64,000 bases of DNA, from contig NC_015948.1 in the NCBI RefSeq assembly GCF_000223905.1, positions 1,364,001 through 1,428,000 of the forward strand, given 5' to 3'. Source of the DNA: Haloarcula hispanica ATCC 33960 (GTDB taxonomy: Archaea; Halobacteriota; Halobacteria; Halobacteriales; Haloarculaceae). The notes under the pieces are model-generated. The model did not search any database and was not told the origin of the DNA. It worked only from the letters and a program-made list of their open reading frames with translations. A program made the position numbers and the translations under genes. Of this stretch, positions 1 through 64,000 are shown in pieces; within the stretch, counting starts at the first letter, position 1; every line of letters starts with the position of its first letter.

Positions 1-1
1 A

Positions 2-313
2 TTAGCCTGTAGCCGTCTCGGGGTTTCCGTCCTCCGATTTCAGTCGTCTGCACGCTGGACAAAGGCCGTCCGCTCGAACGTACAGACGAGCGTGTCGCCC
101 TTGCTGCAGCGTCGACCTGCATCGTAGCGATACCACGGCCTCGTCGCCGGTCAGTCGCTTGTACAGGACCGCCGTTTCCGCACGGATCGTATCGCCATGG
201 ACGACTGTGCTCAATCGCCAGCAATCCATGTGGCCGACTAGTGCCGTTGTGGGTATCGCTCGTCTAGAGAATCCCATGGACGGCGGTACTCTTTTGCCCA
301 CAGTCTGAGACAT
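2..313 (-). pseudogene. possible remnant of a MaoC-like acyl-CoA hydratase
   Basis: An open frame of 103 codons ends at an in-frame TAA. Its middle part, around the residues VVHGDTIRAETAVL, resembles the stretch in MaoC/hot-dog hydratases where a G-D-T-I/L-x-A-E segment precedes the second strand. The N-terminal 30 residues and the C-terminal Cys-containing tail do not look like the family, and the frame starts inside the promoter of the divergent glutamate dehydrogenase gene. It is far shorter than a full MaoC enzyme. I read it as a decayed fragment; it may also be a chance frame in GC-rich DNA. Methylaspartate-cycle clusters of Haloarcula contain a MaoC-type mesaconyl-CoA hydratase and a glutamate dehydrogenase, so such a relic here would make sense, but that is inference. 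Confidence 0.28.
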
Positions 314-320
314 TCCGCGT

Positions 321-1577
321 ATGTCTCCAGAGGTAAACCCGTTTGAGAGTTTACAGGAGCAGATCGACGACGCGTCGGACTATCTCGAATATTCGACCGA
401 CGTGCTCGAACGGCTGAAACACCCCGAGCGAGTGCTGGAGACGAACCTCTCCGTGGAGATGGACGACGGCTCCGTCGAGGTGTTTCGAGCCTATCGCTCA
501 CAGTTCAACGGCGACCGAGGGCCGTACAAGGGCGGAATCCGCTATCACCCGCAGGTCACACGCGACGAGGTCAAGGCGCTGTCAGGCTGGATGGTGTACA
601 AGTGCGCCGCCGTTAACATCCCCTACGGCGGCGGGAAAGGCGGTATCGAGATCGACCCGCGCCAGTACTCGGCCGACGAGATAGAGCGGATAACGCGGTC
701 GTTCGCGAAGGAACTTCGCCCGATCATCGGCGAGGACCGGGACATCCCCGCGCCCGATGTCAACACCGGACAGCGCGAGATGAACTGGATCAAAGACACA
801 TACGAGACGCTGGAGAACACCACCGAGCCCGGCGTCATCACCGGCAAGGCCCCGGAGTCGGGCGGCAGTGCGGGCCGCGTCGAGGCGACGGGTCGTTCCG
901 TGATGCTCACCGCACGCGAAGCGTTCGACTATCTCGGCAAGGACATCGAGGACGCAACCGTGGCCGTGCAGGGCTACGGGAACGCCGGCTCCGTCGCGGC
1001 GAAGCTCATCGAGGACTTGGGCGCGAACATTGTCGCAGTGTCCGACTCCTCCGGTGCCGTCTACAACTCCGACGGACTCGACGCACGCGACGCGAAGGCG
1101 TTCAAAAGCGAGACCGGGTCGCTAGCCGGCTACGAGGGCGCGACGGAAGAGCTGACGAACGAGGAGCTGTTGACGATGGACGTGGATCTGCTCGTTCCGG
1201 CGGCGCTCGAAAACGCCATCGACGGCGACCTCGCACGCGACGTACAGGCCGACATCGTCGTGGAGGCGGCAAACGGCCCGCTGACACCGAACGCGGACGA
1301 CGTATTCACGGAGCGCGACGTGGCCGTGTTCCCTGATATCCTCGCCAACGCCGGCGGCGTCACGGTGTCGTACTTCGAATGGGTCCAGAACCGCCAGCGG
1401 TTCTACTGGTCCGAAGAGCGGGTCAACGACGAACTGGAGACCATCATTACGAACGCGTTTGACGACCTCGTCGAGACCTACGAGGAGACCGGCGCGCCGA
1501 ACTTCCGGACGGCGATGTACGTCGTCGCCATCCAGCGCGTCGTCGCTGCCGCAGAGGAAGGCGGTATCTGGCCCTGA
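321..1577 (+). CDS. gdhB: glutamate dehydrogenase (Glu/Leu/Phe/Val dehydrogenase family)
   Basis: A 418-residue cytosolic enzyme catalysing reversible oxidative deamination of glutamate to 2-oxoglutarate and ammonia. The N-terminal ELFV dimerisation/catalytic domain (about residues 30-160) contains the glycine-rich PYGGGKGGI motif with the catalytic-site Lys. The C-terminal Rossmann domain (about 185-415) carries [12 protein letters not shown] for nucleotide binding. The length is normal for hexameric archaeal enzymes. ATG 321 fits a leaderless start, with a CTTTTG TATA-like box at 291-296. Several paralogues usually occur in haloarchaea, so the B suffix is tentative. In organisms with the methylaspartate cycle this enzyme supplies glutamate for glutamate mutase. 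Confidence 0.93.
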
Positions 1578-1640
1578 CTCCGTCCCGGCATCGGTCGTGG
1601 CTATCGCGGGTGTTTTGCCGGCGCTTCCCCTACTGCGTGT

Positions 1641-2126
1641 ATGAACGTTTACGAGCGGCAGGTTCGCGTCGAAGCCCCGCTGTCAGAAGTCTGGAAGTTC
1701 CACGCGACGGGCGATGGGCTGGTCGCGCTGACTCCCGACTGGATGAACATCCGCATCGAGGCGGAGCGGGGACCGGATGGCGAGCCGAATCCCGAGGAAC
1801 TGACCGCCGGGTCGGTTGTCGAATCCTCAATCAAGCCGTTCGGCGTGCCGCCGCGCCAGCGCTGGGTCTCGAATATCGTTGCGCGGGAGGAGGGCGAGGA
1901 CGAAGCGATGTTCCGCGACGTGATGGAGGAAGGGCCGTTCCCCCACTGGGAACACACGCATACGTTCAAAGCGCTGAGCGACAGGGAGACGCTCGTCCAC
2001 GACCACGTCGAGTTCGAACTGCCCGGCGGACCGCTGGGCCAGGCCCTTGGCCCCTTCGGCTGTCTCGGGATGGAGCCGATGTTCCGGTATCGCCATCAGC
2101 AGACGAAGGAACTGCTCGAAGGGTAA
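1641..2126 (+). CDS. SRPBCC (START-like) family protein
   Basis: A 161-residue protein of the polyketide cyclase/START-like helix-grip fold. It opens with the typical first strand (VYERQVRVEAPLSEVWKFH) and has the family's central run of strands with charged loops, ending in a C-terminal amphipathic helix (MFRYRHQQTKELLEG). Haloarchaeal members often sit beside DUF1731-type epimerases, but no such partner is here. No ligand can be deduced. It lies 63 nt downstream of gdhB on the same strand and might be read through from it; no strong TATA box of its own is visible. Confidence 0.8.
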   Translation: MNVYERQVRVEAPLSEVWKFHATGDGLVALTPDWMNIRIEAERGPDGEPNPEELTAGSVVESSIKPFGVPPRQRWVSNIVAREEGEDEAMFRDVMEEGPFPHWEHTHTFKALSDRETLVHDHVEFELPGGPLGQALGPFGCLGMEPMFRYRHQQTKELLEG

Positions 2127-2270
2127 CTCGCCCTGTCCGCGGACGGCACGGCCCCGACTATGGTCTCCGGTGTTTCTTTATTCCCATGCCTGATACTGCC
2201 ACGGGATGAGTGGACGTGTCGTCGCGGTAACTGATGGGGCCCTGCTGTCTCCGCGCCACAACGGAGCGAG

Positions 2271-3179
2271 ATGGGCGTGACCGAGCCGCGAATCGACCCG
2301 CGAATCGCACTGGCCGTCGCCGTACTTGCGGTCAGTACGAGCGCAATTCTCGTCCGCTGGAGCGCGGCCGCGGCGTCGGTGGCGGCCTTTTATCGCGTCC
2401 TGTTGACGACCGCGCTGCTGGCCCCGCTGGCGCTGGGCCGGCATCGGTCGGCGTTCGGACGGCTCTCCCGGCGGGACGTACTGGCGGCTGCGGCGACTGG
2501 CGTCGCGCTCGCAATTCACTTCGCCGCATGGTTCGAGAGTTTGGCGTGGACAAGCGTGGCAGCCTCGGTCACGCTGGTCCAGTGCCAGCCGCTGTTCGTC
2601 GCTGTCGGCGCGTGGGCGCTGCTCGACGAGCGCGTCACACGCGGCACGACGGCGGGCATCCTCGTCGCTATCGGCGGCATCGTCGTGATGTCCGTCGGCG
2701 AACTGCTCGGCGGTGGCGCCATCGGCCCGCGTCCGCTGTACGGCAACGCGCTGGCCCTCGTCGGCGGTGTCATGGCCGCCGGCTACGTGCTCGCCGGGCG
2801 CTCGCTCCGCCAGCGGTTCCCCCTCATCCCCTACGTGACCGTGGTCTACGGCGTCGCCGCGATATGCCTCCTCGGCTTCGTCGTCGTGTCGGGCCACCCC
2901 GTGACCGGCTACCCGCCGCAGGAATGGTCCCTGTTCCTGGCGATGGCCGTCGGTCCCGGCGTGTTCGGCCACACCGTCCTCAACTGGGCACTGGCACACG
3001 TCGAATCCAGTATGGTTAGCGTCTCGCTGTTGGGTGAGCCAGTCGGGAGCGCGCTGCTGGCGCTGCTGTTGCTCGCGGAGATACCCGGGCCGTCGACCGT
3101 CGCCGGCGGGGCCGTCGTGCTTGTCGGTATCGGCGTTGTCGCAAGAAGCCGGGCGGTCGGGGCAACGCCGGCGGACTGA
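2271..3179 (+). CDS. EamA-family DMT transporter
   Basis: A 302-residue integral membrane protein with about ten hydrophobic segments arranged as two EamA repeats (roughly residues 10-140 and 155-295), the standard architecture of drug/metabolite exporters. The second repeat keeps the EamA signature (SLLGEPVGSALLALLLLAEIPG), in which a conserved Glu-Pro lies in the penultimate helices. The substrate cannot be predicted. ATG 2271 is chosen because the first membrane segment follows directly after a short basic N-terminus. It converges with the kinase-like gene on the other strand (18 nt between stops). Confidence 0.87.
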   Translation: MGVTEPRIDPRIALAVAVLAVSTSAILVRWSAAAASVAAFYRVLLTTALLAPLALGRHRSAFGRLSRRDVLAAAATGVALAIHFAAWFESLAWTSVAASVTLVQCQPLFVAVGAWALLDERVTRGTTAGILVAIGGIVVMSVGELLGGGAIGPRPLYGNALALVGGVMAAGYVLAGRSLRQRFPLIPYVTVVYGVAAICLLGFVVVSGHPVTGYPPQEWSLFLAMAVGPGVFGHTVLNWALAHVESSMVSVSLLGEPVGSALLALLLLAEIPGPSTVAGGAVVLVGIGVVARSRAVGATPAD

Positions 3180-3196
3180 CACTGTTCCGAGCCAGT

Positions 3197-3991
3197 CTAG
3201 GCGCGCTTTTCCACGGCCCCGCGGATTTCTGCGGCGGCGAAGTCGTGGTCCGGGCGGATGTTGACGAAGTCGAGGAACTCCTCCGCGGCCAGCAACTCGG
3301 ACGTATCGTAGTGGCGTGCGGCGGCGGAGACAGCCGGTGGCGCACCGATGAGCGGCTCCAACGCGCCCAGCGCACAGGCAAGGTCGTAGGCGCGAGCGTC
3401 GCTGATCGCTTCCTCGCGCACGCTCGTGGCGTCGATGAAGTACAGGTCGTCGTGGGCCACGAGCACGTTCTCACACCGGAAATCGCCGTGAGCCAGGCCG
3501 TCCTCGTGCATCCGGTGAAGAAAGTCAAACACCGTCGGGCTGTGTCGCTCGACGGTCTCGGCCGGGAGGTCGTCCAGCGGTTCGAAGTCTGGGATGTACT
3601 CCAGCACGAGTACCCCCATCCCGTCGTATTCGAAGGCCTCTATCGGCTCGGGGGCGTTGACGCCGATCTCCCGCATCCGCCGGGTCGCCGCCAGTTCGTG
3701 TTCTGCCATCTCGTAGGGCGTCCCGAAATGCTCGAAAAAACCCTCGGTCCCTGACGAGAACGCGCCGATGTTTCGGCCGGCGGTCAACAGTGTATGAACC
3801 AGCGAGTTCTGCCCCGTGATGACTTTCACGAACCACTGATCATTGACGACCAGCGGAGTCGAGAGCCAGTTGTCCGCCTCCAGAAACGCCACATGGGCCG
3901 CGGGCTCGTCGTACCGCTCCATTACCGCTCGCACCACGCCTTCGAGTTGCTCCCAGGGGACCGTCCCGCGGAGGAGTCGCCGGAACGCCAT
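3197..3991 (-). CDS. RIO/Bud32-like protein kinase
   Basis: A 264-residue protein with an atypical protein-kinase fold. Candidate catalytic residues are Lys56 in FVKVI, the HGD loop at 168-170 with Asp170 and Asn175 (HGDFRCENVL), and Asp187 in IDAT, which stands where canonical kinases have DFG. There is no glycine-rich P-loop of the classical kind, as expected for RIO1/Bud32-type and lipopolysaccharide-kinase-like families. An N-terminal 30-residue helical segment precedes the kinase core. Its cellular substrate is unknown. It is divergently transcribed from the acyl-CoA dehydrogenase gene, with 83 nt between the two start codons. Confidence 0.75.
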   Translation of the reverse strand: MAFRRLLRGTVPWEQLEGVVRAVMERYDEPAAHVAFLEADNWLSTPLVVNDQWFVKVITGQNSLVHTLLTAGRNIGAFSSGTEGFFEHFGTPYEMAEHELAATRRMREIGVNAPEPIEAFEYDGMGVLVLEYIPDFEPLDDLPAETVERHSPTVFDFLHRMHEDGLAHGDFRCENVLVAHDDLYFIDATSVREEAISDARAYDLACALGALEPLIGAPPAVSAAARHYDTSELLAAEEFLDFVNIRPDHDFAAAEIRGAVEKRA

Positions 3992-4044
3992 TCCACCTGA
4001 GAAAAGCCGTGGACGGGCAAATGGCTTGTGTCTGCCCCCGTGTG

Positions 4045-4056
4045 CTATTTAATAAC
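4045..4056 (+). promoter_or_regulatory. TATA box of the acyl-CoA dehydrogenase gene
   Basis: CTATTTAATAAC is centred about 24 nt upstream of ATG 4075, which places transcription initiation at or next to the start codon. This supports a leaderless mRNA and the choice of ATG 4075 over an in-frame ATG 66 nt upstream. Confidence 0.75.
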
Positions 4057-4074
4057 ACAAGACATAGATTCGGT

Positions 4075-5214
4075 ATGGAGTTCGACGTTCCCGGCGAACA
4101 CCGGATGATACGGGATTCGGTCCGCGAGTTCTGCGAGAACGAGATTCAGCCGATAGCCCAGGAGATAGAGGACGAGCACCGGTTTCCGGCGGAAATATTC
4201 GAGGAACTGGGCGAGCTTGATGTCATGGGTGTGCCGATCAGCGAGGAGTGGGGTGGTCTGGGCGGCGATACGTTGATGTACGCGCTCGTCGCCGAGGAAC
4301 TCGGGCGCGTTTCCGGGAGCATCGGGCTCTCGTACGTGGCCCATACCTCGCTCGGAAGCAAGCCCATAGAGTTGTTTGGCACAGATGCACAGAAAGAGCG
4401 CTGGCTCACACCGCTCGCTTCCGGCGAACACCTCGGCGGCTGGGCGCTGACTGAACCGGGCAGCGGGAGCGACGCCAGCGACATGGACACGACGGCCGAG
4501 CGGGACGGCGACGAGTACGTCATCAACGGCACCAAGCAGTTCATCACGAACGCCTCCGTCGCCGGGTCGGTGCTAGTCAAAGCCGTCACCGATCCTGAGT
4601 CCGGCTACGACGGCATCTCGACGTTCATCGTCGGTCCCGATGACGACGGCTGGGAGGTGACGACCGAGTGGGACAAAATGGGGCTGAACGCTTCACCGAC
4701 CTGCGAACTCCAGTTCGACGACTGTCGGATTCCCGCGGACCGACTGCTCGGCGACGAAGGCGACGGCTGGGAGCAGACGCTGAAGACGCTCAACGGCGGC
4801 CGCATCTCTATTGCTGCGCTCTCGACGGGGCTCGCACAGGGGGCCTTCGAGGCCGCGAAGTCCTACGCCACCGAACGCGAGCAGTTCGACCGCCCCATCT
4901 CGAAGTTCGACGCCGTCCGGGACAAGATCGTCGAGATGGACCGCAAAATCGAGCGCGCCCGCCTGCTGACCCACAAGGCGGCGACGATGTACGACCAAGG
5001 CGAGGACGTGACGCGGCTCTCCTCGCTGGCAAAGCTCGACGCCAGCGAAATCTGTCGTGAGGTCGCCGAGGACGCCGTCCAGGTGCTTGGCGGGTACGGC
5101 TACACGACTGATTTCGCGCCACAGCGGTTCTACCGGGACGCGAAGCTCATGGAAATCGGCGAGGGGACAAGCGAGATTCAGCGAATGGTACTCGGCCGGG
5201 AACTGGGTCTGTGA
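4075..5214 (+). CDS. acd: acyl-CoA dehydrogenase
   Basis: A 379-residue FAD enzyme that introduces the trans-2 double bond in acyl-CoA during beta-oxidation or branched-chain amino-acid breakdown. The three ACAD domains are clear: an N-terminal helical domain (residues 5-115), the middle beta domain with the FAD-contact motif GGWALTEPGSGSDA (around 120-135), and the C-terminal helical domain ending in IGEGTSEIQRMVLGREL. The Glu in EGTSEIQ is the family's catalytic base. Length is typical. An upstream in-frame ATG at 4009 lies before the TATA box and is rejected. Chain-length preference cannot be judged from sequence. Confidence 0.92.
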   Translation: MEFDVPGEHRMIRDSVREFCENEIQPIAQEIEDEHRFPAEIFEELGELDVMGVPISEEWGGLGGDTLMYALVAEELGRVSGSIGLSYVAHTSLGSKPIELFGTDAQKERWLTPLASGEHLGGWALTEPGSGSDASDMDTTAERDGDEYVINGTKQFITNASVAGSVLVKAVTDPESGYDGISTFIVGPDDDGWEVTTEWDKMGLNASPTCELQFDDCRIPADRLLGDEGDGWEQTLKTLNGGRISIAALSTGLAQGAFEAAKSYATEREQFDRPISKFDAVRDKIVEMDRKIERARLLTHKAATMYDQGEDVTRLSSLAKLDASEICREVAEDAVQVLGGYGYTTDFAPQRFYRDAKLMEIGEGTSEIQRMVLGRELGL

Positions 5215-5229
5215 TACTCAGAGCGACGC

Positions 5230-5646
5230 TTACACGTCGGACGGGCGTTCGGGGACGATAGTAACGGGCACGTCGGCGGCGTCGATGACAGCGACTGCGG
5301 CGTCGCCTTCCCGGAGTCTGCCGGCCAGCCCCTTCGGCTCGTGGCCCATGACGATGTGCCGAACATCCACGTCGGCTGCGAGTTCCAGTAGTTCGTTGCC
5401 GATCCGCGTGCCCGAACGCATCGCGGACCGACCGACGTGTTCGATGGCGACCGTCGCCACGATGGTGGCGTCGCGGAACCGCTCGCGCATCTCGTCCCGG
5501 AGTTGCATGGCCGTGCCGTCGGCGGTGTCCTCGTCGACGAGGTGGACGACGTACAGTTCCTCGTCGAGCCCGTCAGCGAGTCGAACTGCCGTATCGATGA
5601 CCGCCGGAGAGACCGAATCGTTGGCGATAGCCACGAGAATGGTCAT
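5230..5646 (-). CDS. universal stress protein (UspA family)
   Basis: A 138-residue single-domain Usp protein with the alternating beta/alpha nucleotide-binding fold, beginning MTILVAIAND and ending VPVTIVPER. The usual ATP-loop G-x2-G-x9-G-(S/T) reads MGHEPKGLAGRLREGD here, so the final Gly is followed by Asp instead of Ser/Thr and ATP binding is uncertain. A start three codons upstream (5655, MSC) is possible; I prefer 5646 because family members start directly at the first strand. It converges on the acyl-CoA dehydrogenase gene. Confidence 0.85.
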   Translation of the reverse strand: MTILVAIANDSVSPAVIDTAVRLADGLDEELYVVHLVDEDTADGTAMQLRDEMRERFRDATIVATVAIEHVGRSAMRSGTRIGNELLELAADVDVRHIVMGHEPKGLAGRLREGDAAVAVIDAADVPVTIVPERPSDV

Positions 5647-5701
5647 ACAGGACACAAGGCCTTCGCGTGCAAATCACTTTCTGCCGAACTAACAGGTCCG
5701 C

Positions 5702-7165
5702 TCACTCAGTCGCCTTCAGGTTGTGGACCGCGTCGACCCACTCGACGACCTCTGCTGTCGGCCGGAGGGCCGAGAGGATGGCCTCGGCGTCCTTGTACGC
5801 CATCGGCGCTTCGTCCCGGACACCTTTAATGACGGACTCCGAGTAGACGCCGTCCATCGCTGCGGCGAACTCGTCCATGTCGACCTCGCTGTGGGCCTGC
5901 CGGCGACTCATCACGCGACCCGCGCCGTGCGGCGCTGTCTGGTGGTACTCGTCGTTGCCCCTCCCGCGTGCGATAATCGACCCGTCGGCCATGTTGAACG
6001 GGACCAGCAGCCGCTGTCCCTCGCGGGCCGGGGTCGCACCTTTTCGGATGGTCAGGTCCCTGAAATCTATATAATTGTGAATCGATTGAAACTGGTCAAC
6101 GGGGTTGATCCCCAGCGCGTCGCAGACGGCGTCGCTCATCAGTTCGCGGTTCCAGCGGGCGTACTGCTGGGCGAACAGCATGTCGACGAGGTAGCCGTGA
6201 GCCTCGCGGCCTTCGAGCCAGTCTAAGTCCGTGTTGCGGTCCTCGTCGTCGCTGCTGTGGATGGCGTCCTGGACCTGTCCCAGCGCGTCGAAGGCGTCCT
6301 CGATTTCCTTGCCGTCCAGTTCGCGGCGGAGGCGGTCCTTCCGGATGTAGGATTCGCCCATGCCGCCAGTGACCCAGGCGTAAAGGTCGCGGGATTCGAC
6401 TGTATCGGGGTCGAACTTGAGATACTCGACGTACTCGTCGGGGATCTGCTCGCGGATCTCGCCGATGGTCCGGCGGTCCGTCGCCGTCGATTGCCAGTAT
6501 TCGGCGACAGACTTACCCAGATACCGGGACCCGCTGTGGATGACCAGCCAGTAGTCGCCCGACTCGCGTGCCCGGCCGAACTCGACGAAGTGGTTCCCGC
6601 CGCCCAGCGTCCCCGCACTCTTGATTATGTACCCCATTCCCTGGCGCTGGTCGGCCAGCACGCGGTCACACAGCGACTCGAAGTACTCCTCGTCGTAGCC
6701 GTCGAAATCGAACTCTACAGGGTCGATGTGCTCGCCGAACCGCTCGGCGTAGGCCGCGTCGAACTGCTCGAAGATGCGGTTGGCCCGCTCGAACGGGAAC
6801 TCCTCGACGAAATGGACCGCGTCGTCGTAGTCGTGAACCGACCGCCCCATCGGGACCGCCTCGCGGACGCGGCGCTCGCGCTCTTCGTCTTCCAGCGGGA
6901 GCTCCGGCCCGAGGTTCGTCGCGGCCATCCCACAGCCGACGTCGACGCCGACGATGTTCGGGACGACGCGGTCGCCAAGCGGCATCGTGAAGCCGATGGG
7001 TGCGCCGGCCCCCCAGTGCGTGTCCGGCATGATCCGCACCGGTTCGGTGAACGCAGGATGGTCGATGAGCGTCTCTATCTGCTCCCGACACCCAGCCTCG
7101 ACGAGCGATTCGTCGTCGACCATCACCCGCGCTGTGGTGTGTTCGCCCGTCAGTTCGAGTACCAT
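5702..7165 (-). CDS. rtcB: RNA-splicing ligase RtcB
   Basis: A 487-residue GTP- and Mn-dependent RNA ligase that joins 2',3'-cyclic phosphate and 5'-OH ends, mainly tRNA exon halves after splicing-endonuclease cleavage. Diagnostic motifs are GVDVGCGM, with metal-binding Asp75 and Cys78; GGGNHFVE in the middle; and APHGAGRVMSR near the C-terminus, which holds the His that becomes guanylylated. The length matches intein-free archaeal RtcB. No partner archease gene is adjacent. Confidence 0.95.
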   Translation of the reverse strand: MVLELTGEHTTARVMVDDESLVEAGCREQIETLIDHPAFTEPVRIMPDTHWGAGAPIGFTMPLGDRVVPNIVGVDVGCGMAATNLGPELPLEDEERERRVREAVPMGRSVHDYDDAVHFVEEFPFERANRIFEQFDAAYAERFGEHIDPVEFDFDGYDEEYFESLCDRVLADQRQGMGYIIKSAGTLGGGNHFVEFGRARESGDYWLVIHSGSRYLGKSVAEYWQSTATDRRTIGEIREQIPDEYVEYLKFDPDTVESRDLYAWVTGGMGESYIRKDRLRRELDGKEIEDAFDALGQVQDAIHSSDDEDRNTDLDWLEGREAHGYLVDMLFAQQYARWNRELMSDAVCDALGINPVDQFQSIHNYIDFRDLTIRKGATPAREGQRLLVPFNMADGSIIARGRGNDEYHQTAPHGAGRVMSRRQAHSEVDMDEFAAAMDGVYSESVIKGVRDEAPMAYKDAEAILSALRPTAEVVEWVDAVHNLKATE

Positions 7166-7288
7166 TGGTGTCCTACCGTAGTTGCATGGATGGTTTGAAC
7201 CTCACGGTGGCCCGTGGTGTCTCCCCGTCGGAGGAAATAAAAACGCAACCGAACAGGTGTCGAAACGCTAAACGGCTGATACATCCCT

Positions 7289-7303
7289 TCTCAGGGGCTG
7301 AGA
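7289..7303. other. small hairpin in the rtcB/doxX intergenic region
   Basis: TCTCAG, loop GGG, CTGAGA form a perfect 6-bp stem. It lies in the 215-nt region between the divergent rtcB and DoxX genes, upstream of the DoxX TATA box (7335-7342). It might be an operator-like dyad; no regulator can be assigned. Confidence 0.3.
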
Positions 7304-7334
7304 TGTGTTTTCACTCGGTGGGAACACCCTCTCC

Positions 7335-7376
7335 CTTATATGCCACCGTGGTGCGGAACTCCATATGTGAGGTGAC
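7335..7376 (+). promoter_or_regulatory. TATA box and Shine-Dalgarno site of the DoxX operon
   Basis: CTTATATG at 7335-7342 is a good archaeal box A. It predicts transcription start near 7365, followed by GAGGTGAC at 7369-7376 just ahead of ATG 7381. This gene therefore has a short leader with an SD, unlike the leaderless majority in the window. Confidence 0.65.
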
Positions 7377-7380
7377 ACAG

Positions 7381-7905
7381 ATGTCCTATCAAGCGGCGAA
7401 CCCCCTGGCAGACGACTTCGAGCTCGAGCTCGGCGGGGCCTGGACCGCATACTGGCTGGCGTTCCTGCGTGTCGTAACCGGCTGGTGGTTCTTCCACGCA
7501 GGCGTAACGAAGCTCATCGAGAACGGGCTGGCCTACAGCTACGGGCCGACGTATCTCAAGCAGATGACTGGCACGGCACTCGGTCCGCTCCCCGTGCTGA
7601 TGGGCGAATACCTTGGCTGGCTCATTCAGGCAATGGTCCCGCTGGGCGAGACGCTCATCGGGCTGGGACTGATGGTCGGCGCGCTAGTCAGGCTCGCCTC
7701 CGTCTTCGGGGTCTTCTTCATGGCCCTGTTCTGGATCGGCAACGCGGAGTTCGGCCACGGGCTGGTCAACAGCGACTTCATGGGCATGCTGCTGTTCATG
7801 ACGATGATCGTGCTGGCTACCGGTCGCTACTACGGCCTCGACGCGATCATCGAGAAGACCACACTGGTCAAACGACACCCGAAACTGAGGTACCTGCTCG
7901 GCTAA
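7381..7905 (+). CDS. DoxX family membrane protein
   Basis: A 174-residue protein with four predicted membrane helices typical of DoxX/DoxD-like proteins (first helix around 25-45 with WWFFHAGVTKLI, then about 85-105, 110-130 and 140-160). The family includes subunits of thiosulfate:quinone oxidoreductase and many uncharacterised membrane proteins, so the function here is open. The start is fixed by an SD (GAGGTGAC) 5 nt upstream. It is followed after 14 nt by a small membrane protein gene that has an even stronger SD, and the two probably form a membrane complex. Confidence 0.82.
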   Translation: MSYQAANPLADDFELELGGAWTAYWLAFLRVVTGWWFFHAGVTKLIENGLAYSYGPTYLKQMTGTALGPLPVLMGEYLGWLIQAMVPLGETLIGLGLMVGALVRLASVFGVFFMALFWIGNAEFGHGLVNSDFMGMLLFMTMIVLATGRYYGLDAIIEKTTLVKRHPKLRYLLG

Positions 7906-7919
7906 GGAGGTGACCACCA

Positions 7920-8216
7920 ATGCAACAACACACCACCGTCATCGACAAAGCGGCGATGGCACTCAGCGGCGGACTGATGCTGCTGGGCGTCGTCGTCCTC
8001 GGCATCGTGGAGATACTGGCGGGTAAGCCCTACAGCGCGGCACCGCTGACGAACGACGCGGGCGAGATCATCGCCACCCCGATGATCGATCCGACGCTCC
8101 GGACCGGACTGGTCCTGGCCGGCCTCCTGGTCCTGGCCCTGTACGCGCTCTACAGGCTCGTCGCCCCAATGAAGAATCAGACGGCCACGGCACAGCAGGA
8201 AATCACGGCAGACTGA
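7920..8216 (+). CDS. small membrane protein encoded with DoxX
   Basis: A 98-residue protein with two predicted membrane segments (about 12-32 and 60-80) joined by a loop that contains a short polar stretch (TNDAGEIIATP). GGAGGTGACC at 7907-7916, close to a perfect anti-16S match, precedes ATG 7920. It is co-transcribed with the DoxX gene. I do not recognise a family beyond haloarchaeal DoxX-associated small proteins; a subunit or assembly role for the DoxX protein is the natural inference. Confidence 0.78.
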   Translation: MQQHTTVIDKAAMALSGGLMLLGVVVLGIVEILAGKPYSAAPLTNDAGEIIATPMIDPTLRTGLVLAGLLVLALYALYRLVAPMKNQTATAQQEITAD

Positions 8217-8221
8217 GCGGT

Positions 8222-8244
8222 TCTCGTTTTCGCTGTTTTGACTC
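8222..8244 (+). terminator. T-rich terminator candidate after the DoxX operon
   Basis: Two TTTT runs (8227-8230 and 8236-8239) begin 11 nt after the stop codon of the small membrane protein. Oligo-T tracts without a strong hairpin are the common archaeal terminator form. Confidence 0.4.
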
Positions 8245-8326
8245 GGTGTGTCGATACTGTTTACAGAAGTGATAGTGGGTGCCGCACCACCCCACCGATT
8301 CCCCACTAACAACGTATTTACTATGG

Positions 8327-8394
8327 GTATATTAATCAAGTGGGGTAGTTTCTCATTCTGATAGCGCCCACCACAACGCTCATTTCTGTGGTGG
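8327..8394 (+). promoter_or_regulatory. TATA box and leader hairpin of the membrane hydrolase gene
   Basis: GTATATTAAT at 8327-8336 is a TATA candidate. Downstream, CCACCACA (8368-8375) and TGTGGTGG (8387-8394) form a perfect 8-bp inverted repeat with an 11-nt loop, ending 13 nt before ATG 8408. If transcription starts near 8356, the hairpin sits in the 5' leader; otherwise it is a dyad operator. Confidence 0.45.
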
Positions 8395-8407
8395 TGTTGA
8401 TATCTAT

Positions 8408-9100
8408 ATGCCTTCGCTGGTGGTTCACTACGCCTTCGTTGGGTTACTCGCCGCAACGCTGCTGGGTGCTGCATTCGACAAGCGGTCGCTGCTCCTTTCA
8501 ATACTTGTTGTCACGTTTCCCGATGTAGACGCGTTCGTGGGCCTCTACTGGCAGGCCGGCCACCGGGCTGCGACGACGAACCTCGTCATCCCCGCGGTGC
8601 TGGCGCTCCTCATCGCAGTTGACCTGTACGTGCGCGACGACTCGTATATCAGGGGCCGATGGGGGGCCTACGGTGTTCGAGTCAGTTGGTTCTGTGTCGT
8701 GGTGTATGCGGTGGGCCACGTCCTGCTTGACATGATTACGGGCGGTGCGAACCTCTTCTGGCCGCTGTACGACCAGTTCTATCAGCTCAGCGGCCATCTG
8801 GAGCTGTCGAGCCAGCGCGGCATCGTCCAGACGTTCGTCGAACTGCCCGAGCCGTCTTCTCAGGCTTCCGGTGGCACCGGCACGGGCGGGAGCGGCGGGT
8901 CGACCACGCAGTCGATGGGCAACTCCAGCGAGGTACAGATGAGTACCGGCATCGACCCGAATCCGGGACAACCGGAACCAGAAAACGTCGACCGCGTGTT
9001 CCCCATCGCCCGAAGCGGCTGGGAACTGGTCGTCCTCGTCGTTGGGACGCTCGCCACCACCGCTCGCCTCGTTATCGGCCACGACCTCCCGGAGGAGTAA
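8408..9100 (+). CDS. metal-dependent membrane hydrolase (YdjM/DUF457-like)
   Basis: A 230-residue protein with about four N-terminal membrane segments (residues 1-25, 30-50, 58-75, 95-120). Conserved polar residues lie between them: the early His of VVHYAFVG, the Asp pair in FPDVDAF, His56 in QAGHRAATTN, and HVLLDMITGG. This pattern is that of the LexA-regulated/YdjM inner-membrane metal-dependent hydrolases. The C-terminal third (about 145-205) is a Gly/Ser/Pro-rich, probably extracellular loop, followed by one last hydrophobic helix. The substrate is unknown. Confidence 0.75.
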   Translation: MPSLVVHYAFVGLLAATLLGAAFDKRSLLLSILVVTFPDVDAFVGLYWQAGHRAATTNLVIPAVLALLIAVDLYVRDDSYIRGRWGAYGVRVSWFCVVVYAVGHVLLDMITGGANLFWPLYDQFYQLSGHLELSSQRGIVQTFVELPEPSSQASGGTGTGGSGGSTTQSMGNSSEVQMSTGIDPNPGQPEPENVDRVFPIARSGWELVVLVVGTLATTARLVIGHDLPEE

Positions 9101-9170
9101 CGCGGCCGGTCGGCACTGCGTAGCGTTCGTTTTCGAGTCCTTCATATACGCCGTGGCCAACCGGGGAACC

Positions 9171-9857
9171 ATGGGCTTCGAGGTACGCCGACGACTCAGT
9201 GTCGCCGACACGGTGACGTTGTTCAACGCCGTCGTCGGGTTTGTCGCCGGAGCCATCGCCTTCACCGACCCGCATCTGGCCGCTCGGCTCATTCTGCTGG
9301 CTGTTATCGCCGACGCTATCGACGGGATCGTCGCCCGGAACGGCGACAGTTCGGCGGTCGGCCCGCTGCTCGACTCTGTGACTGACGTGGTCTCCTTCGG
9401 CGCGACACCGAGCCTCTTTCTGTACGTGCTGTTGACAGACGCCTACGGCGGCATCGAGTCCGCCCACCCGGCCGTGTTCGTCGGCCTCGCCCTGCTCGCC
9501 TCCGCGTACGTCGTGTGCTCTATCGTCCGGACCGCGTTCTACTCGACGTACTTCGATTCTCCCGACGAGCGGCCGGGTATGCCGAACACGCTCGGGAGTA
9601 TCATCATCGCGACGGCGTATCTGAGCGGCGTCACGAACCCGCTCGTGCTGAGTGTCGGCGCGCTCGGCCTCTCGCTTGCGATGATCGCGCCCTTCGACTA
9701 CCCCAAGCCAGGGCCGAAACACGCCATCCCGATGGGTGTCGTGCAGGCTGTCGCCGTCGTCGCACCAGCGGCGTTCTTCCGGGCTGGGCCGCGGGCGATG
9801 CTCGCCATCTCGCTGCTGTTTTTCGCGCTTGGGCCGTGGGTCTACTCCGGAGAGTAA
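9171..9857 (+). CDS. pssA: CDP-alcohol phosphatidyltransferase, probable archaetidylserine synthase
   Basis: A 228-residue membrane enzyme that transfers an archaetidyl group from CDP-archaeol to an alcohol, most likely serine. The catalytic motif is present in one run: DG-IV-AR, then G-PLL-D-SVT-D, with two Asp pairs for metal binding (residues about 58-80). About six to eight membrane segments surround it. Start 9171 is chosen because CATATAC at 9142-9148 lies about 26 nt upstream, fitting a leaderless mRNA; the longer frame from 9042 overlaps the preceding gene. The serine specificity is inferred from overall resemblance to archaeal PssA-type enzymes. Confidence 0.85.
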   Translation: MGFEVRRRLSVADTVTLFNAVVGFVAGAIAFTDPHLAARLILLAVIADAIDGIVARNGDSSAVGPLLDSVTDVVSFGATPSLFLYVLLTDAYGGIESAHPAVFVGLALLASAYVVCSIVRTAFYSTYFDSPDERPGMPNTLGSIIIATAYLSGVTNPLVLSVGALGLSLAMIAPFDYPKPGPKHAIPMGVVQAVAVVAPAAFFRAGPRAMLAISLLFFALGPWVYSGE

Positions 9858-9882
9858 CCCCTCTCCAGCCGCTCAGGCCCGC

Positions 9883-10659
9883 TCAGACCGTGTCATCGAT
9901 GAACTCCTCTAGGACGTCGTTGAACGTCTCGGCCTGTTCGACCATCGCGAGGTGTGCAGCGTCGGGAATAAACGACACCGCTCCGTCTTGGACCTCGCGG
10001 GCCAGTGTCTCGTGATACGCACGCGGGGTCAGTTTGTCGTGTTCGCCACAGACGGCCAGCAGGGGCACGTCAATCTCGCCCAGTCGTTCGCGCACGTCGA
10101 AACCGTGACACGTCATGAAGTCGCGGCGGGTTACCGCCTGCCCGACCGTCTCCATCTGCTCGTGGGAGCGCGACACGGCCTCGTGGCCGGTGTCGTGGAA
10201 CAGGCGGTCCCGTTCGTGCAGGAACTCGACGGCGCGGTCCCAGTCGTCCGCGAGCCACTCCTGTAATCCCTCGAACACCGGGAGTTCGGGGCCGGTCCCC
10301 AGCAACACTATCGCCTCGGGCGTCCAGTCCCGCTCCAGTGCGACCCACTGGGCGACGGCCCCGCCCAGCGAGTTCCCGACCAGCACCTCCGCGTCTGTCT
10401 CCCGCCCCACAGCGACCACGTCGTCCGCGTAGGCGTCGAGTGTCGTGGTCCCGGCGTCGGTGTCGATATCGTCCGAATCTCCGTGCCCTGACAGGTCCAG
10501 TGCGACGGCGGGGTGAGCCGGTCCGGATGGCGCGTACTGACGACCCCACACGCGGTGTGTCGCCCCGCTGCCGTGGACATACAGCGCCGTCGGCCCCGAT
10601 GCCGCAGGCTGTGTCTGTCTGTACGCCGTGACTCGCCCGTCGTGATTGACCCGTTCCAT
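9883..10659 (-). CDS. alpha/beta-hydrolase
   Basis: A 258-residue cytosolic hydrolase. The oxyanion-hole region is YVHGSG (about 27-32), the nucleophile elbow is GNSLGG (Ser about 97), the acid is probably Asp in GEHDKLTP, and the catalytic His is in DAAHLAMVEQ near the C-terminus. The length fits the single-domain family with a small cap. Substrate not predictable. A TATA-like TTTTATCC (minus strand, about 10683-10690) lies about 28 nt upstream of the start, consistent with a leaderless mRNA. It is divergent from the DUF7127-cdc48 operon. Confidence 0.85.
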   Translation of the reverse strand: MERVNHDGRVTAYRQTQPAASGPTALYVHGSGATHRVWGRQYAPSGPAHPAVALDLSGHGDSDDIDTDAGTTTLDAYADDVVAVGRETDAEVLVGNSLGGAVAQWVALERDWTPEAIVLLGTGPELPVFEGLQEWLADDWDRAVEFLHERDRLFHDTGHEAVSRSHEQMETVGQAVTRRDFMTCHGFDVRERLGEIDVPLLAVCGEHDKLTPRAYHETLAREVQDGAVSFIPDAAHLAMVEQAETFNDVLEEFIDDTV

Positions 10660-10770
10660 GCGACACCGTTCGGAAGCGGTGTGGATAAAAGGTTGGCGCG
10701 CTCAGCTGAGGTGTGAACCGCATTCAAGCAACTACACTCATTTTTCCGCCGTACAGCGTATTTCAGCGGT

Positions 10771-10782
10771 AGATTTATATAC
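10771..10782 (+). promoter_or_regulatory. TATA box of the DUF7127-cdc48 operon
   Basis: AGATTTATATAC is a strong archaeal box A. Its centre is about 30 nt upstream of ATG 10807, giving a nearly leaderless bicistronic mRNA for the small protein and Cdc48. Confidence 0.7.
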
Positions 10783-10806
10783 TTGTCACGCTTACTTTGA
10801 GTTAGC

Positions 10807-11052
10807 ATGACTTCAGAACAGCAGTTGTTCGACGAGACGCCCCTCCGCCGATTCGAGTACGACGACAGCGTCGTGTTCGCGGCGGACGTGGGACCTGCCG
10901 CCGATGCGAGTGTCGATGTGGTCGACGGGACCGTCATCGTCGTCGCAGACGGCCACCAGTACGAACAGGAGATCCCCGCTGGCGACGCACGAGCGTTTAT
11001 CAACCACGGGGTTCTCACTATCGAACTGTCAGACGGCGAGGGAGATAACTGA
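10807..11052 (+). CDS. small Hsp20-like protein (DUF7127-like) upstream of Cdc48
   Basis: An 81-residue acidic protein. Its alternating strands and the end motif GVLTIELSD recall the last strands of the alpha-crystallin/Hsp20 fold, where a G-V-L-T-I-x-L segment is characteristic. The stop codon TGA overlaps the cdc48 start by one base (10052+1000: TGATG at 11050-11054), so the two are translationally coupled. Known haloarchaeal proteins of this type are annotated only as a domain of unknown function. A role as a Cdc48 adaptor or substrate-holding chaperone is inferred from the coupling alone. Confidence 0.8.
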
Positions 11053-13325
11053 TGAGACTTACTGTTAAACCACTCAAACAGAAAGACGCTGGCCGTGGCC
11101 TCGCGGCGATTGACCGCGCCGCGATGGACGAACTCGAACTCGAGAACGGCGACTACATAGTTCTCGAGGGGAAGCAGGACAGTCGCGCTGTCGCCCGGGT
11201 CTGGCCCGGCTACCCCGAGGACGAGGGGAAGGGCATCGTCCGCATCGACGGGCAGCTCCGCCAGGAGGCCAACGTCGGTATCGACGACCCCGTCAACATC
11301 GAGAAGGCCGACGTCAACCCCGCGACCTCGGTCACCGTCGCGCTGCCCCAGAACCTTCGGGTCCGGGGCAACGTCGGTCCGATGATCCGCAACAACCTCA
11401 GCGGCCAGGCCGTCACGCAGGGCCAGACGGTTCCGGTGAGCTTCGGCCTCGGACCGCTCTCCTCGATGTCCGGCCAGAAAATCCCGCTGAAGATCGCCGA
11501 GACCGAGCCCTCCGGCACGGTCGTCGTGACCGACTCCACGGACATCCAGGTCAGCGAGATGCCCGCCGAGCAGGTCCACAGCGGCGAGGGCGCACCTGAA
11601 GCGAGCGACACTCCCGACGTGACCTACGAGGACATCGGCGGGCTCGACCGCGAACTCGAACAGGTCCGCGAGATGATCGAGCTGCCGATGCGCCACCCCG
11701 AACTGTTCCAGCAGCTCGGCATCGAGCCGCCGAAGGGCGTCCTCCTGCACGGCCCGCCCGGCACGGGCAAGACGCTGATGGCCAAGGCCGTCGCCAACGA
11801 GATCGACGCGTACTTCACCACTATCTCCGGGCCGGAGATCATGTCGAAGTACTACGGCGAGAGCGAGGAGCAACTCCGTGAGGTCTTCGAAGAGGCCGAG
11901 GAGAACGCCCCCGCTATCGTCTTCATCGACGAGATCGACTCCATCGCCCCGAAGCGTGGCGAGACCCAGGGCGACGTGGAGCGCCGCGTCGTCGCCCAGC
12001 TGCTCAGCCTGATGGACGGGCTCGAAGAGCGCGGACAGGTCATCGTCATCGGCGCGACCAACCGCGTCGACGATATCGACCCCGCCTTGCGCCGTGGCGG
12101 CCGCTTCGACCGCGAGATCGAAATCGGCGTCCCGGACAAGAAGGGCCGCAAGGAGATCCTGCAGGTCCACACCCGCGGGATGCCCCTCTCCGAGGAGATC
12201 AACATCGAGAACTACGCCGAGAACACCCACGGCTTCGTCGGCGCTGACCTCGCGACCCTCACGAAAGAGAGCGCGATGAACGCCCTCCGGCGCATCCGCC
12301 CCGAACTCGACCTCGAATCCGACGAGATCGACGCCGAGGTGCTCGAACGCCTGGAGATCAGCGACAAAGACTTCCGCGAGGCGATGAAGGGCATCGAGCC
12401 CTCCGCGCTCCGGGAAGTGTTCGTCGAAGTCCCGGACGTCACCTGGGACTCCGTCGGTGGGCTCGAAGACACCAAGGAACGGCTCCGGGAGACTATCCAG
12501 TGGCCCCTCGAGTACGAAGACGTGTTCGAGTCGATGGACCTCGAAGCCGCGAAGGGCGTACTGATGTACGGCCCGCCCGGCACCGGGAAGACGCTCTTGG
12601 CGAAGGCCGTCGCCAACGAGGCCCAGTCCAACTTCATCTCCGTGAAGGGGCCGGAACTCCTGAACAAGTTCGTGGGTGAGTCCGAGAAGGGCGTCCGCGA
12701 AGTGTTCAGCAAGGCCCGCGAGAACGCCCCGACCGTGGTGTTCTTCGACGAGATCGACTCCATCGCCGGCGAACGTGGCGGCGGCACGACCGACTCCGGC
12801 GTCGGCGAACGCGTCGTCTCCCAGCTCCTGACGGAACTGGACGGGATCGAGGACATGGAGAACGTCGTGGTCGTCGCGACCACGAACCGGCCGGACCTCA
12901 TCGACGACGCGCTCCTGCGCCCCGGCCGACTCGACAGGCACGTCCATGTGCCCGTCCCGGACGAGGAAGCGCGCCGCGCCATCTTCCAGGTCCACACCCG
13001 CGACAAGCCGCTGGCCGACGGCGTCGACCTCGACGAACTGGCCAGCCGCACGGACGGCTACGTCGGCGCGGACATCGAAGCGGTCGCCCGCGAGGCGTCG
13101 ATGGCCGCGACCCGGGAGTTCATCAACAGCGTGGACCCCGAGGACATCGGCGACAGTGTCAGCAACGTCCGCGTGACGATGGACCACTTCGAGCACGCGC
13201 TCTCCGAAGTCGGCCCCAGCGTCACCGAGGAGACCCGCGAGCGCTACGACGAAATCGAGCAGCGCTTCGACCGGGCCGAACCCGGCGTCACTGACGAGAG
13301 CACGGCCAGTCGCACCTTCCAGTAG
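11052..13325 (+). CDS. cdc48: Cdc48/VAT-type AAA+ ATPase
   Basis: A 757-residue hexameric unfoldase that extracts and unfolds proteins for proteasomal degradation. The N-terminal double-psi barrel and CDC48_2 domains span about residues 1-190. D1 has Walker A GPPGTGKT at 234-241, Walker B IVFIDEID and the arginine-finger region [12 protein letters not shown]2 has Walker A at 507-514, Walker B VVFFDEID and [11 protein letters not shown]. All ATPase motifs are intact and there is no intein. The acidic C-terminal tail (about 720-757) is typical. It overlaps the preceding Hsp20-like gene by one base. Confidence 0.96.
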
Positions 13326-13402
13326 CGACGGTCGGCACTCGATAGCGACGGTCGACACACCGACGCTGATTGTTACGTCTTACAGGCGATTTTCTCGCTG
13401 CG

Positions 13403-14152
13403 TTATTCGTCGTCAGCCCTGTCCAGCGTGATCTCGCGACACTCGTAGGCTTCCTTCGTCGCACCGGCCCCGCCGACAGTGACCGGTCCGGCATCGGTCT
13501 CGATAGTGAGTGACCGTTCGGCCGGGTTCGTGCTCGATGCGGGATAGACGACGCTCTGCCGGACGTTTATCACCGGTCCCGATATCGTCGTCTCCGTCCG
13601 GTCCGCAGTCGAGATGACCCGAGCGCGAGCAGTGATCGCCGTCCCCGCGCGCAACGCCAGCGCCGCCATGAGTACCGCGAACTGGAACGCGGAGAACGTT
13701 CGCGGGAACGCACACACGCTAGCGATGTAGTGTTCCGTCCCCATCAGCCAATGAGTGCCGAGAAACATCGCGAATTCGTCGTGAGCGAGGTTTTCGTTGT
13801 CGAACTCGGTCGCCTGATATTCTGCTATCGAGTCGGTCAACAGTCCGGAATGCCCAGTGAATCCGCGCTGGATATCTGCGGTCACGAGCAGTGGGGTAAT
13901 ACCGCTCTCGATTGTCCTGACCGCCGTTGCGATATCCTCGTATGCGGGCGTCGGTGCCGTCGCATCGCCGTGGACCAGTAACAGTACCAGTACATCCCGC
14001 TCGATAGCGGCGCTGAGTTGCGGGACAAACTCCGGGAGGGACGATTTCGGGACCGCAACCGTGAGGCTCTCCTCGGCACTGTCGATAAGAGATTGTATCG
14101 CATCGATGACTGCCGACTGGGTCCGATGGATTTCCAGCCCCGGTTGTGCCAT
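13403..14152 (-). CDS. stand-alone TrmB-type effector-binding domain protein, no HTH
   Basis: A 249-residue protein that resembles only the sugar/effector-binding C-terminal part of TrmB regulators. It begins with a short helix (LEIHRTQSAVIDAIQSLIDS) and then the PLD-like fold (ESLTVAVPKSSLPEFV, and later EFAMFLGTHW). The N-terminal winged helix that normally binds DNA is absent. The start is supported by a minus-strand TATA box (TTTATAC, 14176-14182) about 27 nt upstream of the third of three consecutive ATG codons (14158, 14155, 14152), so a missing upstream HTH exon is unlikely. It is divergent from a degenerate sensor kinase. Function as a sensor or dominant-negative partner is inference. 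Confidence 0.72.
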   Translation of the reverse strand: MAQPGLEIHRTQSAVIDAIQSLIDSAEESLTVAVPKSSLPEFVPQLSAAIERDVLVLLLVHGDATAPTPAYEDIATAVRTIESGITPLLVTADIQRGFTGHSGLLTDSIAEYQATEFDNENLAHDEFAMFLGTHWLMGTEHYIASVCAFPRTFSAFQFAVLMAALALRAGTAITARARVISTADRTETTISGPVINVRQSVVYPASSTNPAERSLTIETDAGPVTVGGAGATKEAYECREITLDRADDE

Positions 14153-14256
14153 CATCAAAGGATACGGTGCCGTGTGTATAAATCGTCCCCTGAAATGGGC
14201 AATAGTGTCGCTGAGATGGTGGAGGTGTCAATAATGGAGTGTTTCGTGGTGTAACT

Positions 14257-14265
14257 TCTTTATGC
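14257..14265 (+). promoter_or_regulatory. TATA box of the degenerate sensor kinase gene
   Basis: TTCTTTATG is centred 26 nt upstream of ATG 14287, supporting that start (leaderless) over an in-frame ATG at 14239. Confidence 0.65.
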
Positions 14266-14286
14266 GTGTGTCTCCTCGGAAGGGTG

Positions 14287-15822
14287 ATGAAGTCACAGCC
14301 CACCGTCCTGTTTGTCCGTAGTCCGAGCCAGGACAGGGCCGCGATTTCGATGCTCCGGGACAGTGATCTCACCGTCCACGAGTTCGACGGTGTTCGCGAT
14401 CTGGAGTGTGCGCTCGGCGACTACGACACGGACTGTGTCGTCACGAACTGCGAAGTGGAGAACCCGGACGGGACACAGTATCTCGGTGGGTTGACCCTTA
14501 TCGATCGACTGCAACGAAATCACCCCGAACTCCCGGTCGTCCTCTTTGCCGAGGTGACAAACGGCGACATCGCCCGCGAGGCCTACAGCCGCGACGTGTT
14601 CGGCTACGTTCCGAGCACAGTGAGCGACGCTCACCAGCGGCTCCTAGCGCGGGTCGACGCCGCCGTCGCTTCCAGCCCGGCCCGTCAACGGGCGAACAAG
14701 CGAAAACAGCTCAACGAGGCCGTCCGGCTGGTCAATCAAGCGCTCGTCCGCTCACAGTCGCGGGTGGATATCGAACGCGACATCACGGCGGTTCTGGCGG
14801 GCACAGCCAGATACAGCGAGGCCTGTACGGTGACCTGTCAGCACGACAGGCCAGTCGTTCGAGCGCTGGGTTCACAGCGTGACCGCGTCTCCATCACCGT
14901 GCCGGAGCCGTTGTGCCGCGCCGAGTCGGAGGACCGACTGGTCGTTGCGGATATCGACCCAGCAACGTTCGCAAATGACACAGACGCACTGGAAACGGAC
15001 TGCGCCCGAGTTCTCGCTGTCCCACTGGTGTACGATGGGACGTCGTACGGCGTCCTCGGAGTGTACGCAGACCGCGTCGATATCTTCGACACGGAAGAAC
15101 AGGACACGTTCCGGGAGGTCGGCCACAACATCGCGCTGGCTATCGACGCGAGCCAGACGAAAGACGCGCTCCAGCAGCGGACGACGGAACTGGAACGACA
15201 AAAAGAGCGACTCCGAGAGCTCGCACAGATAATCTCACACGAGCTCCGGAACCCGCTTCAGGCGGCGATGGGACGAGTCGAACTGCTAGCCGCGGAACAC
15301 GCCGCCGAGGAGTTCGACGCCATCCAGCGCAGCCACACCCGCATGTCATTTCTCATCGACGACCTCATGGAAATCGCCCGTCAGGGCGGCCGACAGTACA
15401 TCGTCGAGCCGGTAACACTCTCCGACGTGATGGCGAACGCCTGGACGACGGTCGACACCGACGGGTCGACCATCGAAATCGACTGTACCGAGACGATACT
15501 GGCCGATAGTGGCCGACTGTGTCAGCTCGCGGAGAACTTCTTCCGGTTCGCGACGGAGCAGGGCAATACCGAGAAGATAACGATCACGGACACGGTCGAC
15601 GGGTTCGCCCTCGAACACGACGGCACCCCGTTGGAGACGGGAAACGAGAAACCGTTTGAACTCTACTACGCCTCCAGTGACGAAGGGGTTGGGCTCCACC
15701 TCGCCGTGATCCGGGAAATCGCACACGGTCACGGGTGGGAAACCGCCCTCTCCAACGACTCGACGGGACGGGTCCGACTGGACGTAACCAACGTCGAGCG
15801 GCCGGCAGCGAAAACCACGTAA
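14287..15822 (+). CDS. sensor histidine kinase with degenerate receiver and ATPase domains
   Basis: A 511-residue soluble protein arranged as receiver-like domain (1-130), GAF (about 150-290), coiled linker, HisKA (310-370) and HATPase (380-505). The receiver lacks the acidic pair after strand 1 (FVRSPSQ), and the phosphoacceptor Asp is replaced by Asn54 (VVTNCEV). HisKA is intact with His318 in ISHELRNPL. In the ATPase domain the Mg-binding Asn of the N-box is Phe421 (AENFFRFA), and the DxGxG box reads HDGTPL at 444-449; only the GVGLHL lid is recognisable. It may accept phosphate from, or dimerise with, another kinase rather than autophosphorylate. The neighbouring TrmB-like sensor gene is divergent. 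Confidence 0.82.
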   Translation: MKSQPTVLFVRSPSQDRAAISMLRDSDLTVHEFDGVRDLECALGDYDTDCVVTNCEVENPDGTQYLGGLTLIDRLQRNHPELPVVLFAEVTNGDIAREAYSRDVFGYVPSTVSDAHQRLLARVDAAVASSPARQRANKRKQLNEAVRLVNQALVRSQSRVDIERDITAVLAGTARYSEACTVTCQHDRPVVRALGSQRDRVSITVPEPLCRAESEDRLVVADIDPATFANDTDALETDCARVLAVPLVYDGTSYGVLGVYADRVDIFDTEEQDTFREVGHNIALAIDASQTKDALQQRTTELERQKERLRELAQIISHELRNPLQAAMGRVELLAAEHAAEEFDAIQRSHTRMSFLIDDLMEIARQGGRQYIVEPVTLSDVMANAWTTVDTDGSTIEIDCTETILADSGRLCQLAENFFRFATEQGNTEKITITDTVDGFALEHDGTPLETGNEKPFELYYASSDEGVGLHLAVIREIAHGHGWETALSNDSTGRVRLDVTNVERPAAKTT

Positions 15823-15883
15823 CGACCCCGCCTCGCCGTACGTGACTCGAAACCGTATTTTGCGTCCAGTCCGGAGTTGTGGT

Positions 15884-16444
15884 ATGGATCTCCAGGCTCG
15901 GTATCGCGTGCCAGCACTCACTGGCCTGTTGACGGTCGTGTCGCTCGCGCTCGTGTTCGGGGCCGTTCTCGGGGCGATTCCACAGTCCGCTCTCCCGGCT
16001 GCGCCCGCGAGCGTACTCGGGGCGATCCCCCACGCCAACGCCGTGGTCAGCGCCCTCGCTATCGGAACAATCGTCGGCGGTATCCGAGCGATCCGCCGCG
16101 GCGATGTCGCCCGACACCGGAAGCTGATGCTCTCCTCGTTCGGCCTGTTCGCTCTGTTTCTCGTCCTGTACCTCTACCGGATAACGCTTGAAGGGCCGAC
16201 GGACTTCACCGGCCCGGCAGTCGTCGAGACGTACTTCTATCTCCCCTTCCTCGCTATCCACATCCTGCTTGCCATCATCGCCATCCCAGCGGTGTACTAC
16301 GTCCTGCTGCTGGCCTACACGTACCCCGTCTCGGAACTGCCGTCGACGAACCACCCGCGGGCCGGAAAGCTGGCCGCGGGGCTGTGGCTGATCTCCTTCT
16401 CGATGGGTATCGCCGTCTACGCGATGCTGTATCTGGTCTGGTAA
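15884..16444 (+). CDS. DUF420 family membrane protein
   Basis: A 186-residue protein with five or so membrane helices. It has the conserved His-containing segments of DUF420: HANAVVSALAIGT around residue 48, RHRKLMLSS around 83, and HILLAIIAIPAVYYVLL around 127. Members in bacteria and archaea often accompany cytochrome-oxidase assembly genes, but none is adjacent here. Start 15884 (MDLQARY) places the first helix directly after a short basic leader; the longer frame from 15842 adds an unlikely basic extension. Confidence 0.85.
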   Translation: MDLQARYRVPALTGLLTVVSLALVFGAVLGAIPQSALPAAPASVLGAIPHANAVVSALAIGTIVGGIRAIRRGDVARHRKLMLSSFGLFALFLVLYLYRITLEGPTDFTGPAVVETYFYLPFLAIHILLAIIAIPAVYYVLLLAYTYPVSELPSTNHPRAGKLAAGLWLISFSMGIAVYAMLYLVW

Positions 16445-16448
16445 CGTC

Positions 16449-16530
16449 ATAGTGATTATTGCGAGTCAGTACCACATCGACCGCACGACAGCGTGCGGTC
16501 GGAGCGGCAACCAGTCGCAATACTCACTAT
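16449..16530. repeat. 82-nt dyad with nested hairpin between convergent genes
   Basis: Outer arms 16449-16464 and 16515-16530 are complementary at 15 of 16 positions (ATAGTGA-T/G-TATTGCGA). Inside lies a perfect 9-bp stem, GACCGCACG (16479-16487) and CGTGCGGTC (16492-16500), with loop ACAG. The element starts 5 nt after the DUF420 stop and runs into the stop codon of the acetyltransferase gene on the other strand. It could be a bidirectional terminator or a REP/MITE-type dispersed repeat. Confidence 0.65.
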
Positions 16531-17090
16531 CAGTCGCTCTCCGTTCGGAGCAACCCAAACCACAACATGTCACGCCACGCGCCGTCGAGATACCACTCCT
16601 CGCGGTGTGTCCCTTCCTTCGTGAATCCAAGCCGTTCGACCACCGCGACGGAGCGGTCGTTCCCGCCCACAATCTTTGCCGACCACTTCCGGAGCGCCCG
16701 CTGGTCGAAGCCGTACTGGACCAGTCTGCCCGCCGCCTCAGTGGCGTACCCCTCGCCCCAGGCGTCCGGGTCAAGCCAGTAGCCCAGTTCGGCTGTGCCC
16801 CGCTCCGGGTCGTGGTCAGTCATGGCGACGAGCCCGACCGGTTCGGTTCGGTCCTCGACCCGTCCGGGACTCCCGGCCGGGTCGACACAGACCAGCAGAT
16901 GAACCGAGTCCTCATTGGAAAGTGTCTCCTCATAGAACGTCTCCAGTTGGTCGGCCGTTGAGGGTTTCGCGTACGTCCCCAGCCCCCAGACCTGTTCGTG
17001 GTGGAACACCTGCCGTATCCAGTCGAGGTCGTCGCGGTCTGGTGACCGGAGGGCTGTCCGCTCGGTTTCGAGAAACGCGGGACCAGGCAT
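16530..17090 (-). CDS. GNAT family N-acetyltransferase (RimJ/RimL-like)
   Basis: A 186-residue acetyl-CoA-dependent acetyltransferase of the RimJ/RimL type. It begins FLETERTALRSPDRDDLDW, has the strand-4 and loop segment AELGYWLDPDAWGEGYATEA (acetyl-CoA pyrophosphate binding), and NDRSVAVVERLGFTKEG near the C-terminus. Length and order match the family. The substrate (a protein N-terminus or a small amine) cannot be told. The start at 17090 (MPGPAF) is preferred over a longer frame that overlaps purF. Confidence 0.85.
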   Translation of the reverse strand: MPGPAFLETERTALRSPDRDDLDWIRQVFHHEQVWGLGTYAKPSTADQLETFYEETLSNEDSVHLLVCVDPAGSPGRVEDRTEPVGLVAMTDHDPERGTAELGYWLDPDAWGEGYATEAAGRLVQYGFDQRALRKWSAKIVGGNDRSVAVVERLGFTKEGTHREEWYLDGAWRDMLWFGLLRTESD

Positions 17091-17151
17091 GGCTGGACGC
17101 TCACCCGGAGGCAGTAAAAACGTGATGTCTTTGTGGCCGCTCACAGCCGCC

Positions 17152-18594
17152 TTAGTCGTCAGCTGGGCGCGACTGCGTGCCGATATCCGGGCGGGTAACG
17201 TCTCGGTCCGTCGCCTCGCCGTCGATATCGTAGGGATACTCGCCGGTGACACAGCCGAGACAGAGGTCAGCCCGGCTCTTGTCCAGCGTTTCCGCGATGG
17301 CATCGATAGAGAGATACGACAGCGAGTCCGCCTCGATTTCGTCGCGAATCTCGTCGACGGACTGGTTCCCGGCGATGAGTTCATCGCGGGAGGCCATGTC
17401 GATGCCCATGTAGCACGGGGCGACGATGGGCGGCGCGCCGATACGGACGTGGACCTCCTCGGCCCCGGCGTCTTTCAACAACTGAATCAGTTGCGTCGAG
17501 GTGGTCCCGCGGACGATAGAGTCGTCGATGATGGTGACGCTTTTCCCCTCGATGGTCGATTTGATGGGGTTGAGTTTCAACCGGACGGCCCGTTCGCGCT
17601 CGTCCTGAGTCGGCATGATGAACGTCCGGCCGACGTACCGGTTTTTCATCAGCCCCTCTGCGAACTCGATGTCCGAGCCGTCGTCCTGTGCGGCCTCTGC
17701 GTAGCCCGAGGCAAACGCGCGCCCGGAGTCAGGAACCGGGAGCACGACATCGGATTCGACGCCGGACTCCTCCCAGAGTTTCCGGCCCAGTTCGCGCCGG
17801 ACCTCGTAGACGAGGTTCTCGTCGATGGTCGAGTCCGGTCGCGCGAAGTAGACGTGCTCGAAGAAGCAGTGGGCCGTGTTCTCGGGCTCGACGAGCTGGT
17901 AGGTGTCGTAGCCGGTGCCGTCGGCGTGCAAGACGACGAGTTCGCCGGGCTTGACGTCTCGGATGAGTTCGCCGTCGAGCGTGTCGATGGCGGCCGACTC
18001 GGAGGCGAGGACGTAGCCGTCCTCGAGTTCGCCGATGCACAGCGGTCGGTTCCCCTGCGGGTCGCGCACGCCGAGCACCGTCTCGTCGTGCATAATCGTC
18101 AGCGAGTACGACCCGTGGATACGGTTCATCGTCCGCTTGACAGCCCGAACCAGATCCTCCTCTAAGAGATTACGCGCGAGGTCGTGGGCGATGACCTCAG
18201 TGTCGCCGTCGGACGTGAAGGCATGGCCGAGGTCGGCCAGTTCGTCGCCGATTTCGTCGGCGTTGACGAGGTTCCCGTTGTGGGACAGCCCCAGCGACCC
18301 CGACTTGAACGAGACGGAGAACGGCTGGGCACAGCAGGCGTTGACGCTCCCGGCGGTCGGGTATCGGACGTGGCCGATACCGTTCGCGCCGTTGAGCGAT
18401 TCCAGGTCACCGGGGTCGAAGGCGTCACCGACGAGTCCCATTTCGACGTGGCTGTACTGCTGGAACCCGTCGTGGGTGACGATACCGGCTGATTCCTGAC
18501 CGCGGTGCTGGAGCGCGTACAAGGAGTAGTAAAGCGGTCGGGCGGCGTCACGGTCCTCCAAAGAGATGCCAACAACGCCGCACTTCTCGTGCAT
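17152..18594 (-). CDS. purF: amidophosphoribosyltransferase
   Basis: A 480-residue enzyme for the first committed purine step, PRPP + glutamine to phosphoribosylamine. The N-terminal Ntn-hydrolase glutaminase domain exposes Cys5 after removal of a short propeptide (MHEK-CGVVGI). The phosphoribosyltransferase domain carries VTIIDDSIVRGTT for PRPP binding. Cysteines equivalent to the [4Fe-4S] ligands of Bacillus-type PurF are visible: HCFFEHVYFARP, APCYMGIDMA and LCLGCVTGEYP. Thus it belongs to the Fe-S, propeptide-processed class. It lies 14 nt after rpl37e and is likely co-transcribed with lsm and rpl37e. Confidence 0.95.
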   Translation of the reverse strand: MHEKCGVVGISLEDRDAARPLYYSLYALQHRGQESAGIVTHDGFQQYSHVEMGLVGDAFDPGDLESLNGANGIGHVRYPTAGSVNACCAQPFSVSFKSGSLGLSHNGNLVNADEIGDELADLGHAFTSDGDTEVIAHDLARNLLEEDLVRAVKRTMNRIHGSYSLTIMHDETVLGVRDPQGNRPLCIGELEDGYVLASESAAIDTLDGELIRDVKPGELVVLHADGTGYDTYQLVEPENTAHCFFEHVYFARPDSTIDENLVYEVRRELGRKLWEESGVESDVVLPVPDSGRAFASGYAEAAQDDGSDIEFAEGLMKNRYVGRTFIMPTQDERERAVRLKLNPIKSTIEGKSVTIIDDSIVRGTTSTQLIQLLKDAGAEEVHVRIGAPPIVAPCYMGIDMASRDELIAGNQSVDEIRDEIEADSLSYLSIDAIAETLDKSRADLCLGCVTGEYPYDIDGEATDRDVTRPDIGTQSRPADD

Positions 18595-18608
18595 TTGTGT
18601 TGAGTGTG

Positions 18609-18782
18609 TTATTCGCCCGCTTTCGACTGCCACTCGTAGTCACGCCGCTTGGCCGACTTGCCGAAACCGCACGACGAGCAGACCTTCTTTTTCGTGTGAT
18701 ACGACTTTTCGCCACACCGGCGACACTTCGTGTGTGTCGTGGTGTTTTTCTTGCCCTGACTCGGAGTTCCTGCGCCAGTCAT
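18609..18782 (-). CDS. rpl37e: 50S ribosomal protein L37e
   Basis: A 57-residue basic zinc-ribbon ribosomal protein. It carries [10 protein letters not shown] and [17 protein letters not shown], giving a four-cysteine zinc site, and starts [12 protein letters not shown], the standard archaeal/eukaryotic L37e N-terminus. Its start codon overlaps the lsm stop (ATGA), an arrangement known from other haloarchaea. It binds 23S rRNA in the large subunit. Confidence 0.95.
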
Positions 18783-18961
18783 GGAGTAATTGAGACGACG
18801 TTATCGCCGCGTATAATCGTTGTGTCTTCATCCTCGACGACGAGGTTCATGTGTTGGTCGTAGCCGGTGAGTTCCCCTTCGAAGATTTCGCCACCCTTCA
18901 GCTGTACGGTGACTGTCTCACCGAGGGACGCTTCGAGTACATCCAGCGGTCGTCCACTCAT
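18779..18961 (-). CDS. lsm: archaeal LSm (Sm-like) RNA-binding protein
   Basis: A 60-residue minimal Sm-fold protein forming heptameric rings that bind U-rich RNA and tRNA precursors. Sm1 motif is [28 protein letters not shown] and Sm2 is [10 protein letters not shown], both diagnostic; the protein lacks the longer loop 4 seen in other archaea, as is usual in haloarchaea. It heads the lsm-rpl37e-purF operon. CTTAAACG at 18986-18993 (minus strand) is a TATA box about 28 nt upstream, so the mRNA is leaderless. Confidence 0.94.
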
Positions 18962-19034
18962 GTACGGTTTGGATAGTGACGGGCGCTTAAACGTACCGTT
19001 TGTATGGTGGCACGCGCGAGGCCGGTCCGCTTCC

Positions 19035-20093
19035 CTACACGTCGACGCTAAAGGGCGCTCGGTCGGCCGCTCGGACGGCGAAGCCGGCCAGCAGGTCTGC
19101 GAGCACGTCGAGGTCGTCGGGGTCGATGACCTCAACCGGTGTGTGCATGTAGCGGTTCGGCAGTCCGACGTTGACCGACGGAATCCCACCCCGAGAAGTG
19201 TAGAAGGCGTCCGCGTCGGTTCCGGTCCTGCTGCCCGTCGCCTGCAACTGAATGTCGATGTCCTCCTCTTTGCCGGTCTCTCGGAGAGCGTCGACGGCGA
19301 CCGGATGGTTCGCGCTCCCGCGAGCGACGACCGGTCCCGCACCGAGTTCGACGCCGGTGTCGGCTTTGCCCGGCGAACCCGGCGAGTCCGTCGCGTGGGT
19401 CACGTCAACGGCGATAGCGACATCCGGCGCGAGATCGAACCCGACCATCTTCGCCCCCTGGACGCCGACCTCCTCCTGCACCGTGGAGACGGCGTACACC
19501 GTCGCGTCCGCACCGGCCTCCGCCGCGCGCCGAAGCCCCTCAGCGGCCGCCCAGATGCCGATACGGTTGTCCATTCCTCGGGCCGCGAGGCGGCCGTTCT
19601 CCAGTTCGCTCAGCGTCTGGACGAACGTCACCGGGTCGCCGCGGTCGACGAGTGATTCCACCTCGTCACCGTCCTCGGCCCCCACGTCGACGTGCTGTTC
19701 GGCGATCTCCGGCACGGAGTCGTCGTCCGAATCCCGGAGGTGAATCGCGGTCTGGCCCACGACGCCCGATACCGGCCCGTCGGCCGTGTGAATGGTGACG
19801 TGTTGCCCGCGCGAGACGGTCTTGTCCGAGCCGCCGATGCGGCCCAGTTTGACGAAGCCGTCGTCGGTGAGGTCCCGGACGATGAAGCCGATTTCGTCGC
19901 CGTGGCCCGCGAGCGCGACGGTCGTGTCGCCACCTTCGACCTTCGCGACGGCGTTGCCGTAGTCGTCCGTTCGGACCTCGTCGGCGAACTCGCTGACGTA
20001 GTCGAGCCACACCCGCTGGCTGTCGGCCTCGTACCCCGACGGGCCGGGCGTCGTCAGAAGCGATTCCAGGAACTCGCGTCGTCGTGTGTCCAT
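19035..20093 (-). CDS. M42 family metallopeptidase (TET-type aminopeptidase)
   Basis: A 352-residue di-metal aminopeptidase. Metal and catalytic residues are recognisable: His-x-Asp in ALAGHGDEIGFIV, Asp in GMDNRIGIWAA, the Glu pair in TVQEEVGVQGA, Asp in VAIAVDVTHATD, and His in YMHTPVEVIDPDD. The domain inserted between the first and second metal motifs is the usual beta-barrel dimerisation domain. Such enzymes form dodecameric tetrahedra that degrade peptides released by the proteasome. Start 20093 (MDTRRRE) is chosen over a longer frame lacking homology. Confidence 0.92.
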   Translation of the reverse strand: MDTRRREFLESLLTTPGPSGYEADSQRVWLDYVSEFADEVRTDDYGNAVAKVEGGDTTVALAGHGDEIGFIVRDLTDDGFVKLGRIGGSDKTVSRGQHVTIHTADGPVSGVVGQTAIHLRDSDDDSVPEIAEQHVDVGAEDGDEVESLVDRGDPVTFVQTLSELENGRLAARGMDNRIGIWAAAEGLRRAAEAGADATVYAVSTVQEEVGVQGAKMVGFDLAPDVAIAVDVTHATDSPGSPGKADTGVELGAGPVVARGSANHPVAVDALRETGKEEDIDIQLQATGSRTGTDADAFYTSRGGIPSVNVGLPNRYMHTPVEVIDPDDLDVLADLLAGFAVRAADRAPFSVDV

Positions 20094-20207
20094 ATGCGGG
20101 ATAATCACCCCGTGGTCATGAAAACAGCGGACGGCACGTGGTCTGGGACCGTCCCACCGTGGCTCTGGTACCGCCACGGCTAAGAGTCACGGCGTCGAAC
20201 TGTCAGT

Positions 20208-20489
20208 ATGGCCGAATTCACTCTCCTCGAACTGCATCTCGACGGCGCTGAGTTCACTGCGAACGCTCCGTTCAGTTCCTCGGACGATGACGAAAAATCG
20301 GAGCGCACTTCGCGGTGGTCCCGGTCCCGGACGAGCGAGACGACCAACGAAACGGACGCTGAGGCTGACGGTGGCCGTAACGTCGGTCGCCTCGCGCTCG
20401 CGGTACTCGGTGCCGTCGGGCTCGTCGCGGTCGTCCTGCGTCTGTACCTCGGTGGGTCAGACGGCGACGACAGCGACGAAGCCCTTTGA
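20208..20489 (+). CDS. hypothetical acidic protein with a C-terminal membrane segment
   Basis: A 93-residue protein: residues 1-20 form two short strands (FTLLELHLDGAEFTANAPF), 24-55 are a charged, Ser/Thr-rich low-complexity region, and about 58-80 are one hydrophobic helix (LALAVLGAVGLVAVVL), followed by an acidic tail. The stop codon coincides with the left edge of the structured element that begins at about 20488, so the last residues may have been changed by its insertion. I recognise no family. Confidence 0.6.
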   Translation: MAEFTLLELHLDGAEFTANAPFSSSDDDEKSERTSRWSRSRTSETTNETDAEADGGRNVGRLALAVLGAVGLVAVVLRLYLGGSDGDDSDEAL

Positions 20490-20870
20490 CCTCCTCCCAC
20501 GCCTGAAGGCGCGGGATTCCCGCGGCACCGCACCGCTAGGTTGGGAGTTTCAGGTTTGTAGCCAGGTCGGCATGACCGGACTCCTGGCGGGGCCAAGCCG
20601 CCGTTACTCCTATCCCCGGTATGGGGATTCAGAGTTACCGTGTGTCGGAATCCACAGCCAGCGGCCCGAAAGGGATTCTTTTGGACGTAGCGTGGCCTGA
20701 ATCCCGATATTATCCGTTTATCTGGGCGGCTGATCCGCCTCGGTATGGTCATGCATACGGTGTCACCGGTTATAAAACTCCGGCTGAGTGAGGCTACAGG
20801 CGAAGCTGCCGGGTTGTCGGCTTCATCCACACCCCTGAAGGGGTGGGCTTTCGCCTTGCTCCCGCTGTAA
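20488..20870. mobile_element. TnpB-less IS200/IS605-type (IS1341-like) remnant or MITE
   Basis: The left end contains hairpin CCCACGCC-TGAA-GGCGCGGG (20496-20515). The right end contains ACCCC-TGAA-GGGGT (20831-20844) followed by GGGCTTTCGCC. Both resemble the subterminal palindromes with a TGAA loop found at the ends of haloarchaeal IS1341-type elements. Between them are further stems (ATCCCC/GGGGAT at 20612-20628; GGGATTC 20672-20678 with GAATCCC 20699-20705) and no transposase frame. I read it as an internally deleted element or MITE. The exact ends cannot be fixed by eye. Confidence 0.55.
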
Positions 20871-20936
20871 GACGCCGTCCAACTCCACAGCAAGGCCACG
20901 AACCGAACGCCGGTGGTCGTTTTCACAGGGAGAAGG

Positions 20937-20945
20937 CCTATTTTC
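20937..20945 (+). promoter_or_regulatory. TATA-like box of the metalloprotease gene
   Basis: CCTATTTTC is centred about 25 nt upstream of ATG 20966, just outside the structured element. It supports the internal start over a longer frame that begins at 20843 inside the element. Confidence 0.55.
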
Positions 20946-20965
20946 TCCGGCCACATTTCAGACGT

Positions 20966-21916
20966 ATGGGAATATACCACAGCGTTCAGGCTGTCGCCGG
21001 TGCGACCGGTGACGGCCCCATCGACTGGAGTGCCGTCGCCGACGCCGCGAAGGGCGCGACGGACACGGGCGACCTCACCGTCGAGACGCCCGAACGCGAC
21101 GGCTACGCCACCGACGTTCGGGACGCCAGAGATCGCGTCCGGGAGGTCGGCGAACTCGCCTTCGACCTGCCCGAAACCGTCGAGATCCAGAACCGCCACC
21201 ACTGGATTGACGCCAACGTCGCCACGTTCAGCCGCGTGATGGAGCCGATTGAACAGCAGGCCGAGTACATCCCCGGCATCGCCCGCGTCGTCAACACCGG
21301 ATCGATGGCCGTTGCGCTCTCGTTTCTGGGGAACAACGTCCTGGGTCAGTACGACCCCGTCCTGCTCGCGGACAACGACGCCCACGCGCTGTACTTCGTG
21401 CGCCCCAACATCCATCGGGTCGCCGACCAGTTGAACGTCGAGCGGGACCGCTTCCGCCGCTGGATCGCGTTCCACGAGGTCACCCACGCGGCGGAGTTCG
21501 GCGCGGCCCCGTGGCTGTCCGACCACCTCGAAACGGCGATGGAGGACGCCATCGACAACCTCACCGACGGCAACATCGACCGGACGACGCTGGGCGAACT
21601 CGACACCACGATGACCGCCGTCGAGGGGTACGCGGAACTGCTGATGGACCGCGCCTTCGACGACGAGTACGACGACCTGCGCCGAAAAGTCGACGAGCGC
21701 CGGCAGGGGCGTGGCCCCATCGCGTCGCTCATGCGCCGGCTGCTCGGCCTCGGGATGAAGCGCCAGCAGTACGAGCGCGGGAAGGCGTTCTTCGACACGG
21801 TCGCCGACGCCCGCGGCGTCGCTGCGGCCGGGCGCGTCTGGGACTCGCCGGACACCCTCCCCACCGAAGACGAGATAGAGACGCCGACGCTGTGGATCGA
21901 CCGCGTCGACCCCTGA
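20966..21916 (+). CDS. zincin-like metalloprotease (DUF2342/F420-associated family)
   Basis: A 316-residue protein with a zinc-binding HExxH motif in FHEVTHAAEFGAAPWL (about residues 170-185) and a downstream Glu-rich helix, TAVEGYAELLMDRAFDD, that can supply the third ligand. The rest is mostly helical. This matches the family annotated as zinc-dependent metalloprotease or coenzyme F420 biosynthesis-associated protein in actinobacteria and haloarchaea; its true substrate is unknown. Conserved GSMAVALSFLGNNVLGQYDP lies before the active site. Confidence 0.83.
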   Translation: MGIYHSVQAVAGATGDGPIDWSAVADAAKGATDTGDLTVETPERDGYATDVRDARDRVREVGELAFDLPETVEIQNRHHWIDANVATFSRVMEPIEQQAEYIPGIARVVNTGSMAVALSFLGNNVLGQYDPVLLADNDAHALYFVRPNIHRVADQLNVERDRFRRWIAFHEVTHAAEFGAAPWLSDHLETAMEDAIDNLTDGNIDRTTLGELDTTMTAVEGYAELLMDRAFDDEYDDLRRKVDERRQGRGPIASLMRRLLGLGMKRQQYERGKAFFDTVADARGVAAAGRVWDSPDTLPTEDEIETPTLWIDRVDP

Positions 21917-21952
21917 AAGAGCTACGACACGCCGCGTGGCCGCACGGACCGC

Positions 21953-22483
21953 TTATTTCTCCGGTTCTTCCACAGGCGCTTCGATCTTCGCGACGTCGAG
22001 GAGGATTTCGCTGTTCGATTCGTCGACGGCGACAACCGTCCCGGCGACGACGAGCTTCGAGATTGGCGTCGGCCCGAGAATGACGGCCTGTCCCTCGCTG
22101 AAGTCCTGCACCGAGCTCTGGAGGTGGAACCGGGCACGGCACTTCTCCGGGTCGTGGACGTTCGTGAAGTTGATTTCCTCGACGGTGACGTCGACGCGCT
22201 CGTAGTCGTGGGCAACGACGACGCTCTCGGCCTCGTCTATCTGTTGGCGGTCGATTGCGTCGAAGGCCTCGGACGTCGGCTTGTACCCGCCCGTCGGGCC
22301 GGGAATGCCTTCGACGAGTCCCAGCGAGGTCAGACTCTGCATCTGGTTCCGTACCGTTCCGGGGTTCCGGTCGATCTCCTCCGCGATTGTCTCGCCGGTA
22401 ACTGCCTCACCGGTCTGTTGATACCTGTTTACCAGCGTCGTAAGCATTGTTCGCTGGCTGTTGTTCAGATCGATGCTAACCAT
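21953..22483 (-). CDS. HTH-domain transcriptional regulator
   Basis: A 176-residue protein. Residues 1-75 form a winged helix (LNNSQRTMLTTLVNRY, then VTGETIAEEIDRNPGTVRNQMQSLTSLGLVEG) of the kind found in archaeal Rrf2/CBS-associated regulators, followed by a short linker with GGYKPTSEAFDAI. Residues about 85-170 form a separate beta-rich domain (VDVTVEEINFTNV to SEILLDVAKIE). The target genes are unknown. A minus-strand TATA (CTACTTATCC on the plus strand, 22505-22514) sits 27 nt upstream of the start, so the mRNA is leaderless. Confidence 0.78.
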   Translation of the reverse strand: MVSIDLNNSQRTMLTTLVNRYQQTGEAVTGETIAEEIDRNPGTVRNQMQSLTSLGLVEGIPGPTGGYKPTSEAFDAIDRQQIDEAESVVVAHDYERVDVTVEEINFTNVHDPEKCRARFHLQSSVQDFSEGQAVILGPTPISKLVVAGTVVAVDESNSEILLDVAKIEAPVEEPEK

Positions 22484-22559
22484 ACCGGTGTGTATCGGGA
22501 GCGGCTACTTATCCCATTGGGTTCACTCATTTGAACGCCGGTCGAACTCATAGACGGAC

Positions 22560-24104
22560 CTACTCCATGTATCCCAGTTGTTTCAGCCGGTCTTCGACGG
22601 CGTCGCCGTCGTCGCTTCCGAGGGCGTCCTCGATACTGAGTGGGGCACGCTCGCCGACAGCGGGGTCCTGGGGGAACACCGGGAGGACCTCGCCGCGCAT
22701 GTCCGTCGGCACCGCACAGCCGTGGGCGGCCAGCACCGTCGGCGCGATGTCGAGAATGCTGATTCTGTCGAGTTCGCCCTGCGGCTCGAAGTCCGGCCCG
22801 CTGGCGGCGAAGATGCCGTAGGGCGTGTTCTCGGCCGCCCAGCGGTCGGGGCCGCTCTGGACGGTCCCGCCGCCGATGCCGTCGTTGACGTGGACGCCCG
22901 GGCGCTGGTCGACGACGACCTCCGGGCCGGCGTCGACGTAGGGGCCGTTGTACACGTCCTCGCCTCTGTAGACGTCCGTGAACAGCGGGCCGTGCTCGTC
23001 TTCTACCTCGCGGAGGTCGGCCATGAGCGACTCACGGACCGATTCTACGTCGAACCGGGGGTTGATGTACACCGGCCCCTGCCCGCTGGCGACGACCTTC
23101 GTCTGTTCCAGGTCGATGGCTTCGAGCTTGCGGTCCCGTTTGACGCCGTCGCGCTGCGGGACGAGTTGCTGGATGGACTCGGGGACGACGCGGGCAAGTG
23201 TGTCGACCAGTCCAGCCCGCTTTGCGACCGCGAGCAGGTTCTCGCGGTCGAGCCCGATTCGAGTGAGCACGGCGTCGACGCTCGTATCCCGGACCTGGTA
23301 GCCGTTCTCGGCCAGCCACTCGTTGATGTAGAACTCCGTCTGGGTCGCGTCACAGCCGTGGTCGGACATCAGGACGAGGTTCAGGTCCTCGCGGTCGTCG
23401 AGCCGGCCGACCCACTCGTCGACCAGTTGCCACGCGCGCAGACTGGGCTCGTCGTCCCAGAAGAAGTGATGCAGGACGTTGAGATAGAACAGCGTGACGT
23501 GGACGAAATCGAGGTCCCGCTCGTCCATGAGCGTCGTCGCCACCTCGAAGCGCTTCTCTAGCAGGTCCAGAATGGCCTCGACTTCCGCGCCGCGCTCGTC
23601 GTTCGAGGACAGCAGCGGGTCCGGGTGGACGCTGTAATCGAACCGTGATTCGAGTTCGTCGGCCAGTTCCGGCGGCGAGGTGTAGCCGGAGCTGATCGAC
23701 CGGTATTCGCCCTCGACGGCGTCCGGACCCCCGGCGACGACGAGGTCGTCGATGTCCCGCGGCGGGTACATCGTCGGCATGTTGACGACACCGGCCGACT
23801 GCCCCTCGTCGTTGAGGTAGTCCCACAGCTCGGCGGTGTCGTAGTCGCCGCCGTTCATCACGTTGATCTCGCCCGCGGCGAGGTCGACGTTCTCGAACCA
23901 GAAGACGCCGAACCCGCCCGGGTCTTTGCCCGAGGAGTAGCACTTCCAGTTCGGGAACGTCACCGGCGGCAGACAGCTCTGCGTCCCCGCCCAGGTGCCG
24001 GTGTCCCGCAGCGCGGCCAGATTCGGGAGCTCGCCGGCCTCGATCCACGGGTCGAGCAGTTCCCAGCTCGCTCCGTCGAGTCCGACGACGAGGGTCTTCG
24101 TCAT
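22560..24104 (-). CDS. alkaline phosphatase-superfamily phosphodiesterase
   Basis: A 514-residue protein of the type I phosphodiesterase/nucleotide pyrophosphatase group. It begins TLVVGLDGASWELL, the first metal-binding Asp motif, and has the nucleophile region LPPVTFPNWKCYSSGKDP (Thr in PVTFPN). MSDHGCD supplies the second metal-binding Asp-His, and the C-terminal half includes DIAPTVLAAHGCAVPTDMRG, a hallmark of the family. There is no signal peptide, so the protein is probably cytosolic. The substrate (nucleotide, phospholipid or sugar phosphodiester) is undetermined. Confidence 0.85.
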   Translation of the reverse strand: MTKTLVVGLDGASWELLDPWIEAGELPNLAALRDTGTWAGTQSCLPPVTFPNWKCYSSGKDPGGFGVFWFENVDLAAGEINVMNGGDYDTAELWDYLNDEGQSAGVVNMPTMYPPRDIDDLVVAGGPDAVEGEYRSISSGYTSPPELADELESRFDYSVHPDPLLSSNDERGAEVEAILDLLEKRFEVATTLMDERDLDFVHVTLFYLNVLHHFFWDDEPSLRAWQLVDEWVGRLDDREDLNLVLMSDHGCDATQTEFYINEWLAENGYQVRDTSVDAVLTRIGLDRENLLAVAKRAGLVDTLARVVPESIQQLVPQRDGVKRDRKLEAIDLEQTKVVASGQGPVYINPRFDVESVRESLMADLREVEDEHGPLFTDVYRGEDVYNGPYVDAGPEVVVDQRPGVHVNDGIGGGTVQSGPDRWAAENTPYGIFAASGPDFEPQGELDRISILDIAPTVLAAHGCAVPTDMRGEVLPVFPQDPAVGERAPLSIEDALGSDDGDAVEDRLKQLGYME

Positions 24105-24194
24105 GTTGCGACGGAGACAGGCGAGTCACTAGTCCCTTTCGCACCCCGTCCAAGGGGTTGGGAACCGACCGGTCGGCTGAAACGGACAACGCGT

Positions 24195-24204
24195 CACTTT
24201 TGAG
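24195..24204 (+). promoter_or_regulatory. TATA-like box of the DUF5796 gene
   Basis: CACTTTTGAG is centred 27 nt upstream of ATG 24226, consistent with a leaderless mRNA. Confidence 0.5.
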
Positions 24205-24225
24205 CGCGCCGCCGGAAGGGCCGGT

Positions 24226-24651
24226 ATGAGCAACCGGTCGGACATCGCACCGGACACCGTCTCGGTCGAGTTGACCGAGGACGGCGTCGTCGTGGAGTAC
24301 CTCGACGGCCGCCAGGCGTTCTATCACGGCGTCCCAACGGCGGTCGAAGGGAGTATCCAGACTGCGCCGGGAAAAGACACACACGTCCTGATTACCGACG
24401 AGACGGAGACGTCGGGCATCCTCGTGTACGTCAACGACCTCCGGACCCACGACGATATTCTCGAAGAGACAGGCGTCGGACGGGTCATCCTCGACGACGG
24501 CGAGGAGGACGAACTGTTCCCCGGCGTCACGGTCCGGGACAATCAGATGCGGACGAAAGTGGAAGTGGACTACGACGTAACGAACGGCCGCGTGTTCGTC
24601 TTCGAGGAAGACGAACTCGGCGAGCGGAGCTTCGAGATCGTCGAGGCGTGA
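24226..24651 (+). CDS. DUF5796 family protein
   Basis: A 141-residue, very acidic, beta-rich protein without membrane segments. The pattern begins DTVSVELTEDGVVVEYLDGR and includes HVLITDETETSGILVYVNDLRTHDDILEETGVGR, which I associate with the haloarchaea-specific DUF5796. Function unknown. It stands alone, divergent from the phosphodiesterase gene (121 nt apart). Confidence 0.78.
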   Translation: MSNRSDIAPDTVSVELTEDGVVVEYLDGRQAFYHGVPTAVEGSIQTAPGKDTHVLITDETETSGILVYVNDLRTHDDILEETGVGRVILDDGEEDELFPGVTVRDNQMRTKVEVDYDVTNGRVFVFEEDELGERSFEIVEA

Positions 24652-24692
24652 TGCCTGTGGTGTGGGTGGCGTGACTGCGAGGGCGAGGGCCG

Positions 24693-24827
24693 CTACTGGA
24701 TGTAGGACGGGTCTTCGTCGTCACAGTTCTCCTCGTGCTGGCGCGCGTCGCTCTGGTCGTCGAACATCAGGCCACAGGTCTCGCACTTGTACCAAGTGAC
24801 CTCGTCTCGCTCGGTTTGGACAACCAT
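24693..24827 (-). CDS. small C2HC zinc-finger protein (DUF7128-like)
   Basis: A 44-residue protein carrying one zinc finger: KCETCGLMFDDQSDARQHEENC, that is Cys-x2-Cys then His-x4-Cys. Tiny haloarchaeal zinc-finger proteins of this sort have been shown elsewhere to affect stress and biofilm phenotypes, but this one's role is unknown. GTATATTATTTT at 24851-24862 lies about 29 nt upstream of its start and is also positioned for the divergent AAA ATPase gene. Confidence 0.82.
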   Translation of the reverse strand: MVVQTERDEVTWYKCETCGLMFDDQSDARQHEENCDDEDPSYIQ

Positions 24828-24850
24828 ACCTGAAATTCCGACGGCCGACC

Positions 24851-24862
24851 GTATATTATTTT
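24851..24862. promoter_or_regulatory. AT-rich TATA element between zinc-finger gene and second Cdc48
   Basis: GTATATTATTTT is the only AT-rich island in this 85-nt divergent region. Read on the minus strand it fits a leaderless start for the zinc-finger gene at 24827. On the plus strand it would give a leader of about 30 nt for the AAA ATPase at 24913. Confidence 0.5.
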
Positions 24863-24912
24863 CCCGCAACACAACGGGAACCCTCAAGGGAGTCGGATTG
24901 CAAGAAGGCGGC

Positions 24913-27030
24913 ATGAGCGGGTCCACTGACGCCGGTGTCGAACTCACCGTCGAGGGTGCGAACAAGCGCGACGCCGGGCGCGGTATCGCACGACTACCGG
25001 AGTCCGCACGGACCGAACTCGGGGTGTTGAGCGGGTCGCCCGTCATCATCGAAGGCGACGACAGAACCGTCGTGAAGGTCTGGCCCGCGGACGACGACGG
25101 CTCCTTCGTCCGCATCGATTCAGACACCAGAGCGAACGCCGGGGTCAACATCGGCGACACGGTTACAGTGACCAGCGGGTCGGTCTCCGAGGCCACTGAG
25201 ATCGCCGTCCAGTCGGTCGAACCGATACCGGGCAGCGAGGACTACGAGAGCCTGGTCAGGAAGCGGCTGGTCGACCAGATAATCCAGGCCGACGAGCGGA
25301 CCCACATCGAAGGGCTGGGCACGTTCCTCGTTCGCAAGACCTCTCCCTCGGGGCCGGTTCGCGTCACCGGCACGACGGCAGTGACTGTGCTGCCGGGCCT
25401 CGACGGTGGCAGCGATGCGGGCCAGTCGTCGTCCGGTGAGGCAACAACGGCGAACACACCGACCGCCGAGACGGAATCGGGGGTGAGCTACGAGGACATC
25501 GGCGGCCTCGACGAGGAACTGGATCGTATCCGTGAAATGATAGAGATGCCCCTCTCGGAGCCCGAGGAGTTCCGCCGTCTGGGTATCGACCCGCCCAGCG
25601 GCGTGTTGCTCCACGGCCCGCCCGGGACGGGGAAGACCCTTATCGCGCGAGCGGTGGCAAACGAGGTCGACGCCTACTTCGACACTATCTCCGGCCCCGA
25701 AATCGTCTCCAAGTACAAGGGCGAGAGCGAGGAGCGGCTCCGGGAGGCCTTCGAGACGGCGGAGGCGAACGCGCCAGCTATCCTCTTCGTCGACGAAATC
25801 GACTCCATCGCCGGCTCTCGCGACGAGGACGCCGACATGGAGAACCGGGTCGTCGCCCAGTTGCTCACGCTGATGGACGGCCTCGAAGACCGGGGCCGCG
25901 TCGTCGTCATTGGCGCGACGAACCGCGTCGACGCCATCGACCCGGCGCTGCGCCGCGGTGGCCGCTTCGACCGCGAGATTGAAGTCGGCGTCCCCGGCGA
26001 ACACGGCCGCCGCGAGATTATGGACGTCCACACGCGGGACATGCCGCTGCACGACGACGTGGATCTGGACCGGATCGCCGCACAGACCCACGGCTTCGTC
26101 GGGGCTGACCTCGCATCACTGACTACTGAGGCCGCGATGGCCGCGCTCCGGACCGACCGCGATGATGGCGACGTCCATCAGGACGACTTCGAGACCGCGC
26201 TTGCAACGGTCGACCCCAGTGCGATGCGGGAGTACGTCGCCGAGTCGCCGACGGCGACCTTCGACGATGTGGGCGGGCTGGCCGAGGTCAAGCAGACGCT
26301 GACCGAGACCATCGAGTGGCCGCTGTCGTACGGTGAACTGTTCACCGCGACGAACACCGACCCGCCAAGCGGCATTCTACTCTATGGCCCGCCGGGGACC
26401 GGCAAAACCCTGCTCGCTCGGGCCGTCGCCGGCGAGAGCGACGTGAACTTCATCCACGTCGCCGGCCCCGAAATCATGGACCGCTACGTCGGCGAGAGCG
26501 AGGAAGCGGTCCGGGAACTGTTCGAACGCGCCCGCCAGACCGCGCCGAGCATCATCTTCCTCGACGAGATAGACGCCATCGCCAGCCACCGCGGTCAGGG
26601 CAACGAAGTCACCGAGCGCGTCGTCTCCCAGCTACTCGCTGAACTCGACGGCATCACCGAGAACCCCAATCTGGTCGTGCTGGCTGCGACTAACCGCCGG
26701 GACATGATCGACGATGCGCTCCTGCGACCGGGTCGCCTCGAACAGCACGTCGAGGTCCCGAACCCCGACCGTGACGCCCGCGAGGAGATTCTCGCCGTCC
26801 ACACCGCCGGGAAGCCACTCGCCGCTGACACCGATATCGAGGACCTTGCCGAGAAGACCGACGGCTTCTCTGGCGCAGAGCTGGAGGCCGTCGTCCGCGA
26901 AGCGTCAATGCTGGCTATCCGGGAGGTCGCGTCCGCCTACGGACCAGAAGAAGCCACCGAGAACGCTGAGGAAGTGGAGATCACACCAGCACACTTCAGC
27001 GAAGCGCTTGAACGGGAACGCACACGGTAG
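24913..27030 (+). CDS. second Cdc48-family AAA+ ATPase
   Basis: A 705-residue paralogue of the Cdc48 encoded at 11052-13325. The N-domain (about 1-185) is recognisable ([17 protein letters not shown]) but diverged. D1 has GPPGTGKT at 235-242, [11 protein letters not shown] and [12 protein letters not shown]2 has GPPGTGKT at 492-499, [11 protein letters not shown] and [12 protein letters not shown]. Both ATPase sites look competent. It is about 50 residues shorter than the first copy, mainly from a shorter region between D1 and D2 and a shorter C-terminal tail, suggesting different adaptors. It is not coupled to a DUF7127 gene. Start 24913 follows AAGGCGGC. Confidence 0.9.
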
Positions 27031-27144
27031 CTCGCGTGGCTCGCTGGGAATCTTGGTCGGACTATCCGCTGAGCGGGAGCGCTTCGTCGGTAGTATCCGA
27101 AAGACGAGGAGAGGCGAAAGGATCGACTCCGGGAGAGGAGTGAA

Positions 27145-27164
27145 AAGGCTGTCCGGACAGCCTT
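27145..27164. repeat. perfect 20-bp palindrome in convergent intergenic region
   Basis: AAGGCTGTCCGGACAGCCTT is fully self-complementary. It lies in the 264-nt space between the second cdc48 gene and the DUF4349 lipoprotein gene. Two more dyads follow: GCCGGCA (27212-27218) with TGCCGGC (27237-27243), and GCTAC-TC-GTAGC (27245-27256). No gene is visible in this space. Confidence 0.6.
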
Positions 27165-27268
27165 GGCGGACGAGCGACGCCGAGTGGCCGAGCAGCGAGA
27201 CGGGCGTTAGCGCCGGCATCGACGTGAAAAGCGCCTTGCCGGCAGCTACTCGTAGCGAGTGCACACGC

Positions 27269-27274
27269 AAAAAA
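27269..27274 (-). terminator. oligo-T terminator of the DUF4349 lipoprotein gene
   Basis: Six A on the plus strand give TTTTTT on the minus strand, about 20 nt after the stop codon at 27295. The GCTAC/GTAGC hairpin lies just beyond it in the direction of transcription. Confidence 0.5.
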
Positions 27275-27294
27275 GGCCCGGTGTTCGGTTCCGG

Positions 27295-28323
27295 CTACGC
27301 GTCCCTGTCTGGCGACTCCATGTCCGATTCCTCAGTGGATTCCTGCTGTGGGGCGTCGCTTTCGCCTCCACCGGCACTGTCTTCTGTGGCGGGTTCCGAC
27401 GCGCCACGTCGGCCCAGCAGCGGGACCGACCGACCGCGAAGGAGCCGTCGGCCACCGACGACTGGGACGGCGAGGACGACGAGCCACGGAGCGAGACTCG
27501 CGGCGGTCACCAGCAGCCCACGAGTGAACACGTACACGTCGGTCACTGACGAGAGGAACGCAGCGACAAGCGACCGCTCGTGGTACGGCACTTGCTGGGC
27601 CGACGGCTCGGGCGCTGGCTCATGGATCTCGACGCGCAGCGTCGAATAGGCGACCCGCTGTTCGAGCGAGCGCTTCTGTGCTTCGAGGCGTTCGATGTCG
27701 CTCTGGACCGACGACAGTTCTTCCTCGATGCGGAGCAGTTCCGCCGTGCTGTTGGCCTGTTCGTAGAAGGTCCGCAGTCGGTCGCGGCGCTCCCGGAGGT
27801 TGGTCAATCGCGCTTCGAGGTCGACCAGTTTGTCGGTCACGTCTTTCGTCGTTGTTTCCTCGGAGCGCACCGTCCCCTGCTCGCTCACCATCGACTGCGT
27901 CGGTTCGTACTCCTCGCTTGGCACTCTGACCACGATGTACCCGGTGTACCCGGTGTACCACGCCTCGCCGTCGCTGCGGTGGAGTTCGCGGTTGGAGTCG
28001 CTCACGTACCCGCCGGACGTGCGCGCCCGAGCAGCGATTGCGTCGGCTGTCGTGGAGTAGTTCTCCACTTCGACCACCATCCGACCGTTGCGGATGATGG
28101 CCCGGTCAGCCGCCGCGTCGCCGGCCTGAATATTCCCGCTATCCGCGGCGTTCGCCTCGGAGTCCGCTTCGACGGGTTGGCTCGACCCGCCGTCGCCGCT
28201 GGACATCTGTGCGCCGTCACCGCCGCCCTGTGCCTCGCCCGCATCGCCGCTCCCACCCATACCGGTACAGCCGGCAAGGAGGAGGAGACCGACGACAGCG
28301 AGGACCCTGATTCGCGAAGCCAT
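27295..28323 (-). CDS. DUF4349 lipoprotein
   Basis: A 342-residue exported protein. The N-terminal hydrophobic stretch ends in lipobox LLAGC (Cys19), followed by a Gly/Ser/Asp-rich linker (20-75). DUF4349 occupies about 85-300 and includes IIRNGRMVVEVENYSTTADAI, a long coiled coil (about 170-230, KLVDLEARLTNLRERRDRLR) and a short strand before the C-terminal membrane helix (about 268-292). It ends in a basic then acidic cytoplasmic tail. The protein is thus anchored at both ends. In bacteria DUF4349 proteins are cell-envelope proteins of unknown role. Confidence 0.85.
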   Translation of the reverse strand: MASRIRVLAVVGLLLLAGCTGMGGSGDAGEAQGGGDGAQMSSGDGGSSQPVEADSEANAADSGNIQAGDAAADRAIIRNGRMVVEVENYSTTADAIAARARTSGGYVSDSNRELHRSDGEAWYTGYTGYIVVRVPSEEYEPTQSMVSEQGTVRSEETTTKDVTDKLVDLEARLTNLRERRDRLRTFYEQANSTAELLRIEEELSSVQSDIERLEAQKRSLEQRVAYSTLRVEIHEPAPEPSAQQVPYHERSLVAAFLSSVTDVYVFTRGLLVTAASLAPWLVVLAVPVVGGRRLLRGRSVPLLGRRGASEPATEDSAGGGESDAPQQESTEESDMESPDRDA

Positions 28324-28401
28324 ACGGGTCGTACTCGTCCTGAGAGCGGCATAACGACGGCGAACGCTCAAAAACCGCTTTTTGTAAAACAGCGACTGCA
28401 G

Positions 28402-29220
28402 TTACGACCAGTCCGTCCGGCGGTCCGCGAGCGCCGGGAACTCCTCGCGGACCTGGTCGACGCGAGCCGGGTCGAGAGTGGCAGTCACCAGCGCCGGGTG
28501 GTCGTCGGCGCTGGCGAGCGTCGTTCCCCACGGGTCATACACCGTTGACCGACCCAGCAGTTCCGCGTCCTCGAACTGGCCGACACCGTTCGCCGCGGCG
28601 ACGTACAGTTGGTTCTCGACGGCACGGGCGCGACCGAACAGTTTCCAGTGCTCGACGCGGGGATAGGGCCACGCGCTCGGGACGAGCGTCAGCGTCACCC
28701 CCTCGTCGACGAGATGGCGGTACAGCTTCGGGAACCGGAGGTCGTAGCAGGTGGTAATGCCGACGGTGAACCCCTCGAAGTCGACGGTCGGAATCCTCCG
28801 GCCGGCTTCGAGCAGTTGGGACTCCGCCGAGTCGTAGCCGAACAGGTGATGTTTGCGGTACACCGCCTGTCGTTCCCCGTCGCGGTCGAAGAACACGGCG
28901 GTGTTCGCCATCCCCTCCGGAGCCGGCGTGTCGAAGCCGCTATCGGCGCTGGCTTCGAGGTCCTCGACGATACTTCCGGCGAGCACCGCCACGTCGTTGT
29001 CCGCGGCGACGCCGCGGATTCGGGTGAGTGTCTCGCCCTCCAGCCCCTCTGCTTCGCGGGCGTAGCGGTCGAACGCGAAGTAGCCGACGTTGAACAGTTC
29101 CGGGAGCACGACGAGGTCCGCGCCGTCCGCGGCCGCGTCCTTGATGGCGGTGGTTGCGCGGCCGACGTTCTCTGCCACCGCGTCCGACGACACGTCTATC
29201 TGGGCAAGCGTGAGTCTCAT
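28402..29220 (-). CDS. carbon-nitrogen hydrolase (nitrilase superfamily)
   Basis: A 272-residue enzyme with the nitrilase catalytic triad visible: Glu41 in LPELFNVGYF, Lys123 in YRKHHLFGYD, and nucleophile Cys158 in GITTCYDLRFPKLYR. The sequence around the Cys resembles Nit2/omega-amidase and NAD-metabolism-linked hydrolases. It cleaves a C-N bond of a linear amide. Its start overlaps the stop of the upstream SRPBCC gene (ATGA), so the two are coupled. Confidence 0.88.
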   Translation of the reverse strand: MRLTLAQIDVSSDAVAENVGRATTAIKDAAADGADLVVLPELFNVGYFAFDRYAREAEGLEGETLTRIRGVAADNDVAVLAGSIVEDLEASADSGFDTPAPEGMANTAVFFDRDGERQAVYRKHHLFGYDSAESQLLEAGRRIPTVDFEGFTVGITTCYDLRFPKLYRHLVDEGVTLTLVPSAWPYPRVEHWKLFGRARAVENQLYVAAANGVGQFEDAELLGRSTVYDPWGTTLASADDHPALVTATLDPARVDQVREEFPALADRRTDWS

Positions 29221-29648
29221 GCTTCGACTTCGAGGTCGTCCCGCAGCGCCTGTTCGAGGTTCTGCATCTCGTCGTCGAGGTTCCGCTTGAAGAACCGCTC
29301 GACGCCCGGGAGCTTGCCGTCGACGATGAACCGGTTGGTCAGTTTCGTGCCGCCGTCGGCCGTCTCTTCGAGTTCGTGTTCGCCCTGGACGGTCATCACT
29401 TTCGAGCGACCGATGAAGCGGGCGTACTCCGGGCGGCGCTGTTCGACGTCCTCGGTTTTCACCGTCATCGTCTGGCTGACAACCGGAATCGGGAGTTCTA
29501 TCGACCAGTTCGCGTGTGTGTCGTCGATGACTTCCCAGTCTGTGACGACGCTGATCGGCCGGGCCCGTTTATCCGGGTCAGTGATGAATTCCCAGACACG
29601 CTCCGGTGTGGCCGGCACAGTCATCGTTCGCTCGGCCCGGACAGTCAT
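29217..29648 (-). CDS. SRPBCC family protein
   Basis: A 143-residue helix-grip protein of the polyketide cyclase/CoxG-like group. It shows TMTVPATPERVWEFITDPDKRARP at the start, a strand-rich middle (THANWSIELPIPVVSQTMTVKTED), GGTKLTNRFIVDGKLPG, and a long C-terminal helix (RFFKRNLDDEMQNLEQALRDDL). It probably binds a small hydrophobic ligand. It is the first gene of a two-gene unit with the downstream nitrilase-family hydrolase. Confidence 0.83.
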   Translation of the reverse strand: MTVRAERTMTVPATPERVWEFITDPDKRARPISVVTDWEVIDDTHANWSIELPIPVVSQTMTVKTEDVEQRRPEYARFIGRSKVMTVQGEHELEETADGGTKLTNRFIVDGKLPGVERFFKRNLDDEMQNLEQALRDDLEVEA

Positions 29649-29715
29649 GGAAGGTACTCGGGACTACTGGCCGATGAATCCACCGATTGTCGCAGTGCGT
29701 AAAACCCGGCAGCGG

Positions 29716-29943
29716 CTATCCGGTCGGCGTGACGCGCCACGTCGTCGACCGTGCCCGTCCCCACTTCTCGATCTCGACTTCGTCGGCCTCCTCAGCTAAG
29801 CGTGGCAGCCGCGCTCCCACTTGCTTCGACGAGAGGCCGAGCTGCTCAGCGATGTTCTTCGCGCGGAAGTAGCTCTCTCCACGCGAGACGCTGTCCCGGA
29901 GATATTCGAGAATGCGTCGGTCTTCCTCGCTGTAATCGGCCAT
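29716..29943 (-). CDS. small winged-helix protein (DUF7123-like)
   Basis: A 75-residue protein made of a single winged helix: EEDRRILEYLRDSV, then YFRAKNIAEQLGLSSKQVGARLPRLAEE, and a wing ending STTWRVTPTG. It is probably DNA-binding. Very similar small proteins occur in many haloarchaea without known function. It may act as a local repressor; no operator could be identified. Confidence 0.78.
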   Translation of the reverse strand: MADYSEEDRRILEYLRDSVSRGESYFRAKNIAEQLGLSSKQVGARLPRLAEEADEVEIEKWGRARSTTWRVTPTG

Positions 29944-30007
29944 ACTAGAGAATGGGTCTCAGCGTTTTTAACGGTTCCCTTCACAGTCTCTCCGCTGATA
30001 CCAGGCG

Positions 30008-30238
30008 TCAGGCGTCGTAGGCGTGAATCGCCACGATAGCCACAGCCGCGGCCAGCATTGCGAGCCCGAACGCGCCGCCGGACGTCACGAGCAGATTGCC
30101 GGTCTCAAGCTCCTGTGCGTGCAGAATCGCGTAGTTGTAGCTGTTGGTTGCTGTGACTACGGCCGCGCCGACCGAGACGAGTCCGAACAGCAGGGCCAGG
30201 CCCGTCCCCATGTCGCTTTTGGACGCCTTGGAACTCAT
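30008..30238 (-). CDS. small two-helix membrane protein
   Basis: A 76-residue protein with membrane helices at about 11-31 (GLALLFGLVSVGAAVVTA) and 48-70 (LLVTSGGAFGLAMLAAAVAIVAIHAY), connected by an extracytoplasmic loop. It is typical of conserved haloarchaeal DUF7525-like proteins, but the name is uncertain. Function unknown. It is divergent from the WHy-domain gene, with 87 nt between starts. Confidence 0.68.
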   Translation of the reverse strand: MSSKASKSDMGTGLALLFGLVSVGAAVVTATNSYNYAILHAQELETGNLLVTSGGAFGLAMLAAAVAIVAIHAYDA

Positions 30239-30325
30239 GTACGACGCTTTCGGTGTTGCCCACTTAGTTCATTCGGGCTGGGGCCACAGGACATATACCT
30301 CCCCATGGGAGATGGATGTGCAACT

Positions 30326-31513
30326 ATGGGTCGGTTGAAAATAGTTGGCGTGCTGGTTGTCGCAGTCGCTGCTGTCGCGGGGGGCAGCGTCGCACTCGGC
30401 GTCCTGGGCACGCCCAGTGTCGCGTCGGTGGACAATCACTTCGCAGGTGTCTCGAACCATACGACTACTGTGGCGACGAACCTGACCGTGACCAACCCCA
30501 ACCCAGTCGGTGTCCAGCTGGGCGGTGTCGGACTCAATTACACCATCTCGATGAACGGCGTGGAGATGGCACAGGGCGACAGGCAGGGCATCGGCCTCGG
30601 GACCGGCAACTCGACGCTCGCGTTCAGCACCGAGATGCAAAACGACCGTATCCCGCCGTGGTGGGTCACCCACATCGACAACGGCGAGACGACGACGGTC
30701 GGTATCGACGCTACCGTCACCTCCTCAACGCTCGGGGGCCGGTCAGTGTCGTTCAGCCAGGAGCGGACCATCGAGACGGACCTCCTCAGCCAGTTCAACT
30801 CCACCGAGACGCGCCCCGTCGAGGCGGACCAGCCGCTTGTCTCGGACCCCGTCATCTACATCAACGAGACCCGCGGCGCGTGGGACCAGGAGAACCTCAC
30901 CCAGTCCGAGACGCCGCTGAACCTCGCGTTCGACGTGTACAACCCCAAGCCGTACCCCTACACGATCACCAAAGTCGGTTACACCATCCGGATGAACGAC
31001 GTGACCGTCGGCGAGGGCGAGACTGACCGTGGCTACGTCCTCAGCCCCGGCCAGGAGACGACACTCGAAGCGAACACCGCTATCCAGAACGGGAACCTCG
31101 ACCGCTGGTGGGTGACCCACCTCCAGCGAAACCAGCGGACGGACCTCTACATCGATTTCTACCTCGTGCTGGAGGGCGGCGGGGAGCAGTTCCGGGTCGA
31201 TCTGGACGCTATCGATTACCAACAGGAGATCCAGACGGATATCTTCGGCAACAAAGCGCAGTACCCGACCGGCAACGGAACGAGCGCTGAGCCCGACAAC
31301 GGGTCGGCCGACGAGTCACCGGACGGCGACGAGGAAACTGAAACCCCGACGCCGACACCGACGGAGACCGAGACGGATGACGGGCTACTGGGTGGCGGCG
31401 AGTCTGAGACGGAAACCGCAACGCCAACCGAGACGGAGACAGAATCGGAAACCGCGACGCCGACGGAGACAGCGACTGAGACCGAAACCGACGACGGCGG
31501 CCTGCTCGGGTAG
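30326..31513 (+). CDS. LEA14/WHy-domain surface protein with Thr/Glu-rich tail
   Basis: A 395-residue protein. An N-terminal hydrophobic segment (about 4-28) is a signal peptide or anchor. Two WHy (water stress and hypersensitive response) domains follow, about 45-165 and 180-300. Each has the pattern of a strand with N-P-N/K-P turn (LTVTNPNPVGVQL; FDVYNPKPYPYTI), then WWVTH near its end. Residues about 325-395 are an acidic Pro/Thr/Glu tail containing two copies of ETETDDG followed by LLG. WHy proteins are linked to desiccation protection. The tail could be a glycosylated wall spacer, but no membrane or PGF-CTERM anchor follows it. Confidence 0.8.
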   Translation: MGRLKIVGVLVVAVAAVAGGSVALGVLGTPSVASVDNHFAGVSNHTTTVATNLTVTNPNPVGVQLGGVGLNYTISMNGVEMAQGDRQGIGLGTGNSTLAFSTEMQNDRIPPWWVTHIDNGETTTVGIDATVTSSTLGGRSVSFSQERTIETDLLSQFNSTETRPVEADQPLVSDPVIYINETRGAWDQENLTQSETPLNLAFDVYNPKPYPYTITKVGYTIRMNDVTVGEGETDRGYVLSPGQETTLEANTAIQNGNLDRWWVTHLQRNQRTDLYIDFYLVLEGGGEQFRVDLDAIDYQQEIQTDIFGNKAQYPTGNGTSAEPDNGSADESPDGDEETETPTPTPTETETDDGLLGGGESETETATPTETETESETATPTETATETETDDGGLLG

Positions 31514-31537
31514 CCAGCACTGCCAGTTTACTATCCC

Positions 31538-31768
31538 TCAGTTCTCGACACAGAGCGTCCCCGTGTCATCGACTGATACCGTGTAGCCACAGTACTGGAA
31601 CAACATCGGCAACTCCTCTGGCGGGGCGTCCAGCACCGCGTCCAGTCGTTCACCGTCGACGACTAGGCTGAGGCTCCCGAGTTGGGTAGGGTGACAGTCC
31701 TCGAGCGTCGCGACGGCCTCTCTGACTGCGACGTGAACGGCAGTCGATTGGTCGACAGTGCGCTTCAT
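31538..31768 (-). CDS. HalOD1 output-domain protein
   Basis: A 76-residue protein consisting only of a HalOD1-type domain: VDQSTAVHVAVREAVATLEDCHP, a central ELPMLFQYCGYTVSVDDTGTLCV. The domain is haloarchaea-specific and is often fused behind receiver or PAS domains as a presumed signalling output. Here it stands alone. Start 31768 (MKRTVDQ) is chosen over a longer frame with an unlikely basic extension. Confidence 0.78.
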   Translation of the reverse strand: MKRTVDQSTAVHVAVREAVATLEDCHPTQLGSLSLVVDGERLDAVLDAPPEELPMLFQYCGYTVSVDDTGTLCVEN

Positions 31769-31915
31769 ACGAGGACTACGACTCGAAGCCCAAAGAGACA
31801 CGCGTTTTTCACAACTCCCTGTCGTTGTAGTGAACCTGATATTGCGGGCGGCGACGAATTGTCAAAACCGGGCTGTCGCTATGACCCGAAACTGGGAGTC
31901 GGCGGTGGCCGGTGC

Positions 31916-32950
31916 TCACTCGATGGTCGTGTGCTCGGACTCCTCGTTGAGCGCGAGGTTCGTCGCAATCTCGGCGCTCCGGACCGCGAACTCGGCGGTC
32001 TGCTGGAGGCTGACGAGCACTTCACGCACTTCCAGCAGCGCCTCGTTGTCCATCTCCGGCAGGTCATCGAGGATCTCGTGTTCCTTGTCGCCGATGTCCT
32101 TGTACAGCTCTCGGACCTGGATCGCGGTGTCGTAGTTACGGTCGACGGCCGCCTGGACCGCAAGTTCGGTGATGTCGTTGACCTGGTCGGTGAACTCGCG
32201 GATGCGACGCATCGTCGAGCTGTCGACGTTGAGCGAGTGATCGTCGGTCTCTAGCGCGATCTCGGCGATGTCCTCGGCGTTGTCCGCCGTCAGTTCGAGG
32301 TTCTTCGCAATCGAGCGGTAGCCGATGAGCGGGAAACCGTCGTTGAGGCCGATAGCCCGCGCGAGGTTGGGGTTCTGGTAGGCCGTGAAGATGAGCCGTA
32401 GCAGCAGGACGAATATCTTGTTGGCCTGTCGCTCGCGGTTGAGCGCCCGCTGAGCGAGGTCGGGGTTGCCGTGGGCGAGGGATTTCACCGCCTCGTTTCG
32501 CATTGTCGAGCCGGTGGATTCCAGCCGTTCGAGGAGGTTGTTGAGCGTGAAGTCCTCCGGGTCGACGGAGCAGCGAATCGCGATTCTGTCCGGCGTCTCC
32601 TCGATGACGCCGAGGCCCATCAGTTGGGTTTCGGCGTTGTAGACGGCGTTAATGTGAGAGGATTCCAGCGTCTCGCCTTCCGGGGCTTCGACGTGGATGA
32701 CGCGCCGTCCGAGCACGTACTGGGCGACGATGGCCCGCTCGACAGACGCGGCATCGAGGTTCTCTGCGTGGATGATAGCCTCTGATTCCTCGGTCTGGAC
32801 GGACTCGGGCATGACTGTCAGCGTGCCTTTGCCGCCCATCCGTAGCGACACCTCGTCGCCCTTTTCGACGTCGTGCGCACTGGCCCACTCCGCCGGCAAC
32901 GTCATCGCGAGCGTCGACGGCCCCAATCGCTGGACTTTCCGAGTTTCCAT
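31916..32950 (-). CDS. phosphate uptake regulator with SpoVT/AbrB and PhoU domains
   Basis: A 344-residue protein. Residues 1-45 form a SpoVT/AbrB-like DNA-binding domain (METRKVQRLGPSTLAMTLPAEWA, VEKGDEVSLR). Residues about 115-335 are two PhoU-type three-helix bundles (LLERLESTGSTMRNEAVKSLA and FTDQVNDITELAVQAAVDR). Archaeal proteins of this layout regulate phosphate ABC transporters. No pst genes are adjacent. A minus-strand ATTAAGG box (32974-32982) lies 28 nt upstream of the start, so the mRNA is leaderless. Confidence 0.88.
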   Translation of the reverse strand: METRKVQRLGPSTLAMTLPAEWASAHDVEKGDEVSLRMGGKGTLTVMPESVQTEESEAIIHAENLDAASVERAIVAQYVLGRRVIHVEAPEGETLESSHINAVYNAETQLMGLGVIEETPDRIAIRCSVDPEDFTLNNLLERLESTGSTMRNEAVKSLAHGNPDLAQRALNRERQANKIFVLLLRLIFTAYQNPNLARAIGLNDGFPLIGYRSIAKNLELTADNAEDIAEIALETDDHSLNVDSSTMRRIREFTDQVNDITELAVQAAVDRNYDTAIQVRELYKDIGDKEHEILDDLPEMDNEALLEVREVLVSLQQTAEFAVRSAEIATNLALNEESEHTTIE

Positions 32951-33056
32951 ATGTCCTTTGTGGGGCGTGAGATACCTTAATCTTGACTATACATGATAAA
33001 ATACCGGAGCCGATATATCATGGCTTACGTCTCTCGGCTGGGGAGGCCCATACAGA

Positions 33057-34127
33057 TTAGACGACTTCGACGAGTCGGCGCTCGTGACGGCCGATGCGGA
33101 CCCGCAGCCAGCCGCGCAGTTCCTCGTCGAGGTCCGAGTCACCGGTGTCGACCCGGAGCGTCCCGATACCGTCCAGTTTCCGCCGCGAGGCGACGACTTC
33201 GAGGTCACACTGCCTGATGACCGCCGGTGACAGTTGCTGATTCCCCCGGCCGAACACGAACCCCTGCCCACCGATGGGCGAAACCACGATGACGTTTCGG
33301 TCGCCGAGGGCGTCGAGAATGTCTGACTCGGCGGCGTCACGGGCAAGCACCTCTCCGTCGCGCCACACGTCCACGCCGAGCGTCGTCCCGTCGAACCCGA
33401 GCTGTTCCTTGATAGCGCCGACAGTGCTCCCCGGACCAAGGACGTACGTGACGCCCGTTTCGACGGCGTTGGCCAGACTCTCGGCGAGGGACTCGACGCT
33501 GCCGCCGCCCAACTGCTTGGCCGACTGGCGCTGGTCGGCAACGGGGACCGTCGCGACAGCCCGGAGTTCAGTGACCACTTCCCCGCCTCTGAAGGCGTCC
33601 TCGTCGATATCGTTGACCTCCGCACGCTCCGTCTCGGAGAAGCGGGCCACAATGCGCCCGGCCGCGCGCGGCGACACGCCGAACACGGAGGAGTACACCT
33701 TGACGCCGGCCGGGACGCCAAGGATCGGAATGTCCGCGTCCAGGTCGTCAAGCGTCGTTGCTACGTCGACGGCCGTGCCGTCGCCCCCGACGAACAGGAT
33801 CGCGTCCACGTCCGCCTCGACGAACGCCCGGACCGCATGTCGGGTGTCCTCGCTCGTCGTCTCGTCAGCGCTCGCCGGAGCGCCGACGACCGTCGGATCG
33901 AACCCTGCCTCACGAGCGATACCCTCTCCCATCGGGTCGCCGTACGTGAGCAGTTCCACGTCCGTCTCCACCTCGGCGAGTGATTCCAGCGCAGTCCGTG
34001 CGCGATCCGGTGCGCGTTGCTCCGCGCCGCGGCGGCGCGCCTCCGCGACTTTCCCGTCAGTGCCCTTGAGGCCGACGCGGCCGCCCATCCCGGCGATGGG
34101 GTTGACCACGACACCGATTCGTCGCAT
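33057..34127 (-). CDS. ATP-NAD kinase family protein
   Basis: A 356-residue protein of the NAD kinase/diacylglycerol kinase superfamily, AcoX-like branch. It begins RRIGVVVNPIAGMGGRVGLKGTDG and has the phosphate-binding FVGGDGTAVDV motif around residues 112-122, followed by ILGVPAGVKVYSSVFG. The C-terminal half includes GPGSTVGAIKEQLGFDGTTLGVD. The AcoX branch differs from canonical NadK, so NAD phosphorylation is plausible but unproven. Start 34127 (MRRIGVV) begins at the first strand. Confidence 0.83.
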   Translation of the reverse strand: MRRIGVVVNPIAGMGGRVGLKGTDGKVAEARRRGAEQRAPDRARTALESLAEVETDVELLTYGDPMGEGIAREAGFDPTVVGAPASADETTSEDTRHAVRAFVEADVDAILFVGGDGTAVDVATTLDDLDADIPILGVPAGVKVYSSVFGVSPRAAGRIVARFSETERAEVNDIDEDAFRGGEVVTELRAVATVPVADQRQSAKQLGGGSVESLAESLANAVETGVTYVLGPGSTVGAIKEQLGFDGTTLGVDVWRDGEVLARDAAESDILDALGDRNVIVVSPIGGQGFVFGRGNQQLSPAVIRQCDLEVVASRRKLDGIGTLRVDTGDSDLDEELRGWLRVRIGRHERRLVEVV

Positions 34128-34206
34128 TCGCTTCCTCTTGGCGACCCCGCGGCAAAAGGGGCCCGGGAGCGTGCCTTTCAAGCCACCCCACGAAGAACGC
34201 ACAGCT

Positions 34207-34323
34207 ATGTCAGTCCTACTCCAGAGCGGCGTTCAGACAGGGATCATCAACGCGTCCGGCGCGGTCATCACGCTCGGTGGCCTGCTCCTGACGTTTCTCT
34301 GGCTGAACCACCTCTACCGGTAG
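34207..34323 (+). CDS. small single-pass membrane protein, 38 aa
   Basis: A 38-residue frame (MSVLLQSGVQTGIINASGAV, then a hydrophobic stretch ending WLNHLYR). One membrane helix covers about residues 14-34. It lies in the 187-nt gap between two minus-strand genes and its stop touches the stop of the CinA-like gene. The regular hydrophobic composition with a basic end makes a real microprotein likely, but conservation was not tested. Confidence 0.55.
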   Translation: MSVLLQSGVQTGIINASGAVITLGGLLLTFLWLNHLYR

Positions 34324-35019
34324 TCACTCCGCCGTCGGTGACTCGACGCGTTCGCCGAACCACGCGGCCGCGTCCTCGACTAGCTCCTCCTCTGTTCCCT
34401 CGAACCGGACGGTTACGTGGTCGCCGGGATAGCTTCCGACCTTGACCGGGAACTGCTCCTGTACCTCCGCCAGTCGATCCAGCAGCGCGCTCTCGGGCTC
34501 ATCGGCGTCGACGGTGCGAACGTACCGCTGCTCGCCGGCGAACTCACCCGCAATCTCCTCGAACATCCGCTTCATCTCGGCCGGCACGCCCGGTAAGACG
34601 TAACAGCTCTCGACGACACAGCCGGGCGCGACGCCCTCGTGGTTTGGCAGGACACGGGACCCCTCTGGCACCTCGCCGGTTCCGTCGGTCAGGTCCTCGC
34701 GCGTGTAGCCGCCATGTTCCTCCAGCCACGCGATGGCGTCCTCGCTCTCGACGACGTCCCGGCCGAACGCCGCGGCGACGGCTTCGATGGTTTTGTCGTC
34801 GTGCGTCGGTCCAAGGCCGCCGGTGACGATGACGGCGTCGAACTCCGCGTGGTACTCGTTGACCACGCGGGCGATATCCGATATCTCGTCGGGGACGACC
34901 GTCGTGCGGCCGACAGTGACGCCACGCTGCGCGAGCTGTTGTCCCAGCCACGCGGCGTTCGTGTTGACCGTCTCGCCACTGAGCAGTTCGTCTCCGACGG
35001 TGACTACCGCGACGCGCAT
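34324..35019 (-). CDS. CinA-like molybdopterin-binding domain protein
   Basis: A 231-residue protein with the MoaB/Mog-like fold of CinA N-terminal domains: VAVVTVGDELLSGETVNTNAAWLGQQL, then VIVTGGLGPTHDDKTIEAVA, and LPGVPAEMKRMF. It lacks the C-terminal nicotinamide-mononucleotide amidase domain of bacterial CinA, as usual in archaea. The activity could be ADP-ribose pyrophosphatase-like or molybdopterin-related. Start 35019 (MRVAVV) coincides with the first strand. Confidence 0.88.
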   Translation of the reverse strand: MRVAVVTVGDELLSGETVNTNAAWLGQQLAQRGVTVGRTTVVPDEISDIARVVNEYHAEFDAVIVTGGLGPTHDDKTIEAVAAAFGRDVVESEDAIAWLEEHGGYTREDLTDGTGEVPEGSRVLPNHEGVAPGCVVESCYVLPGVPAEMKRMFEEIAGEFAGEQRYVRTVDADEPESALLDRLAEVQEQFPVKVGSYPGDHVTVRFEGTEEELVEDAAAWFGERVESPTAE

Positions 35020-35099
35020 ACCGCCCGGTTGGACTGGGAGACACAAATACTGTCGGTCACAGAACGTGGTAACTGTGTATCCGTCGAATCGCAGAGAAA

Positions 35100-35174
35100 T
35101 GCTCCGTCAGGGATTTGAACCCTAGTCATCACCGTGAGAGGGTGATATGATTGGCCGGACTACACCAACGGAGC
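35100..35174 (-). tRNA. tRNA-Glu (anticodon CTC)
   Basis: 75 nt on the minus strand. Acceptor stem GCTCCGT pairs with ACGGAGC and the discriminator base is A; CCA is not encoded. The anticodon stem TCACC/GGTGA encloses loop CTCTCAC, giving anticodon CTC at 35136-35138. The T-arm contains GGTTCAAATCC. No intron is present. It reads GAG, a very frequent codon in this acidic proteome. Confidence 0.95.
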
Positions 35175-35198
35175 GTACACAAATTCGTAGCGAGGAGA

Positions 35199-35208
35199 TA
35201 CGTATAAT
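35199..35208 (-). promoter_or_regulatory. TATA box of tRNA-Glu
   Basis: GATACGTATAAT on the plus strand (read as ATTATACGTATC) lies about 28-31 nt upstream of the tRNA 5' end at 35174, the normal spacing for an archaeal tRNA promoter. Confidence 0.6.
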
Positions 35209-35314
35209 CATTGCGTTTCGGCCCCGCCCTGTGTTGGTTCCTCATACTGTTGGCTGTAACTATGGCACGGTATTCACAGTGGCAGAGTTCTGTACAGACG
35301 TACAGCCGGCAGTC

Positions 35315-36499
35315 TCACTCGTCGTCGAACGGCGAGCCAGCGGCGTCGGGCTCCTGACCGGCGAGGCTGATGATGTTCTCGCGGCCGACTCTGAGCTTCG
35401 AGATGTCGCCGTCGTCCTCCATGTCCGAGAGGAGCATGCTCACCTTCGACTTCGACCAGTCGGTGCTGTCGACGATGTCGACCTGTTTCATTCGGCCGCC
35501 GTTTTCCTCAAGCAGTTTGCGGACGCGGTCGCTGTCGGTGAGCAGTTCCTCGTCGGGGACGGCCGGTTCGTCTGGTGTGTCGGTGGCCGCCGCATCGCCC
35601 GGCGGAGCCGTCGACGACTGCTCCGTGTCCGTAGCGGCCGACGGTGACGCAGCGGGTGGTTCGTCATTGTCGGTTCCCAGGACCTGTCCCAGCGCGCCGG
35701 ACCGCCACGCGGCCACGCCACCGGCGACGACAATGAGACCGACGATGGCGGCCGGGAGCATCCACGATGGCCCGCCGGCGGCCTCGGAAGGTGTATCACC
35801 GCCAGCCGTGGTGCGCTGCTCAGTACCAGCGCTCTGCCCGGTTTCGCGCGGTTGCAGTTCCACGTAGGGCCGGCGGTCGTTGAACGACTGCTCGCCGTTC
35901 CACGTAACGCTCTCGCTGTTTTTGAGCGAGTCCGGGGTACTCTGTGAGTCAGGTTCCGGCTTGACATTGACGAATGCCAGTTCGGGGCCGCGCTCGAAGA
36001 CGAACGACTGGCTCGACCCGATGTAGAACCCGCCGTCGAACACGTCGCTGACCACGATGGAGTCGCCCTCGACGACAGCGAAGTTATGCCAGCGGAACGA
36101 CATCCGAACCGTGCCGGTGTTCTGGAGCGGGTCGACCGATGCCGACCGGTCGTAGTTGGTCGCACTCATGTTCCGGCCAGTCACGTTCGTCCCGTACTGT
36201 GTCAGCAGCGTCGACTGCTCGACGAAATTCTGGTACAGCGGTTGCTCCGTCTGCTCGAACGCCTCGGCGAACTCCTCGAACTGCTGTTGGTCGGTGTCGT
36301 TTTCGAGCGGGGTCCTGTGGACGATTGCCCACTCGGCTGACCCGTTCTGATACAGCGTGACCTGGAACGTCGTCCGGTCGAACCTGTCGGGCGTCTGGAC
36401 GCCGACGCTCTCGTCGGCCGGCTGTGACATCGCCAGCGGCGCGGCACCGCTCCCCAGCAGGAGAACCAGCACGAGACTGGCGACGACCAGGCGTACCAT
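35315..36499 (-). CDS. membrane-anchored winged-helix protein (DUF7345/DUF7343-like)
   Basis: A 394-residue protein with an unusual topology for a regulator. A signal peptide (about 1-25, MVRLVVASLVLVLLLGSG) precedes an extracytoplasmic domain (about 30-215) rich in Asn and Asp. A low-complexity segment and one membrane helix (about 240-262, WMLPAAIVGLIVVAGGVAAW) follow, then a cytoplasmic acidic linker and a winged helix (about 318-378, LLEENGGRMKQVDIVDSTDWSKSKVSMLLSDME). It could transmit an outside signal directly to DNA. A minus-strand TTTTATG box at about 36527-36533 overlaps an upstream ATG (36526), so start 36499 is preferred. Confidence 0.82.
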   Translation of the reverse strand: MVRLVVASLVLVLLLGSGAAPLAMSQPADESVGVQTPDRFDRTTFQVTLYQNGSAEWAIVHRTPLENDTDQQQFEEFAEAFEQTEQPLYQNFVEQSTLLTQYGTNVTGRNMSATNYDRSASVDPLQNTGTVRMSFRWHNFAVVEGDSIVVSDVFDGGFYIGSSQSFVFERGPELAFVNVKPEPDSQSTPDSLKNSESVTWNGEQSFNDRRPYVELQPRETGQSAGTEQRTTAGGDTPSEAAGGPSWMLPAAIVGLIVVAGGVAAWRSGALGQVLGTDNDEPPAASPSAATDTEQSSTAPPGDAAATDTPDEPAVPDEELLTDSDRVRKLLEENGGRMKQVDIVDSTDWSKSKVSMLLSDMEDDGDISKLRVGRENIISLAGQEPDAAGSPFDDE

Positions 36500-36845
36500 C
36501 TGTCGTATATCATCGATGGACCGCATAAAAGCGCTGTGAATAGCACCGTTCTCAGCCAGTATCCTGCCGGTGTCCGGTGATTTCTCGGTACGGGTACGAC
36601 TCGAAGCGGTGGTGACCGAAACTGGTGGCGCGCGCTCTGCGGGCGCTCGAATTCATGATCCGCGCTGGGTTCGAAGTGGCTCTATTCGCCAGTCTGTACC
36701 GTGGTATCACTAATCTCTCGCTTGACACGCGACCATGGGAGGGGGCGATTCCTGTTTTGACAGCGGTGTCCTGGCTTCTACACGGTTATTTCGCACGAAT
36801 TTCCGGTGGGTTATTTAGACAGGAGGGTCCAACGAACGGTAACCT
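36500..36845. other. intergenic region with divergent promoters
   Basis: This 346-nt region separates the membrane winged-helix gene from livH. It holds the minus-strand TATA at about 36527-36533 and, for livH, GGTTATTTAG at 36809-36818. A plus-strand frame at 36625-36885 overlaps livH and has no protein-like features. I see no RNA gene or repeat. Confidence 0.6.
36809..36818 (+). promoter_or_regulatory. TATA box of the liv operon
   Basis: GGTTATTTAG is centred about 32 nt upstream of ATG 36846, predicting a leader of only a few nucleotides for the livHMGF mRNA. The AGGAGGG at 36821-36827 would then be untranscribed. Confidence 0.55.
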
Positions 36846-37961
36846 ATGGGAATTGCTGAGTTCGCAAGAGACGGCCGCGTGGTGATGGGTGACCGGCCGG
36901 GGGCAGCGGTGGTGGCCGCCGTAAGTGGCTTCCTCTTGCTGGATTTAGTTGCAAAGCTCGCTGGGACAACCGTGTTCTTCCTCGGGACCAGGTTACTGGG
37001 GGGGTCCCTCACCGTGGGCTCGTTGCTCTCGATGGTGGTGGACGGACTGCTCGTCGGACTGGCGGTCGGCCTCGCCGGAATCGGCCTGTCGATGACGTAC
37101 AGCATCCTCGACTTCGCCAACTTCGCACACGGGGACACAGTGACGGTGGGGGCGTTCCTGGGGTGGGTCGCCGCGTACATCACCGCCGGTCTCGGGACCG
37201 GTGCCCCGATCGCAGAACTATTCATGCTCAACTCTGGACGGCAGTTGAGTACCGTTTCGACGTTCGTTCCGGTGCTTCTCGGTCTCGTCGTCGCCGGGGT
37301 CGGGTCAATCGGTATCGTGTTACTCATCGACCGACTCACCTATCGCCCCATGCGCGATACGGACAACATCTCCTTGCTGATCGCGTCAATCGGTGTCGCA
37401 CTCGCATTGCGATACCTCATCGCGTTCGTCTTTGGAACACAGACCAGCGGGGTCGCAAGCGGCGGGCTCCGAGTGACGGTGTTCTCGATGATCTCGGTCA
37501 CCGACAACGAAATCACCCTCCTGGTGGTGTCGCTCCTGTTGATGCTCGGCGTCCACCTGCTGCTACAGCGGACGAAGCTCGGCAAAGCGATGCGGGCGAT
37601 GGCCGACAACGAGGACCTCGCACGCGTGACCGGGATTCCGACCGAGCGCGTGATCCGGCTCACCTGGATTCTCGGTGGCGGTCTGGCGGGCATCGGTGGC
37701 TACCTGCTCGTGCTGGAAAGCGGCACGATATCGTTCAACTTCGGCTGGATTCTGCTCCTGCTCATCTTCGCCGCTGTCATCGTCGGCGGTATCGGCTCGA
37801 TATACGGGGCGATGGCCGGTGGGATCCTCATCGGGCTGGTCGATAGCCTGGCCCTGATCTGGCTGCCGTCCGGGCTGACGCGGGCCTCCGCGTTCCTGGT
37901 GCTCATCGTCGTCCTGTTGTTGCGCCCGTCCGGCATCTTCGGGGGGGTGTCGACAGCATGA
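36846..37961 (+). CDS. livH: branched-chain amino-acid type ABC transporter permease LivH
   Basis: A 371-residue integral membrane subunit of a HAAT-type importer, with about nine hydrophobic segments. Family signatures include GLSMTYSILDFANFAHGDTV, TYRPMRDTDNISLLIASIGVALALRY, and GKAMRAMADNEDLARVTGIP, the cytoplasmic coupling loop to the ATPases. It is about 70 residues longer than E. coli LivH, with an extra N-terminal helix (residues 20-55). It overlaps livM by 4 nt (ATGA). Confidence 0.92.
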   Translation: MGIAEFARDGRVVMGDRPGAAVVAAVSGFLLLDLVAKLAGTTVFFLGTRLLGGSLTVGSLLSMVVDGLLVGLAVGLAGIGLSMTYSILDFANFAHGDTVTVGAFLGWVAAYITAGLGTGAPIAELFMLNSGRQLSTVSTFVPVLLGLVVAGVGSIGIVLLIDRLTYRPMRDTDNISLLIASIGVALALRYLIAFVFGTQTSGVASGGLRVTVFSMISVTDNEITLLVVSLLLMLGVHLLLQRTKLGKAMRAMADNEDLARVTGIPTERVIRLTWILGGGLAGIGGYLLVLESGTISFNFGWILLLLIFAAVIVGGIGSIYGAMAGGILIGLVDSLALIWLPSGLTRASAFLVLIVVLLLRPSGIFGGVSTA

Positions 37962-39241
37962 GTACTGTTGACACTGTTCGAGACCGTCTGGACGCGCTCC
38001 CGGACGTGGGGCTGGTCGTCGGCTTCATCGCCAGTATCTGGGCCGTTATGCTCGTGCTGGCAATCGCTGTCGGCGGGGCGAACTGGGCGAACCTCGCCGC
38101 CGGCTTCATCGGCAGCGTGACCGTACTCATCGGCGGCTACGCAATCCTCGCGCTGGCACTGAATCTCCAGTGGGGGTACACTGGCCTGTTCAACATCGGC
38201 ATTGCGGGGTTCATGGCCGTCGGCGCGTACACCACGGCGATTCTCACTGCGCCAACTGACCCGGCCGCCGGGGCGGTCCCTGGGCTCGGCCTCCCGCTGT
38301 GGGTCGGCCTCATCGGCGGTATGGTTATGGCCGCTATCGTCGGCGGTCTTGCGGCGCTCCCGGCGCTCAGACTGAAAGCGGACTACCTCGCTATCGTGAC
38401 AGTCGCGTTCTCGGAGATAATCCGACTTGTCGTCAACTGGAGCGGCCTCGCCGAGTTCTCACTGTTCGGGGTGCCGGTCGGCACCGGCGGCGCGACCGGC
38501 ATCTCGTTCAAGTCCGCGAACGACGTGGCGGCGACGCTCATCAACGGCGTCGGGCAGCCGATCGTAACCGCCGCGGAGGGCGTCGGCGTCTCCGGGCCGA
38601 ACCTGGCGAATCTCACGTACGGAATACTCCTCCTGCTAGTCGTGGCCGGGAGCTACTGGGTGCTCGCCCGCATCACGAACTCGCCGTTCGGTCGCGTGCT
38701 GAAGGCGATCCGCGAGGACGAAACCGTGACTCAGTCACTCGGCAAGGATACCCGCCAGTTCAAAATCAAGACGTTCATGATTGGCTGCGCGCTGATGGGG
38801 CTGGCCGGCGTCCTGTTCCGCGGACAGGCGGGCTACGTCAGCCCCCAGCAGTTCAGACCGACGATCACGTTCTACGTGTTCGCGGCCCTCATCATCGGCG
38901 GCTCCGGGTCCAACACCGGCAGTATCGTCGGGGCGGCGACGTTCTCCGGACTGCTGTTCTATCTGCCGGCGCGGCTGGGGGAGAACGTCTCGCTGGGCGG
39001 CACTCGCGCACCCGGCAACATCGTCGACGCGGTCGCCGGGTTCGCGTCACTTGACCCGCTCCCCCTCCTCGCATACACCATTAGCAACGTCAGCACGCTC
39101 CGGTTCGTGCTCATCGGCGTCGTCCTGATATACATCATCCAGAACCAGCCAGATGGGCTGCTCGGCCACCGGAACGAACCCGCAACGAGCGTGAGTCTGG
39201 ACAGACCGCAGTCCGGGTCCGGAGGTGAGGCCGATGAGTGA
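37958..39241 (+). CDS. livM: branched-chain amino-acid type ABC transporter permease LivM
   Basis: A 427-residue permease partner of LivH. It has about ten membrane segments, LQWGYTGLFNIGIAGFMAVGAYTTAIL as the family signature, ALRLKADYLAIVTVAFSEIIRL in the middle, and GRVLKAIREDETVTQSLGKDTRQFKIK as the ATPase-coupling loop. An Ala/Gly-rich loop between about 180 and 215 is longer than in bacterial LivM. Its end overlaps the livG start by 8 nt. Confidence 0.92.
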   Translation: MSTVDTVRDRLDALPDVGLVVGFIASIWAVMLVLAIAVGGANWANLAAGFIGSVTVLIGGYAILALALNLQWGYTGLFNIGIAGFMAVGAYTTAILTAPTDPAAGAVPGLGLPLWVGLIGGMVMAAIVGGLAALPALRLKADYLAIVTVAFSEIIRLVVNWSGLAEFSLFGVPVGTGGATGISFKSANDVAATLINGVGQPIVTAAEGVGVSGPNLANLTYGILLLLVVAGSYWVLARITNSPFGRVLKAIREDETVTQSLGKDTRQFKIKTFMIGCALMGLAGVLFRGQAGYVSPQQFRPTITFYVFAALIIGGSGSNTGSIVGAATFSGLLFYLPARLGENVSLGGTRAPGNIVDAVAGFASLDPLPLLAYTISNVSTLRFVLIGVVLIYIIQNQPDGLLGHRNEPATSVSLDRPQSGSGGEADE

Positions 39242-40064
39242 GCCCGACGTCGCAGAGCAACGGGAAACGGCCGTCACGAGCGACGCTATTGACTCTCCCC
39301 TGCTCGTAGTCGACGGCCTCCGCAAGGAGTTCGGCGGCGTCGTCGCGGTCGACGGGGCGACGTTCTCCGTGGCAGAGGGGTCGCTCACCGGCCTCATCGG
39401 CCCGAACGGGGCCGGCAAGTCGACGACGTTCAACTGTATCACCGGCATTCACGAGCCAACTGGTGGCCGGGTCACCTTCGACGGCCAGAACATTACCGGG
39501 CTCCCGCCGTACACACTCGCAAACCAGGGACTGGTCCGGACGTTCCAGATCGCCCGTGAACTGTCCGAGATGACGGTCCTGGAGAACGTGATGCTCGCAC
39601 CGGGTGGACAAGTCGGAGAATCCGTCGTTCGCTCGGTGACGCCGGGACTGCGCGGGGACGTAATCAAGGACGAGGCGGCCGTCCGGGACCGCGCGTGGGA
39701 GACGCTGGAGTTCTTCGAGATCGACCACCTCGCCCACGAGAACGCCGGCAATCTCTCCGGTGGTCAGCGGAAACTGCTGGAGATGGCGCGGGTCCTGATG
39801 ACCGACCCCGAGATGATTCTGCTGGACGAGCCGCTGGCCGGCGTCAACCCGACGCTGGAGGAGAAACTGCTGGAGCGGATTCACGAACTCCGCCGGGAGC
39901 AGGGGCTGACCTTCCTGCTCGTCGAACACGACATGGACGTCATCATGAACAACTGCGAACACATCATCGTCATGCACCAGGGGAGCGTCCTCGCCGAAGG
40001 GGACGCCGAGACTATCACGTCGGACGAGCGGGTACTGGAGGCGTATCTGGGAGGTGACGTATGA
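39234..40064 (+). CDS. livG: ABC transporter ATP-binding protein LivG
   Basis: A 276-residue ATPase. Walker A is GPNGAGKSTT (about residues 55-64), the signature motif is NLSGGQRKLLEMARVL, Walker B is MILLDEPLAG, and the switch His is in LLVEHDMDVIM. Typical LivG features include TFQIARELSEMTVLENVMLA. Start 39234 is chosen because GGAGGTGAGG at 39221-39230 is a strong SD ahead of it; a GTG at 39225 lies inside that SD. Overlaps livF by ATGA. Confidence 0.94.
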   Translation: MSEPDVAEQRETAVTSDAIDSPLLVVDGLRKEFGGVVAVDGATFSVAEGSLTGLIGPNGAGKSTTFNCITGIHEPTGGRVTFDGQNITGLPPYTLANQGLVRTFQIARELSEMTVLENVMLAPGGQVGESVVRSVTPGLRGDVIKDEAAVRDRAWETLEFFEIDHLAHENAGNLSGGQRKLLEMARVLMTDPEMILLDEPLAGVNPTLEEKLLERIHELRREQGLTFLLVEHDMDVIMNNCEHIIVMHQGSVLAEGDAETITSDERVLEAYLGGDV

Positions 40065-40816
40065 GCCAGCGCGCGACGGAGTCCGAGGCTGTCACGCTCC
40101 CTGACCCAGCCGAGCGACTCCTCGCCATCCGGAACCTCGATGCAGGCTACGGCGACCTGCAGGTCCTCAGCGACGTCCACATGGACGTTGCGGACGGCGA
40201 GTACGTCGTCATTGTCGGCCCGAACGGAGCCGGCAAGTCGACGGTGATGAAATCCGTCTTCGGCCTGACGACGTACATGGGCGGGGACGTCATCTTCGAC
40301 GGGACCGACATCAGCCGGCGCAATCCCGACGAAATCATTTACGAGGGAATCAGCTACGTCCCCCAGACCGGCAACGTGTTCGGCTCGCTGAGCGTGCGCG
40401 AGAACCTCGAAATGGGCGCGTACATCCTCGATGAAGTCCCAGAAGACCGCATCGAGGACGTGTACGAGCGGTTCCCCATTCTTCGGGAGCGGTCCGACCA
40501 GTCGGCTGGGACGCTGTCGGGCGGCCAACAGCAGATGCTCGCCATGGGGCGGGCGCTGATGCTCGACCCTGACCTGCTGTTGCTCGACGAGCCTTCCGCC
40601 GGGCTGGCCCCGGACCTCGTCGACGATATGTTCGACCGTATCGACCGCATTAACGACGACGGGACGGCGATTCTGATGGTCGAGCAAAACGCCAAGGAAG
40701 CGCTCCGGCGGTGTGACCGGGGCTACGTCCTCGTCCAGGGACAGAACCGCTACGAGGACGAGGGGACGGTTCTCCTCAACGACGAGCAGGTGCGACAGGA
40801 CTTCCTCGGCGGATAA
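40061..40816 (+). CDS. livF: ABC transporter ATP-binding protein LivF
   Basis: A 251-residue ATPase, second of the pair that drives the LivHM permease. Walker A is GPNGAGKSTVMK, signature TLSGGQQQMLAMGRAL, Walker B LLLLDEPSAGLAP, switch region MVEQNAKEAL. The Q-loop segment YVPQTGNVFGSLSVRENL is characteristic of LivF. GGAGGTGACGT precedes its start. It converges on the substrate-binding gene with 24 nt between. Confidence 0.94.
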   Translation: MSQRATESEAVTLPDPAERLLAIRNLDAGYGDLQVLSDVHMDVADGEYVVIVGPNGAGKSTVMKSVFGLTTYMGGDVIFDGTDISRRNPDEIIYEGISYVPQTGNVFGSLSVRENLEMGAYILDEVPEDRIEDVYERFPILRERSDQSAGTLSGGQQQMLAMGRALMLDPDLLLLDEPSAGLAPDLVDDMFDRIDRINDDGTAILMVEQNAKEALRRCDRGYVLVQGQNRYEDEGTVLLNDEQVRQDFLGG

Positions 40817-40840
40817 AACGGGACAGCGGTTGCGGCCCCG

Positions 40841-42208
40841 TTACTGGTTCATCGCGCTGTTGATTTCGGACGTGTAGGAGGACTGCTGTTGCTCGAAGCC
40901 GACCTGGTTGACGATGGTCCCGCCTTCTGCTTCGAACGCGCCGGCGAACGCCTCCTGCAGTGCCTGGCCGTAGCTGTTGTTCACGTACAGCGTCGATGCG
41001 GTTGCGGCACCGAGCTCGTCCACACCGACTTGCGCCAGAACCTGTCCCTGCAGCGCGTCGCTGGGCGGGGTGCGGAACATGTAGTCGTTGTCTTCGAGGT
41101 CGGTAATCGTCGGCGACGTGGACGCTGGCGAACAGCCGACGACACCACTGTCGACGAGCACATTTCTGGCGACCTGTATCGACGTTTCGGAGCTGGCCGC
41201 TCCGGTAATCGACGGATATCCATCGCTGACGAGGGAGTTGGCCGCGTCGATGCCCGCCTGTGCCTGGGTCTGGGTGTCACCGACCTGGTAATCGAACTCG
41301 AAGTCGACCTCGCCTTCGAGTTGCAGGGCCGGGAGGATCGCCCCGTCGCGGATCGGCCTGCCGAGCGGCCCGAGATCGCCGGTCTCGGGCATCAGCACAC
41401 CGAACCGGACCGTTCGTCCGGGGTCGCTCCCGGAGCCGTTCGGTTCCGGCTGCGGGATGTCGTCGCCCGCGTCGAAGTCGACGGTGTTGAGCGTATCGAC
41501 GCCCCCACCGTCCTGAAAGCCGAAGACTTGGTACTGCGCCGAGGCCATGTCCCCGTTTTCGTCGAAGTCGACCGCGCTCGAAGCCCCCTCGTACTGAATG
41601 TTCTCGCCCGCGGCGGCCGCTTCGACGGCCGCTGGCAGTTCGGAGGGGCCGTACGTGTCGCCGCCCGGATTGGCGACGACACGCATATGATCTCGGACGG
41701 CCTGTCCGTCGTTTTCCCCGGCCAGCAGGTTGGCGAGAATCTGGACCGCTGTCGCATCGTAGGCCTGTGATGTGAACACGCCGGCCTCGTCGTAGTCGAA
41801 CTCGGAGGTGAACTGCTCCGTGAACGTATCGACTCCGGGACCGGCCGCCGACGGGGCCGTGCCGCGGACGTTCGACATATCGTCGCCGACGTTACTCGGT
41901 AGCTCGCCGTCCTGCAGTCCGTCGGTGACGAGGATGTCAGCAGCGTCGTCGCCGTAGTCGGCGTAGAAGTCCTTGAACAGTTGCACACCGCTCTGTGGAT
42001 AGCCGACGACCATCAGCACGTCCGGCGATTCCGGGCCGCTGTCGCCACCCGAGTCGGTCCCGGTACCGGTCATCCCACCATCACCGCCGTCGCCGCCGCC
42101 ACCGTCAGTCTGTTCGGTTGAACAGCCTGCCAACCCACCAAGCAGACCCACGGTGCCTATCGCCCCAGTGCGCTTCATGAACGCTCGCCGATTGGTATCG
42201 CGACTCAT
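40841..42208 (-). CDS. livK: ABC transporter substrate-binding lipoprotein with permuted lobe order
   Basis: A 455-residue Peripla_BP_6-type protein. A Tat-type signal (NRRAFMK) ends in lipobox LAGC (Cys29), followed by a Gly/Asp linker (30-58). The two parts of the binding protein then come in reverse order. Residues about 60-250 (start PDVLMVVGYPQSG, ending DTLNTVDFD) match what is normally the C-terminal half. Residues 265-455 (start RTVRFGVLMPETGDLGPLG, ending YTSEINSAMNQ) match what is normally the N-terminal half. The old termini are joined by a Pro/Gly/Asp linker (249-264). TTATAAAA at 42232-42239 gives a leaderless start. It is convergent with livHMGF and is the obvious partner. Confidence 0.85.
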   Translation of the reverse strand: MSRDTNRRAFMKRTGAIGTVGLLGGLAGCSTEQTDGGGGDGGDGGMTGTGTDSGGDSGPESPDVLMVVGYPQSGVQLFKDFYADYGDDAADILVTDGLQDGELPSNVGDDMSNVRGTAPSAAGPGVDTFTEQFTSEFDYDEAGVFTSQAYDATAVQILANLLAGENDGQAVRDHMRVVANPGGDTYGPSELPAAVEAAAAGENIQYEGASSAVDFDENGDMASAQYQVFGFQDGGGVDTLNTVDFDAGDDIPQPEPNGSGSDPGRTVRFGVLMPETGDLGPLGRPIRDGAILPALQLEGEVDFEFDYQVGDTQTQAQAGIDAANSLVSDGYPSITGAASSETSIQVARNVLVDSGVVGCSPASTSPTITDLEDNDYMFRTPPSDALQGQVLAQVGVDELGAATASTLYVNNSYGQALQEAFAGAFEAEGGTIVNQVGFEQQQSSYTSEINSAMNQ

Positions 42209-42231
42209 ACCACTTACCACTGATTCACATC

Positions 42232-42239
42232 TTATAAAA
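42232..42239 (-). promoter_or_regulatory. TATA box of the substrate-binding protein gene
   Basis: TTATAAAA on the plus strand (TTTTATAA on the coding strand) is centred 28 nt upstream of the start at 42208 and excludes the longer upstream frame. Confidence 0.7.
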
Positions 42240-42374
42240 CTATATCCTCCCGTAACCTTGCTGTTCCGTAGTCTGCTCCAGTCACGCCGATATTTTTTGT
42301 CGGCGGCGTTAGATATTAACGCCGGAGAAACCGCTATCGGCACAGACGTCACTCGGACTCTCAACACATCCGCG

Positions 42375-42380
42375 AAAAAA
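42375..42380 (-). terminator. oligo-T terminator of sod
   Basis: Six A on the plus strand give TTTTTT on the minus strand, 17-22 nt after the sod stop at 42397. Confidence 0.5.
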
Positions 42381-42396
42381 CGTCGAGTGTCGCCCC

Positions 42397-43008
42397 TTAT
42401 TCGACGCGGCCGACGACCTTGTCGTACTCTTCAGCGGCCTTGTCCCAGTCGACAACCTCGAAGAAGGCGTCGATGAAGTCGCCGCGAGCGGGGCCGTAGT
42501 CGTAGTAGTAGGAGTGCTCCCAGACGTCGAGCGCGAGGATTGGATGGGAGCCCCAGAGCGCGCCCTGGTCGTGTTTGTCGACCGGCACGTTGCGCAGTTG
42601 CTTGGCAACGGGGTCGTACACGAGCAGCGCCCAGCCGCCGGCGGCTGATGCGGCGGCTTCGAACTCGCCCTTCCAGCCTTCGTAGGACCCGAAGTCCTCC
42701 TCGATGCGGTCGAGGAGTTCGCCTTCCGGCTCGCCGCCGCCGTTGGGATCCATGTTCTCCCAGAACAGCGTGTGGAGATAGTGTCCACAGCCGTTGTGGG
42801 TGACGTTGCCCATCGCGGCCGCGCTCGAACCGAAGTCACCGGATTCGCGGTTCTCGGCGAGCGTCTCCTCGGCCGATTCGAGGCCGTTTACGTACCCCTG
42901 ATGGTGGGTGTCGTGGTGCCAGGTGAGCACCTGCTCGGAGATGTGTGGCTCCAGCGCGTCGTAGTCGTACGGGAGCGGTGGCAGTTCGGGATTGGAATGT
43001 TCGGGCAT
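42397..43008 (-). CDS. sod: superoxide dismutase (Mn/Fe family)
   Basis: A 203-residue enzyme that dismutates superoxide. The metal ligands are visible: His in VLTWHHDTHHQGYVNGL, His in GCGHYLHTLFWENM, and Asp plus His in LDVWEHSYYYDYG. The sequence is the usual haloarchaeal Mn type. GGAGGCG at 43017-43023 precedes the start. The promoter region holds the palindrome TAAACGTTTA (43050-43059). In Halobacterium a photolyase gene likewise lies directly upstream of a sod gene. Confidence 0.95.
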   Translation of the reverse strand: MPEHSNPELPPLPYDYDALEPHISEQVLTWHHDTHHQGYVNGLESAEETLAENRESGDFGSSAAAMGNVTHNGCGHYLHTLFWENMDPNGGGEPEGELLDRIEEDFGSYEGWKGEFEAAASAAGGWALLVYDPVAKQLRNVPVDKHDQGALWGSHPILALDVWEHSYYYDYGPARGDFIDAFFEVVDWDKAAEEYDKVVGRVE

Positions 43009-43049
43009 ATGAAAACGCCTCCATCAATACGTGTCGCGCGGCTGCCTGT

Positions 43050-43059
43050 TAAACGTTTA
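43050..43059. promoter_or_regulatory. palindrome overlapping the sod promoter
   Basis: TAAACGTTTA is a perfect 10-bp palindrome about 42-51 nt upstream of the sod start. Read on the coding strand, it overlaps the best TATA-like sequence (CGTTTAAC), so a bound protein would control sod transcription. Confidence 0.45.
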
Positions 43060-43190
43060 GGAGGCATTTGGTATCACTCTACAAGGACAGCGGGACGGGA
43101 CCGTAACTGTCCGTTGTTGCACTGCCACATCTCGGCTCCGGCGCTGGTGTAAGTGTTCAGAAGAGTCCAGCACAGCAGAATGTTCCCATC

Positions 43191-44588
43191 CTAGTCGTCA
43201 CCCCTGGCCCGCTCGAACATCGCCAGCGCCTGCTCGCGACGGTCGCTGTGCTTGACAACCGGGTCCGGATACTCCGGCGCGGCATTGCGCCGCTGCGTGA
43301 GCGAGCAGTCGTTCCAGTCGTGGATAATTTCCGGCGCGGCATCCCGCAGTTCCGGGACGTACTCCTTGATGTACTCGGCGTCCGGGTCGTAGTCTTCGCC
43401 CTGTGTCATCGGATTGAAAATACGGAAGTAGGGCTGAGCGTCGGTCCCTGTGGAGGCCGCCCACTGCCAGCCGCCGTTGTCGTTGGCCGTGTCGTGGTCG
43501 ACCAGTTTCTCCCGGAACCACTCGTAGCCGTGCCGCCAGTCGATGAGCAGGTCCTTGGTGAGAAAGGAGGCGACGATCATCCGGACGCGGTTGTGCATGT
43601 ACGCCTCTTCCCGGAGCTGTCGCATGCCGGCGTCGACGATGGGATAGCCCGTCTCGCCGTCCTTCCAGGCCTGCAACAGCTCTTCGTCGTTTTCCCACTC
43701 GATAGGGTTCTCGTAGGACTTGTAGTTCGAACTGACGACGTGCGGGTGGGCGAACAGTACCTGCGTGTAGAACTCCCGCCAGGCTAGCTGGGACTGGAAC
43801 TCCCGGACTGACTCCCGTCGGTCACCGCCAGTCCCCTCTTTGGCGTCCTCGGTGCGGTCGTACACTTCGCGGATGCCGATGGTCCCGAATTTCAGGTGAG
43901 CCGAGAGCCGCGAGGTGCACTCGTCGGCCGGAAAGTCCCGGCGCTCCTCGTACTCGTAGACGTTCTCCGCGAGGAAGTCATCGAGCAGGGCCCGCGCTTC
44001 GTCGGTCCCCGCCGCAGGCACGTCCGCCTCTGGCTCATCGAAGCCGAGGTCGGCCAGTGTCGGGAGCGCGTCGCCGTCGACATCAGCCAGTTCGTCGGCT
44101 GGCGGGGGTTCGTAGGGAGTCGCTTTCTCTCGGTCGTGCCACTTCCGGCCGAAGTAGGTGAAGACGCTGTAGGGGTCGCCGTCGTTCGTCGTAATCTCGC
44201 CCGGTTCGTGCAACACGGCGTTCTGGACCGCCTCGCGCGCCACGTCCGCGTCGTCCAGCGCCTGCCGGACGGCGGCGTCGCGCTCTCGTGCGAGCCCGGA
44301 GTAGTCTTTGCCCCAGGTGACTTTTTCCGCGCCGTACTCGGCTGCGAGGTCCGGCAGGACGGCCGTGGGGTCGCCTTCGGCGACGACGAGGTCACTGCCG
44401 CGGTCGCGGTACCACTCGCGCAAACTGTCGAGCGCGTCCAGCATGAACGCGACCCGGGGCGGGCCGGCGTGGTCAAGAACGTCCCTGTCGAAGACGAACA
44501 CCGGGACAACGGGGTCGGACGGGGTCGCCGCGGCGAGGCCGGCGTTGTCCGTCGCCCGGAGGTCACGGCGATGCCAGTGCAGGCGCAT
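43191..44588 (-). CDS. phr: deoxyribodipyrimidine photo-lyase
   Basis: A 465-residue cryptochrome/photolyase-family flavoprotein that repairs cyclobutane pyrimidine dimers using blue light. An N-terminal alpha/beta antenna domain (1-130, LHWHRRDLRATDNAGLAAA) is followed by the helical FAD domain with TSRLSAHLKFGTIGIREVY, WREFYTQVLF, GYPIVDAGMRQLREEAYMHNRVRM and DWRHGYEWFREKLVDHDTANDNGGWQWAA. All FAD-binding signature residues of class I enzymes are present. It is followed by sod on the same strand (182 nt). Confidence 0.94.
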   Translation of the reverse strand: MRLHWHRRDLRATDNAGLAAATPSDPVVPVFVFDRDVLDHAGPPRVAFMLDALDSLREWYRDRGSDLVVAEGDPTAVLPDLAAEYGAEKVTWGKDYSGLARERDAAVRQALDDADVAREAVQNAVLHEPGEITTNDGDPYSVFTYFGRKWHDREKATPYEPPPADELADVDGDALPTLADLGFDEPEADVPAAGTDEARALLDDFLAENVYEYEERRDFPADECTSRLSAHLKFGTIGIREVYDRTEDAKEGTGGDRRESVREFQSQLAWREFYTQVLFAHPHVVSSNYKSYENPIEWENDEELLQAWKDGETGYPIVDAGMRQLREEAYMHNRVRMIVASFLTKDLLIDWRHGYEWFREKLVDHDTANDNGGWQWAASTGTDAQPYFRIFNPMTQGEDYDPDAEYIKEYVPELRDAAPEIIHDWNDCSLTQRRNAAPEYPDPVVKHSDRREQALAMFERARGDD

Positions 44589-44694
44589 ACCTAGTACACG
44601 GACTAGCCCGGGCAAAAGGTACTGCCCAACGATGTTGGTCTGGCAGGCGCTGACGGACACCACTGTTATCTTTCCGCCGGTCGAGAGCCACCAC

Positions 44695-45489
44695 ATGGAA
44701 GATGCGACAGTGACGCTGTCTGTCGACGACGGGATTGCCACAGTGACGCTGAACCAGCCGGAGTCGCGAAACGCTCTGTCGGCGGAGTTGGCCGAAGCAC
44801 TCACTGCCCAGTTCGAATCGGTGACCGACAGCGACGCCCGGTGTGTCGTACTGGAGGGCGCGGGACCGGCGTTCTGTGCCGGCGGGGACATCAATGCAAT
44901 GCTACAGGGAGTGAAGCACGACCGACCACCGGCCGCACAAGTCGAACTGGTGGTCTCGTCGCTCCACGAAGCGATCCGGACCGTCCACAGCTGCCCCCTC
45001 CCGGTCGTCGCAAAAATCGACGGCCCCGCCTTCGGTGCCGGTGCCGGTCTCGCGCTGGCCTGTGATATACAGGTCGCGAGCACTGCCGGCCAGATCGGCT
45101 TCGGCTTCCGCCAGGTCGGACTGGCGAGTGACTCCGGCGTCTCCTATTTCCTTCCGCGAATCGTCGGCCCGAACAAGGCCAAGGAACTGCTGTTTACCGG
45201 CGAACTGCTGGACGCCGAGGCGGCCGGAAAACTCGGGCTGTTTACCCGGGTGTTCGACGCGGAGACGTTCGAATCGGAGTTTTCGGAACTCGTCACGGAC
45301 ATCGCCGCTGGACCGACGGTCGCGCTCGGCCACGCCAAGCGGCTGGTCAACCGGAGTCTGGACAGTTCGCTGGAACAGGCACTCGAAAACGAAGCCACCG
45401 CACAGGGCGTCGCTTTCACGACCGACGACCACGAGGAGGGCGCAACCGCGTTCGTCGAGAAACGTGACCCGGAGTTCACGGGTCAGTAA
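44695..45489 (+). CDS. enoyl-CoA hydratase/isomerase family protein
   Basis: A 264-residue crotonase-fold enzyme. The two oxyanion-hole segments are GPAFCAGGDINAML (about 60-73) and IDGPAFGAGAGLALACDI (about 107-125). FGFRQVGLASDSGVSYFLPRIVG carries the active-site region. At the position where hydratases usually have a second Glu, the sequence reads GLASDSG, so hydration is less certain than an isomerase or other crotonase activity. Start 44695 (MEDATVTLS) begins at the first strand. Confidence 0.87.
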   Translation: MEDATVTLSVDDGIATVTLNQPESRNALSAELAEALTAQFESVTDSDARCVVLEGAGPAFCAGGDINAMLQGVKHDRPPAAQVELVVSSLHEAIRTVHSCPLPVVAKIDGPAFGAGAGLALACDIQVASTAGQIGFGFRQVGLASDSGVSYFLPRIVGPNKAKELLFTGELLDAEAAGKLGLFTRVFDAETFESEFSELVTDIAAGPTVALGHAKRLVNRSLDSSLEQALENEATAQGVAFTTDDHEEGATAFVEKRDPEFTGQ

Positions 45490-45638
45490 ACTGATTGCTG
45501 TGACCAGCGTCAGGACTGGTCCACCCGGCCACCACCGGAAAGACAGATGCCAGCTACGATCCATCTCACACCGGACCGAGCATCGACCGGAACCACGACT
45601 ACCCGCTCTTTCACCCACAAGTGGAGGGCGACTGTAGC

Positions 45639-46157
45639 ATGACCGACGACCCCCCGGACTGGGAGTTCAGCGAGCGGGACATGTACATTCTGCGCGAACT
45701 CTCGGCGGACCCACAGCGGTCGTCCCGCGAGCTTGCGGACTTGCTGGAGTCCGAGTACGGCATCGACGTGTCCCATGTGACGGTCAGCGAATCGATCCGG
45801 GAGATGCGTGACGCGGGCGTCTTCCGGGAGACAATCGTCCCGAACGAGGAACTGTTCAATTTCGCGCTGTTCGAGTTCAAGTTCAACCCCGAGCATTTCG
45901 CCGACTCCTGGCACGACGCGATGGTCGCCATCCGCAACGACCGACACACGCTGTTTTACTTCCTCTCCGACGGCGAATATCAGTGGAAGTCAGTGATGAT
46001 GTTCCCGAGTCGGACGGCCGAATCCCGCTGGATACACGACTTCTACAAGGACCACGGCGACGTGATTCAGAACATCCGGAACTCAGTCGTCCACAACGTC
46101 CTGAAATTCAAGACGGACCCGGAGCTGTTCACCGAACTCGACGGGGAGCGGTCGTAA
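45639..46157 (+). CDS. Lrp/AsnC-like winged-helix regulator
   Basis: A 172-residue protein. Residues about 8-65 form a winged helix (SERDMYILRELSADPQRSSRELADLL and VSHVTVSESIREMRDAGVFRET). The C-terminal part (70-165) is an alpha/beta domain with many aromatic residues (FNFALFEFKFNPEHFADSW) that resembles a ligand-sensing module. The likely start 45639 follows GGAGGGCGA. Targets unknown. Just at its stop codon a 22-nt tandem repeat begins. Confidence 0.8.
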   Translation: MTDDPPDWEFSERDMYILRELSADPQRSSRELADLLESEYGIDVSHVTVSESIREMRDAGVFRETIVPNEELFNFALFEFKFNPEHFADSWHDAMVAIRNDRHTLFYFLSDGEYQWKSVMMFPSRTAESRWIHDFYKDHGDVIQNIRNSVVHNVLKFKTDPELFTELDGERS

Positions 46158-46189
46158 CCAAGGGGGAGAGCGATCGTAACCAAGGGAAG
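46146..46189. repeat. 22-nt tandem duplication at a 3' end
   Basis: Two direct copies, 46146-46167 and 46168-46189, share 19 of 22 bases (GAGCGRTCGTAACCAAGGG core). The first copy includes the stop codon of the winged-helix gene. Confidence 0.6.
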
Positions 46190-46237
46190 ACAGATCGAGA
46201 TAAAGACGAGAGAGACTGCGACTCGATAGCGTCGTGC

Positions 46238-46519
46238 TTACAGTTTCCGCTCGGCGTCCTCGGCCAGTTCCTTCATTCGCTTGCTGACCCGGCCCGCGTC
46301 CGAGAACTCGTCTTCGCTCATCGCCGTCGCCAGGGAGTTCCCGAGCACGAACACGGCGTGTTTGTGCTCGCTTTTTGACTTGTGTACGTCCGATGGCCGC
46401 ACGTCGAGTTCCTGATACGCGTCGAACAGGTCCGGGTCGACCGAGTCCATGTCGTCGCGGAAGTACTCCATGATCGTCACCATCTGCTCGTGTAGCTCGA
46501 GAAGCTCGTCTTTGTGCAT
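46238..46519 (-). CDS. UPF0058 family protein
   Basis: A 93-residue helical protein starting MHKDELLELHEQMVTIMEYF, the hallmark of UPF0058. It continues with a charged middle (SDVHKSKSEHKHAVFVLGNSLA) and a final helix (GRVSKRMKELAEDAERK). The family is restricted to archaea and has no established function. Start 46519 fits the family N-terminus; a longer frame from 46546 does not. Confidence 0.88.
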   Translation of the reverse strand: MHKDELLELHEQMVTIMEYFRDDMDSVDPDLFDAYQELDVRPSDVHKSKSEHKHAVFVLGNSLATAMSEDEFSDAGRVSKRMKELAEDAERKL

Positions 46520-46590
46520 AGCTATAGTATGCGGTGGCACGTCCATAAGAATTGCTTGAGAAGGGATACCAGACGCTCACGCCCGTATTT

Positions 46591-46806
46591 TCAGAAGACG
46601 TACTCGTCGTCGTGGCCCATCATGCCGTCTTCTTCGAACCCTGGCTCCTCGTCTTCGTCCTGTGGTCCGGAGGTTTTGTACGCCTTGAGCCCGGTCGACA
46701 GGAGGTCCTCGATGGCTTCCTCGCGGTTGAGGAACTCGCCTTTCTCGACGAGCTGCGCGATCTGCATCTCCAGGTGTTCCGGGATATTGATCTCTACCTT
46801 AGGCAT
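46591..46806 (-). CDS. ribbon-helix-helix (CopG-like) protein
   Basis: A 71-residue protein. Residues 1-45 form a ribbon-helix-helix: strand PKVEINIPEHL, then helices EMQIAQLVEKGEFLNREEAIEDLLSTGLKAY. The remainder is an acidic, Gly/Met-containing tail. It is probably a DNA-binding dimer. TATTTAAA at 46835-46842 is its promoter. No toxin gene is adjacent, so an antitoxin role is not supported. Confidence 0.82.
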   Translation of the reverse strand: MPKVEINIPEHLEMQIAQLVEKGEFLNREEAIEDLLSTGLKAYKTSGPQDEDEEPGFEEDGMMGHDDEYVF

Positions 46807-46834
46807 CGCAACATAGGGGGCTTCGACTATGCCC

Positions 46835-46842
46835 TATTTAAA
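46835..46842 (-). promoter_or_regulatory. TATA box of the ribbon-helix-helix gene
   Basis: TATTTAAA on the plus strand (TTTAAATA on the coding strand) lies about 32 nt upstream of the start at 46806. The rest of the 267-nt intergenic region up to menF is AT-richer than average and holds CGTATAGTTA (47030-47039) as a possible menF TATA. Confidence 0.6.
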
Positions 46843-47073
46843 CCTGACGGGGGTGTGTTCGCAGATTGCAGAATTACAATTGTAGAACCGTGATAGGAAA
46901 TTCGTAAACTCGGAGATTAATTTCCGCGAATCTGAACCAATAGCCGGCAGAGTACGTGGCGGGCCAGAACGGCGTGAAATCGACAGTTCCACCGTGTCCG
47001 TCCGATTGATTCCGACTACGCAGAATCGAGCGTATAGTTAGGCTCAAAGGTACGCAATCCTAAGGCATTGCTG

Positions 47074-48411
47074 ATGGAACCACTGCGTGGTGACGAGACG
47101 ACGGTTGGTGAGACAACGGTCGTCGCACGCGGGTGTCGCCTCGACGATGCACCGGTGCGGGCGGTACTGGAAACGGACGCTCGCCCCCGGTTCTTCTGGG
47201 CGGCCGGTACAGAGTCAATCGCGGCCCGCGGGAGCGCGGCGACTGTGACTGCCGACGGGCAGTCGCGGTTCGACGACGTGCGGACAGCGGTCGAAGCGCT
47301 GTTCGCTGACTGCTCAGTTCCCGACGACCTCCCGAGCGTCGCTCGACCGCGAGCGTTCGGCGGGTTCGCTTTCCACAACGGAACGCATGAAGGAGAGGAC
47401 TCTCCCTGGGATGGGTTCCCCAGTGCGGCGTTTTTCCTCCCCGAAATACAGGTAACCAGAAGGGACGACGATGCCTGGCTCACAACGGTCGCGACAGGAC
47501 CTGAGGCCGCGACCGAAGCGGAGACGCTGCTTGAGGAGTGGCGCGACCGGCTGGTCGCAGACTCCGAGCGCAATCCGGGTACACCGCCGGGAATCTCACA
47601 CCGGAAGCGCACGCCAACACAGGACGGCTGGCGCGAGCAGGTGGCGGCCGCCACAGAGAGTATCGACCGGGGCGAGCTCCAGAAGGTCGTGCTCGCCCAG
47701 AGTCTCAGCGCCACACTGGACGCGGAGCTATCGGTCCCGGACGTGATGGCCCGGTTGTCGAAGACGTACCCGGACTGCTACCGGTTCATGTTGTCGCCCG
47801 ACTCCGGCGGCACCTTCTTCGGGGCTACGCCGGAGCGGCTGGTGTCGGTCCGCGGGCGAACCGTCCGCACGGAGGCCCTCGCTGGCTCGACGGGGCGGGG
47901 CGACACGCCCGCCGAGGACGAGTGGCTCGCCGCCGAACTCCTCGACAGCGAGAAGGACCGTCACGAACAGAAGCTCGTCGCCGACGCGATACGGGACCAG
48001 CTGAAACCGTTCGCCTCGACGGTCCGCATCGGCGACCGGACCGTCCGCCGGCTCGCCACGGTCCAGCACCTCCGCACGTCGATAACGGCCGAACTCGACG
48101 ACGACGAGCACGTCCTCTCGCTGGTCGAGGCACTTCACCCGACGCCGGCCGTGGGCGGACTGCCGCCGGACGCGGCGCTGCGGACTATCCGCGAGACGGA
48201 GGCGTTCGACCGCGGCTGGTACGCCGCGCCGATAGGCTGGGTCGACGCCGCCGGCAACGGGACCTTTGCCGTCGGCATCCGCTCGGCTGTCGCCACGGAG
48301 CGCGAGGCGACGCTCTTTGCAGGCGCGGGCATCGTCGCGGACAGCGACCCCGACCGCGAGTGGGACGAGGTCCAGCTCAAATACCGGCCGATACTCGACG
48401 AACTAGAATGA
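47074..48411 (+). CDS. menF: isochorismate synthase
   Basis: A 445-residue chorismate-binding enzyme that converts chorismate to isochorismate, the first menaquinone step. The C-terminal chorismate domain shows ELQKVVLAQSLS, GGTFFGATPERLVSVRG, EALAGSTGRGDTPAED, and SLVEALHPTPAVGGLP with WYAAPIGWVDAAGNGTFAVGIRSA. ATG 47074 is preferred over an in-frame TTG at 47068. Its stop overlaps the menD start (ATGA), so the pair is translationally coupled. Confidence 0.94.
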   Translation: MEPLRGDETTVGETTVVARGCRLDDAPVRAVLETDARPRFFWAAGTESIAARGSAATVTADGQSRFDDVRTAVEALFADCSVPDDLPSVARPRAFGGFAFHNGTHEGEDSPWDGFPSAAFFLPEIQVTRRDDDAWLTTVATGPEAATEAETLLEEWRDRLVADSERNPGTPPGISHRKRTPTQDGWREQVAAATESIDRGELQKVVLAQSLSATLDAELSVPDVMARLSKTYPDCYRFMLSPDSGGTFFGATPERLVSVRGRTVRTEALAGSTGRGDTPAEDEWLAAELLDSEKDRHEQKLVADAIRDQLKPFASTVRIGDRTVRRLATVQHLRTSITAELDDDEHVLSLVEALHPTPAVGGLPPDAALRTIRETEAFDRGWYAAPIGWVDAAGNGTFAVGIRSAVATEREATLFAGAGIVADSDPDREWDEVQLKYRPILDELE

Positions 48412-50186
48412 CCGCCCCGAACGTCAACACGCTGTGGGCGGAGACGCTCGTTTCCGAACTCGCCGCGGGTGGCGTCGACGCGGTGTGTCTCTCGCCCGGC
48501 AGTCGCTCGACGCCGCTGACGGTGGCATTCGCCGAGCACCCCGACATCGAAGTGTTCTCCCACCTCGACGAGCGCTCGGCGGCCTTCTTCGCGCTGGGTC
48601 GCGCCCGCCGGACGGGTGAGCCGACGCCGCTGGTCTGTACCTCCGGCACTGCCGCGGCGAACTACCACCCGGCGGTCATCGAAGCGAACCAGTCAGGCGT
48701 TCCACTACTCTTGCTGACGGCGGACCGACCGCCGGAACTCATCGACAGCGGAGCAAACCAGACCGTCGACCAGGAGAAACTGTACGGCGACGCCGTCCGC
48801 TGGTATCGGGACATGCCCGAACCCGAGGCCGAGCCACGGAAGATTCGGATGCTGCGGACCACCGCGGCCCGCGCGCTCGCAGAGAGCACCGGCGCCGACC
48901 CGGGGCCGGTCCACCTGAACTGTCGGTTCCGGAAGCCGCTGGAGCCGACGCCGATGCCAGATGACGACCCGGCGGGCGTTCCCGCTGGCTGGGCGGGCGG
49001 CGACGACGCGGCCGAGGTTGGCCGCGACGGCCCGTTCGTCACGACGAGCCAGGGCGTCGCTGCGCCGGACGAGCGGACGGTGCGCCGGGTACAGGACACG
49101 CTTCGGTCCGCCGAGCGAGGCCTCATCGTCGCTGGGCCGGCCGACCAGGGACTCAGCGCAGAGTCGCTTGAACGGCTGGCAACAGCCACGGGCTTCCCCG
49201 TTCTGGCGGATCCGCTGTCGGACCTGCGGTTCGGCCCGCACGTCGACCGGCTCGACGTGCCGGTCTGTGGCGGCTACGACGGCTATCTCGGAAGCGACGG
49301 CGTCGACGAGTGGAGCGACCCCGATGCCGTCGTCCGCTTCGGCGCGTCGCCGACCTCGAAGCCGCTGCGTCACTACCTCCGGGACGCCGACTGCCAGCAG
49401 TTCCTCGTTGACCCGGCCGGCGGCTGGTCGGAGGCCGAGTTCACGGCGACGGACCTGCTCGTTGCCGACCCCGACGCCACCGCGGATGCGCTCGCGGCAG
49501 GGTCGCTGGGTAGCGTTGCGGCGTCGTGGCGCGAACAGTTCGCCAGGGCGGAACAGACCCACTGGGACGCCGTGAGCGAAACCGCCGCGGAAACCTACTG
49601 GGAAGGCGGCGTCCTCTCTGACGTGGCCGCGCTGGCCCCGGACCCGGCCACGCTGTTTGTCTCCAACAGTATGCCGATACGGGACATGGACCGCTTTGGC
49701 CGGCCCCGTGACGCCGACCTGACCGTGCTTGGAAACCGCGGGGCGAGCGGGATCGACGGCATCACCTCGACGGCGCTCGGGGCCGGGAGCGCGACGGCGG
49801 ACCCGCTCGTGCTCGTCACCGGCGACCTGGCGTACTACCACGACATGAACGGCCTCCTCGCGCTCGGTCGCTGTGCGGTGGACGCGACGGTCGTCTTGCT
49901 CAACAACGACGGCGGCGGCATCTTCCACATGCTCCCAATCGATGACCACCCCACCTTCGAGGACCAGTTCCGAACGCCACACGGGCTCGATTTCGAGCCG
50001 ACGGAGGCGCTCTACTCGCTGGAGTTCGAGCGGGTGGCCGACCGCCGGCAGTTCCGCGAGCGGTTCGGCGAGTCGGTCCGAGCCGATGGGACACAAGTCA
50101 TCGAGGTCCAGTTCGACGCGGGCGACAGCCACGCGGTCAGAGCCCGGCTTGCCGAACGGGTCGCCGAAACCCTCGCTGGCGACTGA
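48408..50186 (+). CDS. menD: SEPHCHC synthase
   Basis: A 592-residue thiamine-diphosphate enzyme that adds a succinic-semialdehyde unit from 2-oxoglutarate to isochorismate. The N-terminal pyrimidine domain has CLSPGSRSTPL and VCTSGTAAANYHPAV. The C-terminal ThDP-binding motif is GDLAYYHDMNGLLALGR then LLNNDGGGIFHMLP. Length and order are normal. It is coupled to menF by ATGA. Confidence 0.95.
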   Translation: MTAPNVNTLWAETLVSELAAGGVDAVCLSPGSRSTPLTVAFAEHPDIEVFSHLDERSAAFFALGRARRTGEPTPLVCTSGTAAANYHPAVIEANQSGVPLLLLTADRPPELIDSGANQTVDQEKLYGDAVRWYRDMPEPEAEPRKIRMLRTTAARALAESTGADPGPVHLNCRFRKPLEPTPMPDDDPAGVPAGWAGGDDAAEVGRDGPFVTTSQGVAAPDERTVRRVQDTLRSAERGLIVAGPADQGLSAESLERLATATGFPVLADPLSDLRFGPHVDRLDVPVCGGYDGYLGSDGVDEWSDPDAVVRFGASPTSKPLRHYLRDADCQQFLVDPAGGWSEAEFTATDLLVADPDATADALAAGSLGSVAASWREQFARAEQTHWDAVSETAAETYWEGGVLSDVAALAPDPATLFVSNSMPIRDMDRFGRPRDADLTVLGNRGASGIDGITSTALGAGSATADPLVLVTGDLAYYHDMNGLLALGRCAVDATVVLLNNDGGGIFHMLPIDDHPTFEDQFRTPHGLDFEPTEALYSLEFERVADRRQFRERFGESVRADGTQVIEVQFDAGDSHAVRARLAERVAETLAGD

Positions 50187-50190
50187 TTTT

Positions 50191-51144
50191 TCAGAGCCGC
50201 AACACGGACGCCGTCAACAGCGACAGTCCGAACGGGAGCCACGTCCCCGACAGTGCGAGCGCCCCGATGAGCGAGAACGCGCTGATGTTCAGCGTGACCA
50301 GCAGCACCGTCGTCGTCAGGCTCCAGCTCCCGAATACCATGATCGCGATAGTGGGCTCGGACTGGAGATAGCCGATCATGAAGAGGGTGCAGACCCCGAT
50401 TGTCAGATTGACCCACAGCGGGAACGCCGGGAGCAGCGCGCTGAACAGCATTACCGGATAGAGCGCAAAGGTAATGGCAAACAGTGTCAGCCCCCGGCCG
50501 GTTGGCTTCTCCAAAAGCGATCCGCGGGAGGGAGTGTCGGTCTGGCGGACAGAGTACGCGGACGACGAACTCCAGGTGGCACCGCCGCCGGCGTTGTCGC
50601 TGAAGCCACTGGTCGCGGTGGTTCCGGATTGCCAGCCCGAATCTGACTCAGACGCTGTCGCCGTCTCGCTGGTCGTTTCGCTCGACTTGTCGTCGCTCGA
50701 CGACGCATCAGTGTCGTCCGTCGAGCGCTCGTGTCTGTCCTCTGCGACGCGGTCCCTGGCGGCCCGTTCGCGGCGTGCCCGCTCCCGGGCGCTCGTCCGA
50801 GATGTACTGCGGTCAGTGCTCGCTTCGGCCCGGTCGCCGGCCGACGCAGACCCGTCGTAGCCCGCGCGCCGTGCCGCTTCGGCCGCGTCACTGCCGCCGC
50901 CGTCCGCTATATCGCTCTCGCCCGCGACGTAGGCGTCGTGACCCACCCGGTCGTATCGCGCCCGCTCGTCCTCGTCGGTGAGTACGTCGCGGGCCTCGAT
51001 GAGTCGCTGTGTCGCCTCGCCGGCGTCGGCCGCGTCGCTCACGTCGGGATGGGTTTCCTTCAGCCGCTCCCGGTACGCCGCTTCGATAGCCGCCGTCGAG
51101 GCGTCGGTTGAAACGCCCAGTACCTCGTAGAACGTCTCCGTCAT
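50191..51144 (-). CDS. J-domain membrane protein
   Basis: A 317-residue protein. Residues 1-68 form a J domain (FYEVLGVSTDASTAAIEAAYRERLKETHPDV; HPD motif intact; EDERARYDRVG). Residues about 70-205 are a low-complexity Arg/Ala then Ser/Thr/Asp-rich linker. About 215-310 holds four hydrophobic segments. It lacks the Gly/Phe and zinc-finger regions of DnaJ, so it is a membrane-tethered Hsp70 co-chaperone. It is convergent with menD, four nt from its stop. Confidence 0.84.
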   Translation of the reverse strand: MTETFYEVLGVSTDASTAAIEAAYRERLKETHPDVSDAADAGEATQRLIEARDVLTDEDERARYDRVGHDAYVAGESDIADGGGSDAAEAARRAGYDGSASAGDRAEASTDRSTSRTSARERARRERAARDRVAEDRHERSTDDTDASSSDDKSSETTSETATASESDSGWQSGTTATSGFSDNAGGGATWSSSSAYSVRQTDTPSRGSLLEKPTGRGLTLFAITFALYPVMLFSALLPAFPLWVNLTIGVCTLFMIGYLQSEPTIAIMVFGSWSLTTTVLLVTLNISAFSLIGALALSGTWLPFGLSLLTASVLRL

Positions 51145-51202
51145 GCCGGGCGTAACACCTGTAAGCGCGCGACCGACGTTCGCTGCCAGCTACCGCACTC
51201 AA

Positions 51203-51517
51203 TCACTCGTTCTCGACGCCCCCTTCGGTCTCCGTACCGCGTTCGTACGACTCGGACGGTCGCTGGTAGTCTCCAGCGGATCCAGACCCAGCCGACTCCG
51301 ACTCACGGGCGCGCGCTGTCGCAAGTCGTTCCAGCGCCGTGGCAATTCGTTCGAGCGTGAGGATGAACCGTACAACCAGATACAGGAGCCATGGGACCAC
51401 AGCCACGATCAGTCCGAGCAGAATCTGCTGGACGATGATGAGACTGTACAGGACAACAACGATGGAGAGGCCCGCGAGTATCCCCACCATTGCTTTCTTG
51501 TTCGATGTGGAGGGCAT
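51203..51517 (-). CDS. small membrane protein
   Basis: A 104-residue protein with two adjoining hydrophobic helices (about 9-32 and 33-53), a heptad-like segment (about 54-72, ERIATALERLATARARE) and a Ser/Gly/Glu-rich acidic tail. No family recognised. It is transcribed in the same direction as the downstream J-domain membrane protein (58 nt), so a shared membrane function is possible. Confidence 0.65.
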   Translation of the reverse strand: MPSTSNKKAMVGILAGLSIVVVLYSLIIVQQILLGLIVAVVPWLLYLVVRFILTLERIATALERLATARARESESAGSGSAGDYQRPSESYERGTETEGGVENE

Positions 51518-51580
51518 CGCTAGTCGGTTCAGGTGCGCGACACCAAAGGGTTTCCTCCGCTGTGACAGTCCGTACGAGGA

Positions 51581-51590
51581 ATCTTTTTGC
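51581..51590 (+). promoter_or_regulatory. TATA-like box of menB
   Basis: ATCTTTTTGC is centred 27 nt upstream of ATG 51613, consistent with a leaderless menB mRNA and excluding the longer frame. Confidence 0.55.
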
Positions 51591-51612
51591 GAGGGCCGTC
51601 CCGAGCCACGGT

Positions 51613-52566
51613 ATGGTCTCTGAACTATTCGACCCGGAGCGGTGGACGGCCATCGACCGGTTCGACTTCGCCGACATCACCTATCACCGCTCGACCGACA
51701 CGGGCGCGGTGCGTATCGCCTTCGACCGACCGGGGAAGCGCAACGCCTTCCGCCCGGAGACGGTCGACGAACTCGCGACGGCACTGGATCACGCCAAGCG
51801 CCAGACTGACGTGGGCTGTGTCCTCCTGACCGGGAACGGCCCCTCCGAGAAGGACGGCGGCTGGGCCTTCTGTGCCGGTGGGGACCAGAGCATTCGCGGT
51901 GAAAGCGGCTACGAGTACAGCGAGTCGCCACGCGACTCGGACACAGCGAGCGGGGAGCAAAGCGACCCACGAGAGACGAGCGACGGCGTAGAAGATGACG
52001 CGCCGGAGAACGTCGGCCGCCTCCACATTCTCGAAGTCCAGCGCCAGATCCGCCACATCCCAAAGCCCGTCGTCGCCGTCGTCCCAGGGTGGGCCGTCGG
52101 CGGCGGCCACTCGCTGCACGTCGTCTGTGACCTCACGCTCGCCAGCGAGGAGCACGCCAAGTTCCTTCAGACGGACCCCGACGTGGGGAGCTTCGATGGC
52201 GGCTTCGGCTCGGCGTATCTCGCGCGACAGGTCGGCCAGAAGAAGGCCCGCGAGGTGTTCTTCCTCGGCAAGACCTACGACGCCGCCGAAGCCGCCGACA
52301 TGGGGATGGTCAACGACGTGGTTCCTCACGAGGACCTTGAGGACACTGCTATAGAGTGGGCCGAGCGCATGAACGAGAAGTCACCGACGGCGATGCGGAT
52401 GCTCAAGTACGCATTCAATCTCGACTCCGATGGGATGGTCGGTCAGCAGGTGTTCGCCGGGGAGGCGACGCGGCTGGCCTACATGACCGACGAGGCCCAG
52501 GAGGGGCGGGACGCGTTCAACGAGGGCCGCGACCCGGACTTCGACGACGTGCCGTGGCACTACTAA
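51613..52566 (+). CDS. menB: 1,4-dihydroxy-2-naphthoyl-CoA synthase
   Basis: A 317-residue crotonase-fold enzyme that closes the second ring of the naphthoquinone. Signature segments are DRPGKRNAFRPETVDEL, WAFCAGGDQSIRG, GRLHILEVQRQIRHIPKPV, VPGWAVGGGHSLHVVCDLTLASEEHAKFLQTDPDVGSFDGGFGSAYLARQVGQKKAREVFF. It resembles the actinobacterial type. An acidic, Ser-rich insertion of roughly 25 residues (about 105-133) lengthens it compared with the usual 270-300. It stands alone between other men operons. Confidence 0.93.
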   Translation: MVSELFDPERWTAIDRFDFADITYHRSTDTGAVRIAFDRPGKRNAFRPETVDELATALDHAKRQTDVGCVLLTGNGPSEKDGGWAFCAGGDQSIRGESGYEYSESPRDSDTASGEQSDPRETSDGVEDDAPENVGRLHILEVQRQIRHIPKPVVAVVPGWAVGGGHSLHVVCDLTLASEEHAKFLQTDPDVGSFDGGFGSAYLARQVGQKKAREVFFLGKTYDAAEAADMGMVNDVVPHEDLEDTAIEWAERMNEKSPTAMRMLKYAFNLDSDGMVGQQVFAGEATRLAYMTDEAQEGRDAFNEGRDPDFDDVPWHY

Positions 52567-52587
52567 CGCACGCCGCGTAACCGTCGG

Positions 52588-52938
52588 TCAGTCCTCGTAC
52601 GCGAGGGTCATGACCCACTGCGAGAAGGTGTCGTCGTGGGGGTCGACCTCTTCGTCGCCGATAAACGGCGAGAGCTGGTCACCGGCCATCAGAAGCGAGA
52701 AGTCGAGGTCGCGGGCCGCGGGCGTCAGGTAGTACGTGTTGTGCCCCTCGTACACCGTCTCCTCGCGCTGGATGAGGTCCTTCTCGAACAGGGACTCGAC
52801 GATGCGACTCCCCTTCCGCGAGGAGACGTCGAGTTCCTTCCAGAAGTCACTCTGGTGGATGCCACCGGACTCCCGAATCAGTTCGAGCCCGGCCCGCTCG
52901 CCGTCAGAAAGGTCCGCCTCCGACGCTGCTGAACTCAT
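52588..52938 (-). CDS. winged-helix regulator
   Basis: A 116-residue protein with an MarR/Lrp-like winged helix (residues 8-75): LSDGERAGLELIRESGGIHQSDFWKELDVSSRKGSRIVESLFEKDLIQRE, then wing YEGHNTYYLTP. The last 40 residues contain LLMAGDQLSPFIGDEEVDPHDD. The family is haloarchaeal and its targets are unknown. It converges on menB (21 nt). Confidence 0.8.
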   Translation of the reverse strand: MSSAASEADLSDGERAGLELIRESGGIHQSDFWKELDVSSRKGSRIVESLFEKDLIQREETVYEGHNTYYLTPAARDLDFSLLMAGDQLSPFIGDEEVDPHDDTFSQWVMTLAYED

Positions 52939-52965
52939 GTATTGTGTACACCGTGAGACGGCCGC

Positions 52966-53703
52966 TTAAATCTGACCTTCGACCGGGCGGTAGGGCGTCC
53001 GGCACGGTGGCCCATCTGCGTACTGATACTCCCTGTCGGCACCAAGCGTGATGAGCGACGACGACCGCGTGCCGAAGCCGTCGCCGTGGACGCAGACACC
53101 GTACTCGTGGTCGCTGATGGTGTCGCCCGCACGGTCCATCCATTCGCCGGCGGATTCGCCGGGCTCCGGAACCAGCGCCTCGCGCAACCGCGTCGCGTTG
53201 TTCGCTTGCTCCTCGCCCGCGTCGGGTCGGTGGGCTGGAATCCGGTAGTCGCCGTCCGCCCCGACGTTGACGACGACGTGGACGCCGGGCTGGAAGTTCC
53301 GGACTGCGAGTTGGCCGTCCCATTCCAGCAGGACAGCGGCGTTCTCATCAGCCAGCAAGAGATTGAACCCCGCGTACTCGGCCGCTCTGGTGGCCTGTTC
53401 GACGGCGCGCGCTGCGGACTCCGCGCTCTCGTGACTCAGCGCGTCCCGGACAAGCAGGCCGCGCGAGCGGTCGCCGGCCAAGTCAGCGTCGACCCAGCGG
53501 TTCGTCACCGCCGCCAGCAGGCCGTGTTCGTTGTAGCCGATCCACGTCCCGTCGGCCTCCTCGTCGGCCGGCGCGACGACGTGACTCCCCCAGTGGCGCT
53601 GTTGTGGCGGCTGTGACGGCCTATCGAGTCGCTCGTCGCGGTTCGCCGCGACCGCGACCGGCGTGTCATCGAAGACCTGCCACGCGAGGACGATTGTACA
53701 CAC
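52966..53703 (-). CDS. NRDE family protein (TANGO2-like)
   Basis: A 245-residue protein of the NRDE superfamily, named for its Asn-Arg-Asp-Glu motif (AANRDERLDRPSQPP). It starts MCTIVLAWQVF with the conserved Cys2, and has GTWIGYNEHGLLAAVTNRW and the second-half segment FNLLLADENAAVLLEW. Eukaryotic TANGO2 homologues are linked to mitochondrial lipid or haem handling; the archaeal function is unknown. Cys2 next to the start Met suggests an Ntn-hydrolase-type processing, which is inference. Confidence 0.88.
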   Translation of the reverse strand: MCTIVLAWQVFDDTPVAVAANRDERLDRPSQPPQQRHWGSHVVAPADEEADGTWIGYNEHGLLAAVTNRWVDADLAGDRSRGLLVRDALSHESAESAARAVEQATRAAEYAGFNLLLADENAAVLLEWDGQLAVRNFQPGVHVVVNVGADGDYRIPAHRPDAGEEQANNATRLREALVPEPGESAGEWMDRAGDTISDHEYGVCVHGDGFGTRSSSLITLGADREYQYADGPPCRTPYRPVEGQI

Positions 53704-53757
53704 GGGACTGCATACGCTATCGACGTAGAAAACCGCTTGGCCGCGAGCCCCAATCCG

Positions 53758-55281
53758 CTATGCCGATTCGTTCGACTCGCTGGCAGTCCCGAAATGCGAC
53801 CGGACGGCGGCCCGGTCTACGGTCCCTGAGGCCGTCCGTGGGAGCGAATCAACAGCCTGCACCGTCTTCGGGACTTCGTAGGCGGCGAGTCGCTCGGCGC
53901 AGTGGTCGCGAACCGCCTCGGGCGATACATTCCCGACGACCAGTGCAGCGACGCGCTGGCCCCACTCTTCGTCGGCGAGTCCCACGACGGCCGCGTCCTC
54001 GACTGCCGGGTGTTCGCGAATGGTGTCAGCAACCGTCGACGCGTCGACGTTCTCTCCGCCGGTCACGATCTGGTCGTCGACACGGCCTTCGACCCAGAGG
54101 TGGCCGTCCGCGTCCCGGTAGCCGATGTCGCTGGTCCGAAAGCCGTGGTCGCTGAACGCGTCATCGTCGCCGTTCAGATAGCCCGGCGTCACAGTGGGGC
54201 CGTCGACGACTATCTCGCCACGTTCGCCGGGGTCACAGGCGGCCCCGTCAGCGACGACCGTCACGTCGGTGAACACGAGCGGCTGGCCGACGGTGCCGGC
54301 GTGTTCGAAGGCTGTCTCGGGCCGCGCCGTCGCTATCTGTGACGCCGTCTCGGTCATCCCGTAGGTGGGATAGACCGGTACGTCCCGCTCCCGACACCGT
54401 TCGATGAGCGTCTCGCTGGCCGGCCCGCCACCGAGCAGGACGAAGCGAAGCGAGGCCGGTGGTTCCCAGCCAGCGTCCAGCAGCCGCGAGAGCATCGTCG
54501 GCACCAGCGAGACGCCCGCCACCCCGTGTTCCGCGAGCACCTGCTGTGTCGCGTCGGCGTCGAACGACCGCTGGACGACGGCCGCAGTGCCGTATAGCGC
54601 GCTCCGGATGAACGGAGCCAGTCCGCCCATGTGGTAGGTCGGTAAGCAGACCAGCCAGCGGTCATCCGGAAGCACGCCGAGGCGGTACGACGACGCGACG
54701 GCGCTAGCGACGAGGTTGCCGACGGTCAGTCGGACGCCTTTCGGCTCGCTGGTCGTCCCCGAGGTGAAGATGACCAGCTGGGTGTCCGTGCGGGAGAGGG
54801 GTGCCGGGGTCACGTCGGTGGCTGTTTCATCAGCCGAACCCGCCGCTGCTGTCTCGTCGGCGACGGCAGCCGCTGACAGTTCCCTGTCGACCGAAACGGT
54901 GGGACAGCCGTCGATGTCGGCCGCCAGCGACGCGGTGCCGTCTCCACAGACCAGCAGGTCCGCGTCAACTGTCGAGAGCTGGCTTTGGAGCGTCGCCGCG
55001 TCGAGTTCGACGTTCAGCGGCGCGAGTGTCGCCCCCAGTCGCATCGCCGCAAACAGGAGCGTCCCGACTGCCGGCCGTGTCGGCAGGAGCGTCGCGACGG
55101 TGGCGTCCGGGGCGTCGACCCGCCGGTCGAGTTCGGCAGCCACCGCATCGACGGCAGCATCGAGTTTCCGGTAGGTGACCGCGTTCCCGGAGGCCGCCGC
55201 GACCATCGCCGTTCGGTCGGGTGTCGTGTCGGCGCGGTGCGTTACGAGGTCCTGTGTCGGCCAATTGAGGGGGTCACGCAT
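53758..55281 (-). CDS. menE: o-succinylbenzoate--CoA ligase
   Basis: A 507-residue acyl-adenylate-forming enzyme. The AMP-binding P-loop is LVIFTSGTTSEPKGVRL, later motifs are YPTYGMTETASQIA, GYRDADGHLWVEGRVDDQIVTGGENVDASTVADTI. Its position directly downstream of menA and menC in the same transcription unit, with the gene start overlapping menC by 8 nt, identifies it as MenE rather than another acyl-CoA ligase. The C-terminal Lys region (PKTVQAVDSLPRTASGTVDR) has Thr where the catalytic Lys of a -GKIDR- motif is usually found. Confidence 0.9.
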   Translation of the reverse strand: MRDPLNWPTQDLVTHRADTTPDRTAMVAAASGNAVTYRKLDAAVDAVAAELDRRVDAPDATVATLLPTRPAVGTLLFAAMRLGATLAPLNVELDAATLQSQLSTVDADLLVCGDGTASLAADIDGCPTVSVDRELSAAAVADETAAAGSADETATDVTPAPLSRTDTQLVIFTSGTTSEPKGVRLTVGNLVASAVASSYRLGVLPDDRWLVCLPTYHMGGLAPFIRSALYGTAAVVQRSFDADATQQVLAEHGVAGVSLVPTMLSRLLDAGWEPPASLRFVLLGGGPASETLIERCRERDVPVYPTYGMTETASQIATARPETAFEHAGTVGQPLVFTDVTVVADGAACDPGERGEIVVDGPTVTPGYLNGDDDAFSDHGFRTSDIGYRDADGHLWVEGRVDDQIVTGGENVDASTVADTIREHPAVEDAAVVGLADEEWGQRVAALVVGNVSPEAVRDHCAERLAAYEVPKTVQAVDSLPRTASGTVDRAAVRSHFGTASESNESA

Positions 55282-56320
55282 CGGTCCCCACCTCTGTCGG
55301 ATCGATTCCCAGACCGGTCGACTGGGGGACCGACATCGCACCATCCGTTACTGTCGTCGGGTCCGGCGCGAGGTCGGCCGCCAGTCGGTCGCCGGTCGCC
55401 AGACCGCACGCGGCCACGTCGGGAATCGCGGCGGCGACGTGCAGCGCCGCGAGGCGGGCAACGACGGCGTCGATGGTCGTCGTGACGACCGGCTCGACAC
55501 CCTGTTCGCGTGCCCGGAGTGCCAGCGTGTGGGCGTTGCCGGGGCCGCCCAGCACCATCGGCTTCAGTATCAGCACGTCGGCTGCGTCGGCATCGAGGAC
55601 GCTGTCGACCCGGCGGTCGACGAGGGATTCATCGAGCGCAACGCCGACCCCGGAGCCCCGCAATTCGGCGTGCCCGGTGAGGTCGTCGGCCGGAAGCGGC
55701 TGTTCGACGTAGGCCACGTCCAGCGGCGCGAGGCGGTCGAAGGCGTTAGCGGCCTCCTTGCGAGACCACGCGCCGTTGGCGTCGGCGCGAAGCGTCACGT
55801 CGTCGCCCACGCGCTCACGGACGGCCCGAACGCGCGCGACATCTTCATCAACGGTGTGCTTTCCCACTTTGAGCTTACAGCAGTCGTAGCCGGCCTCGAC
55901 CGCCTGCTCGACGGCGTCGGCTGTCTCGGCCGGTGACCCGTCGCCGACCGTCGCGTTGACCGGGACCCGGTCGCATCGCCTGTCGGGCTCGAACCACTGG
56001 TACAGCGGCACGCCGTCGGCTCTGGCGTCGGCGTCCAGTAGCGCGGTCGCAAAGCCGTGTCGGGCGGCGGGGACGGACGCGGCGTCCAGCGACAGGAGAA
56101 TGTCGGTGTGGCCGCCGTCAATTGCAACCGTGGCAGCGTCGTTGAGCCCGCGCTGGCAGTCGTCGACCGACTCCGTCCAGCCCGGAAGCGGCGTGGCTTC
56201 GCCGACACCCGTTTCGCCGCGGTGGTCGTAGCGGACGACGAACCCCGAGCGCTGGCTGATGGTCTCGCGGGCGGTGGCGAGCGGACTCGACAGCGGGAGC
56301 GAGAACGGGTCGACCTTCAT
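55274..56320 (-). CDS. menC: o-succinylbenzoate synthase
   Basis: A 348-residue enolase-superfamily dehydratase. The catalytic Lys is in CCKLKVGKH, metal ligands are Asp in RADANGAW, Glu in YVEQPLP, Asp in ALDESLV, and the second Lys is in LILKPMVLGG. It converts SHCHC to o-succinylbenzoate. The start overlaps the stop of menA (ATGA), and its end overlaps menE. Confidence 0.93.
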   Translation of the reverse strand: MKVDPFSLPLSSPLATARETISQRSGFVVRYDHRGETGVGEATPLPGWTESVDDCQRGLNDAATVAIDGGHTDILLSLDAASVPAARHGFATALLDADARADGVPLYQWFEPDRRCDRVPVNATVGDGSPAETADAVEQAVEAGYDCCKLKVGKHTVDEDVARVRAVRERVGDDVTLRADANGAWSRKEAANAFDRLAPLDVAYVEQPLPADDLTGHAELRGSGVGVALDESLVDRRVDSVLDADAADVLILKPMVLGGPGNAHTLALRAREQGVEPVVTTTIDAVVARLAALHVAAAIPDVAACGLATGDRLAADLAPDPTTVTDGAMSVPQSTGLGIDPTEVGTDA

Positions 56321-57276
56321 AGTAGCTGTGGGACGGCGAGTCCCAGCGCGAACAGGACGGAGTGGACAAAGAGCGTCTGCCCGACCCGTTCGAGCGTCGG
56401 ATTCAATGCGTCGCCGCCGGTCTGTGTGAGGACTGTCTTCGAAATAATCGCCGCCAGTGGTAGCGTCAGCAGGGGGGCCAGTGCCGGCAGGCCGTACTGG
56501 CTGTCGAGGGCGAACACGACCGGGACGACGTAGGCCATCCCGACCATCAGGAGGAACTCGACGCGGCTCCACCCGTAGCCCAGATAGACGGCCAGCGTCT
56601 TCTTGCCCGTGGCGCGGTCCGTCTCCCGGTCGCGGATGTTGTTGACGACGAGAATCGCGGTCGACAGGCCGGCCGCCGGGAGACTCGCTGTAATGGCGGC
56701 GGCAGTGACCGACCCCGCCGGAAGCGTCATCGGGAACGTGCCGACGCCGCTTTCGCTCGCAACGGCCTGCACGTAGTACGTGCCGGTCACAGCGACGAGG
56801 CCGAAGTAGACGAACACGAACAGATCACCCAGACCGCGGTAGCCGTAGGGGAACGGACCGCCGGTGTAGAGAATCCCGGCGGCGATACCCGAGAGACCCA
56901 CGACGACGATGGGGAGGCCGCCGACGGCGACGAGATAAACACCGATGACGACGGCGAGCCCGTAGGTCGCGATCATCGCTCGTTTGACTTCGTCGGCGTC
57001 GATGAGACCGCCAGCCGTCACGCGGGTGAACCCCTCGCGCTCGTCGGTGTCGGCCCCCTTCACCGCGTCGTAGTAGTCGTTCGCGAAGTTCGTTCCGACC
57101 TGGATGAGCAGCGCGCCCACAAGCGCTGCGACCGCCGGCAATGGAGCGAAGACGCCGGCGTGGACTGCCAGCCCCATCCCGACGATGACCGGCGCGGCCC
57201 CGGCAGGTAGTGTCTGTGGCCGCGCGGCCATCACCCACGCCTGCCGCTTCGAGACGTCCGCCGTCGCTGTACTCAT
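56317..57276 (-). CDS. menA: 1,4-dihydroxy-2-naphthoate polyprenyltransferase
   Basis: A 319-residue UbiA-family membrane prenyltransferase with eight or nine helices. The first Asp-rich motif is NDYYDAVKGADTDER (about 66-80) and the second is NNIRDRETDRATGKKTL (about 210-226), both needed for Mg-diphosphate binding. It attaches the isoprenoid tail (C40 in most haloarchaea) to 1,4-dihydroxy-2-naphthoate, yielding demethylmenaquinone. It is the first gene of the menA-menC-menE operon. Confidence 0.94.
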   Translation of the reverse strand: MSTATADVSKRQAWVMAARPQTLPAGAAPVIVGMGLAVHAGVFAPLPAVAALVGALLIQVGTNFANDYYDAVKGADTDEREGFTRVTAGGLIDADEVKRAMIATYGLAVVIGVYLVAVGGLPIVVVGLSGIAAGILYTGGPFPYGYRGLGDLFVFVYFGLVAVTGTYYVQAVASESGVGTFPMTLPAGSVTAAAITASLPAAGLSTAILVVNNIRDRETDRATGKKTLAVYLGYGWSRVEFLLMVGMAYVVPVVFALDSQYGLPALAPLLTLPLAAIISKTVLTQTGGDALNPTLERVGQTLFVHSVLFALGLAVPQLL

Positions 57277-57378
57277 TGGTGAAATCTGGGGACGCTATCC
57301 CCAAAGCGACTGCGGTTCGACCGATACCCGAAATATGACCCGTCGCGTGACAGCAAGATCAGGGGTGTATCACAACCA

Positions 57379-57387
57379 CTTTATCAT
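57379..57387 (+). promoter_or_regulatory. TATA box of the acyl-CoA ligase gene
   Basis: CTTTATCAT is centred 28 nt upstream of ATG 57411. The surrounding 134-nt divergent region is AT-rich; no additional gene is visible. Confidence 0.6.
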
Positions 57388-57410
57388 GATTAACCATACG
57401 ATAGTCTGAG

Positions 57411-59030
57411 ATGCATAAGCCACTGCTGACCACGGATTTTCTCGACCGTGCGCGGGAATACTACGGGGACAAAGAGGCTGTCGTCGCCACGACCGGTGAA
57501 CGCTTCACGTACGACGAGTTCGGGGAGCGAGCCGACGGGTTCTCGGCGGCGATGGCCGCCCGTGGCATCGAGAAGGGGGACCGGGTGGCCGTGCTGGACC
57601 CGAACACGCACTACCAGCTCGAAGCGGCCTACGGGACCATGCAACTGGGTGCGGTCCACACGCCGCTGAACTATCGGCTCGTGCCGGACGACTTCGAATA
57701 TATCCTCTCGGACGCCGAAGTCGACGCCGTTTACGCGGACTACGAGTACGCGGACAAGATCGAGCCGATCCGTGACGAGGTGCCCACCGACATCTTCGTT
57801 ACTAACGACACGGATGCCGTCGACGGCGACTGGGAGTCCTTCGACGAAATCATCGAGGAGGCGGGAACCGACTACGAGCGGCCCGAGATGGACGAGGACG
57901 ACCTCATCACCATCAACTACACCTCGGGGACCACCGGCGACCCGAAGGGCGTCTGCCGGACCCACCGGACGGAGACGCTCCACGCGTACATTGTCGCGCT
58001 CCATCAGGAGATCTCGGACGACGACGTGTACCTCTGGACGCTGCCGATGTTCCACGTCAACGGCTGGGGCCACATCTTCTCGGTTACCGGCATGGGCGCG
58101 AAACACGTCTGTACCCGCGGCGTTGACGCCGAGGGCATCTTCGACGCCGTCAGGACCGAGGACGTCTCCTATCTCTGTGGCGCGCCGACGGTGCTGAACA
58201 TCCTTGCGGACCGCTACGAGGACCATGACGGGGAGATCGAGACGACCGGTGCCAACGACGTGCGCATCGCGACGGCCGGCAGCGCGCCGCCGGAGGCCGT
58301 CATCCGAACCGTCGAGGACGACTTCGGCTGGTACCTGAAACACGTCTACGGCGCGACCGAAACCGGCCCGCTCGTCACGACCTCGGACGCTCGCCGCTTC
58401 TTCGAGGACGGCAGCGACGCCCGCTTCAGCGTCAAGAAGCGCCAGGGCATCGGCTACCTCGGGACCGATGTCCGGGTTGTCGACGAGGACGGCAACGATG
58501 TGCCACACGACGACGAGACGCTGGGGGAAGTCGTCGTCCGCGGCAATCAGGTGATGGACCGCTACTGGAACAAGCCCGAACAGACGGAGGAGGCCTTCTC
58601 CGACCGCGTCGAGGGCTACTACCACATGGGAGACCTGGCGACAGTCGACGAGGACGGCATGATCGCCATCCGCGACCGCAAGAAGGACATCATCATCTCC
58701 GGCGGCGAGAACATCTCCAGCATCGAACTGGAGGACACCCTCTACGAACACGACGCCGTCAGCGATGTCGCAGTTATCCCCGCGCCGAGCGACGAGTGGG
58801 GCGAGACGCCGAAGGCCTTCGTCGTCCCGAACTCCGGTGACCCCGACAACCCGGGCGTGACGGCCGAGGATCTCCGGAACTTCACCCGAGAGGAACTGGC
58901 AACCTACAAAGTCGTCCGCCGCGTCGAGTTCGTCGAGGAACTACCCACGACAGCGACCGGGAAAGTCCAGAAGTACGAACTCCGCGAACAGGAGTGGGAA
59001 GACGAGGACGAGATGGTCGGCCAGGGATAG
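57411..59030 (+). CDS. long-chain fatty acid/acyl-CoA ligase
   Basis: A 539-residue acyl-CoA synthetase of the ANL superfamily. AMP-binding motif is INYTSGTTGDPKGVCRTHR (about 167-185), followed by LPMFHVNGWG, VYGATETGP, GYYHMGDLATVDEDGMIAIRDRKKDIIISGGENISSIELED, and the C-terminal catalytic Lys in LPTTATGKVQKYELRE. This is the FadD-like type that activates medium- or long-chain fatty acids, aromatic acids or branched acids; the substrate cannot be assigned. It does not belong to the men operon. Confidence 0.9.
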   Translation: MHKPLLTTDFLDRAREYYGDKEAVVATTGERFTYDEFGERADGFSAAMAARGIEKGDRVAVLDPNTHYQLEAAYGTMQLGAVHTPLNYRLVPDDFEYILSDAEVDAVYADYEYADKIEPIRDEVPTDIFVTNDTDAVDGDWESFDEIIEEAGTDYERPEMDEDDLITINYTSGTTGDPKGVCRTHRTETLHAYIVALHQEISDDDVYLWTLPMFHVNGWGHIFSVTGMGAKHVCTRGVDAEGIFDAVRTEDVSYLCGAPTVLNILADRYEDHDGEIETTGANDVRIATAGSAPPEAVIRTVEDDFGWYLKHVYGATETGPLVTTSDARRFFEDGSDARFSVKKRQGIGYLGTDVRVVDEDGNDVPHDDETLGEVVVRGNQVMDRYWNKPEQTEEAFSDRVEGYYHMGDLATVDEDGMIAIRDRKKDIIISGGENISSIELEDTLYEHDAVSDVAVIPAPSDEWGETPKAFVVPNSGDPDNPGVTAEDLRNFTREELATYKVVRRVEFVEELPTTATGKVQKYELREQEWEDEDEMVGQG

Positions 59031-59144
59031 AAACAGCCAACAGACGGAAAAACATCAGAAAGGTGTAATATTCTTCGGGACGAGATATAGTCCAGACTGA
59101 CCATTAACGGCGTCGATATGTCACCTTCTGAGTACAGAGACGGT

Positions 59145-59153
59145 CTTTTAATT
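59145..59153 (+). promoter_or_regulatory. TATA box of the LOV hybrid kinase gene
   Basis: CTTTTAATT is centred about 40 nt upstream of ATG 59189, predicting a leader of roughly 13 nt. Confidence 0.5.
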
Positions 59154-59188
59154 CGGCGTCCTGTAATGTGTGACTACTGGGCAAAGTT

Positions 59189-61435
59189 ATGACTGATATC
59201 GCTGGGACGATGCGTATTCTCCACGTCGACGACGAGCCGGGATTCGCCGACATGACGGCGACGTTTCTCGAACGCGAGGACGACCGGCTGGACGTGCAGG
59301 CCGCGACGAGCGTCGCGGCGGGACTGGAAATCCTGACCGACACCGACATCGACTGCGTCGTCTCCGACTACGACATGCCTGACCGGAACGGGATCCAGTT
59401 CCTCGAAACCGTTCGCGAGGAGTACGGTTCGCTCCCCTTCATTCTCTACACCGGCAAAGGCTCGGAGGAGATCGCCAGCGATGCGATTTCGGCCGGTGTC
59501 ACCGACTATCTACAGAAACAAAGCGGCACCGACCAGTACGCGGTGCTCGCGAACAGAATCACGAACGCTGTGGAGTCACAGCGCGTCAAACGCGAGCGCA
59601 ACCGCCAACTCGACGCCATCGAGACCGCACAGGAAGGAATCAGCATTCTCGACGAAGACGGGACGTTCATTTTCGTCAACGAAGCCTACGCCGACCTCTA
59701 CGGCTACGAACCGGACGAGATGGTCGGTGAGCACTGGGAGCTACTGTATCAGGCGGAGGACATCCCGCGAATCTACGACGAGATCGTCCCGACTGTCGAT
59801 GAAACTGGGTACTGGAGTGGGACGACGACCGGGCTCCGTGCCGACGGGAGCACGTTCACGGAAGACCACGTACTCGCGCGGACCGACCGCGGTGAACTGG
59901 TCTGTACTGTCCGGGATATCTCCGACCAGCGAGACGGCGAAGAGGAACTTTCCCGGATCAAACGTGCCATGGACGAGGCACCGGTCGGGATCACGATTAC
60001 CAGCCCCGAACAAGATGATAACCCGATCACCTACGCCAACAGGCAGTTTCTGGAACTGACCGGCTACACGGAGTCGGAGGTGTATGGCCGTAACTGCCGG
60101 TTCCTGCAGGGTGAGGAGACCGAGTCAGAGCCAGTCGACGCGATGCGAGCGGCCATCGACGCGGACGAACCCGTGTCGGTCGAACTCCGGAACTACCGGA
60201 AGGACGGAACGATGTTCTGGAATCAGGTGACTATCGCCCCAGTCCGCGACGACGACGGAACAGTCGTCAACTACGTCGGGTTCCAGCAGGACATTACTGA
60301 ACGGAAGGAACACGAACACCGCCTCAGAGCTCTCAGTGAGTCTGTACAGAACCTCCTTCAGGCAGACACACGCGAGGAAGTCGCCGAGATCGGCGTCGAC
60401 ACGGCGTGCACTGTGCTCGGGCTCGAAGCGAACACGATCCACCTCTACGACGAGGGCGACCGGACCCTCGAACCGGTCGCCGCGTCCGACGCGATATACG
60501 ACCTGCTAGACGATTTGCCGACCTTCACGCCCGGAGGCAGCATCGCGTGGCGTGTCTACGAGTCCGGCGACGCGCTCGCCGTCGATGACGTCCATGCCGA
60601 CCCCGACATCTACAACCCGGACACGCCGATCAAGAGCGAGCTATATCTCCCGCTCGGCGAGCACGGAATCCTGCTGGCCGGTTCGGAGACGGCCGCGGCG
60701 TTCGACCAGCGGGACGTCGTCCTCGGTGAGATCCTGGCCGGACACGTCACCAGCGCGCTCAAGCAGGTCGAAGGGACCGAACAGTTGCGCGACCACCAGC
60801 AGGAACTCGAACAGCACAACGACCGGCTCGAAGCGTTTACCAGCGTCGTCTCCCACGACCTGCGGAATCCGCTGACCGTCGCCGAGGGACGACTGGAACT
60901 AGCACGCGAGGAGTGCGAGAGCGAGCATCTGGCCGCTGTCGAGCGGGCACACGAGCGGATGGACACGCTGATAACGGACCTGCTCACGCTGGCACAGGAC
61001 GGGGAGACGGTGACCGACCGCGAACCGGTCGCGCTCGCATCGCTCGTGGAAGATTGCTGGACGAACGTCGAGACAGCCGATGCCACGCTCGTCACCGACA
61101 TCGACCGGACCGTCCTGGCAAACGAGAGCCGTCTGAAACAGCTATTCGAGAACCTCGTTCGGAACGCGGTCGAGCACGCCGGGGCGGACGTAACCGTGAC
61201 GGTCGGGGCGGTAGACGACGGGTTCTACGTCGCGGATGACGGCCCCGGCATCCCCGAAGCCGACCGCGACACCGTGTTCGAAGTCGGCTACTCGACGAGC
61301 ACGGAGGGGACCGGGTTCGGGCTCAGTATCGCCCGGAAGGTCGCGGAGGCCCACGGCTGGGAAATCAACGTTCGCGATAGCGCGGACGGTGGTGCACGCT
61401 TCGAGGTTACCGGCGTCTCGTTTGACGAGGTGTAG
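59189..61435 (+). CDS. hybrid sensor histidine kinase: receiver-PAS-LOV-GAF-HisKA-HATPase
   Basis: A 748-residue soluble kinase. The receiver (8-125) is intact: acidic pair in LHVDDEP, phosphoacceptor Asp60 (VVSDYDMPD). PAS covers about 140-250. The second PAS (about 255-373) is a LOV domain with GRNCRFLQG; Cys303, Asn335, Asn345 and Gln366 fall at exactly the offsets (+32, +42, +63) of the flavin-contacting residues of plant LOV2. GAF covers about 385-525. HisKA has His556 (VVSHDLRNPL). HATPase is intact with Asn655 and Asn659, DDGPGIP and GTGFGLSIA. It is a likely blue-light or redox-sensing kinase. A second start at residue 8 is possible. Confidence 0.88.
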   Translation: MTDIAGTMRILHVDDEPGFADMTATFLEREDDRLDVQAATSVAAGLEILTDTDIDCVVSDYDMPDRNGIQFLETVREEYGSLPFILYTGKGSEEIASDAISAGVTDYLQKQSGTDQYAVLANRITNAVESQRVKRERNRQLDAIETAQEGISILDEDGTFIFVNEAYADLYGYEPDEMVGEHWELLYQAEDIPRIYDEIVPTVDETGYWSGTTTGLRADGSTFTEDHVLARTDRGELVCTVRDISDQRDGEEELSRIKRAMDEAPVGITITSPEQDDNPITYANRQFLELTGYTESEVYGRNCRFLQGEETESEPVDAMRAAIDADEPVSVELRNYRKDGTMFWNQVTIAPVRDDDGTVVNYVGFQQDITERKEHEHRLRALSESVQNLLQADTREEVAEIGVDTACTVLGLEANTIHLYDEGDRTLEPVAASDAIYDLLDDLPTFTPGGSIAWRVYESGDALAVDDVHADPDIYNPDTPIKSELYLPLGEHGILLAGSETAAAFDQRDVVLGEILAGHVTSALKQVEGTEQLRDHQQELEQHNDRLEAFTSVVSHDLRNPLTVAEGRLELAREECESEHLAAVERAHERMDTLITDLLTLAQDGETVTDREPVALASLVEDCWTNVETADATLVTDIDRTVLANESRLKQLFENLVRNAVEHAGADVTVTVGAVDDGFYVADDGPGIPEADRDTVFEVGYSTSTEGTGFGLSIARKVAEAHGWEINVRDSADGGARFEVTGVSFDEV

Positions 61436-61585
61436 CGACTGTCGAGGAGTCGTTTGCGGTTTTGCTGGCACTCACTGGGAGCCGGTCGTCGCCTCGCCAC
61501 TGTTCGATGGTGAGCGGACGCGATCTATCTGGAGGAGATGTCTCTGCCTCGTTTGTCTGCAAAAACGTCGGCAAGTCGTGTTCCG

Positions 61586-62020
61586 TTAGTCTTCGAGCGC
61601 GTCGGCGATGCGGTCGAGCGAGCGTCGCATGTCGTGGACTTCGTCCCGGAGCTTTCGCATCTCACGGGTGAGTTCCTCGTTGTCGTTGCCGCCCGATTCC
61701 TCGTGCTGCCCTGGCGGGCCGCCGCCCATGCCGCCGGGGCCGCCCGGACCGGGGCCGCCGGGGCCGCCGCCCATCATGCCGCCCATCATCTGCGCGAAGG
61801 GGTTGCCCCCGCCCATGCCGCCGGGGCCACCGCCACCGCCCATCATCTCTTCCATGCGCTCCTCGCGGCTCATCTCTTTGCCGTCGCCCTCGCCTTCTTC
61901 GCGCTCCTCGGCGCGCTGCTGTCGGATCTCCTCGACCCGCTCGCGGAAGGACTTCTCCTCGCCGCCGTCCTCGGTCGCGTCCGCCGATTCGTCAGCGTTT
62001 TCGGGTTCATCGTCTGCCAT
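61586..62020 (-). CDS. Gly/Met/Pro-rich low-complexity protein with charged helical ends
   Basis: A 144-residue protein in three parts. Residues 1-58 are acidic and end in a charged helix (FRERVEEIRQQRAEEREEGE). Residues 59-103 are almost only Gly, Met, Pro, with a central NPFAQMMGG. Residues 110-144 form a helix with coiled-coil character (NEELTREMRKLRDEVHDM and SLDRIADALE). No cysteines or membrane segments. I know no function. CCTTTTCAG (minus strand, 62043-62051) is a TATA-like box 27 nt upstream. Confidence 0.7.
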   Translation of the reverse strand: MADDEPENADESADATEDGGEEKSFRERVEEIRQQRAEEREEGEGDGKEMSREERMEEMMGGGGGPGGMGGGNPFAQMMGGMMGGGPGGPGPGGPGGMGGGPPGQHEESGGNDNEELTREMRKLRDEVHDMRRSLDRIADALED

Positions 62021-62245
62021 ACGCCCGGTTTTGGTTGGCCCGCTGAAAAGGGTTGCCGTCCAGAGATAGCCCGAGTAGACAGCTGGTCAGCGGGGGCGCT
62101 GGTCCGGAGAATCGCGCTGTCTTCGGGGGGTTCGTCGCCCCGGTACAGTTAGCCGAACTCATATCAGCGATGGCGCTGCAACTCGCCTGAGACCTCGGAA
62201 CAGTGAAACGGCGACTGCGGGCGCTTGACATGGATGGTGCCGGGC

Positions 62246-62548
62246 TCAGGCGAGCCGTCGGACCAGCACCGAGAGGCCGAGGCCACAGGCGAGCACCACG
62301 GCGAGGTTGAACGCCGCGTTGAACAGTGGCCGATACCTGTCAGTCACGAACGTATCAATCGCCGACGACGCGGAGAAGTAGAACTGCAGTGTCGCGATGA
62401 GCGCCACGAGCGTGAGAATAGCGAACACCGCCCACTGCGCGTAGATAGCTATCGCCGGACCAGAGTCGCCGTCTGGCTCGCCGACAGTGTCGCCGGTCTC
62501 CGCGTCGATATCCTGTGCCACTGTGTCGGTGTTGGAGGTATCACTCAT
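62246..62548 (-). CDS. small two-helix membrane protein (DUF8060-like)
   Basis: A 100-residue protein with an acidic N-terminal 35 residues and two membrane helices (about 36-58, AIYAQWAVFAILTLVALIATLQ, and 76-97). Its start overlaps the end of the upstream PGF-CTERM gene by 8 nt, so the two are translationally coupled. The family name is tentative. It may assist the surface protein encoded before it. The 225 nt between this gene and the Gly-rich protein gene hold nothing I can identify. Confidence 0.72.
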   Translation of the reverse strand: MSDTSNTDTVAQDIDAETGDTVGEPDGDSGPAIAIYAQWAVFAILTLVALIATLQFYFSASSAIDTFVTDRYRPLFNAAFNLAVVLACGLGLSVLVRRLA

Positions 62549-63581
62549 TGGTCTGTCTCCGTGCGATGAGGAGCGCGCTTGCGAGGACCGCAATCAGGCC
62601 GGCCAGCGCCGTGAAGCCGGGACCTTCTTCAGCCATCGTCTGCCGTGGTTCGTCCATCTCTCGTTCTTCGGGGCGGTCCCGTTCGAAGTCGCTGGACTGG
62701 AAGCCGACTTCCTGTCGTGTTTCGTTCTCCTGGAGGCGCTCCGTCGGATGGAGGTTCGCCGGGGAACTTTCGGTCCCGACGATGACGCCGTCGGAGAGCA
62801 GCATGCCGTCGAGCCAGTAGTTGTAGCCGTCAGGCACCGTCAGCTGGGTTCTGACGATTTCCGTCCGGCCGGGGCGAATCTGGCCGACCCGCACGGTCGA
62901 CTCGTCGGCGATGACGTTCGAGTCGGCCTGCCGCGCCCGGAGCCGGAGCGAAAGGTCATCAGACGGGTCGTTGCCGGCGTTCGTGACGTACACTGAGACG
63001 TTCAGTGTCGTCCGGTTGTCCGAGACGCCGTCGATTCGGTAGGTGATGGAATCGAGCGGGACGCCGGCGTTCTCGAACCGCTGGAAGGTCACGCTACTCC
63101 GGGCGTACGCCGGCGTGAGCGCGTCGACGTTCTGGACCGATTGCTGACCGGTCTCGACGCGGTCACCGTCCTCGTAGACGATTGTGTCGATACGATAGCC
63201 GCCTGCCCGCTCGACCGTGATGTTCGACCGCACCGATACCTCTCGTTCCCCTTCGATTGTGCCGACTGACTGCCGCGTCGTCGTCGCGACGAGGCCGGTG
63301 TCCGCGTCGATGGCCCGCGTCTCGACGGTGACGTTCTCGGCGGGACCGCCGCGGTGCGAGAGCCGGGCGTCGATAGAGAGCGTCACTGTCTGGCCGTCGA
63401 CCGACGCCGGTTCGATGGTCGTCTCGCGGAGGTCGAGATAGCTCTCGCGAACGTCGTCCTGTGGTTCGGAGAGCGCGCCGGGGACCGCTGTTGCACCGAT
63501 GAGCATGGTCAGGACGACCACGACCACGCCACCGGTCAGGAGGGTTTCACGTCGCACACGAGGATGGGCAACAGCCGCCAC
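62541..63581 (-). CDS. PGF-CTERM surface protein (DUF7490-like)
   Basis: A 346-residue exported protein. A hydrophobic signal segment (about 13-34, LLTGGVVVVVLTMLIGATAV) is followed by two beta-sandwich repeats (about 45-150 and 155-280), each with strands such as LSIDARLSHRGGPAENVTVETRA and LNVSVYVTNAGNDPSDDLSLRLRA. A charged linker follows, and the protein ends GPGFTALAGLIAVLASALLIARR, a PGF-CTERM signal for archaeosortase processing and lipid attachment. Several N-x-S/T sites may be glycosylated. It is the first gene of a two-gene unit. Confidence 0.82.
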   Translation of the reverse strand: MAAVAHPRVRRETLLTGGVVVVVLTMLIGATAVPGALSEPQDDVRESYLDLRETTIEPASVDGQTVTLSIDARLSHRGGPAENVTVETRAIDADTGLVATTTRQSVGTIEGEREVSVRSNITVERAGGYRIDTIVYEDGDRVETGQQSVQNVDALTPAYARSSVTFQRFENAGVPLDSITYRIDGVSDNRTTLNVSVYVTNAGNDPSDDLSLRLRARQADSNVIADESTVRVGQIRPGRTEIVRTQLTVPDGYNYWLDGMLLSDGVIVGTESSPANLHPTERLQENETRQEVGFQSSDFERDRPEEREMDEPRQTMAEEGPGFTALAGLIAVLASALLIARRQTNE

Positions 63582-63634
63582 TAAATGTCTTCTGCACGGA
63601 CAAGTACGGATTACAGCGACGCCAGTCTCGCGTG

Positions 63635-64000
63635 TTACCTGAACGCACCGAGACTCGACTGGAGGTTGCGGTCCGTTCCGCCGTCTGTGAGTTCGTAGCC
63701 GACGAGCTGTCGGAGGTCGACGGCGTAGACGCTGCTGTTGTTCTCAAGCACAGCGACTCGCCCCTTCGTCCCCCGGACAGTCCCCGTCGCCAGGGTTTCG
63801 GCCATCGGACGGTCCGAAAGGGACAGGTCGTACTCGAAGTCGTAGGTCGCCAGCGGGTCGTAGCGCTCACAGAGCGACGCCCACCAGTCCGTGTCGACGG
63901 ACTGGTCGAATCCCGATATCTTCGTGGGAACTCTGACCCGGTCTCCCAACTCGACGGCGATGTCGGCCTCGACCTGCCGGGCGATTCGGCCGTCGGCGAC
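63635..64000 (-). CDS. hypothetical protein, C-terminal part only
   Basis: This gene runs off the right edge of the window; about 121 C-terminal residues are visible. The visible part begins with a helix (VADGRIARQVEADIAVELGDRV), continues VRVPTKISGFDQSVDTDWWASLCERYDPLATYDFEYDLSL and ends LVGYELTDGGTDRNLQSSLGAFR. It contains several aromatic residues but no motif I recognise. It is upstream of, and in the same direction as, the PGF-CTERM gene. Confidence 0.65.
   Translation of the reverse strand, partial: VADGRIARQVEADIAVELGDRVRVPTKISGFDQSVDTDWWASLCERYDPLATYDFEYDLSLSDRPMAETLATGTVRGTKGRVAVLENNSSVYAVDLRQLVGYELTDGGTDRNLQSSLGAFR

Follow-up and report, generated by a model that had tools for sequence, protein, structure and literature searches.

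A gene-free mobile element of Haloarcula hispanica with a TnpB guide-RNA scaffold and a conserved RNA domain of its own

A window of 64,000 nucleotides from Haloarcula hispanica ATCC 33960 (G000:C3 1364001-1428000) carries a 381 bp mobile element that has no protein gene and that very probably holds a non-coding RNA maintained by selection. The element is almost certainly a non-autonomous representative of the IS200/IS605 type, of the kind called PATE, and its borders and mobility are demonstrated by genome comparison. Sequence comparison further demonstrates homology of its right half to the scaffold of TnpB guide RNAs, a conserved RNA structure and a promoter-like box. Given these features, we think it rather likely that the element is a satellite transposon without proteins of its own, which produces a TnpB guide RNA itself and relies on TnpA and TnpB supplied in trans. 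Its parts are as follows, with position 1 being the first letter of the window.

20486-20866, minus strand: whole mobile element (PATE), 381 bp, defined by a second copy, an empty site in a sister genome and borders common to other elements
20867-20870, minus strand: TTAC, the insertion target, retained in empty and filled sites, and putative TAM for TnpB
20830-20845, minus strand: left-end hairpin
20770-20777, minus strand: TATA-like box TTTTATAA
20632-20743, minus strand: 5′ RNA domain, 112 nt, with the predicted RNA start
20495-20640, minus strand: TnpB guide-RNA (omegaRNA) scaffold, Rfam sot0042
20496-20515, minus strand: right-end hairpin, with two-sided pair changes
20486-20489, minus strand: TCAA, right end of the element, which on the plus strand supplies a TGA stop codon at 20487-20489
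20466-20485, minus strand: host flank, the putative guide of an RNA transcribed from the element
20208-20489, plus strand: host gene of 93 aa, without a Pfam family, whose stop codon is swapped and whose protein end is unchanged

Borders, target site and mobility

A search of the same genome identified, besides the window copy, a second one at C3:680749-681131 that differs from it at one of 381 positions, as well as both ends of a TnpB element at C1:45026-46506. The latter encodes a TnpB of 420 aa with the Pfam domains OrfB_IS605 and Cas12f1-like TNB. Near-terminal palindromes are shared with this IS605-type element (87% over 67 nt, which includes the left-end hairpin, and 89% over 62 nt), and the two ends of the window element form a direct repeat (D1) of 81% over 21 nt. 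The open reading frames inside the element are mechanical only, and none fits a transposase. A sequence-only reading had already proposed a TnpB-less IS200/IS605-type element devoid of a transposase gene, with hairpins that present a TGAA loop on the plus strand at 20496-20515 and about 20830-20845, and all of this is borne out by the sequence, the reading frames, the additional copies and the TnpB-element matches.

The borders agree in 22 left-border and 21 right-border rows, the window counted in, as TTGAC (GTCAA) on one side and CTGTAA (opposite strand TTAC) on the other, with one row showing the variant CTATAA. A TTAC target together with a right end of TCAA is the pattern of IS608. The span of 20488-20870 (383 bp) first suggested must therefore be moved to 20486-20866, and the supposed target TTTGAC at 20485-20490 contains TTGAC, the reversed form of GTCAA at the right end of the element itself; the target is TTAC on the minus strand. 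Because tnpB of the TnpB element runs from the end equivalent to 20866 towards the end equivalent to 20486, the window element is assigned to the minus strand, and what had been taken for its left end is its right end.

An exact empty site is present in the sister genome G001, the closest relative, where the flanks are joined around a single GTAA, and removal of 20486-20866 from the window reproduces that site exactly through GTAA. The site of the second copy is empty in G024, with TTAC followed directly by the flank, and that copy is present in place in G001. At both insertions a single GTAA occurs in empty and filled sites alike, which means that no target was duplicated. A lack of further copies together with occupancy of the site in all relatives, which had been named as refuting the first interpretation, was not encountered. 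The window copy is probably younger than the second copy, since it is absent from G001 and is nearly identical to the latter. An 11 bp flank, GACGCCGTCCA, beyond the left end at 20871-20881 is also common to the two copies (the second being locus L007). Comparison with relatives shows this flank to be ancestral at the second copy and foreign to the window site, a pattern suggestive of gene conversion between the copies, extending past the element border.

The element was expected to abut the stop codon of the preceding gene and possibly to alter the end of that gene. It does lie at the stop codon, but within rather than beside it: the gene ends GAC GAA GCC CTG TAA in G001 and GAC GAA GCC CTT TGA in the window, such that insertion into CTG TAA is repaired to CTT TGA by the element end, and the protein still terminates with DSDEAL. 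The second copy likewise resides within a stop codon, with only the last residue altered from E to D. All three insertions that were read closely, namely these two and an 83-nt mini-element at queC of G001, are in a G-TAA stop codon with TGA restored. We considered stop-codon targeting as a rule and dropped it, given that the excess over GTAA control sites is small and unconvincing: under a strict open-frame criterion there are 7 such insertions among 39 of the PATE class (8 under a looser one), 4 among 28 others and 144 among 1456 GTAA controls, and the window's own copy falls outside the strict count.

Two mini-elements of 83 nt, TTAC counted in, were observed in G001, one at the end of queC (L041) and one elsewhere (L040). 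Each consists of a left end only, and they share an identical inner end, TCAC. The queC site is empty in relatives of the same genus, and a unit composed of the left end alone may thus be mobile by itself.

The RNA part: scaffold, 5′ domain and promoter-like box

The right half of the element matches sot0042 (RF02656) over the full length of the model (1-174) with an E value of 2.3e-13 and 54.7 bits, which is under the gathering score of 88. PATE copies score about 35-76 bits, all below that value, whereas five of six TnpB loci from the same genus score 96-132 bits and the sixth (L085) gives no match. At its gathering thresholds, Rfam reports a tRNA and nothing else for the whole window. The proposal that a part encoding guide RNA had been kept is therefore upheld by the scaffold in this half. 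Overlap with a tnpB gene in sense, as expected of sot0042, is absent, for the element has no tnpB.

Matches between the window element and TnpB elements of the genus are located at element positions 1-67, about 213-292 (the end of the tnpB coding sequence) and 314-385, and no match to these TnpB elements is found at positions 67-213. A simple deletion of a TnpB element was rejected as an origin, given that the middle is unlike TnpB elements. The description of the element as an internally deleted copy is thus too weak: the middle is a separately conserved RNA domain with a promoter-like box rather than a remnant of tnpB. An alignment with 23 TnpB right ends shows that approximately 30-40 nt of coding sequence is missing from all three PATE copies and that the scaffold blocks are retained, and in all three one stem pair is changed on both sides, from U-A to G-C. 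A structure drawn from this alignment pairs in 96.2% of its cells, with two-sided changes in 17 of 29 pairs (9.3 in shuffles) and a covariation score of 0.331 (0.136 in shuffles and at most 0.082 when slid); because of this shared origin, the slid control favours the structure. The alignment (A1/A2) holds 23 of 26 TnpB right-end segments, leaving out a duplicate (L111) and two loci with no recognised end (L106 and L108); a duplicate locus, L089, had been skipped earlier.

The middle alone (20640-20805) has matches in 33 of 392 Halobacteriales genomes and 18 of 95 genera when the best two candidates per genome are scored, and the matched places carry elements of identical layout. From 25 of 26 extracted sequences (A4), we built a covariance model of the 5′ domain with 21 pairs, termed R1, which scores 99.4 bits in the window, itself one of the 25 training rows. 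R1 matches 7 of the 38 given sources (the window, the second copy and five PATE loci) and has no match in the 31 TnpB/TnpA loci. Among the 392 genomes, 138 have a match at E ≤ 0.001, spanning 60 of the 95 genera, and 64 have one at E ≤ 1e-10 as read from the match table; individual inspection covered matches stronger than about 2e-11, and copy numbers, which reach 9, are lower bounds based on the best nine candidates per genome. A pattern scan of named genomes yielded at least 80 stretches, in Halorubrum, Natrinema, Natronococcus, Halobacterium, Haloferax, Natronomonas and others. The element pattern has no exact match in the viral_contigs collection and the phages collection gave no match, and 39 plasmid records match the element, none of them over 80% of it.

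By itself, the 5′ domain matches no Rfam family. In 20 R1 matches from 20 genomes outside the training set (E 3.6e-17 to 2.4e-11), sot0042 follows directly on the same strand in every case (E 1.2e-15 to 7.9e-6) and overlaps the last few bases of the R1 match. We conclude from this arrangement that the two RNA parts form a unit, uninterrupted by any gene. No conserved reading frame is apparent in the element, and the many insertions and deletions in an alignment of whole RNAs (A3) speak against a coding region. Several PATE copies (L122, L126, L129, L132 and L133) are interrupted by short hairpin-rich inserts, which resemble small mobile repeats reported to target Haloquadratum PATEs in the part of PMC3119063 available to us.

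Upstream of the RNA domain, at a distance of 29-33 nt, five adjacent positions, which mark the TATA-like box, are A/T in 90-98% of 61 aligned elements and are preceded by a GC-rich CGG. This is the distance at which an archaeal TATA box is expected for a start at the conserved CCGAG. For 50 of the 61 elements, identity was calculated by part. Mean pairwise identity is 0.80 in the 5′ domain, 0.80, 0.70 and 0.76 in the scaffold, 0.79 in the right hairpin and 0.53 in a variable hairpin, as compared to 0.61 in the left end, 0.46 in the linker and 0.39 in the spacer. With the variable hairpin set aside, conservation of the RNA exceeds that of the left end, which TnpA has to recognise. The right-end hairpin and the junction with the flank are not independent evidence of an RNA, because transposition alone requires that the DNA ends be kept.

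Folding of the element exceeds chance mainly on the minus strand (z = -4.78, with none of 100 shuffles as good; plus strand z = -2.01, with 3 of 100 as good), and for the window RNA by itself z is -3.48. A structure of the whole RNA from 23 sequences pairs in 96.4% of cells and includes 110 cells with two-sided changes (40.4 in shuffles). These rows derive from 28 loci (L120-L147) with the addition of the window, L046 and L047, and exclude L122, L124, L126, L129, L132 and L133 (insertions or damage) as well as L125 and L145. When the structure was carried over to 25 held-out elements plus the window, the covariation score was 0.215 (0.128 in shuffles and at most 0.092 when slid). This second alignment (A5) uses 25 of 31 held-out elements, without L154, L186, L190, L191, L195 and L196. 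In it the variable hairpin fails (29.5% and 42.6% of cells pair) and one scaffold helix pairs in 66.9% of cells, for which real differences or misalignment could each be the explanation. The first two helices are almost invariant, such that covariation is no test of them.

A possible guide-RNA satellite and its partners

In the mechanism we favour, a Y1 transposase (TnpA) from another element would cut and join the ends after TTAC by single-strand cut and paste, without target duplication. The TATA box in the left part would direct a minus-strand RNA of approximately 260 nt, consisting of the private 5′ domain, the TnpB scaffold and host flank as a guide of 16-20 nt, whose position is placed by analogy with ISDra2 (PMC8612924, seen in part). 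This RNA would be bound by a TnpB encoded in another element, and the complex would then cleave alleles devoid of the insert, in which TTAC is followed by the flank; repair would copy the element back into the empty allele. The promoter-like box may be present because an element without tnpB could obtain no RNA from a tnpB mRNA of its own. Transcription, TnpB loading and the cutting of empty sites are the steps that we infer.

A broader proposal is that haloarchaea harbour a widespread class of guide-RNA-only transposons that exploit TnpB and TnpA of other elements. Each copy would be a transcription unit of TATA box, private 5′ domain, TnpB scaffold and flank guide, wherein the 5′ domain lets the RNA load TnpB without processing of a tnpB mRNA, or alters TnpB activity. 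We regard this proposal as evenly balanced between right and wrong.

Both partners can be sought in the same genomes. TnpB matches exist in all 138 R1-positive genomes and in 240 of 254 R1-negative ones (14 are without), which with kinship and completeness uncorrected gives p = 0.003, or 0.14 for the strong set of 64. Given that TnpB is nearly everywhere (378 of 392 genomes), this co-occurrence says little. TnpA matches are found in 118 of 138 R1-positive and 142 of 254 R1-negative genomes (p = 1e-9, likewise uncorrected for kinship and completeness), and in the strong set 57 of 64 genomes have one and 7 have none. The window genome has five TnpB matches besides a fragment, one intact Y1 transposase (Y1_Tnp) and one decayed copy. 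No match to the window element's ends was seen at the ends of the element with the intact transposase. The decayed fragment (L084 1501-1680, G000:C1:463768-463947) overlaps a related left end (86% over 44 nt) and is possibly the relic of a TnpA source.

It is also conceivable, albeit unlikely, that the RNA is a decoy or brake, in which the scaffold binds TnpB and the private 5′ domain inactivates the complex or keeps TnpB off its own mRNA, so that the element would supply an inhibitor instead of a guide. A strongly conserved 5′ domain that is missing from TnpB loci, attached to a retained scaffold, accords well with such a role, whereas the flank junction at the guide position is retained in the elements that were read, even though transposition alone could keep it. 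We give somewhat less credence to the idea that the RNA serves another protein or controls transposition, for example through TnpA, with the scaffold reflecting ancestry only. The more frequent occurrence of TnpA in R1-positive genomes and the lack of an Rfam match for the 5′ domain are in its favour, but scaffold pairs are kept by two-sided changes and the 5′ domain is joined to the scaffold in 20 of 20 loci. Least probable is that the element is an inert remnant of an ancient deletion, mobilised through its DNA ends alone and with RNA features as inherited leftovers, for although ends suffice for transposition and PATEs have been described as degenerate IS605 elements (PMC3119063, in the part seen), the RNA exceeds the left end and linker in conservation across 50 elements, a TATA-like box is in place, pairs change on both sides and the family reaches 60 of 95 genera.

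Cas12 is taken to descend from TnpB, whose cleavage of empty sites is credited with maintaining its transposon at a locus. Should the guide-RNA satellite proposed here be real, the RNA part of a TnpB system would have turned into a parasite in its own right that can draw on several TnpB genes simultaneously, and this could account for the persistence of such elements in polyploid archaea. The family would also offer a natural, conserved and, as predicted, separately transcribed TnpB RNA that is useful for asking what TnpB requires of its RNA.

Comparison with known systems

No title or abstract describing an RNA-bearing PATE family of the window type was found in the open-licence TnpB literature, which is no proof of novelty. 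The work of Meers et al. on TnpB (2023, Nature) is said to treat PATEs. In the searched text of PMC12558985, PATE, MITE and Haloarcula are unmentioned. What is known is the PATE kind; in the literature accessible in part, the RNA gene inside, its 5′ domain and their spread do not appear to have been described.

PATEs of Haloquadratum walsbyi resemble the window element in several respects, according to the part of PMC3119063 at hand: they lack genes and terminal inverted repeats, carry palindromes close to their ends, have ends like those of IS605-type elements and do not duplicate their target. One of them, HqIRS71, includes part of the C-terminal coding region of a transposase, and that same part is silent on any RNA, guide function or promoter of PATEs, the paper predating TnpB guide RNAs. 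A PATE-like element of Halanaerobium hydrogeniformans (PMC7290912, in the excerpt available) comprises, in about 271 nt, 28 nt of left end, the terminal 58 nt of tnpB and a right end in its full length of 160 nt, and this excerpt describes a single ends-only sequence with no added domain.

Among RNAs, HgcC (RF00062) of Thermococcus gives a weak full-length match on the minus strand of the window at 20478-20605 (E 0.0011, 24.9 bits, below the gathering score of 50). Similarly weak full-length matches are seen in many copies (L139, L178 and others) and in one TnpB locus. According to the part of PMC4247193 seen, T. kodakarensis expresses two HgcC RNAs that are unconnected with transposase genes. 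HgcC may be a TnpB guide RNA of thermophiles, with a putative common origin with the window element RNA.

In ISDra2, the flank at the right end is the guide and the TAM is the insertion target motif (PMC8612924), and TnpB has been reported to improve element retention and to process its own mRNA (PMC10278001), both sources being known to us in part. The RNA of ISDra2 stems from an element that bears tnpB, whereas the window element has none. Another close counterpart is sot0042, the haloarchaeal guide RNA of IS1341/TnpB elements, to which the window RNA is homologous over the full length of the scaffold. However, sotRNAs lie in tnpB and are products of processing (PMC8303175, partial text), whereas the window element RNA has no tnpB around it and comes with a promoter-like box and with a 5′ domain of its own.

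Follow-up and report, generated by a model that had tools for sequence, protein, structure and literature searches.

A gene in a 64,000-nucleotide stretch of the Haloarcula hispanica ATCC 33960 genome (contig NC_015948.1, positions 1,364,001 to 1,428,000; hereafter the window) encodes a histidine kinase with two PAS-type domains, the second of which carries a motif typical of LOV photoreceptors. This raises the question of whether the second PAS domain is a LOV domain and whether the kinase could respond to blue light. The gene occupies positions 59189–61435 on the forward strand, and all features described below lie on that strand.

Domain order and conservation of the kinase

The gene is one uninterrupted open reading frame with an ATG start and a translation of 748 amino acids, and Pfam matches and the domain order of its orthologs agree with the frame. 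Pfam gives the domain order REC-PAS-LOV-GAF-HisKA-HATPase, with REC at residues 10–115 (59216–59533; PF00072, E 2.2e-21), two PAS stretches, GAF at residues 393–524 (60365–60760; PF13185, E 2.4e-16), HisKA, the DHp domain, at residues 547–603 (60827–60997; PF00512, E 1.6e-12), and HATPase_c at residues 645–741 (61121–61411; PF02518, E 1.1e-22). The first PAS domain, at about residues 139–250 (59603–59938), matches Pfam PAS families, has no LOV motif, and consists of PAS-like strands and helices in the full-length structural model. An earlier note on this DNA had described a six-domain hybrid kinase in which the LOV domain lies between a receiver with an intact phosphoacceptor and a GAF/HisKA/HATPase module, and both Pfam and the orthologs bear this out. 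In the receiver, the phosphoacceptor Asp60 (codon 59366–59368) is present together with the acidic pair Asp14/Asp15, Thr88, and Lys110, and all of these residues are invariant across the orthologs. On the output side, the phosphoacceptor His556 (codon 60854–60856) is nearly invariant in an alignment (A2), and the HATPase keeps intact, conserved N and G boxes, with N655, N659, D683, G685, G687, G709, and G711 near-invariant in the same alignment. We also considered a Bat-type regulator, and this was ruled out, as Pfam shows HisKA and HATPase and no BAT or HTH_10 domain.

An ortholog is present in 12 of 15 sampled Haloarcula genomes, with identities of 82–91% in six named Haloarcula species. The search for homologues with the same domain order that the earlier note had proposed returned the same six-domain order in all Haloarcula orthologs found and in L045, a protein from another haloarchaeal family that is 63% identical. 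Gene order around the kinase gene is conserved in six Haloarcula genomes. Upstream are genes that we take, from names read from the sequence, to encode menaquinone-pathway-like enzymes and an acyl-CoA ligase, and downstream are small conserved open reading frames. In the section of the window that was inspected, no response regulator, light-linked gene, or other obvious partner was found beside the kinase gene. We classify the LOV kinase as a Haloarcula orphan kinase.

Identity of the second PAS domain

The LOV domain spans residues 257–380 (59957–60328), as delimited by profiles, PDB sequence matches, the structural model, and structure matches. The motif GRNCRFLQG, which the earlier note had placed in the second PAS domain, is present there at 60086–60112 by both DNA motif search and residue check. 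Counting from the putative adduct cysteine, Cys303 (TGC, 60095–60097), Asn335 at +32 (60191–60193), Asn345 at +42 (60221–60223), and Gln366 at +63 (60284–60286) are all exactly where they had been claimed to be, and they correspond to N482, N492, and Q513 of AsLOV2. Alignment with the bacterial LOV protein YtvA adds Asn302, Arg304, Leu306, Gln307, and Arg320 as further flavin contacts. The domain thus has the GxNCRxLQ motif with the adduct cysteine, the Asn/Asn/Gln spacing, and the phosphate-binding residues Arg304 and Arg320 of a LOV domain. A search for the DNA form of the motif gives a single match in the window and none in 100 shuffled sequences.

Profile and sequence searches gave the same assignment. 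The top NCBIfam match over the LOV stretch is the YtvA-family blue-light photoreceptor (E 1.1e-54), and a blue-light-activated histidine kinase family also matches there (E 9.6e-47); both matches stay under the whole-protein cut-offs because one domain alone matches. The best PDB sequence match of the LOV region is YtvA (E 1.7e-37), and each of the 60 matches listed is to a LOV protein or a fusion with LOV. The alignment with Bacillus subtilis YtvA (2pr5, with the engineered kinase YF1, 4gcz) has 50% identity over 119 positions, is gap-free through Asn345, and includes a shared helical C-terminal linker. Asn302, Cys303, Arg304, Leu306, Gln307, Arg320, Asn335, Asn345, and Gln366 are identical in the two proteins, and the H. 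hispanica LOV domain differs from YtvA by a two-residue insertion before Tyr362.

An AlphaFold model of the LOV domain, built from a 70-sequence alignment, has a mean pLDDT of 95. When this model was compared with known structures by VIA-align, 50 of 50 among the matches listed were LOV domains (Z 19–22.5), including Brucella LOV histidine kinases and the chimera 4gcz, and the rmsd between the LOV-core model and solved LOV structures was often below 1 Å, reaching down to 0.6–0.9 Å. The earlier note had named a predicted Cys303 far from the pocket as a refuting result; the model does not bear this out, as Cys303 aligns with the adduct cysteine of YtvA. Cys303 is also invariant in 13 of 13 aligned non-query orthologs, L045 included. 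Profile, sequence, structural-model, and ortholog evidence therefore agree, and they support the conclusion that the second PAS domain is of the LOV type and has all the residues needed for the adduct.

Two positions near the flavin differ from AsLOV2. In our own alignment, Tyr362 occupies the position of AsLOV2 Phe509, where phenylalanine is usual in plant LOV domains and in most bacterial ones. Among 24 other haloarchaeal LOV domains sampled, this position is Tyr in 15 and Trp in 2, and Tyr or Trp at the flavin edge has been described as an archaeal trait, found in most of the archaeal LOV domains from Lake Diamante (PMC12202551). Thr269 occupies the position of AsLOV2 Val416. Threonine is the commonest residue there in the haloarchaeal sample (16/24) and rare in the bacterial LOV domains sampled, and the orthologs have 9 Thr (query included), 3 Ile, and 2 Val. 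The V416T substitution in AsLOV2 makes dark recovery 21-fold faster (PMC3867380), and by analogy Thr269 might favor fast photocycling. The prediction is weak for three reasons: haloarchaeal LOV domains often have Thr here, the orthologs vary among Thr, Ile, and Val, and the haloarchaeal LOV domain ALovD-1, whose residue at this position is unchecked, has a slow photocycle. We regard Thr269 and Tyr362 as hints about the photocycle and not as findings. Natural variants of the pocket occur among the orthologs, with Asn345 replaced by Ser in L030 and Tyr362 by His in L021, so some drift in the pocket is tolerated.

Proposed mechanism and alternative readings

The gene product is very probably a soluble histidine kinase that responds to blue light and belongs to the haloarchaeal LOV-kinase family, as judged from its sequence and the structural models. 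From what is known of the LOV family we infer flavin binding, adduct formation, and helix-mediated switching, and every step beyond the presence of the residues themselves is likewise an inference. The LOV domain would bind flavin, with FMN expected, and blue light would drive reversible formation of a Cys303–flavin C4a adduct. A flip of Gln366 would then move the C-terminal J-alpha helix (residues 370–391), and the signal would run via the LOV-GAF helix and the GAF domain to the GAF-DHp helix (residues 507–575), shifting the kinase/phosphatase balance at His556. Phosphate would pass to a response regulator whose gene is not linked to the kinase gene, and Asp60 in the kinase's own receiver could be a second phosphate acceptor or an input, providing feedback or cross-input.

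In the full-length model, helices 115–146, 245–262, 370–391, and 507–575 bridge successive domains; this model (pLDDT 86.6, pTM 0.44) is confident within domains and unreliable in relative domain placement. Helical coiled-coil signaling in LOV kinases has been reviewed (PMC6798134), and the modeled bridging helices fit the helical transmission described for photoreceptor kinases. The seven-residue linker rule of YF1 for the sign of the light response was left aside because a GAF domain sits between LOV and DHp here. A more elaborate scheme, in which the kinase integrates phosphorylation of its own receiver, blue light, and a small GAF-bound ligand, with a photocycle changed by Thr269 and Tyr362 and a light reading gated by phosphorylation, seems to us improbable.

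Of the alternatives to a blue-light-responsive kinase, the one that survives best is that the LOV domain is photoactive yet functionally uncoupled, with the REC, PAS, or GAF inputs driving the kinase. In favor of this reading, the genome also encodes a sibling kinase (L002, described below) with a REC-PAS-GAF-HisKA-HATPase plan and no LOV, so the plan exists without light input; against it, the LOV domain is about as well conserved as the rest of the protein (mean ortholog identity 0.861, versus 0.860–0.888 for the other domains), and the LOV and GAF domains are joined by helices in the model, and we consider uncoupling unlikely. We think it very unlikely that the LOV domain binds flavin and, instead of sensing light, chiefly senses redox state or oxygen through flavin reduction. 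Tyr362 in place of the usual Phe near the flavin would suit such a sensor, since tyrosine is able to quench the excited state of flavin. Signaling through flavin photoreduction is also described for LOV proteins that lack the cysteine (PMC4682037); however, Cys303 is kept throughout the orthologs, and a haloarchaeal LOV domain photocycles in vitro (PMC12202551). Finally, the reading that this is an ordinary PAS domain with a chance likeness to LOV is refuted at the sequence level and has next to no probability, for although other PAS domains of the source genome share the fold family, these paralogs score E 1.6e-14 or worse with the LOV domain as query, versus 1.1e-52 for a second intact LOV domain, and chance residue matches are ruled out by these scores together with the PDB matches, the empty shuffles, and the uniformly LOV structure matches above.

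Known LOV kinases and related haloarchaeal genes

A kinase of this composition has close precedents. Losi et al. (2014) listed 167 LOV proteins from archaea, some of which are LOV kinases with only RR, GAF, and PAS modules besides (PMC4844311), and the H. hispanica kinase has the composition described there for this class, with LOV, only RR, GAF, and PAS modules besides, and a kinase output. It also shares with those kinases the histidine kinase output, the canonical cysteine, and an origin in Halobacteria, and we found no qualitative difference from them as they are described in that paper, whose main text makes no mention of Haloarcula. Valle et al. (2025) showed that the haloarchaeal LOV domain ALovD-1, part of a multi-PAS kinase, binds flavin and undergoes a photocycle at up to 3 M salt (PMC12202551). 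ALovD-1 and the other Lake Diamante LOV domains share with the H. hispanica domain its place as the second PAS of a multi-PAS histidine kinase, the GXNCRxLQ motif, and an acidic composition; Phe305 within the H. hispanica motif is Tyr in ALovD-1, and the ALovD-1 kinase is described with three PAS domains, whereas the H. hispanica kinase has REC and GAF besides its two PAS-type domains. Other known systems differ in architecture. The output of YtvA is a STAS domain rather than a kinase, and REC, PAS, and GAF are all missing from the engineered kinase YF1. The Brucella abortus LOV-HK (6ph3, 6ph4; structural Z about 20–21) is likewise a soluble histidine kinase with a LOV sensor, in the order LOV-PAS-HK, without the REC, upstream PAS, and GAF of the H. 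hispanica kinase.

The DNA form of the motif G-x-N-C-R-x-L-Q-G was found in 250 of 292 haloarchaeal genomes and 69 of 77 genera, a count of DNA motifs in which some matches are untranslated and for which the reversed-pattern control was near-empty. The novelty implied in the earlier note is therefore not upheld, as LOV kinases that contain REC, PAS, and GAF have already been described from haloarchaea (PMC4844311, PMC12202551) and the motif is this widespread; the kinase joins a known kind of haloarchaeal LOV kinase and is not novel in kind.

The source genome has two intact LOV kinases and three rhodopsin genes. The second LOV kinase (C3:782218–782583; L003, L010) has the motif GKNCRMLQG and a third PAS domain where GAF would be. 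Its receiver keeps the central Asp and reads VLYVGTDSDD versus ILHVDDEP in the 59189–61435 kinase, and its acidic pair looks altered. The sibling kinase L002 (C3:2704052–2705968), of the plan given above and without LOV, is 57% identical to the LOV kinase over residues 355–744 and, by this comparison, can be seen as its natural light-less counterpart. At C2:29444–29769 (L012, L016) there is a LOV-like fragment, GENLRLLQG, with Leu for the adduct Cys and spread over two reading frames, which is probably a decayed LOV gene.

In other genomes, we observed Bat-type (BAT/HTH_10) regulators with a LOV motif, namely L131 (1674–4454, G024:C3), L132 (1779–4468, G063:C16), and L133 (2013–4544, G126:C1). 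Each has a co-directional rhodopsin open reading frame directly downstream, and the LOV core of L131 is complete, with Cys, Asn, Asn, and Gln. The Bat protein of H. salinarum is described as lacking the LOV adduct cysteine (PMC4844311). From their sequences and positions, L131, L132, and L133 may switch rhodopsin genes in response to blue light.

In the haloarchaea sampled, more genomes have LOV motifs than have rhodopsins (250 versus 202 of 292). To our knowledge, little is known about the output of haloarchaeal LOV proteins. Gene deletion is feasible in H. hispanica (PMC3936714). A host in which the gene can be deleted, together with a natural control in the form of the sibling L002 that has no LOV, makes this kinase a practical test case for the output of archaeal LOV proteins in blue light. 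The value of the H. hispanica LOV kinase lies in its tractability, in a field with little knowledge of outputs.
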